A stretch of 64,000 bases of DNA, from contig NC_092676.1 of assembly GCF_964355755.1 (NCBI RefSeq), forward strand, positions 10,708,288 to 10,772,287, in the 5' to 3' direction. Positions 1-64,000 of the stretch are shown piece after piece. The notes beneath the pieces were generated by a model. It was not told the origin of the DNA, searched no databases, and saw only the letters and a list, made by a program, of their open reading frames with translations. This DNA is from Antedon mediterranea. Lineage: Eukaryota > Echinodermata > Crinoidea > Comatulida > Antedonidae. How positions within the stretch are numbered: the stretch's first letter is position 1; every line of letters begins with the position of its first letter. Both the position numbers and the translations under genes were made by a program.

Positions 1-159
1 TTTCGCCATACCTCCATGGTTTTCGCGATATGAAAAAAATCCACATAGGTCCTTATACGATGACGTCACACACGTACCAGCACCCCATTGGCTGGTTATG
101 ACGTAATGCAATTTGACCGTATCTTTAGTAAACAGAAGTTAGAATACGGTACCGTATCT

Positions 160-785
160 TTAGCCACAGCGATATATTTTGCAATTATAAAACATTTTAT
201 AAAACATAGTTAACAACAGCCTAGGCCTAGTGTAGGCTACATTCACTTAAATACCATGTTAAATTAGTTCACAAAGAAAGGCCGAACAGCAACAACAAAA
301 CAACCAAGCGTTTACTAATCTACGGCCGGTAAATTAAGTAATGTTTTTATGATATAGTTTGTATAAAATACATGTTATTAATAGGATACAATGTTAAATT
401 TCATTTTTTTACCAGAAACAAGTTAAATATAGAAATATTATTAAACTATCCATCATGAAAACGCGTAAACAACAACACGACCGGTAGCGCCCGGTTGAAG
501 AAGCAAACTGTTTATTCGGCAGTTTTTTCTAAATAAATTGCATGAAATGAACAATTAAATATCCAAACAACATTTAACATGATGATTGGCATGTAGTTAA
601 TAACATGTTATCATGAAAACACTACCGGTGGTCCAGGCTTAGATTAGTGTGACCGTCACAAAAAGTTGTATACATTCTGACTTACTGTATGGCGGCGCCC
701 TACTGCATGGACAATATTACTGTTTGTTACAGGGAAAACCGCGGATTACTCATTCTTGTGATACATATTCTTTGGCCTAGCCTAG
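160..785 (+). repeat. Interspersed repeat, copy A of a family also at 32.6-34.9 kb
   Basis: This stretch shares long near-identical blocks with 32640-32900 and 33010-33690 (direct) and with 33725-34920 (inverted). Landmarks shared by the direct copies are CTACCGGTGGTCCAG, ATGGCGGCGCCCTAC and ACTCATTCTTGTGAT. No protein-coding frame is conserved between copies, so it is best read as a non-autonomous transposon or a degraded segmental repeat. Left and right borders are approximate. Confidence 0.75.
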
Positions 786-2774
786 TAGAGGCTTGGGGCC
801 TAGCTAGAAAGGAATGATTGACAGACGATCAGGGGCATGGATGGAGGATCGGGGCCAGACAATCAGGCTTATTCCAAGATATGATCGGGTACCAACGGTA
901 TAGACGTTCGGGCCCAATATAATTATTAGAATTTGGCCCTACTAAGTACTACAGTAGCTACTAACTAGCTAGGCCCATTATAAAAATAAAGGAAAGATGA
1001 TCGGGTCCACGAAAACGAATTGAATTTATAGTTGTTTGTTGTGCACTCCGGCCATAATTCAATTTGGCTTCCTGTGTAATGAGCCGTTTGTATGAAGTGC
1101 CACTGGCTACTTTTTTAATTTATGCTACAGTTATCATAAATTAAAGTTAGCAAGAAATTAATTTTTTTCTAATCATCAATTTTTATGCTACTGTTATAAA
1201 AAAAAAATGCTTTTGTAATACTATCTTCAGTTATCTTTATGTTTCTTATAAATACAAAGAATCTCGGCAATTTAAAGTATATTATTTTTATGACATGCTA
1301 AATTAGTGGCCTTAATGCTAGCTATAGTTTCACAGCCAAAAAAACATGATTTTGAAGTTTAAAAGTTTATTGATTCAAAAGCATATTAATTAATTAACTA
1401 ATTACTGTTGGAAGGAAGGGGTTAATCAGTTTACTAATGTTAGGCTAAACATTTAGAAATATAGAGATATATTAGAGAAAATGTAATTAAAAAAAATAAA
1501 ATAAAATAAATAAAAAATTATGGATCTTTCTCGCCCGAACTCGATTTAATATACTATTAATTATGCACTAAATATAGTGTATTTTTACATGAAAAAATAT
1601 AGGAATTTGTTGTTGCCCCAAGAGCTTTGGGGTTTATTTGAATATAACATTTTTGAAATCAAGATTTAAAATGAGCCTGTACAAATCAGGCGAACGAAAT
1701 TATATTTTGGGTATTGAAAAAGAACTCGAAATCGAAACTCATCGTACGTTCAAAATGTATCCATCGTTTCGTGTGTATTTGCAAATTATTTAATAGGAGG
1801 GTTATTAAATAATATTATAAACTAGTTAGTATTTATATTTTGAGGTATTTATGAGAAATCAAGATTTAAAATGAGAGAGCTATGTACAAATCCGGCGAAT
1901 AAATTACGGCAACTTGCTGAGTAAAATAAACTTCCATAAAAGTAAGCTTGTTTTGCAGTTATTTACCTCCGCCAAGGAGGTATATGTAATCGGTAGGGTG
2001 TGTTTGTTTGTTTAATTACAAGATCTTTACCAAAATGAATACAGATAGATAATTTTTGGACCATGGTCCCAATTCTGGACCACTTTTTAGTATACTTTTC
2101 AGACCTGCTAGTGTTAAAAGATAGGACAGAATTTTTCAAAAACCGGCGAGCAGTCTTAAAGTAACAAGTAAACTGGAATTGCATTTTCTCGAGAACTACT
2201 TGTCCAAAAAACTTCATTTTTGTACAAAAGGCAAGAGTTATAATTTGTGATTTGTAATTTTAAAACATATTTTGCTTTAATGTGCATGTTTTTTTGATGC
2301 GAGTTGTTTAAAAACACTATTTCTTTTCAAATTCACTCGTTTGATTTTCGCATTGCTGTTCTATTGTTAGTCAACTGAAGCTATTGTTAATTGAAAGGCT
2401 TGTTACATAACCATTACACCAAACTCGCATACACATGCTTGTAGTGAAATTATATTATACAGTATTAACAATTTTTTGTTTATTAATTTCATACATGCAT
2501 TTCAAATTCATAAATTTCCCGTCCGCGACATTTTAGGTGTTTTTTTTACATTTATTTTAAAAGTAAAGATGCAAAAATCTTAATATTATTTCATTGTCTT
2601 CTCCTGAGGACTATATCTCACACGGAAAAAAAACGAAACTGTTACAGAAATAACATAGGCACTGTGACAGGTTACTTATTTTGTTGAAAATTCATATTGT
2701 TTTTTGGATCCTAAAATCACCAAAAAAAAAATGATTGTTTTCCATGGCCAACGGTGTCTTCTTATTTACTAATA
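786..2774. other. Intergenic, no gene seen
   Basis: AT-rich sequence with A/T homopolymers and short TA runs. The open frames present are short, lack splice context and resemble no family I recognise. The phrase 'aaatcaagatttaaaatgag' occurs twice (near 1660 and 1857), each followed by similar sequence, indicating a small local duplication. Confidence 0.6.
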
Positions 2775-2779
2775 CCGTA

Positions 2780-2862
2780 GTTCCTCGGGTATAATCCCAC
2801 CCCCTTGTACGTGAAATTTGCCAGAATTTGGGAGGTGGGACTATACCCGGGGATTTCCCGGT
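2780..2862. repeat. Short imperfect inverted repeat (hairpin)
   Basis: The left arm CTCGGGTATAATCCCACC and the right arm GGTGGGACTATACCCGGG are near-perfect reverse complements around a spacer of about 30 bases. It may be a tiny MITE or the fused ends of a larger element. Nothing coding is present. Confidence 0.6.
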
Positions 2863-3162
2863 GCATGAACTGAAAATGACGATATTTCTTCTAGCTACGA
2901 TTTATGTATACGGTAGCTATATTCCGATGTAGGCCTAACAATTAGACGGCCATCTAGGCCTAATTGGTCTTACCTGTGCTATGTCTACCGTATAGATTTT
3001 CCCCCCCAGATTTCTACTTTAAAAATACCCTAAAATATGATCTAGCCTAGGCCTAGCTTCCTAAATAATATCGACATGAACTCATACAAGTTCTCCGTCT
3101 CTCCGGTTCCCTCATGCTCGAGCTCTGTGTAAATCGCATGTTGTTGCATGTGACACGAACTT

Positions 3163-4050
3163 CAGGGGCCGATTGCAATAAAGGTCTTAACCGCGGTCTT
3201 AGACTTAAGCCCAAGATGAAACCCTTAGCAACGATGGTCTTAGATTTAAGACCATTGCAATAAGAAGTCTTAGGCTTAGAATTTCAGCGCCGTGGTCTTA
3301 GATTCTAAGCCTCTTCCAGGCAGGCTTACGCTAACCGCGCGACGTGAGCGCTCCTAGGCTAGCTTGTAATATCATGGCGAAATTAACTTCTTTAAATACT
3401 GCTGTGAATTGATTTTATGATACTAGTGTAGAAAAGGGGTATTGAACTATAAGACATGTGTATTATTATTTTTGTCTACCAATTGTTTCAGTAGATAAAA
3501 TCTGTATAGGCCCACACCTACCTGACGATCAATTACTATTAGCGGTCCACAACCGCACCAACAAGCTGTACGCATATTGTCCATACGCGGCCTAGCGCTA
3601 CACTATTTTGACCAAGAAAAGACTACATATAGTAGCATATTTAAAATTTATTTTGTTTGAAGTATTTGTTTTTAAACTTTAAGCATGTATTAATTAACCA
3701 ATATTTACTATCAAATTACATACAATTTTGTTGCCAATATTTTTAATTATTTGCTAAAATCTCCTAGTATTTACGTAATCTTAACGCTATTGAATAGGCA
3801 CTGCAGTGTGTCCATTCATGCATTAAAATGGCCTCAATATATACTACTGAGGAGCTTGTCGCTACTCCTTATTGTTAACTTACCCTATTTGCACTTGTTG
3901 GTATAGCACCCTCATTTATCGGTAACTATAGGCTGGTTTGATTGTTTGAAATTCTTTACTAATAAAGTCTCAGTTAAGACCGCTATATTGCAATCGACTT
4001 TGCTGAGAGGCTTAACTAAGACAAAGTCTTTATATTGCAATCCGCCCCTG
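3163..4050. mobile_element. Non-autonomous TIR element (MITE-like), 888 bp
   Basis: The outer ends are inverted: CAGGGGC...GATTGCAATA on the left and TATTGCAATCCGCCCCTG on the right, with further inverted matches inward built on the motif GTCTTA/TAAGAC. No transposase frame lies inside. The subterminal zone repeats 'ggtcttagatttaagacc', itself palindromic. The internal region 3340-3950 has no recognisable gene. The superfamily cannot be assigned because no clear target-site duplication is visible. Confidence 0.7.
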
Positions 4051-4929
4051 CACAAGCTCCGGTCGGTATAGAAGGCGGTGTTTTTTTTTAAGGTAATCAA
4101 GCATGCAGTTAGTATAAACAAGGAAGAATGTACACGGCGAAAGGATGTACAGAACGCGACGAAGGTTGTATTCAACTTCACGATGACCAATGTTTGATGG
4201 GTCAGCCAAATTTATTAAAATTACTTACTTATTTTTTGGTGAGAATTTGTTTTAAAAAAATCGACGTCGGCCTAGCTAGCTACAGTAACCCTAGGCCCAC
4301 CTCTGTCCGGCCCTGTCATAATGTTAAATTATACACTGGGACTTTGCCCAGGGATAAGCTTGCGTGCTAAGGTAATCGTAAATTCATGAATTACAAAATT
4401 TGGCAAAATTCTGCTATAAAAATCAGGAAGATTTTTTTCAGTAGTTAGGGAGTTTAACCTAATGTAATAACTGTCTGGTGACTCCCTAGAAGGTGAAAAA
4501 AAATGGATGGTGGATAATTTTTGCTATAGCATGAAAATAAAACTCTGAAGTTGAATAAAATTACTAGAAACGTAAAATTCAAGTTATATTACCTATATTT
4601 AGTCATCTGATAACATTTTTTACCACACCGTTTATTTTTCAAAGTTTTTTAAAAATGCCTCTCTATTTACAACATTTGTGTACAAAAGAATAGAGTTTTT
4701 ACTGTGTAGTTTGGAGTATCTCCCCACTGATAAGAAAGTGCTTATTTTCAACAAGCTTGTGTAACACAAATGAAATCCTCAAAATTATGAAACATAGGGA
4801 AACTATAGATCAATATTTATTGGAATGTATGATCAATAGAAATTTTTTGCCCGCACCTGACCTTTAAAACAGTGGCAATCTTTTTAAAAACAAAATAACA
4901 TTAACAATGACATTTTTTTTATTTTGCAG
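4051..4929. other. Upstream flank/5' intron of the NLR-like gene
   Basis: No recognisable coding exon. The last bases form a pyrimidine-rich acceptor (ending TTTTATTTTGCAG at 4929), so the NLR-like gene has at least one upstream 5' UTR exon, in this stretch or further left. I could not fix that exon or a promoter. Confidence 0.45.
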
Positions 4930-4942
4930 AAATTTTGCTCAA

Positions 4943-7900
4943 ATGGCAGCTTTTGAAACTAATTCGGAGTTCGCTAAATTGAAGTCTGATCTCAGTCGAC
5001 ACTTTGATGGTAACAGAATTCGTTGGTTGAAATTCTGTTTATTTGACCACTTAACTATAGGGGACCTTACAGAAGCAAATTCTATTGGAAATGATTTTTT
5101 CAATAAGCTAAATGACAAATGGGGATATTGCACCTAATAATGTTAACATTTTATTGGAGGTTGCTAAACTATCCAATTTGAAGAAAGCCGAAGATCTTGT
5201 AGTCCAGTATATTAAAGATAATAATGCTGAAAATACTGACACAGAAAAGGTATCCTCTCATCGAAAACAGATGTTTAAAACTTTGCAAAATGCTAGCCCG
5301 GATGCATTGAAGAGGATTATTGGTCACTATGATCTGGCAATGTATGAATACACAAATATATGGGATGTAGTATTTAGATTAGAGACTGACAAACTGTTAT
5401 CAGATGAACAAAACAAAAGAAACATATTCATTAGTCTTCTTCAACAAAGTGGTATGTATTTTATAATTAAAAATCTGTTATTGTGATTTTTTTAATTAAA
5501 TAAAGTGGAATATTTCATCACCAAATCTTCGGAAAAATTATTCTTGGTTTACATTGCACATATCTTCCCTAACTGAACTGTGAAGTGATGACATCATCCC
5601 TATTAAATGGCTAGCATTTCCTCTATCCCTTGATAAACTGTGAGGTGATGATGTTTGGTGATCATATCATATCATGGTCATCCATAGTAGAATCTAAACT
5701 ATCTATACTTAATAAGTTAGTAATATTGTATAATATTGTAACTTTTTTCATTAGGGCCGATGAAATTTGATTTAAATACTGTATAATCTTAAAGATATAT
5801 TTGCTTTTTTTAGATGATAACGTAACATCCAATAGAAAAAGAGCAAGACAAGGTATTTAAATTCAAACAATTTAAAGTTGTTATAGCACATTTCAACTAT
5901 CAAATTTGTTATTGCTGTATAAAATGTGTTTGATTGAAATTATTGTAAAAAAACAATTTTGTTTTTCCAGGGAACAGTGGGGATGAAGATGATGGAGCAT
6001 CAGGTTCCAAACATAAACAAAAAAATATTTTTAAAAATTTTTATACCTGATAAAATGGTTTTTTTTTCCCTAAAAAAATGCCAGACATTTCATCAGTTTA
6101 ATTAAGAATCATTGATGCAACCTACTTGGAAATGTACCATTTTTTAAGATATCAAACTGTTCTCATCAGCACAGACAACCACTTTTGTACAAGAGAAACT
6201 CATAATACTCGCAATAATTTAAATATGTTTAGATCTATTACCATGTCTCAGGTATCTTGCATGTGGATTTTGACCCACTGTAAGTCTGTTTTATTTATTT
6301 TATATTACAGAAAAAATAGAAGCATACCTGCTAAACAGACAAGAGACATTCTTCCGCAATGCCACGACTTTTACACCGGCAATATTGAATAAGAGATACA
6401 GAGTCGACATTTCTGAAATATTCACAGAGTTGGACTTACTTAAAGAAAATGACAGAAAGAAAGAGATTCAACCAACAACGTTGAAAGATGTGTTAGCGAT
6501 AATCAAATCTAAACCAGATTGTAAAGTTCTCATAGATGGAGAGGGTGGTATAGGTAAAACAACTTTATTAAAGTACATAGCATACAATGCAGCTACTGAT
6601 AAATTATTTGAAGGTAAATTTTTATTTCTGTTGAATGTAAGAGATTTACAGAAAAGAGATGGAGTCTTAGATCTCATTGCTAAGCAAATCAATATAAAAG
6701 ATTTTAGTTTGAAAACAGAGCTTAAAGAAGATTTAACATTAATAAAACAATTCATAGCAAAACATGATGATAAATTTGTGTTGTTGTTGGATGGATTAGA
6801 TGAATTAAGATTTGAGAATAAATGTGTGATTCAGCTTTTTAGGAAGGAAAAATTGATGAATAGCGTAGTGATACTTACTTCTCGTACAGAAAACATAAAT
6901 GAATTCATAAATGCATGTGACTTACATGTAAGAGTAAAAGGATTTGGGAAGAAGAGTATAGAAAAGTACATTGAAAAACATTTTGAGTATTTTGGAAACC
7001 CAGAACTTGGAAAATCTCTAAGAAATGAGCTTGAAATTGGACAATATAGTTGGCCACCTAAACATCCAGAAATATGTTCAATGAGCAAGAATCCAATGTT
7101 ACTCCTTACAATTTGTGTTATATGGGAAGATTCACAAAATATTTCTAATTATAAATCTGATCTTTTCAAAGAAATCTTTCGAAGTATTTTGAATCAGTTC
7201 ATTGAAAAACAGCAACACAAATTTATTTCAAATTTTGAGGAGGCTCCAGAGGAGTATGTACTTGCTATGATTCTGTTAGGTAAATGCATGTATCAAAGCT
7301 TGAAAATAAATCAACTTTCAATAAACAAAAAAGATTTGAAAGCTAGATGTAACAAAAATATTGTTGATATGGCAATAAATCTTGGGTTTGTTATGAAGAT
7401 GTGCCAATTTCAAAATCTAGCTTTGAAGATATTTATACGCCACCTCACAAGTTGATTAATGAATCGTTGGTAGGATTTTATTTATACAAAGTAGTTGAAA
7501 GTAAAGGTATTAAGAATAAATGCACTGATGATTTAAAGCTACTACTTGCACCATTGGATGAAAATGAATGGAAGGTAATACGAGAAAGTGATCATTTCAA
7601 AATGACAAGAGAGTTTGCAATAGGGTTTCTTGGTGCTGATGCTGGTAGTTTTTTAAAGCATTGGATTTCAAATGATTTATCAACATATCGATCTTTGGTT
7701 ACATGCTTCAAATGTGTTAAGCATCATCACGTGGATGCTGTGGAAAAAACATTAAATAATCACATTAGCACTACAACTTTAGAAATAAAACAACAAATAC
7801 AAGATATTTCTGATTCGTTAGGAATGTTCATGCAACATTTTCTACCACATGAAGAAACTAGTGAACATGTTATACATCGTATAAGGCAATTTCATTCTTT

Positions 7901-8849
7901 CATTGTTAACATTCATTGTAGTGGGGATGATGGTTTACGATGGAACGAATTTCTTAATACACTTTCATCTGATCATAAAGGAAAAGTTCTTGCACACATA
8001 TTATGTATTGCAACTTTGTTTGAACTAAACGTGGCTAATTGTAATTTAACAGGTGATATAATAAATGCCATGATCACAGAGTGTTCCAATAAAGGAGGCA
8101 AGTTAAAAGTATATGACTTTAATATCAATAGTAATAATCTCAGCGGCATCGATGGTACTTTACTGTTTTCTTTATTGACTATTTCTCCTCAGCTAGATTC
8201 CCTTGACATGCACAATTGTAATCTATCAGGTCATTCAATAAATGATATGAGCAGAGAGTGTGCTAAGAGAGGAGGTGAATTGTCTTTAATCTATCTCAAT
8301 GTGAGTAGTAATAATCTCAGTGACATTGATGGTACTTTACTGGGGTCTTTATTGTCTATGTTCTCTAAGCAGAGGCCACTAAAAATGCCTAGGATTGATA
8401 CACTTGACATGCATGATTGTAATCTATCAGGTGAGATCATGAATGGTGTGATCAGAGAATGCTCAAATAGAGAGGTAATGTTAAGATTGTATGACCTCAA
8501 TATCAGTGGCAATAACCTCGGTGGCATTGATGGTACTTTACTATGTTCTTTATTGATTATGTCTCCTAGACTTTGTAAACTTCAAACACATAATTGCAAT
8601 CTATCAACTGATATTATGAATGGTATGATAACAGATTTTTCTAAAAGAGGAGTGAATACAAAGTCCTTAAAATATCTCAATATCAGTAGAAATGATCTCC
8701 GGAACATCAATAATACTTCACTGAAATCTTTATTGAGTGTGTGTCCTGAGCTACTTGACCTTAACATGCAAGAATGCAATCTATCAATTGACGTTAAGAA
8801 TGATGTGATCAGAGAGTGTTCTTACAGCAATGTCCACTTAGCATTATAA
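4943..8849 (+). CDS. NLR-like innate immune receptor: DED-like, NACHT, LRR; frame broken twice
   Basis: Coding exons: 4943-5451, 5814-5852, 5971-6003 and 6311-8849, all joined in phase 1; the donor of exon 3 (GTTCCA) is weak. The product would be about 1,040 aa. Order: an N-terminal death-effector-like helical domain (about residues 5-80, with LKFCLFDHL), a second helical segment, a short basic/acidic linker (NRKRARQ, then GDEDDG), a NACHT ATPase with Walker A GEGGIGKTT near 6540-6570, Walker B VLLLDGLDEL near 6780-6810 and sensor VVILTSR, then leucine-rich repeats 8020-8830 in paired units carrying DMHxCNLSG and YLNxSxNNL. Architecture fits a cytosolic NLR-like sensor that oligomerises through NACHT and signals through death-fold contacts. 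Two single-base indels break the frame, at about 5110 (extra A in the DED) and 7392 (missing T after NACHT). These mean a young pseudogene, an allele, or homopolymer sequencing error. Domain assignment is by motif; the DED call is the least certain. Confidence 0.85.
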
Positions 8850-9650
8850 ATTCTCATCGAGGATTTGTTGTTGGGATGATTGGTATATTACTGGCATTTT
8901 TACTTGTACGTCTCTTAAACGTGTGATATTAATGAGTATGAATATTAAAAAAGAATGTATTTACATTGATTGTATTGCTTCTTTTAAAATATCTTGACTA
9001 ATGAATTGATCAGTTATACTTAGTGTAGTGTTTATTGACTTAACTTAATAATATATTCTTAAAAAATAAATGTCAATATCATTATACCTATACCGTAGTA
9101 TTCAGTTGTAAATGTACTGTATACGTTAATTATGTTTTTTGGGTTTTTTTTTTGCATGGTGCCATAATATCTTATTTGTATTTCTTTTCGCTCTGTATTT
9201 GTAGTAATGTATTGAACAATTTAACCATGTAAAAAGTTTAACTCTCATGCAGTATAGTAAATATATAATTATTTTTAATGTAAAATAATGCGCTATTTGG
9301 TAATCTAATAGTATTTAAGGAATGCTATAATTTATTACCCGCCGTTGTAATATAAGTAAATATGTTATTTAATATTTGAATAAACGAAATTAAAAAATGA
9401 TTGTGCATACTGTTTATTTTGTTTAATTCTGTAATGAGTAATTCATATATTTTATTCATCTATGTTTAGTAGGTCTACGTCAGCATTGAAGAAAATGTAT
9501 GGATTGAAATAAAGAAAATAATACGCACATACACTTACCCAAGCAAAATAAATAATAGCATTATATGTTGAGGATGATTTTTATCTAAAACAACAGCGAT
9601 TTCCAGGAACATTTCCTCAATGTCACCGAAAATATTTGTCATGGCTGACA
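8850..9650. other. 3' flank of the NLR-like gene
   Basis: AT-rich. Polyadenylation signals AATAAA occur near 9065 and 9378, either of which could end the transcript. Bases 8852-8926 encode, one frame off the LRR frame, a hydrophobic stretch (VVGMIGILLAFLLV) followed by a stop. No separate gene is seen. Confidence 0.5.
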
Positions 9651-9654
9651 CATG

Positions 9655-10320
9655 GTGCCAACGACCTTTTGATGCTTCTTAGAAAGTTCATGTCTCACTG
9701 AGATACTTTGGCGCAATGTTGGTTTGCTTTGTAGTCACTAGTGATTAACTCCTAAATCTCTTATTATTATCTCAACAGCTTCAAATTCCAATTCCATAGT
9801 ATTTGCTATTTATTTTTATTTTTTATTTAACCTTATTTAGTGAGGATGATCCTAAACAGCATATGCTGACAATTAAGGGGCCCTCATATAAACATTATAA
9901 AAAAAACATATGGAAAAAGAAAAACGGATGAACTATGTTAAAAAATATATATATACATAAATACAAAATATAGCCTACAAAACTATACAAAAAGTTGAGG
10001 TTTTTCTTCTGGAATTAAATATTTTTTAGAGCAGACTTAAAATTGTTTATTGTTACCGCATTTCTCAGTTTGGTATTTTGGTGCTCTATAGATAAAGCTG
10101 TTGTAAAATTGTCGGTTTAGGGAAAGGGACGACAAATTTCCTCTCACGGACACATCGATGATGTAGGCAAGGCAGCCCAGTTGTAGATGTATGCGATATT
10201 GGACTGTATGAGGATTTAAAGTGTTATAAATGTTAGTTCGTGGTGTGAGAGGATGAGCTTTAAGGATACTGCGAAATGCTCTTGTATTTTTATATTTGAG
10301 TGTCCGAAGTGTGTGTATGT
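9655..10320 (-). mobile_element. Decayed LINE (non-LTR retrotransposon) fragments
   Basis: On the minus strand the sequence reads as broken pieces of a CR1/Jockey-type pol carboxyl end: a segment with the family phrase SFIYRAPKY-like (here NSFIYRAPKY) followed by a degenerate FKSALKKYL-like tail, and at 9655-9790 a stretch nearly identical to the LINE at 34455-34620. Multiple stops and frameshifts make it non-functional. The two pieces may belong to two different insertions. Confidence 0.65.
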
Positions 10321-11099
10321 GTATGTATTTTTTTTATTATGAAAGTTGTTACCAAGCTATTAACTAATGTGGAAAAACGGCATCACTTTTTTTTGGTGAA
10401 GAAACTGTAAAGTTTGCTGGCTTCAAAATTCCATTATTCCTTGAAGTGATGATCGGAAATAACGCGTCTACGTCTCACAACACCTAGGATCACGAAACCT
10501 AAGACCTAATATTACAAATTCTAAGATATACGACAGCTTAAAAATATACATACTGCTAAACATAGTAGGTTTAATGTATTAATGCTTTTTACCATAAATA
10601 TAATATCACAACTATTTTGGGATTTTATGCCCTAAATAAAACCCAATCTTCACATTTTTAAATATCCTATCATTGTTCATTAAGTCATTGTATAAAGTCT
10701 TGTAATTTAGAAACTTATAATCCTGTACTTTCAATAGATAGAAATGAAAAAATACAGTTGGTACTGTATTAAACATTGAAATTAAATGTCTTTTGCGATT
10801 TGGGATCGAAATCTATTTCTGATAGCAAGATAAAGACTATTCGGTAAACAAAATATGAATGAAAAAAAAGAGAAGTCATTACTACAGTTGAAAATAATTT
10901 GGATTCCAACAACGAACAATTCAATTCAATTCAAAATTTTATTTCACAACAGAAAAAAAGTATATCGATAAATAAATATTAACATAATGGTTTGAGTGAA
11001 ATTGGTACCCACTGTAAGCTTAATAGCTTTTAGCATGGGAAGCTATAATTATATCAATAAACAATATTATACAGATATTGACTGCTTAGAGGTTAAATA
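10321..11099. other. Intergenic, repeat debris
   Basis: No gene is seen. The phrase 'caattcaattcaattcaaa' followed by 'attttattt' at 10918-10945 looks like the 3' tail of a LINE in minus orientation. The rest is AT-rich unique-looking sequence. Confidence 0.45.
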
Positions 11100-11105
11100 T
11101 AAGAT

Positions 11106-12642
11106 TTGACATCCAGAGGGAATGATATTTTTTTCGAGGGAATATATATTTCCATTTCTGAAATGAAATGTTTGCTTCTTGCGAATAAGCATTTGTTTCC
11201 TGATGTTCCTGGTGAAATTAATGGAGTTTACCATGACGTGGATGTGGGCAAGGCCAAGCCAATCAAACAACACATAAACCCAATAAAGAGAAAGTGATGC
11301 AAGCAGAAGTGGACTATGTGTTGAAAAATGGCATCATCGAACACAGCAACAGTGACTGGAGTTCTTCTTGTCTGCTCGTACCAAAAGCGGATAAGACTTA
11401 TCGATTCTGTACGGATTATAGAAAAGTCAACAATGTTACCATCACAGATTCATATCCATTACCTAGAATTAATGACTGCATTGATAACATCGGTAACGCT
11501 AAATATGTAAGCAAGCTAGACTTACTTAAAGGGTACTGGCAAATTCCCCTGACTGAGGAGAGAGCAAAACGTATATCTGCATTTGCCATGAGCACTGGTT
11601 TATACCGTACCAGTATAAACGCATGCCCTTCGGAATGAAGAATGCTCCACCACGATTTCAACGATGAACTAGTCCGAGATATTGATGGCTGTGACGGTTA
11701 TATTGATGATTTAATCATCTACAGTAGTTCATGGAGTGCACGCCTGAACATTTTGAGAACTTTATTTGAACGATTAACTCAGCGGAACATAACTGTCAAC
11801 TTGATAAAATGCGAATTTGGCCATGGAACAGTCTGTATCTGGGTCATACAACAGTTGTGAGTGGACACGTCCGACCAATTGACGCCAAGATCCGATCAAT
11901 CAATAAATTTCCTGTCCCAGAGAATAAACGACAACTGATGCGGTTTCTTGGAATGGCGGGATACTACCGAAAGTTATGTAAGAACTTTTCCACAATTGCC
12001 GCACCACTAACAGCTAATTTAGCCAAAAACACTACACATGGTCGAAAGAGTGTGATATCGCCTTTTAACATCAAAGCGTCATTGATAAGCGGTCCAGTCC
12101 TTTACGCTCATAATTTTGACAAGAAGTTCCTGTTTTTGTCGACGCCAGCGGAGTCGGTGCCGGAGCAGTTCTAATGCAGAAAAGCGAGGATGGAACTGAA
12201 TACCCAATATGTTATTTTTCAAAGAAGTTTTGATAGACACCAAAAGAACTACTCGACGGTTGAACAAGAATGGTTAGCCTTAATGTTAGCCTTAACTAAC
12301 TTTGACATTTACTTGTCGTCTGTCCCATCAGTGTACATACGGACAATAACTCGCTCACCTTAATTAAGAAAATGAAATTAAAAATCAGAGAATTCTAAGG
12401 TGCGGACTGATGTTACAGGAGTATAATTTGGACTTTCACTTCATAAAAGGCAAGGATAATGTTTTTGCAGATGTCTTGTCTCGAGCACATAAAATTGATG
12501 CGACATATTATATTCACTTAATTTGTTATTATATGCATGCTTTTCCTAATTTTTATTTTACTTTACTCCTAGTTATGTATATTGTCTTAGAGGGCGTTTT
12601 CCCCAGAAAGTTTTTAAAACTTTCTTATGATAGGGCGGGGAG
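11106..12642 (+). pseudogene. Ty3/gypsy-type retrotransposon pol remnant (RT and RNase H), frame-broken
   Basis: In broken frames this shows the reverse transcriptase blocks in order: the RT start with DYRKVN (about 11415), KLDLLKGYWQIPL (about 11510-11550), the YIDD active site (about 11700), the FLGMAGYYRK block (about 11945), the RNase H tract with VDASGVGAGAVL (about 12140) and the segment ending FADVLSRA (about 12490). At least four frameshifts or stops separate them, so it is dead. The upstream gag/protease part and the 5' LTR are absent, and no integrase lies between RNase H and the LTR that follows. The purine-rich stretch AGGGCGGGGAG just before the LTR fits a polypurine tract. Confidence 0.85.
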
Positions 12643-13152
12643 TGTCACATAGCTGTTTACTGTACTAGCTTGTTTATGAATATATTGCTGTGTGCACTTT
12701 CGCTGTGGAATATAATTAATCCCTTGTCCACTTACTTAGGACTTTAACGATTTTTGGTATGTCCGAATCTACCCCACTTGGTCATCAATTTGACATATTG
12801 ATGACCATGTTTACCAACTTTGTATAATTATCAGCATCAGACCACTTTCTATTTTTAAATTGTGTTACCCAGTGTATTCTGATTTGGATAAGTACCTATA
12901 TGCAAAATAGTTAACTACCCCCTCTAAATAGCAGCTATACCCAAAGATTGTTAGTTGTTGTGTGGTTCTTCTCTGCAATTCTGGGTAAGACTATTATTTT
13001 TGTTCTTTAATTTTCACCACCTCCTAAATTGTCCAATATCTAATATATTTTATGTTATTTTATTTGGTTATCGTTGTGTAAATAATTTGTAATATTGTAA
13101 CTCCAGTTCTTACTTCTTTCTGTACATGTGTTATTGAGCCGTGCATGTGACA
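12643..13152 (+). mobile_element. 3' LTR of the gypsy-like element, about 510 bp
   Basis: Begins TGTCACA immediately after a polypurine tract and ends TGTGACA, the exact inverted terminal repeat expected of an LTR (TG...CA). Sequences such as TATAATTAATCCC lie inside. No matching 5' LTR occurs in this window, so the upstream half of the element was lost. Borders are inferred from the short inverted repeat only. Confidence 0.65.
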
Positions 13153-13999
13153 CATTAATCTTTTTGGTCCAAGAATAAACTAAGCCAGTCAAATAAAGAA
13201 GTTTTAGTTTAATGAGCTTTCTTATTTTGTATGTTCAATTTTTTATTCTTGGATATTTCTAATCATTTTTCTATATTTTGTTTACCCCACAAATCATTAT
13301 CCGTCCACATACATAAAAACAAGATAACATAGCATGCATACAGAAAACTATTGCATTACGCCTAATTGATTTATGTGATAACAGTTGCCATTATTCTTTA
13401 ATTTGCGCACGGCTTTTATCTCGAATAACCATAATATTCTTCTTCAAAAACCTGCTGATCATTATCTAGGGACCTTTCTCTCAAACGGACACTTTCGGAG
13501 CCCAACACAAAATGTACCTTTAATAGTATGTCCCCTTGAATAGAAGATGTGTTTAGTTTCAATCTATAAACAAAAATAAACCATTTAAAATGTTTTCGCC
13601 AATAATTGTCGCTTATTATTTGTAAACTTTTTACTGTATAGATTTTCTACTGCTAATTGAAAAGTATATAATTCTTGCTTTTGACTTGTATAAAGACAAA
13701 AATATAATTAATATATCATAATAGTATACTAAGCGAATTGTTGCCGCGCAACGCCCCTTCCCGCCGTGCGTTCTGTATGTTTGTTCTGTTTAGAACACAC
13801 CCACACAAAGTGTACGTTCTTAAATTCTCGCAATTTATTTAAAGTGTATTTGATCGGTGAAAATTGCGTAAGTGTTTTTATTTATTTATTTTTTAAAAGG
13901 CTTATGCCTAGGTCTAGTATGTGTAACATCCCAAGACACTTCCTGTTTTTTAATGCAAAATTTAAGAAAGTTAAGTTATACATTGAAGTAAAATTGCTT
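13153..13999. other. Intergenic; possible 5' region of the 163-aa ORF
   Basis: AT-rich up to about 13740, then a short GC-richer patch (GCAACGCCCCTTCCCGCCGT) and a strong donor-like GTAAGTG at 13868. This could be a promoter plus non-coding first exon for the ORF at 14669, but no direct evidence supports it. Confidence 0.3.
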
Positions 14000-14275
14000 G
14001 GGCCTCTAGGCCTAGAATAGGCTGCAGTGTACATGTACTAATGCAAGGGCCTAGCTAGGCTAGGTCTACTAGGCTACTAACTATAGGTAGCCTAGGTCTA
14101 GCTAGTAAACTAGGCCTAGGCCTAGTTGTAGGCATAGCCTATGCCAGAAGCCTACCACATGATACCATTCTTACCTAAAAATATAAAGTGAATCCAAGGC
14201 CTAGGCCTAGGCCAGGTCTAGAATGGTTGGCCTAGGTTACCTCTAGGCAGGCCTAGGCCTAGGGCATAATCTAAG
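13994..14275. repeat. GGCCTAG/CCTAGG palindrome cluster
   Basis: Dozens of overlapping palindromes of the AGGCCT, CCTAGG and CTAG types (for example TAGGCCTAGGCCTAG) fill this stretch. The same low-complexity sequence is at 38105-38430, with isolated copies elsewhere. It is degenerate rather than a clean tandem array. Confidence 0.8.
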
Positions 14276-14668
14276 TATTTTATTTAACTATGTATTGTGT
14301 ATTCTACTTTTAACGTATTTTAATATTTGTTTATTTTATAAATTTGTATAATAAAATAATAAAACTTATGTTAAGCTTGTAATTTGTACTCTTATCTCTC
14401 TTTTGTTCCTGTATTGTTTTATTTTTATACCTCTCCCGTTTCATTGATTGCTTTTAATCTTTGTTCTTGTTATGCTTTTTCTTTTCTGTTATTGTAAATT
14501 GAACTATATGAATGAACAACGTTTTAGGCATAGATGTGTGACCTGTATGTGACCTAGGTCTATTTATCAGTAGGCCTACTAGGCCTATCTCTAAGTATAA
14601 ATTAAAATATTTATATCATTGTATAATGATTTAATATAATAATTCTATTTTTAAAAGAGAAAACAGAT

Positions 14669-15160
14669 ATGGATGAAAATATCGAAGACGTACAAATAGA
14701 CAGATTTTTAGATAACGCCTCTATCAAAGAACTAAATAATATCCGAGTAGAAGTGCCAGAGTTAGAACATCACGGTAAACACTGGTTTCTTGATGATCTA
14801 AACGCTGTAAAAGAACGATTGAGCTACATACATTTATGGGAAATACACACTGAAGCGAAAAGAGTGGTAAAGAATTGCCTTGAACGTGCACATATGAACT
14901 ATGAACATCTCGAACAGCATCACTTGTATAATCATGAAAAAATACAATCAAGAAATAAACATGGCGACCACGACGAGCGTAGATTCAGGGAGAATACTGC
15001 TGAAACGAAATATTTACAAGAACATAAGAAGGTCAATCGTGAACTTTATGATACGGCAAAAAATCTTTGTGGATTTACTGTAAATCAAGCTTTGCATGAA
15101 CTATCACAGGAGAAAAACAACAGTAGACTTCGTGCGTTATTCAACAAATGTAAAACATAG
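14669..15160 (+). CDS. Hypothetical protein, 163 aa, unrecognised
   Basis: An uninterrupted frame from ATG (14669) to TAG. The product is hydrophilic and strongly charged, rich in Glu, Lys, Arg, His and Asn, with a His-rich patch (EHLEQHHLYNHEK) in the middle, predicted mostly helical by composition, and no signal peptide or membrane segment. Codon use looks like that of the real genes here, and a frame this long is unlikely by chance in such AT-rich DNA. Purine-rich GAAAACAGAT precedes the start; an upstream splice acceptor (TTTTTAAAAG) is possible, so this may be the only coding exon of a gene with a non-coding first exon. I recognise no family. A domesticated or lineage-specific gene is possible. 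Confidence 0.55.
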   Translation: MDENIEDVQIDRFLDNASIKELNNIRVEVPELEHHGKHWFLDDLNAVKERLSYIHLWEIHTEAKRVVKNCLERAHMNYEHLEQHHLYNHEKIQSRNKHGDHDERRFRENTAETKYLQEHKKVNRELYDTAKNLCGFTVNQALHELSQEKNNSRLRALFNKCKT

Positions 15161-16135
15161 ACTTTTCTTTTTTAATGCTGATGATCTTTAAAAACATTCA
15201 TCAATCTGTGTTAAAATATCTTTTTTGAAGTTGAATTTAATTGAAATGAACAAAATGAAAGTGTCTTTAAATTCGTTGTTATTTCAGTTGTATGAGGCTC
15301 ATTTCGAATACTACAATTACTATTTTGAGGCGGTCAAAATAGAAAGGCTCCAATGTGCTTGGTTTTTTTACTTAACCAGTCTCATTAATTGTTCACATTT
15401 TGTTGACACTAATATAAATGTTATACATTTAAAAAATTATCATTATAAGTATTTTAAAATATCAGAAAACGATTGAAATCCCTAAATTATCCTTAAAAGA
15501 CATACAAGAAGTCCAAATTGTCCAAGTTAAACTCGTTTACCAAATTAATGATTAAAAAAACAGTCGTTTACCAAATTACTGATATAAATAACAATGATTT
15601 TAGGAGAGTGTTCGTTTAATAAGGCTTCTGCAGAGATCTTCAACACGTTGAAGTTTGATTTCTGTCTCGAACGTTTCCAGAATAAAAAATCGGAGAAACG
15701 CACATCTATGCTGTCTATTTATCAAATAGTATCTTAAGTGATTTTCTCAGTAGCTACTTGCGCCATCTCTCCAATTGGCATACTTGAATAAAATGGAGAG
15801 GAAAAAACATCAACATTGCACAATGTTGTTTACTCAGAATAGATCGATAGAAACTTCACAAGACTATATTGATACCGTTGGCTATGCATGCCAGACGTTT
15901 TCTTTATACAAGCACAGCAAAGCTTCTGAGAGTACAAAGATGAGCACATATGCCATTTTAAGAAATTACGTGGCGTGATAAAGGAATACAAAAGCGTCAC
16001 ATTGGATATAGTATATTTTTCTATTTTTTTGTATATGTATTGTAATTAAACTTATTTATTAATAACGTGATTCCGGTTTACTGTTTCCTTCGTCCGAAAA
16101 AAAACACCATTATTATTATTCTATTGGTAAACTAC
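15161..16135. other. Intergenic / 3' end of the SLC22 gene
   Basis: The SLC22 gene read on the minus strand leaves exon 9 in phase 2, so at least one more exon must lie left of 16136. One candidate is 15600-15714 (minus): acceptor ATAG, then a phase-compatible open frame of about 38 codons to TAA. It is basic and has no recognisable motif, so it is only a candidate. Several small open frames on the plus strand here have no support. Confidence 0.3.
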
Positions 16136-19100
16136 CTGTACACGTTTATGGTCTGTGGCAGCTTCCGTCCAACAGTTTCGGGGAGAAGTAAACATGATAG
16201 GCTCGACAAAAACGACAAGCAGCTGAAGAACAGAACGGGGAGTGGTTTCCACCAATACGATAGCAGCGGAACTAAAGGTGAAAATATGCTTCCAAATCTA
16301 CCCGCCATTGAGGCAACACCCATGCCAGCACTCCTATATATTCAAAATATGTATCATTGTTAATTTAACAATGATTTAACAAGTGTATGATTCTCAAAAT
16401 TGTTATATTGATATGGAACTTCATACTATTTTTTCGGACATACAGTAAAATAAGCGTGTTGGTGGTTTCTAATTGATGGCGTAATTTAAATCTGAGGTTC
16501 TCCGAAAAAATGAATTCTACACATCTTACCTAACAGGGGTTGGATATACTTCAGCCGAATGAACAAATATTGAACCAAAGGCAGATGTAACAGCATATTT
16601 ACCAACCATGACAATCGTAACCAAAACCGCTCCAGGTTCTACAATGGAAATGACCGAGTATGCTTAAAGTTAACACAGAGTTACCTAAACAATTTGAGTG
16701 ACCATGATATATTTGTGTCCCCCCTGAACAATATTTTTTTAAACAAAGTTTTTGTTAAAAACATGCAATGTATTGCTACATAACAGGTCAAAAAATTGGA
16801 CGGGAAAAAATTGACCTGAAAAAATGTCTTAAAAACAGAAAATGTTTAATTTTATGTGTGTGTAACAATTTATTTTGACCTTTTATAAATAAAACCATTA
16901 CTTTTGTTAAGGTTTTTCCAGGGAAGTGAGCAAATATAATAATTTTCAGAGAAGAGTGACATTTATTCACTCTTCCATGATCTTTAACCAACAAACTTGT
17001 ATCACTTCGAAAATAATAATTTATGAATACCGGGTGATACTTACTAATAAAACCAGCAGTCAGACATGATATTGTCGACGTCATCATAAACAAACAGAAC
17101 ATTCTACGGCGGCCATACTTATCAATCAATACCAGAGTGGTGAAATGTGCTGGATATTCAAGAAATCCATTTATTATAAATACTAGGTAAGGGTCAATAC
17201 CCAGACCAGATGTACTTATTGAGATCCCAAAGTACACCATTACAACTACAAACCTAAATAAATAAAAACAAAATAGGCCTACTATAAAATGTATTACTAA
17301 AGGTCAGAATGTTTCACATTTATATTAATCATCTACCAAAATCAACTAACTATATTGATTTCCATTTATTCGCTGATGATTCAAATGTATTCCATTCGTA
17401 CTCCAATAACCAACTTTAATTTAGATAAAATTATTAAATGGTGTTATGCTAATTAAAGTTAACTAATAATTAAAACAAAACTAACTATTTTGTTTTTTAA
17501 AACAGAAGAAACATCTTGATCAAAATTGGATCTCTATTTATTGGAGAGAATGTAATTGAAGTAGATAAAGTCTTGTTTGTTGATTTGTTTTGATAAATTT
17601 CTTTCATGAAAAAATCATATTGATACCTTATGAACTTTAACAAAATTCGGCTTTCTTTAAAAACAAATTACAATACGCAATCATTATTTATTTGATTTCA
17701 GTACTGCCGATAAGAATCCTTATAATATTGGAATTTTTTCGGAATGCAAATAACAGTAATTTGTCTTGAATTTATAAATATGCAAAAGGTTATCAAAATA
17801 TGAAAACATACCAGTTGAACATAATAATCAGACTATACAATCGCAGTTTTGAATCACGAAATATGTCAAATACTGTGTATACACGTTTGGATTGTTGCTG
17901 AAGAAAATAAATAATATTCGAAGAAGTTATTTCTTAATAATGGTTTAATTCTGTCTTTTGTAACTCAATTTCAAACCAACCCTACCAAACCTACTCCCAA
18001 TTTATCACCTCATTACTTTTAAAAGGAAATAAAGTTGGATACAAATGTTATCAAATTGTATATAAATAAACTATTTGCTTTACAGAAAAATATACATGTA
18101 CAATCGACCTTCAGTACGCCTGGACTAGAGTGAGGCCATCGAAAAAAAAAAAAATAAAGGGAGCATGCTAGTTGATAAAAATGGGTGTATTGTGTGTACC
18201 TACCACTTTGGGTAAATTCAAAAATGATTCCGTAGGAAGTGAGGTGTTCTCTTTACCAATTAACTTTCTTAATGCAATCTCAGCTCTACTTTTAAAACCT
18301 CTAGACAGTAACCATCGCGGTGACTCCGGTAAAAATCTAAATCAAGTATTATAACGAAATAAATATGATGTGTGTTTGTTATTTGCGTTTGTCTAAAGAA
18401 TCCAAATGTCAGGTCCAGATGAATTGTACATTCAAAATCCGAAATATGTTTTGCACACAATTCTAATGTAATTATATAATGATAAATTTTCTTATAATTG
18501 TTATTAAACACACTACCTCAGTATTTTCAGTAATTTTTAATTCACTTATTAACTAATTAATAACTTATTAACACTAATAAATGTAAGAAATAAAAGGAGT
18601 AACCCTTACGGTAAGTAAAAAAGACTGAATGCAGCAGGAATCGCCAGTACAAGTTGAATTGTTCTCCAATCTCGTACAAAGTAAGCGACCAATGTGAGTA
18701 TAATTATACCAGTTGACCAACAAAAACCTAGTAGTGTTGATAATCGTGTTCTCCATTTTACTCCAGCTAATTCAGATACTATAAATAATGAATGAAACTT
18801 CATGACAACTAAAAACCAAAACATAACAATATTATCGTATGGAGCTAGATCATTGATGTGATGCAATAGTCCGCATTCTAATGTAAAGATTAATTAGTTA
18901 TTTTTGTTGTTGTATTACCCAAAAAATGAATGTCTTGTCTTATTTCGTTGTGTGTTATTATTCTATAAGAACTGATTAAGAATGAGCTATCCTGTAAACT
19001 TAAATACAATTTATAATTATTAATTATACACAGTGTAAAATCCACCAAAAAGATTCCCATGGCAGCAGTGGCAGTCACAAATCTTAAAAGAGTATACATC

Positions 19101-22100
19101 TTAAAAGACTGTGCAAACGAAGTTGCTATGCCAGCTCCACTTTGTACAACAACGCATATCATAATGGTTGGTTTACGCCCAATCCTATAAGAAGATAGAT
19201 ATTAAGTACATGGTCAGTTTGCCAACTGCTTTGGTTTATCCGTATTTTAGTTCGTTAGTGACATTTGTTAATTAGACAGTTAATTGATTAATTTGGCAGA
19301 TTCAATGATTACTTTCGCTTTTGCGTCAGTTGCAATGATCATTTGCAGTTCTTTTATTGTATTTGTGAGAAATGCGTTTCAAAAGTGTCAGTCACAACAA
19401 CAAATTACGACACACACACGTCATTTGGTTGTATCTAAACTTTTCCTATACAATTTAAATATGTTGTTATTGTCTACTTTTTTAAAATCTGTCAACAATG
19501 TGTTTTGTTCTGTTCCATCAACGGGTTTTAAACATTATTTTATAGACTAACTTGTACGTGTTCCAATATATAAATAAAGAGGTGTAAGGAGAAAATTACT
19601 GTAATTATCATATTAGAAAACATCATTTCTGAGCTTACCAATCAGCTAAAGAGCCAAATATTATGGATCCTACGAGAACTCCAGAAAAATAAACTGACTG
19701 AGCAAGCGCTGTCTTGACATTGTCATCACATACCAATTCAAACTGTTAAGATATATATATATATATAGATATATATTTTAGATAAAATTATTATCATTAT
19801 TAATGAACTGAACTGGATTGTGTATTGTGGATTATTTGAAGTTATATATTATCAATTATTACAAACAGTATAAAAAAAACTTGAAAAACATCATCATCAT
19901 AAACACCATTTATTTCAAAAAAATGGTGGCATCATCTAGAAAGCAAAATGTTTGTGTCAGGGACGCCATTAACAAAACAGACAAAGAAAACAACAAACAC
20001 ACATAAATATAACATAAATAAATATAAGTATAAAAGACTTAAAACGTCAAGTGGTACATTTCAATTGTAGCATAAATCATAATAATGCATTTCATTGACT
20101 AATGGTGAATAGTATTAAACAATTTTAGTTAATATCTAAAACTATTTAAATTTTTGTGTTTTTGGAACGAAAGAGGCAAAGCATTTAAAAGTTTTGCAAA
20201 GATTATCGAATACATTTCTGAAATATAGTGGTCCTGTGTTTTGGAAGATGAATATAAGAGGATGACTTCATGTTGTAATTATACAAATTGACATTAAGTT
20301 TAAACATGTCGTAAAATATTTGGGGGTAATTATGATGAATACAGTTAGAAATTTCAGGATATTATCCTTAACTGACAATGGACTAAGTTCTTTAAATAGA
20401 GGACCCGTATTAGCTGTAAAAGAAGATTTTGAAATTATACGTATGATTTTTTTTAAGCAATGTTAATTTAGTAATATTTGATTGAAAGGTCCCCTCAGAC
20501 TACGTTACAATATGAAAAATAAGGACAGTATTATATAAGGTATAAGATATTTACAGGAAGTAAACGTTTAATTATTTTGATTACTCCTATACTTTTAGAT
20601 ACAGTTACCAATTAATGGATATGGTATTTCCAAGTTAACTGCTCATCATTGAAAACACAGAGACACTTTGTTTTTTCTATTTTTTAAATGTCATAATTGT
20701 TAAGTAACATTTTTCAATTATTCACATCATCAGCCTTCTTTTTATAAAACTTTTTTAAATAAAAAAAAATAAAAATCTGTTAATGTAATGATAATCCACA
20801 AGTCATCATTACTGTAAAATAAATTTGTATCATCGGCATTATAATATAAAGTAAAAAAGATGCGATGTTTAAAAAATGTCATTAGCATATTCTAATAATG
20901 TTAATGACATTTAAAAAAGCCTAAAACAATACTCCTTTTTGTATAAAGAAATCGTCCAACATTAAGCAGACTCTAAAATCTTATCTTATGAATACGATAC
21001 TGCTATAATCTGAAGTCACTCCTTTAACTGTATTTTGTGTCTTTCCTTGAATATGATACTATTTCACTTATAACCTTTTAGCTGTAGCCTTACGTACTGA
21101 TTTTATAGTTGTTTATATTATTTGTATCTGTGTGGCTCTGGTTAATAAAGTAAATCAATCAATCAATCAATTCCAATAATAATGGTGCTAGTAGTGGAGC
21201 CTTGTGGTACTCCACATGTTACATTTTTAAGATCCGACTGCAAAGATTTATATTTTGTACACTGGGGTCGACTTTCAAGATAACTTTTAAACCATTGCAA
21301 TGTAACACCATTATACATTTTTTGTTTTTGTTTATCATATCAAAGGCTTTTGATAGATCCAAAAAATCCTATTTTATTTATTTTTATTTTATTTTATGTC
21401 TTTAGGCAATGTGGCCAAGGATTACCAATAGTGAATTAATCACTGTCCTATCAGATAGGTGGTAATCCCCCTGATACAGGGGCTATTGTGTGAACCAGTT
21501 CACCGGGGTAACCCCCTACTCTTTTTCGAATAATGAACTGGGTTCTTTAAAGTACACACAGGTTATAACTGTGTACACTGGACCTACGGTTTATAGTCCT
21601 TATCCGAGAAGACTTGTTCCACCACCAGAACTAGGAGCGAGTCGGCCTCGAACCCTTGCCGATGTTGTTATTGGCTCTTTAGGTACGGTAAACGGCGCCC
21701 CTGCCTTAACCGCTCGACCATATGACTCGCTAATATTGCATTTAATTTTTACTTACACTTCTGTCAGTAGGATCTACCGTACCAAAGCCATTGAAGACGA
21801 AAATTTACTACAAAAACCATATTGACCATTGTGAAGAAAATCGTACTTATTTAGAAAACAAATTGGTCTGTAATTACTAATGTCTACTTTATCTCCAAAT
21901 TTTTAAACGGGTGTGACCTTACCTAGTTTTAGTTAACTTGAAAAAATACCCTTAACTAATGATACGTTAAAAATATGGTAATGGTCTGCTAAATTTCTGC
22001 CATTACTGCCTTAACCACATTAGGACATAACCCGTAAAACCCAGCATCTTAATTTTTTTTCAAATTATTAATTATAGGTTATCACGTACTTTTCGTTGGA

Positions 22101-25100
22101 TAGAAGTACATTGATTGATTGTTTGGTATAATTGTTTATTTATTATTATTATTATTATTATTTATCTGTTATCTCCAGTGTTCTTCTGGGTAGTTGGTCA
22201 TGTCTCAACTGCTTCCAGTAGGGCTTTATCTTTCCAGCCCTTGGTTTTCTCATCTTTCCACCTCTTCTGATGATAATCTATAAGATTCTCTTTTTTCATC
22301 TAACACTTTTTCTTTTAAAGCAAATTGCAGCATCCACTCTGTAGTATTTTAGGTAACCATGCAATGAATTACTCTCTTTCCTTACACAGTCCTCAAAGCT
22401 GATCAGCCCTCTTCCTCCCTCTTTCCTCGGTAAATATAGTCTCATGACATTACTTCTGGATGCATACTTCCGTTCATTGCCATAACTTTCCTAGTTCGTC
22501 TGTCGATGTTGCCCAGCTCTTCCAAAGACCAATCAATTATCCCTACACTGTAACGTAACACACTAACACCCCATACGTTGATGCCACTTATCATGTTTTC
22601 CCCCATTTAGTTTAGATTTACATAGTTGTTTAACTTCCTTTATATACTCAGCTGTGATCTTGTCTTTCATCTTAGCATTCAGAATCTTATCCAGCTGCAA
22701 TATACCAAGGTATTTGTAGCCGTCTTCTCCAACCTCTCTGATATGTTCATCATCTAACAAATCTAACCCATTATAGTCAATCTGTCTAACTCTCTTCATT
22801 TCTAAAACCGCACACTTTTCAAGACCAAACGACTTTTAATATCTTGTGAAAATACCCTTACAACCTGTGCAAGTGAGTGTAGTTGGTCGTTATTAGATCC
22901 ATAACATTTTAGATAATCCATGAACAAAAGACATGTTTCATGCCCTTTTCAAATTTATAACCAGCTCTCACGTAATACTAAGGTCAGTGGCAGCATGATT
23001 AAGACAAACAGTAACGGTGATAGTGCGTCTCCTTGGAAAATGTCTCCTTTGATGTCCACTTATTGCCCGGTATCTGATCCTTTTGATGTCAGTACCGTTT
23101 TTGTTGTTGTTGCTGCTGTTGCCAGTGTTGCTGTTGTTGTTGGGAGGGACCAATTTGTATCATTGAATGCATTTGCATTATCTTAAAGTTGATCCAAAGG
23201 TCGACCATCACAAGTAACATTTTTAGTTTGTTTTGACGTTTCTGTCTAATTAATTATTTTTATTACATCCCACGTTTTCGTTATGTTCGATTTAGAATTG
23301 GAGAATGTTTAATTTATTAATTAGGCTAATTTAGATGTTGGATATACATGCTGACACCCTCTACCAACGCATTGTTGAACATAGTAGATGCTTAATAGGA
23401 CAGCATTTAAAGGACGTGATTGTTAATCCAAGTAAAAATAATTAATGTTTTAGTATACTTAGGAAATGCAAAAACAATTTTGACAGTCTTATCCATGAAA
23501 TGTTGTATATCAGACAATTAAAACCTAGTCTGAATAAACAAAGAGACTCTGTAAAAAGCTAAGCTTTTCATTTGACAAGGTGTTAGACAATAGGTCTTTT
23601 GACCCTTGGCTTGTGTTATTTAATTAGTTATTTTTTTAAATTTCATTCATTGGACTTGATAATGACCCCATGATGGAGTCGAAACGTCGTTCTTGTTTAA
23701 GCGTTATTTTTATATTATGTAATTTAGATATTTTTACAATATACTTTAACTTATTAAATTCCTAATATTGTATACTTAATTGTAAGTACACTTCGTCTGA
23801 TTCCAGTTATTGATATTTCTGAGAGTAAAATAGAAAGAGGTTTAGCGATTCATTTGCAAAAGGAAAATGTTACGACATGTTGTGAGAAATGGACAGAGGA
23901 TTTGTGTTCACCTCCCTCAATTTCCGTATTTTGGCATGATTTGTGTAATTTGGCATAGCGCCCTCAGTTTGCGTATTCTGGCATGATTTGCGTATTTTGG
24001 CAAAGCAGATTTGCATATTTTGGCATGATTTGTGTATTTTGGCAAAGCATAGCGCCCTCAATTTGTGTATTTTGGCATGATTTGCGTAAATTGGCAAAGC
24101 AGATTTGCGTATTTTGTCATGAATATCTGATTGAATTTGAAGGCAGTAACTCTTGGTTTGGGTAAATGTAATTCTTGGGCATTAGGCCTATCAGTATTAT
24201 GAAATTATGGGCCTCGTGATTAAATTAAAAAAGATGAGATTAAAGAGAATCAGCTATCGAAGGGTCATTAATAAATGACATTTGTTGAAAAACTAATTTT
24301 TGAAATTTTTCTATAGATGCCTTGTTATTAGTCAAAACAATTTTACAATTATTTAAGTAGGGCTAAACAAGAGAGCAATATAATAAACGCAAATTTGAGA
24401 GAGCCTATAGATTTTATTTAGCAAAATTGAATTGTTTCCAAGAATGAAGGATTTGTTAGGACTATAAAAAATAATAGGACTGTAGTTTAAATTTACTTTG
24501 GATGTAAATAAGTTATAATATATTACTAAAATATATCGTGATGAATATCGCTTCGGAGAGTACAGTAATATTATGCTAATTTGAATAGAGTTTTAGTCAA
24601 AAGCAAGTACCGTAATTGACTTTGTTGGATACTGTATATTTTAAACTTAATTTCTTTTTAACTATCATACATCTTAGATAATATTAGAATTAGCTTTCGT
24701 GACCTTCTTAGGTCATTATTTCTATAGTACGATTTCTTTTTTTGAATTTCAGCGGCGGGTAAGACGTCGATTACGAACGTATCACAGTCCTTGAAAACAA
24801 AACGGGCGATTACATTTATAGCAAATTTCTTTATCTTTTCTTTATTATTTGTAATAAACTTTAAGTTGTGTGTTTTTATCTCAGAAAAAATTACTGGTAG
24901 GATAGCAACAGTAAATATAATATGTCAGTAGGCCTATTTTTTTTACATGGTACTGGCAATCAGAATAAAAAGTAGTTCAAAATTGTAAAAAACGAAAGCA
25001 TTTTATTTACACTTGACATATGTGTTGTTTTTTTAAAACTTTTCTTGAATATTTTCAAATACTTGATGATACTTTAATTGTATAATTGCGGAATTTTACT

Positions 25101-26063
25101 AATGCGTTTTATGTTTTTTGTTTTTAAATTATTATATAAATTACAGAATAGTTTTATTTTAAATATGTTGACTATCAATTGTAGGCATTTGGATGTTCTA
25201 ACTTTTAAACATCTTGCATCCAAAACTGATAGTGGAAAGCATTGTATCCCAACCAGATTTATTCGTTTGTGGAATTCACTACCGGTCAATATTAAAGACG
25301 CTTTTGTATGCGAAAGTTGAGTACAATTTAAAAACATGTTAATGGACCACTTTAAAAACACTATGCCTCTTTAATGTATATAATTATGGTATTAATATTA
25401 CATATTTACATTGTTTTATGTTTTAATGTAGGCCTATGCTTTGAGCTGGTGTGGCACGTCTTATGGCGACAGTGGTCCTTTGACCTCTTTTGCCACTCCT
25501 TGGCACACTCAAAGTTTATGTATTGTTTTAATGTTGCTAAAATTAATAAAATAAAATAAAAATGAAAAAATTATTATTTCCGTTTAAGACAAGCATTGTG
25601 GACACTAAATTCTTTAATTACAAAACAAAAAAAAGTAGTTTTCTACTATTTCAAATTGGGTAATGTATATTTACATACACTAGTTGAACTACAGATTAGT
25701 TAAGAATACTTCATCACTTACATCTTCTTGAATGGTACTTGTATATCTTGAATGATCAAATTCATAGCCACTGATACATCTTTCTAAGGGCGTATTACTA
25801 CTTATATTCTCATAGTTGCTGTATTGCATGCATTGGTATTCATCCACATTGGTAGTAGGATCGTCAGGCGGGATAAATATATTATCGCTGACGCCGATAG
25901 TGGTGTTGGGCAAGTTACACCAATACTTAGACACGCCGCCGGTAAAAACTTGTGTAAGATGATTAAATGCTGTAGTAAATGCTAACGCACTGTACAACGT
26001 GTACACAACCACCTGGCAACGTCCAACCTCTCCAGCCTTTTCTAAAACACTATCTATATTCAT
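16136..26063 (-). CDS. SLC22-family organic ion transporter (MFS), nine coding exons resolved
   Basis: Exons, 5' to 3' on the minus strand: 25722-26063, 19639-19742, 19030-19184, 18610-18778, 18204-18336, 17812-17897, 17045-17253, 16530-16638, 16136-16333. Junctions are GT-AG and phases agree throughout. About 501 residues are recovered; the last exon is missing. Family landmarks: a large extracellular loop after the first helix with cysteines; FELVCDDNVKTALAQS; the MFS loop GSLADWIGRKPT; RDWRTIQLVLAIP; PESPRWLLSRG; LIIMFNWF; DKYGRRRMF; and LPETVGRKLPQTI at the C terminus. It would sit in the plasma membrane with 12 helices and move organic cations, anions or zwitterions; the substrate class cannot be told from sequence. 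Intron 1 is 6 kb of transposon debris. A strong donor at 26603-26608 and an acceptor just before the ATG hint at a non-coding first exon ending near 26609. Confidence 0.9.
17295..17580 (+). mobile_element. LINE reverse transcriptase fragment in an SLC22 intron
   Basis: Plus-strand translation shows the RT palm block with FADDSNVFHS preceded by INHLPKS, the usual IND(L/I)P...FADD layout of CR1/Jockey-type elements, then stops and frameshifts. It lies in the intron between exons 6 and 7, antisense to the gene. Confidence 0.7.
21160..21385 (-). mobile_element. LINE RT fragment (DLSKAFD block)
   Basis: The minus strand carries DFLDLSKAFDMI and, further on, the nucleotide remains of a GVPQGS block, two classic non-LTR RT motifs, separated by a frameshift. 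A short (ATCA)n run, AATCAATCAATCAATC at 21155-21170, abuts it and may be the tail of another element. It lies in intron 1 of the SLC22 gene. Confidence 0.7.
21395..21735 (-). mobile_element. tRNA-derived SINE
   Basis: On the minus strand the head reads like a tRNA with a long variable arm: A box TGGTCGAGCGG (21710-21720) and B box GGTTCGAGGCC (21644-21654), spacing suitable for RNA polymerase III. The unrelated body continues to about 21400. It sits directly beside the LINE fragment at 21160-21385, in the same orientation. Borders are approximate. Confidence 0.75.
22140..23075 (-). pseudogene. Non-LTR retrotransposon RT pseudogene
   Basis: Minus-strand translation gives, in pieces, FQGDALSPLLFVLIMLPL, the palm block LLFMDY where a catalytic FxDD is expected, GYKYLGILQLDKI, KSKLNGGKH and RYSVGIIDWSLEELG, ending with a decayed KREEEG-type block. 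The order is that of an R2/CRE-like RT carboxyl half. Frameshifts and stops occur, and the second catalytic aspartate is replaced by Tyr in the best frame. A (TTA)n run lies at its left end. In intron 1 of the SLC22 gene. Confidence 0.8.
23915..24125. repeat. Minisatellite, about 20-bp unit
   Basis: Degenerate tandem copies of a unit like TGATTTGCGTATTTTGGCA, arranged as a higher-order pattern with CATAGCGCCCTCA and AAGCAGATT spacers. Open frames over it on both strands are an effect of the repeat and not genes. Confidence 0.85.
25070..25565 (+). mobile_element. LINE 3' end
   Basis: The plus strand encodes the usual pol carboxyl end of CR1/Jockey-type LINEs: RFIRLWNSLPVNIKDAF followed, after a stop, by FKNMLMDHF. 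The following UTR ends in TAATAAAATAAAATAAAAA at about 25565, a simple 3' tail. It is 5'-truncated. Confidence 0.75.
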
Positions 26064-27570
26064 TTCAATTCTAACAAAAGAAAAGCTTGTAATGTTAACA
26101 ATAATACGTGACCTATGCTTCCTTCTTTAAAGTTTAACAAATAGGCCTATATATTAGCTATGCAAGCCTAGGATATTTAAACATTTCTAACCGAATCAAG
26201 TTACGTTATTGGTTTATCAGAGACTTTCGTTTTGTTTGTTTTATCGTACGAAATTCTATAGCAAAAGAAAAGAAAGGGTCATTTTAACAATAATATATAC
26301 GCAATCTTCCAAAAACAAATACATTAGCTATCTTTTATAATATTTAAACATTAAGCTGTATTGTGTGAGCATATGTATGACATTATTGTTTTTACAAATC
26401 GCTCATGAATTACGGTAGAGATCATTTCCATATATGGGCACATCATCATCATCATATTTGTCACAAAAGTTTGATAGTGTAGACCAGGCTTTATACTATT
26501 TCAATTATGTTGAATAATTATTTGTGTAATAAAAAGAATAAAAATATAAACTCATTCAAAAAGTGTTTGCTAATTGGACGTCTTAATAAGAAAATTGTTT
26601 CCACTTACCGTAGAATTCATATTCAATAGAGAAGTCCACGGGATACTTAAATTTGCGTGTAATGGTAGAAAGGGAAACAATTATTGTTCGTAAATTAAAC
26701 CAAAACGTTATAGAAACCAATTGTAGGGCAATTTTATTCATTTAATTTATACATTTATGACTCATTATTCTGAATATTTATCACTACTACGCGTCGTTAT
26801 CCAATCAGGGGTTTGGCATGGTAGAATCAAGGATATCCAATCAGCAAATGAGTATGCTGTTGCTGCACAAATAAATATTTATATCCTTACCAGTTAGATT
26901 TCTATTTTGTTTTAACGATTGACATACATTTACGTTAATTACATTTGCCATCAATATTTAATATAATTTGAATCCGGATTCAGCAAGTTAAATAATAGAC
27001 GTAGCTGACGTTTTTTTCAATTTTTTTAAGAAAAAGAAAAATTAATTACCGTATTTAAAACAGGGAGAGTTTTAAGGGGGATTTAATTCAAGGAAGGCGT
27101 TTATTCGGGGAGGCGTTATTTTTTTGGATGTGTAATATGGTAATAATGGATAATAAAATAAATAACCCCTAGTACAATGTACCATTAATATAAAAAGTAA
27201 AAAAATGGTATCAACATAAATTGGCAGTCAATGAATTCTGCTACAATTAAAATTGTACCGTACGGTATGTGTTGTGTAATACATAATTGTGTATATAATG
27301 CATGTAGCGGAGCCTTAATTTGAGAGGAGAAGGGGGTCGTTTATTCCAAATTTATGTTGGGGTGAGTTTATTCGAGGGGGAGTTTATTTAAATATTTATT
27401 TATTTATTCGAATAAATGTAGTAATTCAGGAGTGGATATTGAGGATAAAAGCATGCGCTCCTCCCTTTATACACTACAACTACATGATTTTGTATCTTTA
27501 TGTCGGCACGTTTTGGGGGTCCCAACATTTGCGACAGACCTAACTAATCTTTGCCCGACAGGGCCCGGTA
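26064..27570. other. Upstream region of the SLC22 gene
   Basis: No coding gene. It should hold the SLC22 promoter and possibly a non-coding exon ending at about 26609 (minus strand). 27050-27410 contains degenerate repeated purine-rich phrases such as GTTTATTCGGGGAGGCG and GGGGGAGTTTATTTA, remnants of a repeat. Confidence 0.45.
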
Positions 27571-27902
27571 CCGTCCGGCAGTGATATTTCCCTTCGTGCA
27601 TAAGTTGGGGACCCCTGGATAAAGTTGCTGCCAAGGGTATTTTTGTGCAGTAACAGTAACAATGCAAAAGGAATTAGACGTGTGGCTCTTGACATGAATA
27701 ACACAATTTTTGAGTGGTCACTTGGGGCTACTGTCTGGGGCAACTTACAGGATAAAGTTGCTGTCTTTGCTGTTTTAACATTGTATAGGCCTACACATGG
27801 GAGATGTCCAGCAACTTTTATCCGTGTGGCTTTTCACATGATTAAATCCATTTTTACCCTCCCCACCTCATTTGGTGTTCCCAGAGTAATTTCACAGGAT
27901 AT

Positions 27903-30900
27903 GACCCGGCAGCGATTTTTTTTTTCGTACATAAGTTGGGGACCCCCTCATGAAACGTCACAAAATAAACATGAATAATTCATCAGTAAAATTTTCTTGT
28001 TCCGTGTGCACCCAAGAAGCGTATAGCAACAAGAAGTGATTACACAACTGCGATACGATACTTTTACAGTAGGCCATAGAGATATTATAGTGAACTGAGT
28101 AGGCCTAGGATTCTAAGTCAATTCACGTGATTGCCTTCGCGCACTCTTCTTCACACACACACACACCACTATGCAAAATGTGTCGAGTCGAGGCTAATCG
28201 ACTGCTAGGCAAGACATTACACTAAGTAGTAATTCATTGGACATAGCCCAAAGAAAGCTTAGACCCACAAGAATAAAGAATGTGTATAATTTGTGTACTG
28301 TATTTTTTTAATTCTGCTATTTTATTATCAAACAATATGCATGTAATCAAAGTAACTGCGCGTATATGAACACATGAGATGGGAAGGTTATAGTCCAGGG
28401 GCTTATGTCATTTTGTAGGCTTTTGATGTTAATTGTCGGCACCAACGTTTTTCTGACTCAGAATTTTCCTCTGAACAAGAAAAACTTTGGTGCCATTTTT
28501 TTCGACCATGGCAAGTGGCCGCCATTTTGATTTTCAAGATGGCGGACTAACTTTAACAAAACTGATCATGTGTGGTATCGTTGGAAAGGGAATACAATAC
28601 TGATCATTTATTGCCATTACACCCATACCCCAAAATGCATAGCAACAAAGATAATTGCAATTACATTATGTCATGTGATCAAAATGAGGTCAAAGGTCAA
28701 ATTTCGACCACTTATGAATACCATTGTGTTTGGTATCGCCGGAAAGCTTTTTTTTATACTTAGTACAGCTGTACATATAGTTTTTACATTCATCACACCA
28801 TTTTCTAGAAATTTTAAATTTTGTCTATAAATAATATAGCTAACAACTTATTTCAAGTTTAAAATAAGTGAGTTTATTACTGTAACGATATGTTAAGCCT
28901 TACAACCTATGTTTTTTCGACCTAATTTAAGGTCACAAACTACATTTTATGTAAAAATAAATACTATATGATCCTATTTCGATAACTTTTATCGTTTTTA
29001 AACTGTTCAAAATGTGAAAAATATGTTGATCCTAATAATTTAATCGGCCCGATGTAAATCCCACAAGGCATCGTGCGAGGATTGATATTTTCATGTTGAT
29101 ATTTTCATGTTGATATGGATGCACGACCAGTTTCGGTCGGCCATCATGAAAACAAATAAGAGAACCATAAACTTTTTATATGTAAATTGACAGACCGCAG
29201 CGTACAATTAACCAGCAGTCAACAATACCGCGCACAGATATATAATTATGTAGATAATTATGTTTGTGAACATGCTCAGAATGAATTTCTGACTGTTTAG
29301 ATTGCTTGTGCATCATGCGAAGGTATATCTTCATTTCCCATGTCCGTAATATTGGGCCAAAATTCCGTAATAATTATGGACGTTCCCAACTTTGAAATAA
29401 CAGTGTTAATGCTTCAACTCCCTTTTTAAATGCAATATTTTATTATTTTTTTCTCTCAAAATTAGTCGACCAAACTCTCGCAACATCGACTTATTTTCTC
29501 TTGCCAAAAATTGTTTCATTCAAAGATTATCAGAGCTTTTTAATTCAATTTCTATAAGGATAAAACTATCGATATTTTGTTGACACTTTGTCTAAATTTA
29601 GGTCTAAAATTCTTAAATCGATTTAAGTTTGCCATTTTGTATGTTTCATGTTTTGTATTTTTATGTGCTTTTAATTCTATATTTATATCTAAAGAGTTTT
29701 AATGCATCCTGTAATTGGCGATTTTTCGCTGTTTGGATGTGAAAAAAAAATAAATAAAATAAAATTGCTTTTTTCTGCAAATTTTGATTTTTTTTTTCTG
29801 GAGTGTGGTTTAAGCAACACTGTTGTACAGTTTATAGGGAATTAAATGAAATTTATTTTTGGAAATTGTGGTTTTATTGACTTATTTAGCATTTTTTCCA
29901 AAATATTTTTATCTAACTTTTTTTTATTCCATAGTCGCGTAGTGTGTGTTACCGGCAGAAAAAATATGCGGTATACGATCAGTATTGCTGTTTGCTACTA
30001 TAGCCCGATATAGTTTAACAAAATTAAATTAATATGTGAAAACACTGACCCATCTACCGCCTCTGATTCAGAGGAAAGCGATGTTGAAATTTGACTAGGT
30101 TAGCTAAGTGTACCCAATACACAATATTGAATGTCAGTTTGGACATGGTCACGTCAGATATGGAAATGTTATTATCTTGAATTGAAAGATAATGTTATTA
30201 TCTTGGTATATTTTATATATCCACTGGTAGTTCTGAAGTACTATTAGGGGCGGTAGCAGGACCCTTTGAATTGGGTTGCCCAAGAATCCAGGGCTGTCGG
30301 TACTGAGCATATGCGCCACAGGCCCCCATGGTTAAATGACACCCCTAGCATGGTACTCTCACACGTAAAATTCACGATAAATGGCAGCTCTAGTTCACCG
30401 CCGGAAATGACACTCGATATCGGGCTACAGTAGCAAACAGCAATACTGATCGTATACCACATATTTTTTCCACCGGTAACACACACTACGCGACTATAGG
30501 ATAAAACAAGTTAGATAAAAAATATTTTGAAATAAATGCTAAATAAGTCAGTAAAACTACAATTTCCAAAAATAAATTTCATTTATCTACTATAAACTGT
30601 ACAACAGTGTTACTTAAACCACACTCCAGAAAAGAAAAAATCGAAATTTGCAGAAAGAAGCAATTTTAACACTGTTATTTCAAAGTTCGGAACGTCCATA
30701 ATTATAACGGAATTTTGGTCCAATATTACGGGCATGGGAAATGAAGATATACAGTACCTTCGCATGATGCACAAGCATTCTACAAAACAGTCAGAAATAC
30801 ATTCTGAGCATGTTCACAAACATAATTATCTACATACTGTAATATGTGCGCGGTATTGTTGACTGCTGGTCAATTGTACGCTGCGGTCTGTCAATTTACA

Positions 30901-32545
30901 TATAGGCTCTTATATATAATGAAATGGCAAAAAACATTTAGTATGAAATTAAGGGTGTTGCAACACCCTGTGTCCGCCCCTGACTATACATGGTGGCATA
31001 CTATATAGGCTTCATTTATACAATACATCTGATAGTCATTTTGTATGTTAAATCCCCAAAACCTGCAATTGTTGTCGTTTTGTAAAAATAATGTATATAT
31101 ATAATTTTAAAAACAATAAACCAGGTCATGTCTTGTCTTAAATGTACGTTCTAAGGTTAATTAAGATTAAAAGATAACGGTAACGTACGAACATCGTACG
31201 CTTGCTATATGCTTATCATGACGTTGTCTCATTGCTGAAATAATTTTCTTTCCTTTTTTGGCAGAATCCGTTAATACAAATTGGGGCAGACCTGGTATTT
31301 TCGCCAAAAAGTTATGGTTCTCTTATTTGTTTTGACGATCACCGACCGAAACTGGCCGTGCATCCATATCAACACGAAAATATCAATGCCTTGTGGGATT
31401 TAGCGGGCCGATTAAATTATTATTATTAGAATCAACTTATTTTTCACATTTTGAACAGTTTAAAGACGAAAAAAGTTATCGAAATAGGATCATATAGTAT
31501 TTATTTTTACATAAAATGTAGTTTGTGACCTTAAATTAGGTCGAAAACACTTAGGTCGTAGGGCTTTAACACATTGTTACAGTAATAAACTAACTTATTT
31601 TAAACTTGAAATAAGGTGTATAGCTATATTATTTATATACAAAATTTAAACTTTCTAGAAAATGGTGTGATGAATGTAAAAACTATATGTACAGCTGTAC
31701 TAAGTATAAAAAAAGCTTTCCGTTGATACCAAACACAATGGTATTTATAAGTTGTCGAAATTTGACCTTTGACCTCATTTTGGTCACATGACATAATGTA
31801 ATTGCAATTATCTCTGTTGCTATGCATTTTGGGGTATGGGTGTAATGGAAATAAATGATCAGTATTTAATTCCCTTTCCAATGATACCAGTCGCGATCAT
31901 TTTTGTTAAAGTTAGTCCGCCATCTTGAAAATCAAAATGGCGGCCACTTGCCATGGTCGAAAAAAATGGCACCAAAGTATTTCTTGTTCAGCAAAAAATT
32001 CTGAGTCAGAAAAACGTTGGTGCCGACAATTAACATCAAAAGCCTACAAGTGCCTTTTTTTCGACATAAGCTCCTGGACTATTAGACCCACGAGAATAAA
32101 AAATGTATTTTGGTGTAATGTTTATTGTTTAATTTTGCTGACTCTAACACACACACGTCACACACACCAACACAGCTACTACTAGAATAGACATGGGTTT
32201 AGAGAATAGTAATTAGGCCTAATAGTATCAATAGAAACTATAATTTTAACACGTAATTCTTTAGTAATAAATTATATTAAACACACCATAAACTAAAGGC
32301 TGATTATTTCGACAATCCACACAAAACGCCGCTATTCTATTATGAAATCGCACGCGGCAACCACAGCGGAGATAGGCCTAGAATCGTACCGCACTTGTGT
32401 AAACTACAGCTGTAATCACTTCTTGTTGCTATACGCTTGGGTGCACACGGAACAAGAAAATTGAACTGATTCATGTTTATTTTGTGACGTTTCATGAGGG
32501 GGTCCCCAACTTATGTACGAAAAAAAAAATCGCGACCCGGCAGCA
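27903..32545. mobile_element. Giant foldback (long inverted repeat) element, about 4.6 kb
   Basis: The left arm (27903-30010) and right arm (30405-32545) are reverse complements over most of their length, around a loop of about 400 bases. Paired landmarks: CATAAGTTGGGGACCCC at both outer ends; GTTAATTGTCGGCACCAACG (28430 and 32020); CAAGATGGCGGACTAAC (28540 and 31910); AATTCCGTAATAATTATGG (29360) with its inverted match near 30700; GTCGCGTAGTGTGTGTTACC (29930) with its match near 30480. The arms differ by indels, chiefly about 350 bases inserted near 29410-29760, and a part near 28080-28380 appears inverted. No transposase is visible; open frames within are not conserved between arms. Confidence 0.8.
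28687..28699 (+). promoter_or_regulatory. Perfect DR1 motif in foldback left arm
   Basis: AGGTCAAAGGTCA is the textbook direct-repeat-1 element bound by HNF4, RXR heterodimers and COUP-TF type nuclear receptors. It is preserved as the inverted copy at 31763-31775 in the other arm. Function is not shown; the motif match is exact. Confidence 0.4.
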
Positions 32546-32639
32546 ATATTATTGAGTATTGAATATGTGGCCATTATATCTACATAATCAGCCCATGAAA
32601 CCTTTGTGGCTTTTCACATGAATACATTTTCTGGGCGCC

Positions 32640-33720
32640 CTGATTTTTTACTAAATAAATTGCATGAAACGAACAATTAAATATAAAAACAGCATTTAAT
32701 ATGATGTTGGCATGTAGTAAATAACATTTTTTATCATAAAAACACTACCGGTGGTCCAGGCTTAGATTAGAATGTGGCTCGACCGTCACACAAAGTTGTA
32801 TACATCCTGACTTATGGCGGCGCCCTACCGCATGGATAATATTACTGTTACTGTTACATTGCAAACCACGGATTGCTCATTCTCTTTTGATTATACCATA
32901 TTCTTTGATAACAAAGAGCTCCAGAAAGTGATGCCCGCCCTCATAAGGGCGGATGTATACATACTAAATAAGACTAAGATAAGATATATGTCACATTAAA
33001 TAGAATTATGATAATATATTTTGCAATTGTAAACTATGTTATAATACATATTTATTAACAAACTAGTGTACATTCACTTTTACAGACAATTATTTACTAA
33101 CATGCTAAATTAGTTCATAAAAAAGGTCTAACACAGCAACACCAAAAATCAACGAATCGTTACTCAGCACGGCCTATTCTTTACCATTGCCGCGTACTCT
33201 CTACGCCCGGTAAATTAAGTATTGTTTTTATATGATATAAATAAGTATAAAATACATGTTATTAATAGGATTGATAAAATGTTAAATTTCATTAACATTT
33301 ATTTGTTTTACCAGAAACAAGTTAAATATAGGAATATTAAACTATCCTTCGTGAAAACAGAAACACGCCCGGTCACGCTATCGTAGCGCCCGGTTGATAA
33401 AGCAAACTGTTTATACGGCAGTTTTTACTAAATAAATTGCATAAAACGAACAACTAAATATCCAAATAGTATTTAACATGTTGGCATGTAGTTGATAACA
33501 TTTTTTATCATGAAAATACTACCGGTGGTCCAGCCTTTGATTAGGAGTGAAACCGTCACAAAAAGTTGTATACATCCCAGATACATCCACACTTATGGCG
33601 GCGCCCTACCACATGGACAATATTACTGTTACAGGGAAAATCGCGAATTACTCATTCTTGTGATATATATTCTTTGCCTGTATTTATTCTTTGTAGGTAA
33701 TTACTACTACCAAAGATAGA
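32640..33720 (+). repeat. Copies B and C of the interspersed repeat family
   Basis: 32640-32900 (partial) and 33010-33720 (nearly full) repeat the sequence at 160-785, sharing CTACCGGTGGTCCAG, GTCACAAAAAGTTGTATAC and ATGGCGGCGCCCTACC. The B/C junction lies near 32950-33010. Short frames within are not conserved. Confidence 0.75.
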
Positions 33721-34920
33721 CTTCGTGGCGCTATAGATCTTTACCAAAGAATATATATCACAAGAATGAGTAATCCGCGATTTTAATATTTAATTGTTCG
33801 TTGTATGCAATTTATTTAGTAAAAACTGCCGTATAAACAGTTCGCTTTATCAACCGGGCGCTACGATAGCGTGACCGGGCGTGTTGGTGTTTAGTTTAGT
33901 TTAGTTTAGTTATAATGGGAAAATTTAGGCGAATGCCTTTTTAACCCCATATCAACTACATTGTGTCGATGCGATTCTTGAAGGTGTTAGTGGTCTCAGA
34001 ATTAACAACGTCAGCTGGTAAACTGTTCCAATGGTTTATTACTCGTTGCGAGAAGGTATGTCTTCTACAGTTCAATCCTTTATGGAAAATAGGCTTGAAA
34101 AATCTCAGGTGATGTCCTCAAGTAATTCGGCTAATTTTACTTCTCATTTGGAAAAAGTCATCCTTGGCTACACCCTCGAAATCTTTAACAATTTTATATG
34201 CTTCAATCAGGTCACCTCGAATTCTTCTGTCGTACAAGGTTGTTAGGCCAAGAAGCTTTAGTCGATCTTCATAATTATGAATATGAACGGATACATGGAA
34301 CTAATTTAGTCGCACGACGTTGTACTCTTTCAATTACATTTATGTCCTTTTGAAGATACGGATTCCATACTTGAACACAACATTCGAGATGTGGGCGTAC
34401 ATAATGCTTTTAGATGACGTTAAAACAATCCTTATCCATAATAATATACGAAAGTCCTTCTGATGCTTCTTAAACAGTTCATGGCCCGCTGAGATACTTT
34501 GGCGCAGTGTTGGCTTGGTTTACAGTCATTAGTAATTAGTACTCCTAGGTTCTTTATTTTCTCAACTGTTTCCAGTTCAACTTCATCTATTTGGTATTTA
34601 AAATGAACATTTGAATGTCCGAAGTGCATCACCCTACATTTGCTTTTATTAAAAGCTAACATCCATTCTTTACTCCACTGCAGTGCATTGTTTAAAGATT
34701 CTTGTAATAATTGTCCATCATTTCTTTACGCGTTTTCACGAAGGATAGTTTAATAATATTCCTATATTTAACTTGTTTCTGGTAAAACAAATAAATGTTA
34801 ATGAAATTTAACATTTTATCCTATTAATAACATGTATTTTATACTAATTTGTATCATAAAAACAATACTTAATTTACCGGGCGTAGGGTAGTACGCGGCA
34901 ATGGTAAAGAATAGGCCGTG
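33721..34920 (-). repeat. Inverted copy D of the same family, split by a LINE
   Basis: From the palindrome centre near 33720, the sequence runs back as the reverse complement of copy C: 33735-33890 matches 33360-33680 (with an internal deletion) and 34728-34920 matches 33180-33360. The interruption is exactly the LINE described separately. Copies C and D thus form a foldback with a very short loop. Confidence 0.75.
33891..34727 (-). mobile_element. LINE insertion nested in repeat copy D
   Basis: Minus-strand frame 34432-34662 encodes a LINE pol segment with NKSKCRVMHFGH and ETVEKIKNLGVLI, the CR1/L2-type block just after the RT palm. The element ends at 33891 in a TTTAG repeat (minus strand CTAAA repeat), a typical tandem 3' tail. 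Sequence on both sides joins cleanly into one uninterrupted copy of the host repeat, showing insertion after that repeat formed. The 9655-9790 fragment belongs to the same LINE family. Confidence 0.8.
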
Positions 34921-35504
34921 CTGACTACAAGAAGCCCAATTGGCATGTCGCTGTAGGCCTAGTCCCTCTTTTTACATTATACAAATAATAATAATAATAA
35001 TAATACTTAATAAAACAAATTGTGATCTTGATTATTTCATGCTTTCCGTCTCATGGTAAATATTTGCTTTCTGTCTCATGGTTATTTTATTTCGTTTAAT
35101 TTAACTAACCGTTACATACATTACAGTATATTAACGCATGAAATAATTCATTATTAGGCTAGGACATTATGATTAGTTATAATAACAGTGAAATTACACT
35201 ATTTTTATTGTTCTATGATTAGTTATAATAACAGTGAAATTACACTATTTTTATTGTTCCCTGGTTATATTACTTATCCGTTGAGTAGCCCTAACGAACA
35301 ATTTTTAATTGAATCTTATAAATACTTACAGTAATATTTATGAAATTCAACCGTTAGTTAGTTAGTGGTTTTAGGTTAGGCTTAAGTATTTGATTTTAGG
35401 CCCTAACCAATTTGAAAATCAATTAGCATGCACGTAGACGTCCTATAATTACGTAAACGTTAATTATGATAAAGCAAAAACTCACTAGACAATTATTAAT
35501 TTAC
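34921..35504. other. Intergenic with a 46-bp tandem duplication
   Basis: No gene. A 46-bp unit beginning GATTAGTTATAATAACAGTG is duplicated head-to-tail at about 35170-35262. An (AAT)n microsatellite lies near 34986-35005. Confidence 0.6.
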
Positions 35505-35943
35505 AGACACTGATCGACAGCTAGATGGAATTGATGCAATAATGATGGCCCAATCATCATCATCATCATCATCGCATGTTGCCGATCAAGAAGACAACGA
35601 TGCCACCACTGACGACGACTGCTGCTTAGAAGACTTTGAGATGACTCCGCTAAATACTTTAGAATATGTAGCCGGTTACGTCGTCAAGAAAGCAAGTGTA
35701 AAGCACAATTGGGATATCTGTAACAGTGCGATGCGAGAAATCAATCGAAAACTGGAAGACCTAAAGCAGCTAGTTCCTAACACATTTTATGAAGTTGAAT
35801 GTTTGTTCACCAGCAATTGAAACATTGCTAATTGAAACGTACGTAAACCTACGCATATTCTATGCTGTTAAATTCTTCAACAGAGACATAATCAGTGATA
35901 AGAAGAAGAGTGAAAAATTAATTAAAGTATCACATTTATGAGG
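35505..35943 (+). pseudogene. DDE-type transposase carboxyl-terminal remnant (P element/THAP9-like)
   Basis: After an acceptor-like TTTACAG, a 92-codon frame (35542-35820) carries LEYVAGYVVKK, a phrase typical of the carboxyl-terminal part of P-element/THAP9-like transposases, preceded by a Ser/Asp-rich low-complexity stretch encoded by an (ATC)n run. Continuing one frame over, 35800-35943 reads SPAIETLLIETYVNLR and then FYAVKFFNRDI with a basic end and stop, also transposase-like. The frameshift near 35805 and lack of a catalytic core make it a relic. Superfamily assignment is from memory of the motif only. Confidence 0.5.
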
Positions 35944-37657
35944 TATGCCATAAAGTTGTAGGAGGTCTGTACGCGCCTCGGTCTGTGCATTATCGGCTAG
36001 AAATGATGATCATTACGACGGTCTGGTATGATGATTGAATAATTGTAAATATGATGATTTTATTTCAATGTTTCTACATTTTTTATATTTCCTCTGGGTG
36101 GCCCGTGCATCATTTTGCAATAGTTATTGAGTTAATTTTAAACTGAGACTACTATAACATAACTAATTGCTATCTCAGGTTTTAAATAAATTATAATAAC
36201 AAATGATCAATGTCATGGCGAATGATGGGTACACAATGCAGTAGTCCTAGTATGAATTGTACCAGAATTGACTATCATAATCTGTTTCATGTCATGACTG
36301 TAGGCTTAAGCCTATGATTGTTTATAAATATATTCCTAAAAATTACTGCAATAAAAATAATAGTCGAAGTAGTGATTTTCAAAAAGTGACTTCTTGTTCT
36401 TTTTTAATTGTTTATAACACACTATTTGACAACTATATTTTCCTAATCTGTACTGTTTTGCTGCTGGATGAAAAGGAAGAACATATCAAGAACAAAACGG
36501 AATACGATGCGCTTAGTATTGTTAATACCAGAGGGATAAGTATAAAGCATAAATAAGTAGTAGTGATGTGAGTGATGATTACTCCTATATGATGATTTTG
36601 AGGATGATGATAAACATTCAATAATAACAACAATATTCAGTAATTAAAACAAATAGAGATATACAAAGTACAGGAAATAATTTATTATAATTTAATCGCA
36701 CATTACCGCAATTATTGTGATGAAAAAAATGGAGTATTCAGTTACAATACAGTAGACATACCTGATCCATAAATCTACTCGTTTGAGCGAGAGGGCGCCC
36801 TATAAAATGAGCTCCATGTGCGTTACATAAATCTCACGTAAAATTCCGAGAGTGTCCTATCTTTAGTATATAAGATCTTTGCTACTACTGTACAAACAAT
36901 AACAATAACTTTATTGAACATACGCCTTTAAATCGGCGGCACACGTTCTTCTGGACGGTGCGTTCTTACATACATTACATACATTAAGTTAGCCAGAAGG
37001 CTAAATAAAAGTATAAAGAGAAAATAAAAGAAAAAACATTTAAATGAAAGGAAACGAATTGTATAAAAAGAAACTAAAGAGCAAAAAGTACAATACTTAC
37101 TATTATTTATTATTAGTATTATTATCAATGTTATTAATATGTTAATTTTAAAGAAAATATTATTAGACCTATTATTAAAAATGTCATTTAATTTAAATAT
37201 TATATTGTTTATTATTATTTAATTATTTATGTTCTTGTTAATACTGTATATCATTTAATTATGTTATGAATTATGATCTTTATTTGTTATTTAGTTAAAG
37301 TGGTATTATTTTTATTATTATTTCGATTTTCCTAATTTTAATATTTAATCTTATTTTTAGTGTTTTATTAACCATTTTACCTCCTGATTTAATTGTGTTT
37401 TTAAAGTTTTGTAAATATAAATTTAAAGTCTCCATGCAGCAGTTAAGTGTTGTTTACAATGATGATACAAAATACAGATATAAATAAAAGGCCTAAAATG
37501 AACAGAAATTACATTTGCAAAATTAACAAATTACATTATAAAGTTAAACATAAAATCAACTGATACAGTAAAAAAAAAAACAACAACATCAGAAATTTAC
37601 ACTATACAAGTCTTACTCTGCAATACAGAATGGAAATCGGGTACAATCTCTAGATCT
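35944..37657. other. Intergenic, repeat remnants
   Basis: No gene. 36888-37020 (AACAATAACTTTATTGAACA, GGACGGTGCGTTCTTAC and TACATACATTACATACATTA) looks like a LINE 3' end in minus orientation. Remaining sequence is AT-rich with (TTA)n runs. Confidence 0.45.
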
Positions 37658-37860
37658 ATTTATCAAGTATTAGATGGGTTTCTTTACTGAACACATGATA
37701 GTCACTTCCAAGTGTTAGGTGTATTTTATTTTTTAATTTCGGAGCGCTTTTTCCATGCTCTTTTGGCATATATTTTGCAAAATTTATCAAGTATTAGATG
37801 GGTTTCTTTACTGAACACATGATAGTCACTTCCAAGTGTTAGGTGTATTTTATTTTATTT
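37658..37860. repeat. Two-copy tandem duplication, period about 127 bp
   Basis: The roughly 75-bp segment starting TTTATCAAGTATTAGATGGG and ending GTGTTAGGTGTATTTTATTT occurs at 37658-37733 and again at 37785-37858. Confidence 0.8.
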
Positions 37861-37904
37861 CTAGCAAAGATTGTATAGCCAGAACCATTATGGCTCTGTG
37901 TATA

Positions 37905-37966
37905 GCGCCGCTATATAATCTTTGCTACTCGCTCGTCGTCGAGAAGTACATTCGTCATTAGTAAGT
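37905..37966 (+). promoter_or_regulatory. TAF12: Possible promoter and first-exon donor of TAF12
   Basis: A TATA-like CTATATAATC near 37911 is followed by a GC-richer stretch with CTCGCTCGTCGTCGAG and a strong donor GTAAGTAG at 37961. TAF12's first coding exon begins with a splice acceptor at 38953, so a non-coding exon must lie upstream; this is the best candidate, unproven. Confidence 0.3.
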
Positions 37967-38099
37967 AGTAGGGGAGACAAAAATACAGAACAGAACAGAT
38001 ATATATCATTCAAATTTGTTTTCAGTATGCTGTAATTTCAGTAATTTAGGTTACAGGTGTTATTATTATTATTATTTTTTTCATGTAAAACTAAGGAAG

Positions 38100-38432
38100 T
38101 CCTCTTTTGGCTAGCCTACCTAGGCTAGGGCCTAGGCCTAGCTAGCTAGACTCTACCTAGGCCTACTAGGTAGGCCTAGGCCTAGCCTAGCTAGCTAGCT
38201 AGCCTAGGCCTAGTTAGCTAGGCCTAGCCTAGCCTATAATATATAGCTAGGGTAGGGCCTAGGAGGCTAGCCTAGCTAGCTAGTCTAGCTAGAGGCCTAC
38301 CTTTCCTAGCGTGCCTAGCCCTAGCTGGTAGTAGCTAGTAGGACCAAGTCTAGCTATAGCCTAGTTTTAGTAGGTAGAGGCCTACTCTCTAGCTAGTAGG
38401 CCTAGGCCCTCTCTCCTACTAGCTAGGTGTCA
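38100..38432. repeat. GGCCTAG/CTAGCTAG palindrome cluster upstream of TAF12
   Basis: Over 300 bases consist almost only of interleaved AGGCCT, CCTAGG, GCTAGC and CTAG palindromes. It is the same sequence class as 13994-14275 and likewise sits in the 5' region of a gene. Confidence 0.85.
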
Positions 38433-38984
38433 GATGAAAGCGTTTGCGCTTGAAATCGGTCGCGATAATAAAATTAAAATCAACATCTGGTATTTTGTAT
38501 GAAGAAGGGGCCGCTAGATACGCTTTTTATCATATTTGGCATAGGCCTAGTTACTTTTGAATCTGTCACGTGACAGGCTGTCACAGTGTATGGATCAACA
38601 GTTTTATATTTATTTTACCACGTCCATGTCATAATTGAGGCTGTTGAAAAATTTTAACTATTCGATATGAAGGAACAACATTCGAAACAACCAACAAATT
38701 TATAAACAGATGTGTTGTTCATGTTAGCCACTACACTACGGCTGACATTGGTACACAGAAGACCTTATCCAAATCCTTAATTTGAGGATGAATACAAAAA
38801 TGTCATCATTCAAGTCTTGGCAATGTTTGTTTTTAAAAAAAATTCTCAAGCCCAGCAGTGCTTCACCAATGTTTCTCGGCCCAAATCTGGGCATCGAAAT
38901 TATTTTTCCCTAATTTTCTAATAATAAATGTTTAGTACTACCTTATTTTACAGATATTTTAATAGCATTTCTTTGGTTATCATA

Positions 38985-41900
38985 ATGGCAAACCAACAAC
39001 CACAACTTTCTCTAACACAAGCTATAGGTAGTCCAGTTATAAGACCTGCACAAGCGCCACGTAAAACACTACTGGAAACAATCAAAGAGATTGAAAAACA
39101 GATTGAGGTAAATACAGTGATGTGTGTGTGTCATGTATACTTTCGCTCTTTTTTCTGTTTCTTCCTCCTTTGTATGTTTATTCTTTTTACTTCTCTTTTT
39201 TTTGTCCACTAAGACAATTTTAATGGGTCTGTTAGTTTCATCATCCTTTTACTATTCCTACTATTTTAATTTGTTATTGAACCATGTTTCATAAGGGTAG
39301 CCCATCCAGCAAAGCTGATCATTGTGGCCCTCGACAATACAATACAAACAATACAATACAAACAATACAAAAATACATTATCATAAAAAATTAATTATAA
39401 ACTAGACATGAAACTCGTCACTTTGACGAGTTAGTTATCCGCACGACAGATGCCACGTGCACGAAAATACAGGACCACCTCTTATTATAGTTTTTAACGT
39501 ATTATAATTATACAGTACACTGTGTATAAAAGGAGACATTAATTCTACATGATACAGAGGGCGGCAAACAACAATTTGCTCACATCAGAGACTATGCTGG
39601 TGTACATTGTACTACTGTATATTATATGACATATTAACTGAATTATGGGACCTGCCTTTAATTCAAATATTTAACATGACGACGTCATAAAAAAAACAAC
39701 ACAACGATAGCAATTTCTGAAGAAAATTATCTTAGCAACAACATATTAACGTGTAGAAGAAATTTGAATACGTAAAATGTTGGTGCGCGCACATTTAAAT
39801 GTGATGAACTATTACGCAAAATATGAAAATACGACTTTTTTTATTCAACTGGCAATATGATGACGTCACAACATCCGATTGGCAAAATGTTTACATGAAT
39901 TCGTATCTACAATCCTATAGCTTCCAGAAAATGTGATAATCACCAGAAAATGTTTTAATCGTGATTATCACATTTTATTCTTACGAGCTATTACAGATTA
40001 AAATTTACTGTAAAGATGAAATTAATGACCCACGTAATTAAAATTTTTAGGCATGATGACGTTATAAAAATTTAAATATTTTTATCTCATGCTAAAGAAA
40101 GTTGATTGACCTAGACAATATATAAATATAGGAGAAAAAGGAATACAGATAAGCGTGATGCGCTCCATTGAATGTGATGAGCAATAACGAAACAGACAAA
40201 AATCCTATATTTTACATTCGTGTGGCCATACGATTACGTCACAATGTTTTTTTAGCCTTATTGATGCATGATCCGACATCTGCAACTCATCAACTTCTAG
40301 ATTTTGTAATAAAAATAAACGGTTCACGGTTTACTTTAGAAACTATGACTGTTTAAAAAAAGACATTATTTTGATGATTTTTTAAGCTTTTTCATAAAAA
40401 ACGCGCACAAATTGTCTAATTCAACGTGTTCGTATGGCGTTATTTAAACTGGAAAAGTTCTAAATTGTTTTCAAAATTACTAGGAAAGGCTTGAAAAATA
40501 TAATTCAAGAGAAAAAAATATGTTTTTTCGCTACGTGCGCACCGCGTGCGTAAAAAATTGCGCGCCCGTGGGAATTTTTGACATGCTCAAAATGACATGA
40601 AACGCGTAAAAAGTTGATTAGAAATTAATTTTGCGCATTTTGAAATTTTAAATGCGCGTGCGCGCGTAACTTCTTGTGAAACATGCCATTTTTAATCCGT
40701 AGAAAGTTTGCCCCTGATATGACTTAAATTTTGTCAAAGTGTCAATACTAAATGACTTTTGGTTTTTAATCTATGATCAATCATTGAAATTCATAAAATT
40801 GCGCGTAAGTCACGTTGCGCAACTATGACGTCATTCAAAAATAGGAGGTGCACAACTTCACGTAAATGCCCATATGTTGTCAAAATTATGAAATGTTATG
40901 TTTACACATTTTAGAGAAACGCGACTCACAAAAAGGAAGGAAGGAAAGAAGAATAATACAGAAAAACTAGATTTGAACTCGTCACTTTGACGAGTTCGGG
41001 TTATCCGCGCAAACGCAACATGCACATACTTTAAACTATATAAACTTCGACAATTATTATACCATCCTATGACATGAATTAAGAATGTTTACAGTGCTGA
41101 ATTGTACCTATTTTGTAGCATACAGCATATTACAGTGTTTACAGAATACACTGTATGTTATATACAGTGTAGAATAGACGAAATTACGAGACCCATCTTT
41201 TAAATCCAATTATTAACACAATGACGTTATCAAATTGGCATATAAAGATAACAATTTTAGAAGATAATTATCTAAATAATTACATTAATACAAATTTTAA
41301 GAATTTTGGGCACGTGAAAGTGAGATGCGCTCTCGTTTAAACGCAATGAACTTTTACGCAAGAGATGAAATATGACTTTTTGAATTTAACTGGCCATATG
41401 ATGACATCACAACATCTGATTGGCAAAATATTCACATGAATTCGTATCTACAATCCAATAGCTTCCAGAAAACGTTTTAATCATGATTATCACTTATAAT
41501 TCTGACGAGCTATAACCGATTGAAATTTACTGTAAAGATAAAAATAAGTGACCCACATTATTTACATTTTTAGACATGATGACGTCATAAAAATTAAAAT
41601 ATTTTTAACTCATGCGAAAGATAGTTGATTGACCTAGACAGTATTAAAATATATGAGGAAATGGAATACGTATAAGCGATATGCGCTCTATTTAATGTAA
41701 TGAGCAATAACGAAACAGTCAAAAATCCAATATTTTACATTCGTGTGGCCATACGATGACGTCATAACATCCGAGGGGTAAAGATTCTGCATGAATTCAT
41801 ATCTACAACATATCTGCTTATATATTAAATTTAAAAAATTGGGGGTAACGGTTGATCCTGAGGAGCTATAATAGATTCAAAGTAGGCATAAATTTGACAT

Positions 41901-44900
41901 TATTTTGTAACTTTTTCAACAAAAATGCGCGCAAATTGTCTAAATCAACGTGTTCGTATGACGTCATTTTAATTTGAAATGATGTCAATCTTTTTTAAAA
42001 TGACTAGGAAAGGCTGGAAAATCATAATTCAAGAGAAAAAACATGATTTTCATGCTCCGTGCGCACCATACGCGTAAATTTGTTTGCGCGCGCGGGAATT
42101 TTTGACATGCTCAAAATGTCATGATCAGCGTAGAAAGTTGATTAGAAATTAATTTTGCGCATTTTGAAACTTTAAATGCGCGTGCGCGCTTAACTTCTTG
42201 TGAAACATGTCATTTTTAATCCATAGAAAGTTTGCCCTTGATATGACTTAAATTTTCACTAAGTGTCAAAACAAAATGACTTTTGGTTTATAATCTATGA
42301 CCAATCATTGAAATTCATAAAATCGCGCGTAAGTCACGTTGCGCAACTCTGACGTCATTCAAAATATGGAGGTGCACAACTTCAGGTAAATGTCCATATG
42401 ATGAAAAAGTTATATATATGATATAGTAACAAGCAATAGGGGATATGCTGCGCACAAAAATCCGGGAAAGAAAGAAGAATAAAGATGAAAAAAAAAAAGA
42501 TTTTTACAATAACAAGGGGTTATCCGCAACTTAAAGTTGCGGATAACCAAAAATGTTGATCTCATACAATAACAAGGAGTTATCCGCTTGGTATACCAAG
42601 CGGATAAATAAAAACTACTATAAATATAAAAATTGTGATAACATTTTCAGATTTCGTAAAATTCAATAAATCAAATATTAAAACATAATACAGGTACAAG
42701 AATTCAATATAATACACAGAGGTTTAACATGATAAAGTACTGTACTTTTTTAAATACAAGCACAATTCAAAAAGAGAGACAGGTCAGAAAACTAGTTACT
42801 ACTTTATTTAGGATTTGAATCTAATAAGATTTAAAATTTGTCTTAAAATTTCCTACAGTAGATTTCCGAATAAAGGACGGGAGATATTAAGTAAGGTTGA
42901 GCTCTATATACAAAGCTACGTTTTTAAGTTCAGTCTTAGGACGAGGAACATCAAATAAACTAGAGTGGATTTAAGTTTTATTAATTAAGTTGTTGCCTTT
43001 AAATAGATCTTGGAAAGTGGTCCGATTTCAGGAAAGCAGGAACAAGATTTAATAAAGTTGAAAGAATTACACAGACGGGCACTTGGAGAACAGGAAAAGG
43101 TAACAATTGAATGCACTAAAAGTTTTTACTATACCTAATTTAAGCTAAATTCAACTTTAGTAAATCCATGCAATCCTTAGCTTCAAAATTGTTTCATTGC
43201 ATAGGAATATTTTTTTTCTCTATTCTGTGGTTTACCACCACTTTTATTTTATTTATTCAGATAAATAATAACTATGAAATAAAAATTATTATTCTACTCA
43301 CAAATATTTGTTTGAATATTTCTATTTTTAGTTGCAAAATCAATGGAAAGTTTCACAGCAGGGTTCTGTAAAACCTATTCAAGTGGTGGCAACATCAAGT
43401 CAACCAGTTGCAGCATCCATGGGCATACCGACAAGCCAATTACCTGTTAATTCAGTGTCTGCAGGCAGCATTGGTGGTACACCACCATCTATTAAGGCGA
43501 GTCCTGTAGTGTCAGGGCATTCAATGGGAGTTAGTGAAGCACAGGTAAATAATTCATTTAAAGTTTAATGTCTGACAGTTGACAAAAAAAACTACCAATT
43601 AAGGATTTACTAGACCCCTAGTCCTTGGCAACGGCTGTTTCACCAAAGATTGTATAGGTAACTGCGTGAGACATTTGTAATCTATGGACGCTATTCCGGC
43701 TGACAAATTTGAACCGGAATAAGTTGTTGTCAAGGCAATATCATACAATGTTTTGATCAAAAAACGAAGTTGTATAACCAAGCATGTCAATGTAAACACA
43801 CATAATTAATCAAAAAGTGTCCAGATCCAAAAGAATCTTTTATTTTACTTTGTTTACATAATTTTTTCCCTTTTCCATGAATCAACCCTCAAGATGGTTA
43901 ATTACGGATACTTCGATGCGAACCGCAAAATTTAAACCATTTCCATTATAAATCAAAATAGAAGGCGCTATAACCTATGTTCATGTGTCCCCCCCTGAAT
44001 GGCGTCTATAGATTTTACAAGGTGCGTAGTGTTATAAGATAGGAGCTTGGAAACAGTTATCTATGTTGTGCCGCTATCTTTGCTTTTACTAGATTTAGTA
44101 GATTAGCAAACAGAAAGCACTAATTTTTAATTTTGCCTGATTTTCTATTTTATTGACGTCCTACTACTATTTGATGGTGTAGTGATTCTTGTATCTGGTT
44201 GGCTACTACAAAAAAAGGTTACAGCTCACATTACAGTGTCATGTTGTAGATCACCATTGATAAAATCTGCACATTTGATTGATGGATCGACTTTTTAAGT
44301 TTTAATGTAATTAAAATTTATTTTAAAAATCAATTTTGACAAACCAAAATTAGTTACTAACCTGACTGACAGTTTCAGTTGTCATTTCACGAGCATTTTC
44401 TTCAGAGTGACGACCATATTATTAAAGGAAAGGAACACCATGGGCTAAATGTGCCACTGTGCTTATAGATAAATGTAATAAAAACATGATTACCATGGTT
44501 CAAGGTACAATAGTAAGCAATTTACGGTAGTTAAAAAATAGACTTTTAAACGACAACATGACGCAAATTGAACAGCGCCATTTTGACAGGTTAAGAGCAA
44601 TTATGTGTCGCATTCAAGCAAATCAAAACGTTCATCGTCTTTAGTACAGTATTTTAATACGGTAGTGCGGGATAGGATAACCATAAATAAAATCAATTAA
44701 ATAGCCTAACATACCTAATATTTTCGGAATATGGCTTGGAGTTTTTATAATGCGGAAAATTTGGAACCAGAATATACAGAAAGAGAGTTAGTTTGCGTCG
44801 TGAGGAAAAAAGACAACATTCTTCTCTTTCGTTGTCCTTGTTGTCGCTGCGGTACCGCTACTACTACTACAAGAATTACTAGGCCTAGAACTCGTGTTGA

Positions 44901-46507
44901 ACGAAAATAAAGTAGGCACTGCATCGTCAACCAACAACCTCCGCTTGGAAGGTTTGCCAGTTAATTCCCCTAGCAATAAAAGTAACAATAGATTAACAAT
45001 AGCTGAGAGATTTACGAAATGGCTTGCAGAAGAAAAGATCGATCGAAGGTTTGTTTACCAAGCCAGTGCATGCTCATACCGTGTCATCGCCGTCCTGCAT
45101 GACCGCATGTCGCGTTATTAGCCAATCATATTAGCGGATTCGCTTAACCAATAGAACGGTATTTGACGTCACAACTACCATGAGAACAAGATGGCAATTT
45201 TCAAAAGTCTTGAAAACAACTTTAATACCCTGTTTACTAGAAAACTACAAATCCGATTTAAACATAAATTGTTCTGAATATTTAGTTGGTAGGGTTACTT
45301 TTATAATAGTTAAGTAAAATATTAGGGTGTCCCTTTCCTTTAGCGTTATTGGTTATTGGCTTAACAATATGGTCGTCACTGAAGAAAGTGCTCATGAAAT
45401 GAGCACTGAAACTGTCAGTTTTGGTTTGTCAAAATAAATATTTTAAATATTGTATGCATGTACTATAATTTCTTTATTCTTTATATCAAACCAACAGTGT
45501 AAAACACCAATAACAGGTTGAAAATAAAGCTAAACTATAAAATATGAACCAATATAAATATATACAAATGAAAAAGAAAATTTAAATAATTTCATTAATA
45601 ATACATTTAAATTGAGAAAAATTACAGTTAAAAATATCTAAAGAATTATTTTTTAAAATACAAGAATTGTACAATGACGAGAGTCTACAGAAAATACCAT
45701 TTTTACAAACATTGACACGAGAAAATTTAACATGAAGAAAGGGTTTACTACGAAGATTACGAACAGGAACATTAAAATAAAACAACGAAACAAGATCACA
45801 ATCAAACTTAGAAGTAAGACATTTATACAGGAATTGCAAGTCCTGTCTTGCTCTCCTAGATGTCGGGGAAACAATAGGAGGCAGGTTGGCTGCTGGGCCG
45901 ACAAAGCGCAAGAACTTGTTATGGGTCCGATCAATTCTGGAGGCTTGAGAAGCAGAGAGTGAATTGTAAATAATTGAACAGAAATTAAAAGATGGTTGGA
46001 CGAGGGAAAGATAAAGCGCACGTTTGGTGTATGGAGAAAAATGTTTGCAATTGCGCCACATCAGCCCAAGCAGCCTATTGGCCTTTCTGACAACATGATC
46101 AACGTGTAAAATAAATGTCAGTTTACGGTCGATGAAAATGCCGAGGTCCCGGTAAGAGTTTACACTTTCAAGGACTTCTTCTTGAACTGAGTAAGCGAAA
46201 ATAATAGGTTTTTTCTTAAGAGAGCAAGACAGGACTTTGCATTTCTCGGACTTCAGGGACATTTTCCAGTCGGAAACCCACGTACCGAGTCTTTCCAGAT
46301 CTGCCTGAAGTGCAACGGAGTCCTCAGTAGTGGTAATAATTTTGTAAATCTTGAGGTCGTCAGCAAACATAAGACAGTTGGAATTTTGAAAGAGATTTGG
46401 TATTTCATTAACAAATATTAGGTTAGGTGAATTAACACAGCTTGGTAAATATAAGTAAAAATTGCACACAACAAGGAACAACAACATTAACCTTTCAGCC
46501 ATCTTGA

Positions 46508-46550
<43 letters not shown>

Positions 46551-47883
46551 GTGCCCTGGCAACTACTACTGTATATTAATTGCTTCTAAGCAACATGGAA
46601 ACTGATTTGTTTATTTTGTAGGTTTTAGACAAGAAAAAACTTCAAGATCTTGTGCGAGAGGTAGATCCAAATGAACAGTTAGATGATGATGTAGAAGAGG
46701 TAAGTAACTGTTTAAGCCTGTTTTCTGACATTGAAATTTGATGTTTAATGATTGTTTTTGATCAATTTTATTTAAAACAAATTGTTAGTTATAATGAGAA
46801 GGCCGCTAGAATGTCTTTTTGATCATAATCAAGAAAATTACATTTGTCAGTGCACAAACTGTGTAAAAAGGATTTATCTGGAGACACCATAAAAGGGGAT
46901 TATCATAAACAATGTGAGTTTGAATAAAGTTTGAATTGTTTTTTGTAGATGCTGTTACAGATTGCTGACGACTTTATAGAAACTGTTGTAACTTCCTCTT
47001 GCCAACTGGCTAAACACCGTAAATCAAATACACTAGAAGTTAAAGATGTCCAGCTATACCTTGGTAAGTACTTTTATTTCCTAAAAGTAGATCCTTGTCA
47101 TTTGATTGGAGGATATGAAGAGTTCAGTTTTATGCAAGTGCAAATACTGTATTATATTATCTTGTTTTACTCACCTGATTATATCCTTTTCATTTGATTG
47201 GATTAAACTACTCTAATAAATTCATACAATACATCATCAAGAGTGGGATTTCTGGATGGAACACATCCCAAACCTACGATCTATAGATCACTAGCCTAGA
47301 TTTTGTTCAGGGTCAGTGGACATTTGGCAGTAGACTTGTTTGCCGTATGTACAAATCATAAAAAAATATCATAGAGTATCAGTTGAGATATGCAAATTGA
47401 AAAGTCCCTAAATCAGTTAGACAAATACTTTAAAGTATAGCTAAATTAGAGTGTTTAGTACTAACTGACTACTTTGACTCTCAAGTTACTATTTTATAGT
47501 AGTTACAATGAATTTTCAGTATTTGCGCGCATATACATTTCACTCTTGATCATGTCATTAAGGCAATAAAACATTTATTTAATATTATGTGACCCACAAT
47601 CCTCCAATCAAAATGACAAGAATCTATTAAAGTGTGTTTTATAAATATAATTACACAAGCTCAGCATCCTGTTGTTAGATTACTTACTTAACGAACAATT
47701 TTTTTTTTTTATTTTGACATTTGATACAGTATGTATATGATTTGATTATGTTTTACAGAACGTAACTGGAATATCTGGGTTCCAGGTTTTGGTGGCGAGG
47801 ATGTACGAACTTACAAAAGGCCAAATGTTACGGAAGCTCATCGACAGCGTATGGCACTTATACGTAAAACTTTAAAAAAATGA
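38985..47883 (+). CDS. TAF12: TAF12, transcription initiation factor TFIID subunit 12
   Basis: Six coding exons: 38985-39107, 43040-43099, 43332-43544, 46622-46699, 46949-47063, 47759-47883; total 714 nt, 237 residues plus stop, phases consistent. The N-terminal half is a low-complexity Gln/Ser/Pro/Val-rich linker, starting MANQQPQLSLTQAIGSP. The C-terminal half is the conserved histone fold, with KKKLQDLVREVDPNEQLD, LLQIADDFIE, KHRKSNTLEVKDVQL and RNWNIWVPGFG, then an EAHRQRMALIRKT tail, nearly as in vertebrates. TAF12 is the H2B-like partner that pairs with TAF4 in TFIID and with TADA1 in SAGA. The gene has a splice acceptor at 38953 ahead of the ATG, so a 5' UTR exon exists upstream. Introns 1 and 3 hold Helitron-like, foldback and LINE insertions. 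All fold residues I can check are intact, so it is very probably functional. Confidence 0.95.
39402..40966 (-). mobile_element. Helitron-like non-autonomous element, tandem copy 1
   Basis: Read on the minus strand, the element ends in a perfect hairpin (AACTCGTCA / TGACGAGTT, loop of 3, 39412-39432), a few bases, then CTAG followed by T: the 3' layout of Helitrons. It has no coding capacity. It is about 85 percent similar by eye to copy 2 immediately to the right, over landmarks such as ATTCGTATCTACAATCC, TTACATTCGTGTGGCCATAC and GAAATTAATTTTGCGCATTT. In TAF12 intron 1. Confidence 0.65.
40967..42485 (-). mobile_element. Helitron-like non-autonomous element, tandem copy 2
   Basis: Minus-strand 3' end: perfect hairpin GAACTCGTCA / TGACGAGTTC (40975-40997), then AAAT, CTAG (40967-40970), T. 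Its body matches copy 1 throughout, and both 5' ends share AGAAGAATAA-type sequence (minus TTATTCTTCTTTC). Head-to-tail adjacency with no host DNA between copies is a known Helitron habit. No Rep/helicase frame is present. Confidence 0.65.
42511..42607. repeat. Two near-perfect palindromes sharing ACAATAACAAGGnGTTATCCGC
   Basis: Hairpin 1: 15-bp arms GGTTATCCGCAACTT (42518-42532) and its exact complement (42534-42548), loop of 1. Hairpin 2: 14-bp arms TTATCCGCTTGGTA (42580-42593) and exact complement (42594-42607), no loop. Both are preceded by ACAATAACAAGG and share the outer GTTATCCGC but differ in the core (AACTT versus TTGGTA). GTTATCCGC also follows the hairpins of the two Helitron-like copies. 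Confidence 0.85.
44334..45434. mobile_element. Foldback/TIR element in TAF12 intron 3, about 1.1 kb
   Basis: Ends are inverted: TTTTGACAAACCAAAA...ACTGACAGTTTCAG on the left and CTGAAACTGTCAGTTTTGG...TTTGTCAAAA on the right; further inward GTGACGACCATATT and AAAGGAAAGG also pair (about 44405-44435 with 45335-45385). A left-arm insertion CTAACCTGACTG interrupts the match. The central open frame (44894-45121) resembles nothing known. Confidence 0.7.
45480..46508 (-). pseudogene. 5'-truncated LINE pol (RT palm to carboxyl end)
   Basis: A minus-strand frame of over 300 codons (46562-45582) contains, from about residue 47, IFVNEIPNLFQNSNCLM, FADDLKIYKI (RT active site intact), NSYRDLGIFIDRKLTF, LYLSLVQPSFNFCS and RIDRTHNKFLRFV, the standard order of a CR1/Jockey-type RT from motif C to the carboxyl end. 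Only the distal part of the RT is present, so it cannot be active, although the remaining frame is undamaged, implying a recent insertion. It lies antisense in TAF12 intron 3. Confidence 0.85.
46509..46546 (+). repeat. A38 homopolymer
   Basis: An uninterrupted run of 38 A on the plus strand at the 5' side of the truncated LINE. As the LINE runs on the other strand, this is not its own tail; it may be the tail of a plus-strand retroposon or the oligo-A target at which the LINE landed. Length is likely to vary between reads. Confidence 0.9.
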
Positions 47884-48702
47884 AGAGATTTGAAGCTAAT
47901 GTGAATAATACCTGAATGAACTTAACGTAATGATAAATTCATTATAGGTGTGCGATTTATAGGTAAATTAGCGTTCCATAGAAGTTTTAATTTATGGCTC
48001 TAATAAATACAGAAGTCCCACTAAATTGCACTCATTTTAAAATGTGTTTATTCAACATACACAGTATGCCTACATTTGATTCATTTGAAAGGCCTAGGAT
48101 TCAGATTTATTTGGTCCTTGCAGAAATTCATGACCGGCACAGTTGCTCACATGAAAATACAATAACATACAAAATATATATAAGTAAAAATAAAGATAAA
48201 CAAGTAGAGTTGGAATAAAGATACAATATACGGTAGACAACAAGGTGATTCAACAGTAATTGTCATTGAAAGCACGAATGGAAAAGGGGACGAATGAATT
48301 TAGATATTTGTTCTACATCGTGTGCTACGTAGTCGCTTTTCTGACCTTTACGTGGTTAATGGATGGTTGGTGTAATGGATGTTTATCATTTAGTATATAA
48401 ATGCCCTTTGTTTTTGCAGTACATGTTACATCAATTGAGATACTTTCCTTAATAATACGACAGGCCGTATTAATAATTTAATTTCCACCATCCAATTTCC
48501 ATAAACTACTAAACCATACAATAGAACAAAAAAGGATCGCACTTTCACCAATGGAAAAATAAAAAATCTTCAAGATAGGTTAAGATACCTATTTTTTGTA
48601 ATGACATCTGAAGCTTGATATTTACCTCTAGCCCACTGACCGCATATTTGATTTGTTTTTTGGGGTTTTTTCAGTCTGCATCATTATGTAAATTAGTATT
48701 CA
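47884..48702. other. TAF12: TAF12 3' UTR and flank
   Basis: A polyadenylation signal AATAAA at 48214-48219 probably ends the TAF12 transcript. 48090-48140 (TCAGATTTATTTGGTCCTTG and CAGAAATTCATG) matches the tail of the SINE at 56880-57015, so a retroposon tail has joined the UTR. Confidence 0.5.
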
Positions 48703-48951
48703 TTGTCACTCAACAGAGCAAAATTGCAACCGGAGATATACTCTATTGTTGTAGTTAGGGAGGCCGGTGAGGACGTTCTTGTAGTTCCGGTCTTCCATCG
48801 ACAAATAATATTATTTCACAGCACTCTTGCTGAAGCATGCACAGAACATTGTTGCTATGCTGTTGTTAAGGGTCATGCTGTCCAGGCTTCAGTCGATAAA
48901 AATCTGAATACACAGCGGTATGTGAAGTTTATTGACTTATCCCACAAATGA
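48703..48951 (+). CDS. Short unrecognised ORF, 82 codons
   Basis: Open frame with several Cys and His (TEHCCYAVVKGHAV) and no family I recognise; the sequence before it shows an acceptor-like TTTTTTCAG at 48667-48675. Composition is less skewed than flanking DNA, so it could be an exon or a transposon-protein fragment. No upstream exon could be linked to it. Confidence 0.25.
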   Translation: MSLNRAKLQPEIYSIVVVREAGEDVLVVPVFHRQIILFHSTLAEACTEHCCYAVVKGHAVQASVDKNLNTQRYVKFIDLSHK

Positions 48952-49816
48952 CAGGAATTTATATAGGTGGTATATAATATTATATAACCTATTTTATCAT
49001 GATTATTTATTCTTGTTTTGATAAATCGTATGATTATGTTTATACTTGAACTTAAAACTTTGTTTTAAAAAGGAATAACGTGTATTAATTTGTATAGATA
49101 AGTGTGTTTTATTTGGTATTTTGTGATATCTGTTGCCAGATTGTAAGAGGGTTATGTAGTGTGAAAGTTTTATTATGTGTGGTGTGTTGTGTAATCATCT
49201 TAAAGTCTCAGTATTTTGTTTCCCACTGTTTTTTGAAAACAAGAAATAAAATCTATTTTAAAAACGTCTTGTATAATTGTGTGAGTGATACTGATTGTTA
49301 AAATGACTTTACAGTATTGTGTAGTTTTTTTTTTTTATTGTTATCCAGTACATTTTTTTTAAAGGAATTAAGGTTTAAATAAACTTAAAAATGAAAAATT
49401 GTTCTTTTCAGTTATGGATTTTCAAATACGTCCAGTAGTTCAATCCTTAGAAACTCTAAAAACTTCTTCAGTATTCCATTTAATTATTTTATTTCATCAA
49501 GCACTTTGGTTCAACAATTCATTTGGGAGTTCCTATTAGGTCTTTTCAATGAACATGCTTCTCATATGCTTTCCTCTAGGTTTCTTCTCTTTGGAAATTA
49601 AAATTTGAGGTTTTTTGCTTTTTTTTTGTCATATCAGAATATAAATAAATTTGTTCATATATCGGTCGTGTCTTTTGTCAAAGATATACAACATTATAGT
49701 TTTACTGAAATAAATAGTTTGACATGTTTCTGATGGCAGGCAAACCTTGTATGTATTTACAAATCTTAATATTTCAATCTTTGAAACACTGATAAAATAT
49801 TATGAAATTGTTTTAA
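48952..49816. other. Intergenic, no gene seen
   Basis: AT-rich sequence between TAF12 and the repeat block at 49.8 kb. I see no splice-linked frame, RNA gene or defined repeat. Confidence 0.5.
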
Positions 49817-50458
49817 CTAGATGGTACGCTCGCTTTGCTCGCGTACCATCTAGGTCGTATCCACAGATGGTTCTCGAATACACAGTAATTTCAGCGTAAA
49901 AAATGTACGTACCGCAGGACTAAATAGTACATTGTCGTTTACAGAAACGAATAAATAGACACGATGATTTATGTAAAATTAGCACCCTGGGAATTAGACC
50001 TTGTCTTAAAAATGAGTCCAATTTTTTAATTTGAACTCATTTAAACAAACCCAATTTGTGTTTTGTACATAAAATTAGAGTTAAGGGATGGAGAAGAGGA
50101 GGACAACTTTTAAATATATTCTCTATCCACTCAGTAACGAAATATTGTTTAAAATGTTTTATAGGCCTATCAATAATATACCACTAAACACAGTAAAACA
50201 TTTACGATTTATAATACTTTTTAAAAACTGTCCCTGTTATAGTCGATTGAAATAGTAAAGTACATGTAACGATACACCACTACAACGTTTATATTTTTTA
50301 TAATTATTAATTAATACAAACGTTGAGAAGCAACTGTTAGTAATCTACCCACAGTAACAGTAATAAATGTTCTTTGTATATTTTGTTTATATATCTAACA
50401 GTAACCACATTCACAGTAAGACAATTTCGATTCAAATGACGACCAAAAATTTACAATA
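49817..50458 (-). mobile_element. Helitron-like element with large terminal hairpin, copy 1
   Basis: The terminal hairpin has exact 13-bp arms CTAGATGGTACGC (49817-49829) and GCGTACCATCTAG (49841-49853). On the minus strand it ends CTAG followed by TT, as in the elements at 39402 and 40967. The body, starting CCACAGATGGTTCTCGAATA, is repeated at 50471 onward. Non-coding. Confidence 0.6.
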
Positions 50459-51190
50459 CTAGATGGTCGTGCCCACAGATGGTTCTCGAATACACAGTAA
50501 TTCCAGCGAGAAAAAACTGGAGATTTCAAATGTACGTACTGCAGGACTATAATACATTGTCGTTTACAGAAACGAATAAATATACACAATGATTTATGTA
50601 GTCAACCAAAATTAGCACCCTGGGAATTACTTCCAAGAGAGAAACTTGTCACAAAATCACAAAATGAGTCAATTTTTTTTATTTGGACTCATTTAAACAA
50701 ACCCAATTTGTGTTTTGTATGTAACATTAAGGGTTGAGGGATGGGGAAGGAGACAGGTACAAAGACGAAACATTTTTAAATATATTCTTATCCACTCAGT
50801 AACGAAATATATTTTTTAAATTTTTTTTTAGGCCTATACATAATACACCACTACATACAGTGAAACATTTACGATTTAATACTTTGCTAAAACTCTCACT
50901 GTCATAGTCGATTGAAATAGTAAAGTACATGTAACGATACACCACTACGACGTTTATATATTTTTAAATTACTAATTTATACAAACGTTGAGAAGCAACT
51001 GTCAGTATAATAAAGTTTATTTATTTGTATATTATATGTTTATAATCTAACAGTAGGGCCTACCCACACTCACAGTAATAAAGTTTATTTGTATATTTGT
51101 TTATATTATATCTAACACTTAACAGTACCAACATTCACAGTAAGAAATTTGCGATTCAAATTGCGATCAAAATTACCCGAATCTGTACTT
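50459..51190 (-). mobile_element. Helitron-like element, copy 2 (hairpin lost)
   Basis: Starts with CTAGATGG (50459-50466) but the rest of the hairpin is missing; the body CCACAGATGGTTCTCGAATA onward matches copy 1 (shared ACATTGTCGTTTACAGAAAC, TTAGCACCCTGGGAATTA, AAACCCAATTTGTGTTTTGT, ACAAACGTTGAGAAGCAACT). The right end carries a small internal duplication (CAGTAATAAAGTTTATTTGT). Confidence 0.6.
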
Positions 51191-51294
51191 GTTATATATA
51201 TTTGGCTTATATAAGTTTTAAGTGAAACTCGGTTAGTTCGATTAAAGTTAAACTTTATTCAATTAAACATGTTGTTTTGGGTGGTTTTTTTTGC

Positions 51295-52080
51295 TGCTGG
51301 TGGTATCTACAATATCTAAGCTACGCCATACTTAAATGGTAAATGGGGTCTCTAGTCGAACTTTAGAGGGGTCTGCCAGGGCCAAGGCAGTGTACAGATA
51401 GTTTGTAATAGGTATTTTGGTATTGCTTACAATGTGCTAAATCATTTAACATTGGTTGCTAGTGGTATCTACAATATCTAAGCTGGGCTAGTTGAGAAAA
51501 GAGGGGTCTCTAATCGAACTTTAAAGGGGTCTGCCAGGGCCAGAGCAGTGTACAGATAGTCTGTAATAGGTCATTTGGTATTGCTTACAATGTGCTAAAT
51601 CATATAACATTTGTTGCTGGTGGTATCTACAATATCTAAGCTGGGCTAGTTGGGGGAAGGGGGGTCTCTAGTCTAACTTTAGGGTATCTGGCACTTGCGG
51701 TGCAGCAGACAATTAGTCTGTTGTTATCCATTTAGTATTGTATGAACACAACTTGTTCATTTGGCATTAATTTTGAGTGGTACCTCACTCATCTATGCTA
51801 ACCCCTTTTTAGGCCCTCCCTCGGGGGGTCTGGCGGGCCTTTTGCAGCAGAGAAAAAGTCTGTCGTTTGTGATACTGGTATAAAGATGCCAATGGGCATC
51901 CCATGGTGGTAAAATTAGGTGGTATCTCTCTCATCTAACCTGGGTCGATTTTTTACCACGTTGGGATCTAGACGCAGCAGGGGGTACCCGGCAGACTCCC
52001 ATTTTCATTGACTTCAAGTGACTCCCAAAACACTTAAATAGTCAGATATTGGTACCTAGCTCATCTAACCAAATGTCTCT
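51295..52080. repeat. Tandem repeat, period about 160 bp, degenerating rightward
   Basis: TGGTATCTACAATATCTAAG occurs at 51301, 51463 and 51621, each followed by GGGGTCTCTAGTC-like and GGGTCTGCCAGGGCC-like phrases. Weaker units starting GGTACCTCACTCATCTA, GGTATCTCTCTCATCTAA and GGTACCTAGCTCATCTAA follow at about 51779, 51921 and 52050. No coding frame. Confidence 0.85.
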
Positions 52081-52084
52081 GGGC

Positions 52085-52972
52085 TGCCTGTCTAGAAGTG
52101 TCCTCGTATTATTGTGTGCGGGTATTTTTCAAATTGACATCCATTAGACAGTGTATACCACGATCAGAAAACACCCCTATTTGGGGCAAATCGTTGAACC
52201 TAAATTCGTTTTAATCGTCAATAACTAACTATCGAACTCAATTTAATTAGTAAACAGGGTTACATCAGGTGGTTAAAATCAGTACCGGAAGTACGAACCA
52301 ACTTTATATACCATCGAGTAAACATTCTTGAAATAACGCGCGATTTACCGAATTTTGCCCTTACGTAAATTTATATATAGATTGTCAAAGTATTGCAATA
52401 CTATAATAAGTTTTATTCTCCAAGGGCCCATAAATTTACCTACTTGTGTTAAACCAAGGGCTCATAAATTTACCTACAAACTGGGAGTCTGAGAGATTGG
52501 GATGTTCCATTCATCGCAAATCAATACATTTGTATAGTATATTACATCTATCAAAATAGTATTTAAAAAAAAAAATCGGCCTGTCTTCAACTTTATGATA
52601 CTGTACTCGAGCTGTTCAACCGGTTTTCAGCTATTAAAAACAATTATCGTAGGAGGAGATAGGAAAATGCGAAGTATCCTCGTATTATTGTGTGCAGGTA
52701 TTTTACATGAGGACATGCATTAGACAGTGTACACCACGATCGGAAAACACCCCTATTTGGGGCAAATCATTGAACCTAAATTCATTTTAATTGTCAATAA
52801 CTAATTATCTAACTCAATTTAATTAGTAAACAGGATTACTGTACATCAGGTGGTTAAAATCAGTATCGAAAGTACGAACCAACTTTATATACCATCGAGT
52901 AAACATTCTAGAAATAACGCGCGTTTACCGAATTTTGCCCTTACGTAAATTTATATATAGATATTGTTTACA
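52085..52972. repeat. Direct repeat pair, about 290 bp each
   Basis: 52090-52382 and 52676-52967 are highly similar direct copies starting TCCTCGTATTATTGTGTG and ending CCCTTACGTAAATTTATATA. They flank a 290-bp spacer with a smaller repeat (GGGCCCATAAATTTACCTAC / GGGCTCATAAATTTACCTAC). Likely the internal structure of one composite element spanning 49.8-53.0 kb. Confidence 0.8.
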
Positions 52973-53329
52973 TTGTTCAGGGGAATTCACAGCCCAATAA
53001 CAAACAATTTGATTCAATACACACATACGTACATTTTAAACAACTGTAGGCTTTGTATTCATGTCATGCGTTGGACTTCTGGCTCTTGTTTGTTTTCTAA
53101 TCAAATCGGTGATTTACTGTAATGAAAGGTGATGACTCTGAACTATAACAACTACTATTCATTAATGGTTATATGTGACAAATAATTGAGGATAAAGGGC
53201 ACATATTTAATTTGAAATGAAGACGTTTTTACACCCAAAAATAAAATGTGCTACTTAAATTTTTATCTTGATTTTTCTAAACTATAATCAATTATATACA
53301 GTACCAGCAATAAAATGTCTTCACCGATC

Positions 53330-53384
53330 ACGTCTTGTATAACTGATCACGTCTTGTATAACTGATCACGTCTTGTATAACATT
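53330..53384. repeat. Three 20-bp tandem copies
   Basis: The unit TGATCACGTCTTGTATAAC, or a close variant (CGATCACGTC... in the first), is repeated three times head to tail. Confidence 0.9.
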
Positions 53385-54032
53385 TTTAGAAAAAACAAAA
53401 ACACACGTTTAATTTGAAATACAATCACAAAATCACTGTATATTTTAATTTATTCAAAGACAGAAGACACTAAGAGCTGTATTTACATCTGGAGTATAAA
53501 CTTAATTCTGTTTCATAGAAAATATTGTAGAAAAAAAGTACAGGTAGGCCTAATACCGTGATTGTCTACACCTTCAAATTTTAATTTGGTTACTTTAAAT
53601 TGTACTGTTAAATATCAAATTACACTAGCACAGGGATTACAACTATACAGTTTACATAACTAAATGTTTGAAATTATTTCATATTTATTGACCTTGAACA
53701 TATGGAATACTTTTTTTTTAATTTGATAAAACAAAAACATTTTCCAGAACTCTGAAAAATACCCAAGAAAATAGATATGAGCTGTAGATTTTCTGATCAG
53801 ATTATTTTAGCTGAAACATTAAATTATTTTTTCAAGTTATTACTGTACATATGTACTGTTTTATGTTTTACACATAATGATAATTAAATTATATTCTTGT
53901 TACATGCATTTTGTCACTTGCATGCATTTGAGATCTGAATTTTAAAATTGTTGATGTCTAAATTTGATTTGTATAATAGTACAAACAAGTTTAATCTTTA
54001 TGTTGTTGCTGTATCGGTAAACAACACTCAAT

Positions 54033-54533
54033 AGAGAGGTTTCACAACCTTACGAATACGATAACGAAAACGGATACGTCACGCACACGTATTCGTTTTC
54101 GTAAGCCATAAAAAAATCTGTTTCGCATGGCAACGAAATATTGAGGCGCGTCCAAAATATATAAATTTGAGCGAAGCGCAGGTACGTGTTGCTTGGTGCT
54201 TGGCTGCCAAGGCCTAGCGTAACATCAAAGCGAGTGAGGACTTTAAAAACTGCTATTTATCAAAATTGACTTGGCATTTTAGTAAATTACTTTAGTAAAT
54301 TACTTTCAATAAATCTATAATTATATTATAATCATGAATCATTCCTAATTCAAATGCAAAATGTGCAAAATAGATCAAAAACTATACTCGTTTTGTAGTT
54401 ACGAATATGACTGGTGATATTTGTCAACACGAATACGCTTTACGAATGTGAAATGGGGATCAGCTCAAAAGTTTCACAAATGTATGACGTATCCGTTTTC
54501 GTTATCGTATTCGTAAGGTTGCGAAACCTCCCT
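54033..54533. mobile_element. MITE with about 50-bp TIRs
   Basis: Left TIR AGAGAGGTTTCACAACC...CGAAAACGGATACGTCA and right TIR TGACGTATCCGTTTTCG...GGTTGCGAAACCTCCCT are near-perfect complements. AAT flanks both ends, a possible 3-bp target duplication. It lies just downstream of the KDM1A stop codon, possibly within its 3' UTR. Confidence 0.75.
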
Positions 54534-54694
54534 AATATAGTCATAATGTGACAACTCAAGAAAGTATCTACACTTATTGGTTACTACATCATCAATGCCT
54601 TGAAGTGCAACCAGAAATTCTGGTACTACAGTGTATCGAGTGAATTTAAAATGAGAGCATTAATAAGCACTTCATATTGCTGTTTTTGACATGC

Positions 54695-61779
<7,085 letters not shown>

Positions 61780-64000
61780 CTATTTAAAGAAAAGTAATCA
61801 TTTTCAAGTAATACCTGTAATAAGGAATTAAATAAATTAAAAAAAATATTTAATTATAAAGAAAACCAGTTAATGAAGGGATTTATAAATTGCTTCTGGA
61901 ATGAATAATTGTGTAGCTACAAAGAATTTCATGTATAAAGAAAAAACTAAAACCTATGTTATTTTAAAGAATGAAGATACTGTTTTTATATTGTATTATT
62001 CATCTAATTTCATGTATTTGTACATAATTTCATTCTAGTCAATCAATACAAAACAATCAATGGAAAGTTATTTAAAAATAAATATTGTTTTAATAACCCT
62101 TTTAAAATTTATTTATGGTGCTTAGGATTTTATTTCTATTTTTTATTTAGTAGGGATCTTATGAGAACATTGTACATTGACTTTTTAGTTGAATTTTGAA
62201 TGAATAAATCAGTTTATTTATTTTTTTTAATTTGTTCAATTTCTGCCATATAAATTACAAGGAAGACAAAACAATTATAAAAGGAGGCACGGAAAGACCA
62301 AACAGGTGCTAAAGACCTATGCTAGTTGGCCAGTAAGACCGAGAGAAAAATAGCACGATCAATATTGCCAAGTGCTAATTCAATTTAACTTTTATTTCAG
62401 ACAATTGTCCATATGATATAATACATTACAAAGAAAACAAAAAAGATGAAGGAGAGAAGACCAAAACTTTTATCTATTGGTATATAATGCCTCTCTCCAT
62501 TTGTAGTACATATATGTGACCCGATCTCGCAAAACCCTCTCTTTGTCGGCAATTCAAAATTCACGTAATCAGTCAAAATACGTCCAATTCGACTACCCTG
62601 GCAGATTACATGTTTTTGCATTTTCGAAATATTTCACTATTTAAGAATACGTCTACCTGATTTAAACACCCGAAATTTATTTAAAATTATGAAAAAAGAA
62701 AGTTTTAAAAACATGTATTTTCCTCAAGCCTAACAATTTATTCACGATCTACGCTAAAATTTTGCGTAAATTCAGTTGAAAGTTGCCGAGTTTGACGACA
62801 TTTTGATCGCCAGTTCGCTGCACAATGTTGAAAGGTCACACATCAAAATAAAGCTCATCTATTTGACATTCCAAATATGGAAGTTTTAGGGCGGAGTTTA
62901 AAGAAGGAACCAATGAAATCTTTGATTTACTATGACATAATTTCAGAAAATTCGGTTCTTTGAAGTTTCTGAAACAGCGAACTGCGTGTGTTGCTATGGC
63001 GCATCATCGCAATAACAAACGTTATTGGTCAACGCGCTAGATGTTATACGCTCTACGCGCGGAAATAAAAAGTTGTTTACATTTTTGTGAGGTTATTTTC
63101 ATTTTACACACAGCATGTCGTATTAATTGGAATAAAAACGATTTTAATATTCAAAGTAAAGTGTTCGGCGTGTTCTGCAATAGCTGTAGCCTGTATTTGT
63201 TTATTCCATAGTAAAATAGACAAGTCAAAAACAATTCACGTCATAAATTCAATTGTATTTTCTATATTTTTTTGGGCTAGGCCTTAATTTTATTATGGTT
63301 GTAGGCCTACTACTACTGGGCCTAGCTCTATTGTCAATAATAGTTTTCTTTATACATTTTATATATCCAATCGGCTCTTAATTATTTATTTTATTTATTG
63401 TCCAGTCCATTCATATTAAATGTTTTTTTAATCATTGGATTCAAGTCCAAACATTACAGCGAATCTTCCACGTTATAAAAAAAATAAATGTATTAAATCG
63501 TCACTACAATGTTAGTAGCTAGCAAGTTGTGACTCTGCAAGGCGCCAAACTTGTCTAGGCTAGTTTACTACTAACGCCGGCCCAGTGTCGATGCACCACT
63601 GCCATACACGGCAACCCATCAGTAAAGTCTTACAGGCGATGACGGCGAAAATCTGAATAGGCCTAGCTAGGCCTGCTTGGTTTTTCGCTGTTGATATCGT
63701 AAACACCTACGAAACCAGTTAAAATAAGCTTGATGTTATAATGCTGCTTTTCAATAGTGCAAAATAGTTAATTCGAGTGACTAAATAGGTTAAAACGGGG
63801 TCTGAAATCAGTCAAATTGACTATGATGTGCACGCTGCTATTATCGCACACACTTCCTGGTATGACGTCATTGTGCCTTAGACCAAAATACCGCGTTGCT
63901 ACGGAGTGAGTTTTCAGCGCGTATCAAAAAGAATTTCATTGCAAACTTCAAACGCGATTTTCTCGTAAACTAATTGAATGATTTGTAAGTTTTTAAAATG
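61780..64000. other. KDM1A upstream intron to the window edge
   Basis: No further KDM1A exon is recognised: neither the first tower helix nor SWIRM motifs appear on the minus strand. 62250-62460 repeats ATTACAAAGAAAAC-like phrases, probably LINE 3' debris. GGCCTAG palindromes reappear at 63280-63330 and 63655-63680. 62990-63070 and 63880-63930 are GC-richer patches with no coding frame. Confidence 0.45.

Follow-up and report, generated by a model that had tools for sequence, protein, structure and literature searches.

We identified the two hairpins at positions 42518-42548 and 42579-42608 of the window (the whole 64,000-nucleotide stretch of DNA that was analyzed) as the 5' ends of two non-autonomous Helentrons (HINEs), one nested in the other. 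The feature is very probably a two-level nest of minus-strand HINEs from a family that nests repeatedly in its own T-run. The inner stems of the two hairpins differ because the elements belong to two subfamilies.

The hairpin at 42518-42548 has the form GGTTATCCGCAACTT-A-AAGTTGCGGATAACC, with perfect arms of 15 bp and a center of one nucleotide. The original prediction described two look-alike, self-complementary hairpins. Both are real, with a shared repeat and differing cores, but the one at 42579-42608 has lost its outermost G-C pair (GCGGATAAa), and its perfect palindrome spans 42580-42607. Folded as single-stranded DNA, the two reach -15.7 kcal/mol (z -9.95) and -12.5 kcal/mol (z -9.20), respectively. 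The shared sequence is a direct repeat of 23 nt, TACAATAACAAGG[G/A]GTTATCCGC, starting at 42505 and 42565 with a spacing of 60 bp. Five instances of GTTATCCGC occur in the window, versus 0.11 expected. Across the 354-Mb genome, the pattern GTTATCCGCN{2,28}GCGGATAAC matches at 2104 places, and its reversed control at 0. A shared motif had also been proposed beside hairpins at 39432 and 41000, and GTTATCCGC is indeed present at 39434 and 41000, adjoining hairpins of the form AACTCGTC-ACTTT-GACGAGTT at 39412-39432 and 40976-40996. The parts of the nest, all on the minus strand, are:

42579..42608, minus strand: 5' hairpin (palindromic 5' subTIR) of the outer HINE, core TTGGTATACCAA; the same class occurs at many loci, and the 5' terminus lies at ~42609
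42549..42578, minus strand: remainder of the outer 5' module (CTCCTTGTTATTGTATGAGATCAACATTTTT), split in its T-run by the inner element; 31 uninterrupted copies exist
40967..42548, minus strand: inner HINE, 1582 bp, complete from GGTTATCC to CTAG, within the T-run of the outer element (from fetched loci and alignment)
42518..42548, minus strand: 5' hairpin of the inner HINE, core AACTTTAAGTT (from folding and fetched loci)
41000..41008, minus strand: 3' subTIR of the inner HINE, GCGGATAAC then C (from motif count and fetched loci)
40976..40996, minus strand: 3'-terminal hairpin of the inner HINE; terminus CTAG at 40967-40970
39402..40966, minus strand: body and 3' end of the outer HINE, resuming at TTTTTCTGTATTATTC; the whole outer element runs 42609-39402
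39434..39442, minus strand: 3' subTIR of the outer HINE, GCGGATAAC then T (from motif count and fetched loci)
39412..39432, minus strand: 3'-terminal hairpin of the outer HINE (AACTCGTCAAAGTGACGAGTT); terminus CTAG at 39402-39405

The minus strand carries, in turn, the outer hairpin, ..GAGATCAACATTTTT, the inner hairpin, the inner body, the inner 3' end, TTTTTCTGTATTATTC.., the outer body and the outer 3' end. The inner HINE is inserted ~60 bp in from the outer 5' end, the two 3' ends lie 1.5 kb apart, and the outer element has an own length of 1626 bp when the inner element is subtracted. The junction consists of the outer 5' module (..CAACATTTTT), the inner element and TTTTTCTGTATTATTC. The empty site is found elsewhere in 31 copies that run straight through as GTATGAGATCAACA(T/G)TTTTTTTCTGTATTATTCTTCTTTC; these intact copies have 8 T residues, compared with 10 at the window junction. 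The 3' ends are of different types, CCG for the inner (CAAATCTAG) and TA for the outer element (TCATGTCTAG). As the bodies are ~81% identical and the 3' ends differ, the two are different elements and do not represent a recent duplication.

The assignment of ends follows from the order of the modules. At the fetched loci, viewed on the other strand from that used in the original prediction, the 5' module has the form (A/G)GTTATCCGC-core-GCGGATAAC-(T/C)CCTTGT...GATC...T-run. The 3' module has the form GCGGATAAC-linker-AACTCGTC-loop-GACGAGTT-6 nt-CTAG, with a T after it. Published HINEs have a palindromic 5' subTIR 2-4 nt from the 5' end, a 3' subTIR, a 3' palindrome and a T-rich target, with a microsatellite or T-run behind the 5' subTIR (PMC4067079; PMC7492417). 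Because the module order matches this published order, the two window hairpins mark 5' ends, and those of the AACTCGTC kind at 39412 and 40976 belong to 3' termini. The opposite reading, with the two window hairpins as 3' ends, was dropped once it had been compared with the published order of ends and with the CTAG junctions on the 3' side. The 5' subTIR, (A/G)GTTATCCGC, lies at the terminus and the 3' subTIR, GCGGATAAC, ~32-40 nt from the CTAG end; the two share 9-12 bp, depending on subfamily. The 3' palindrome (AACTCGTC..GACGAGTT) is located ~10 nt before the end and occurs 2898 times genome-wide. Intact paralogs of the interrupted T-run show that the T-rich target is not duplicated, and T-run lengths vary among copies, as reported for Helentrons. 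A canonical Helitron (Helitron1, with a 5'-TC start and A/T insertion) was rejected; these elements start with (A/G)GTTATCC after TT, and only the 3' CTAG resembles CTRR.

The autonomous partner carries Rep (HUH) and PIF1 helicase in one protein. Across the genome there are 87 Helitron_like_N matches. About 50 lie in open frames that reach ~3100 aa and also contain PIF1, with the two matches ~2.1 kb apart within the same ~3100-aa frames. The nests of a second subfamily include five slots of 17.0, 17.3, 20.1, 20.9 and 21.4 kb, each containing exactly one Rep ORF, which runs antisense to the termini. Three of these slots (17.0-20.1 kb) lie inside the array C1:14500157-14569173 and the 20.9- and 21.4-kb slots elsewhere; a sixth slot of 34.5 kb, in a less complete array, also has one Rep ORF. 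The 2.9 kb behind one autonomous 5' hairpin contain neither an ORF nor a 3' end. Some Helentrons are known to have antisense ORFs (PMC5148889). By their ends, target and Rep plus PIF1, the elements are best classified, from sequence, as putative Helentrons/HINEs; strict-sense Helentrons are defined by an endonuclease domain. Separate Helitron_like_N ORFs of ~1400 aa with PIF1 (G000:C7:8918426, C1:19630172, C1:29681497) are probably canonical Helitrons.

The position of insertion is narrowly confined. Nested starts lie 51-109 bp inside the 5' hairpin of the host element in 64 of 73 and 17 of 17 cases (81/90 together), with two further starts at 122 and 134 bp and none at 135-1450 bp. Head-to-tail junctions, 12-13 bp behind the 3' palindrome and directly at CTAG|TT, are the other common kind. 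Elements of this family land in T-runs without target duplication. Each of them bears a T-run of its own, 50-110 bp inward from the 5' hairpin, and new copies enter there repeatedly. The 5' hairpins are therefore stacked on one side and the 3' ends trail at body-length intervals, in the manner of balanced parentheses. The enzyme is presumably the linked Rep-helicase, and transposition is likely to be rolling-circle. Self-targeting may be caused by the T-run preference, perhaps aided by Rep bound to the hairpin.

The numbers of ends are close to balanced. There are 2650 oriented 5' hairpins versus 2898 3' ends genome-wide (1286/1385 and 1364/1513 by strand), and 755 versus 802 for the second subfamily. 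With a 5' hairpin coded as '(' and a 3' end as ')', arrays were tested in detail on C1, among the first 100 matches listed. The array C1:919603-939889 (13/13) is a perfectly balanced word. C1:3172940-3078416 is balanced at 29/29 over 94.5 kb and is 12 levels deep; an inverted two-level nest (C1:3166479-3169671) lies within this nest of opposite strand. In the second subfamily, C1:14500157-14569173 is perfectly balanced at 15/15, with 9 levels and 1.2-kb slots. A random order of n/n ends is balanced with a chance of 1/(n+1), which gives ~1.5e-4 for the three exact arrays jointly, before counting the equal numbers themselves. In C1:5693648-5799416 there are 41 versus 42 ends, 40 of them matched, among the matches listed. 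The own length after subtraction of nested elements is 1450-1700 bp in 71 of 82 cases, compared with a mean of 31 and a maximum of 46 in shuffles of event kind, a constancy that follows in part from array periodicity alone. Other arrays keep unmatched ends (C1:22978931-23062024, 30/35 with 28 matched; C1:14150730-14194184, 12/18), and some have odd slot lengths of 4.8, 11, 31 and 38 kb; we attribute both to missed ends, unlisted classes or autonomous elements.

On one point the original prediction was right, as core type does track element type: the hairpin class predicts the class of the matched 3' end in 72/82 pairs, versus a mean of 50 and a maximum of 62 in label shuffles (0/5000 reach 72), using a table of classes and 3' types drawn up after the pairs were seen. 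The table agrees with the window and with the complementarity of the base beside the subTIR (A-T, G-C). Covariation exists, and it links one end of an element to its other end: 5' AGTTATCCGC occurs with 3' GCGGATAACT, and 5' GGTTATCCGC with 3' GCGGATAACC. Core type is a marker of element lineage. A further class of 5' hairpin, GGTTATCCGCAACGAAGTTGCAGGATAACC, with a bulged A and paired with a CAA-type 3' end, occurs at L007, L008, L076 and many places on C1; the exact palindrome pattern misses this class.

Not every nest need be an independent insertion, because C1:8613413-8616550 is the same two-level nest in other flanks. A nest formed once may have moved afterwards as a unit of outer plus inner element, the window being a copy of an older nest. 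This scenario is compatible with nesting and has a little under an even chance of applying here. The inner and outer elements at that locus are 92.1% and 92.5% identical to those in the window, an equal divergence that favors joint movement without proving it, and the same two-hairpin junction occurs at many loci. However, the target T-run is identical in every copy, so parallel insertions would look alike. Moreover, the inner class lies directly behind several other outer classes (TTAGTA, ACTTG, ACATGGCAGTGT, TTGGTAGA), and repeated independent nesting is required regardless.

The preference for self could reflect plain T-run preference, local hopping or guidance by Rep and the hairpin. Active self-targeting, in which Rep at a resident 5' hairpin, bound or cutting, directs copies into the adjoining T-run, is a tentative proposal that we consider somewhat doubtful. 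If true, the 5' end would be both origin and landing pad, and the arrays of up to 95 kb would be programmed recursive nesting rather than chance hits on T-runs.

It is very unlikely that the hairpins are repeated 5' ends of one read-through product or concatemer, in which bypassed ends lay down tandem truncated copies. Bypassed termination has been invoked for tandem Helitron arrays (PMC4067079), as proposed for bats and plants, and a review traces plant arrays in which many 5' ends accompany single 3' ends to circular templates (PMC12628747). An excess of 5' ends, as in plants (PMC12628747), would then be expected; the near-equality genome-wide is not predicted, nor are ends that are exactly equal and in nested order in three large arrays. 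In addition, neighboring units come from different subfamilies, and matching ends pair over a distance. The window units are only ~81% identical, and the junctions restore an uninterrupted outer element. One stretch does resemble such a product: at C1:14176573-14180256, in the second subfamily, plain head-to-tail HINE units follow one another at exactly 1217 bp, unlike the nested stretches. These units possibly represent a true tandem duplication or a rolling-circle concatemer and need not be nesting.

A folded RNA or terminator hairpin with an inner stem kept paired by compensatory change, as first suggested by the full pairing and good folding of both window hairpins, can be dismissed almost entirely: among 89 distinct hairpins at the fetched loci the inner pair is absent in 26, at least three inner pairs are present in 44, and many cores are non-palindromic. 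Variation without preserved pairing, which the original prediction had named as the result that would speak against compensatory change or templated copying of stem arms, is what we find. The core classes differ by descent. Many are loops of 4-6 nt without an inner stem, the palindromic AACT..AGTT class varies in the loop only, and no core class contains a two-sided change. Changes in the outer stem are one-sided, breaking or wobbling the pair, and the wider hairpin list holds a single two-sided change (CTGC/GGAG), in a stem mismatched elsewhere. Most stem changes that might be taken as compensatory (CTGC, GTGG, GCAG, CCAC) are single changes at the stem CpG, as by decay. A structured RNA family was likewise rejected, with no Rfam match within the window and no compensatory pairs inside core classes. 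The suggestion of a transposition terminator survives insofar as the hairpin is a transposon terminus; it is the 5' end, and the 3' ends have a separate hairpin of their own (AACTCGTC..GACGAGTT).

The nested HINEs share with known Helentrons and HINEs (Helitron2-like; DINE-1, HINE-Mo, Cg_HINE) a palindromic 5' subTIR by the 5' end, a 3' subTIR with a terminal hairpin, a T-rich target without duplication, a microsatellite or T-run behind the 5' subTIR, and non-autonomous copies that share ends with a Rep-helicase element. The ORF antisense to the termini is known in a few Helentrons. Unlike in those elements, the T-run behind the 5' subTIR is here the main landing site, with nests up to 12 deep, and a single outer stem is combined with several loop classes. 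The FoHelis of Fusarium oxysporum have multiple short 5' duplications of <200 bp and one nested copy, with self-insertion proposed as the cause (PMC5148889). Multiple 5' termini and self-insertion are common to both systems; however, the few cases in FoHelis have multiple 5' ends and a single 3' end, whereas every level keeps its 3' end here, in hundreds of copies. Plant centromeres, bats and silkworm also have large tandem arrays of rolling-circle elements (Helitrons), but these are ascribed to end bypass or circular templates, often with many 5' ends and one 3' end, whereas the ends balance here. In a literature search, we came across no previous description of transposon arrays that are nested or share one site in 'Russian doll' fashion. 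Helentrons, HINEs and occasional self-insertion are already known; the depth, the single self-target and the balanced arrays appear to be new.

Recursive self-insertion at one self-carried site would give rolling-circle transposons a second way of becoming satellite-like arrays, and balanced, type-matched ends distinguish it from read-through. The nests are stratigraphic records in which the order of insertion can be read from the brackets, and a single genome therefore allows direct tests of the target choice of Helentrons, age order and end pairing. A stack of 5' hairpins can be mistaken for a tandem repeat or an RNA structure.

The window is animal-like DNA with 33% GC. A frame with a NACHT domain followed by a leucine-rich repeat (LRR) frame is found at 6274-8849, and flavin amine oxidase exons lie on the minus strand at 54695-60466. 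Reverse-transcriptase fragments are also present, as are a tandem repeat of 158 bp (2.4 copies) at 51295-51681 and an array rich in GCCTA/CTAG at 38114-38280.
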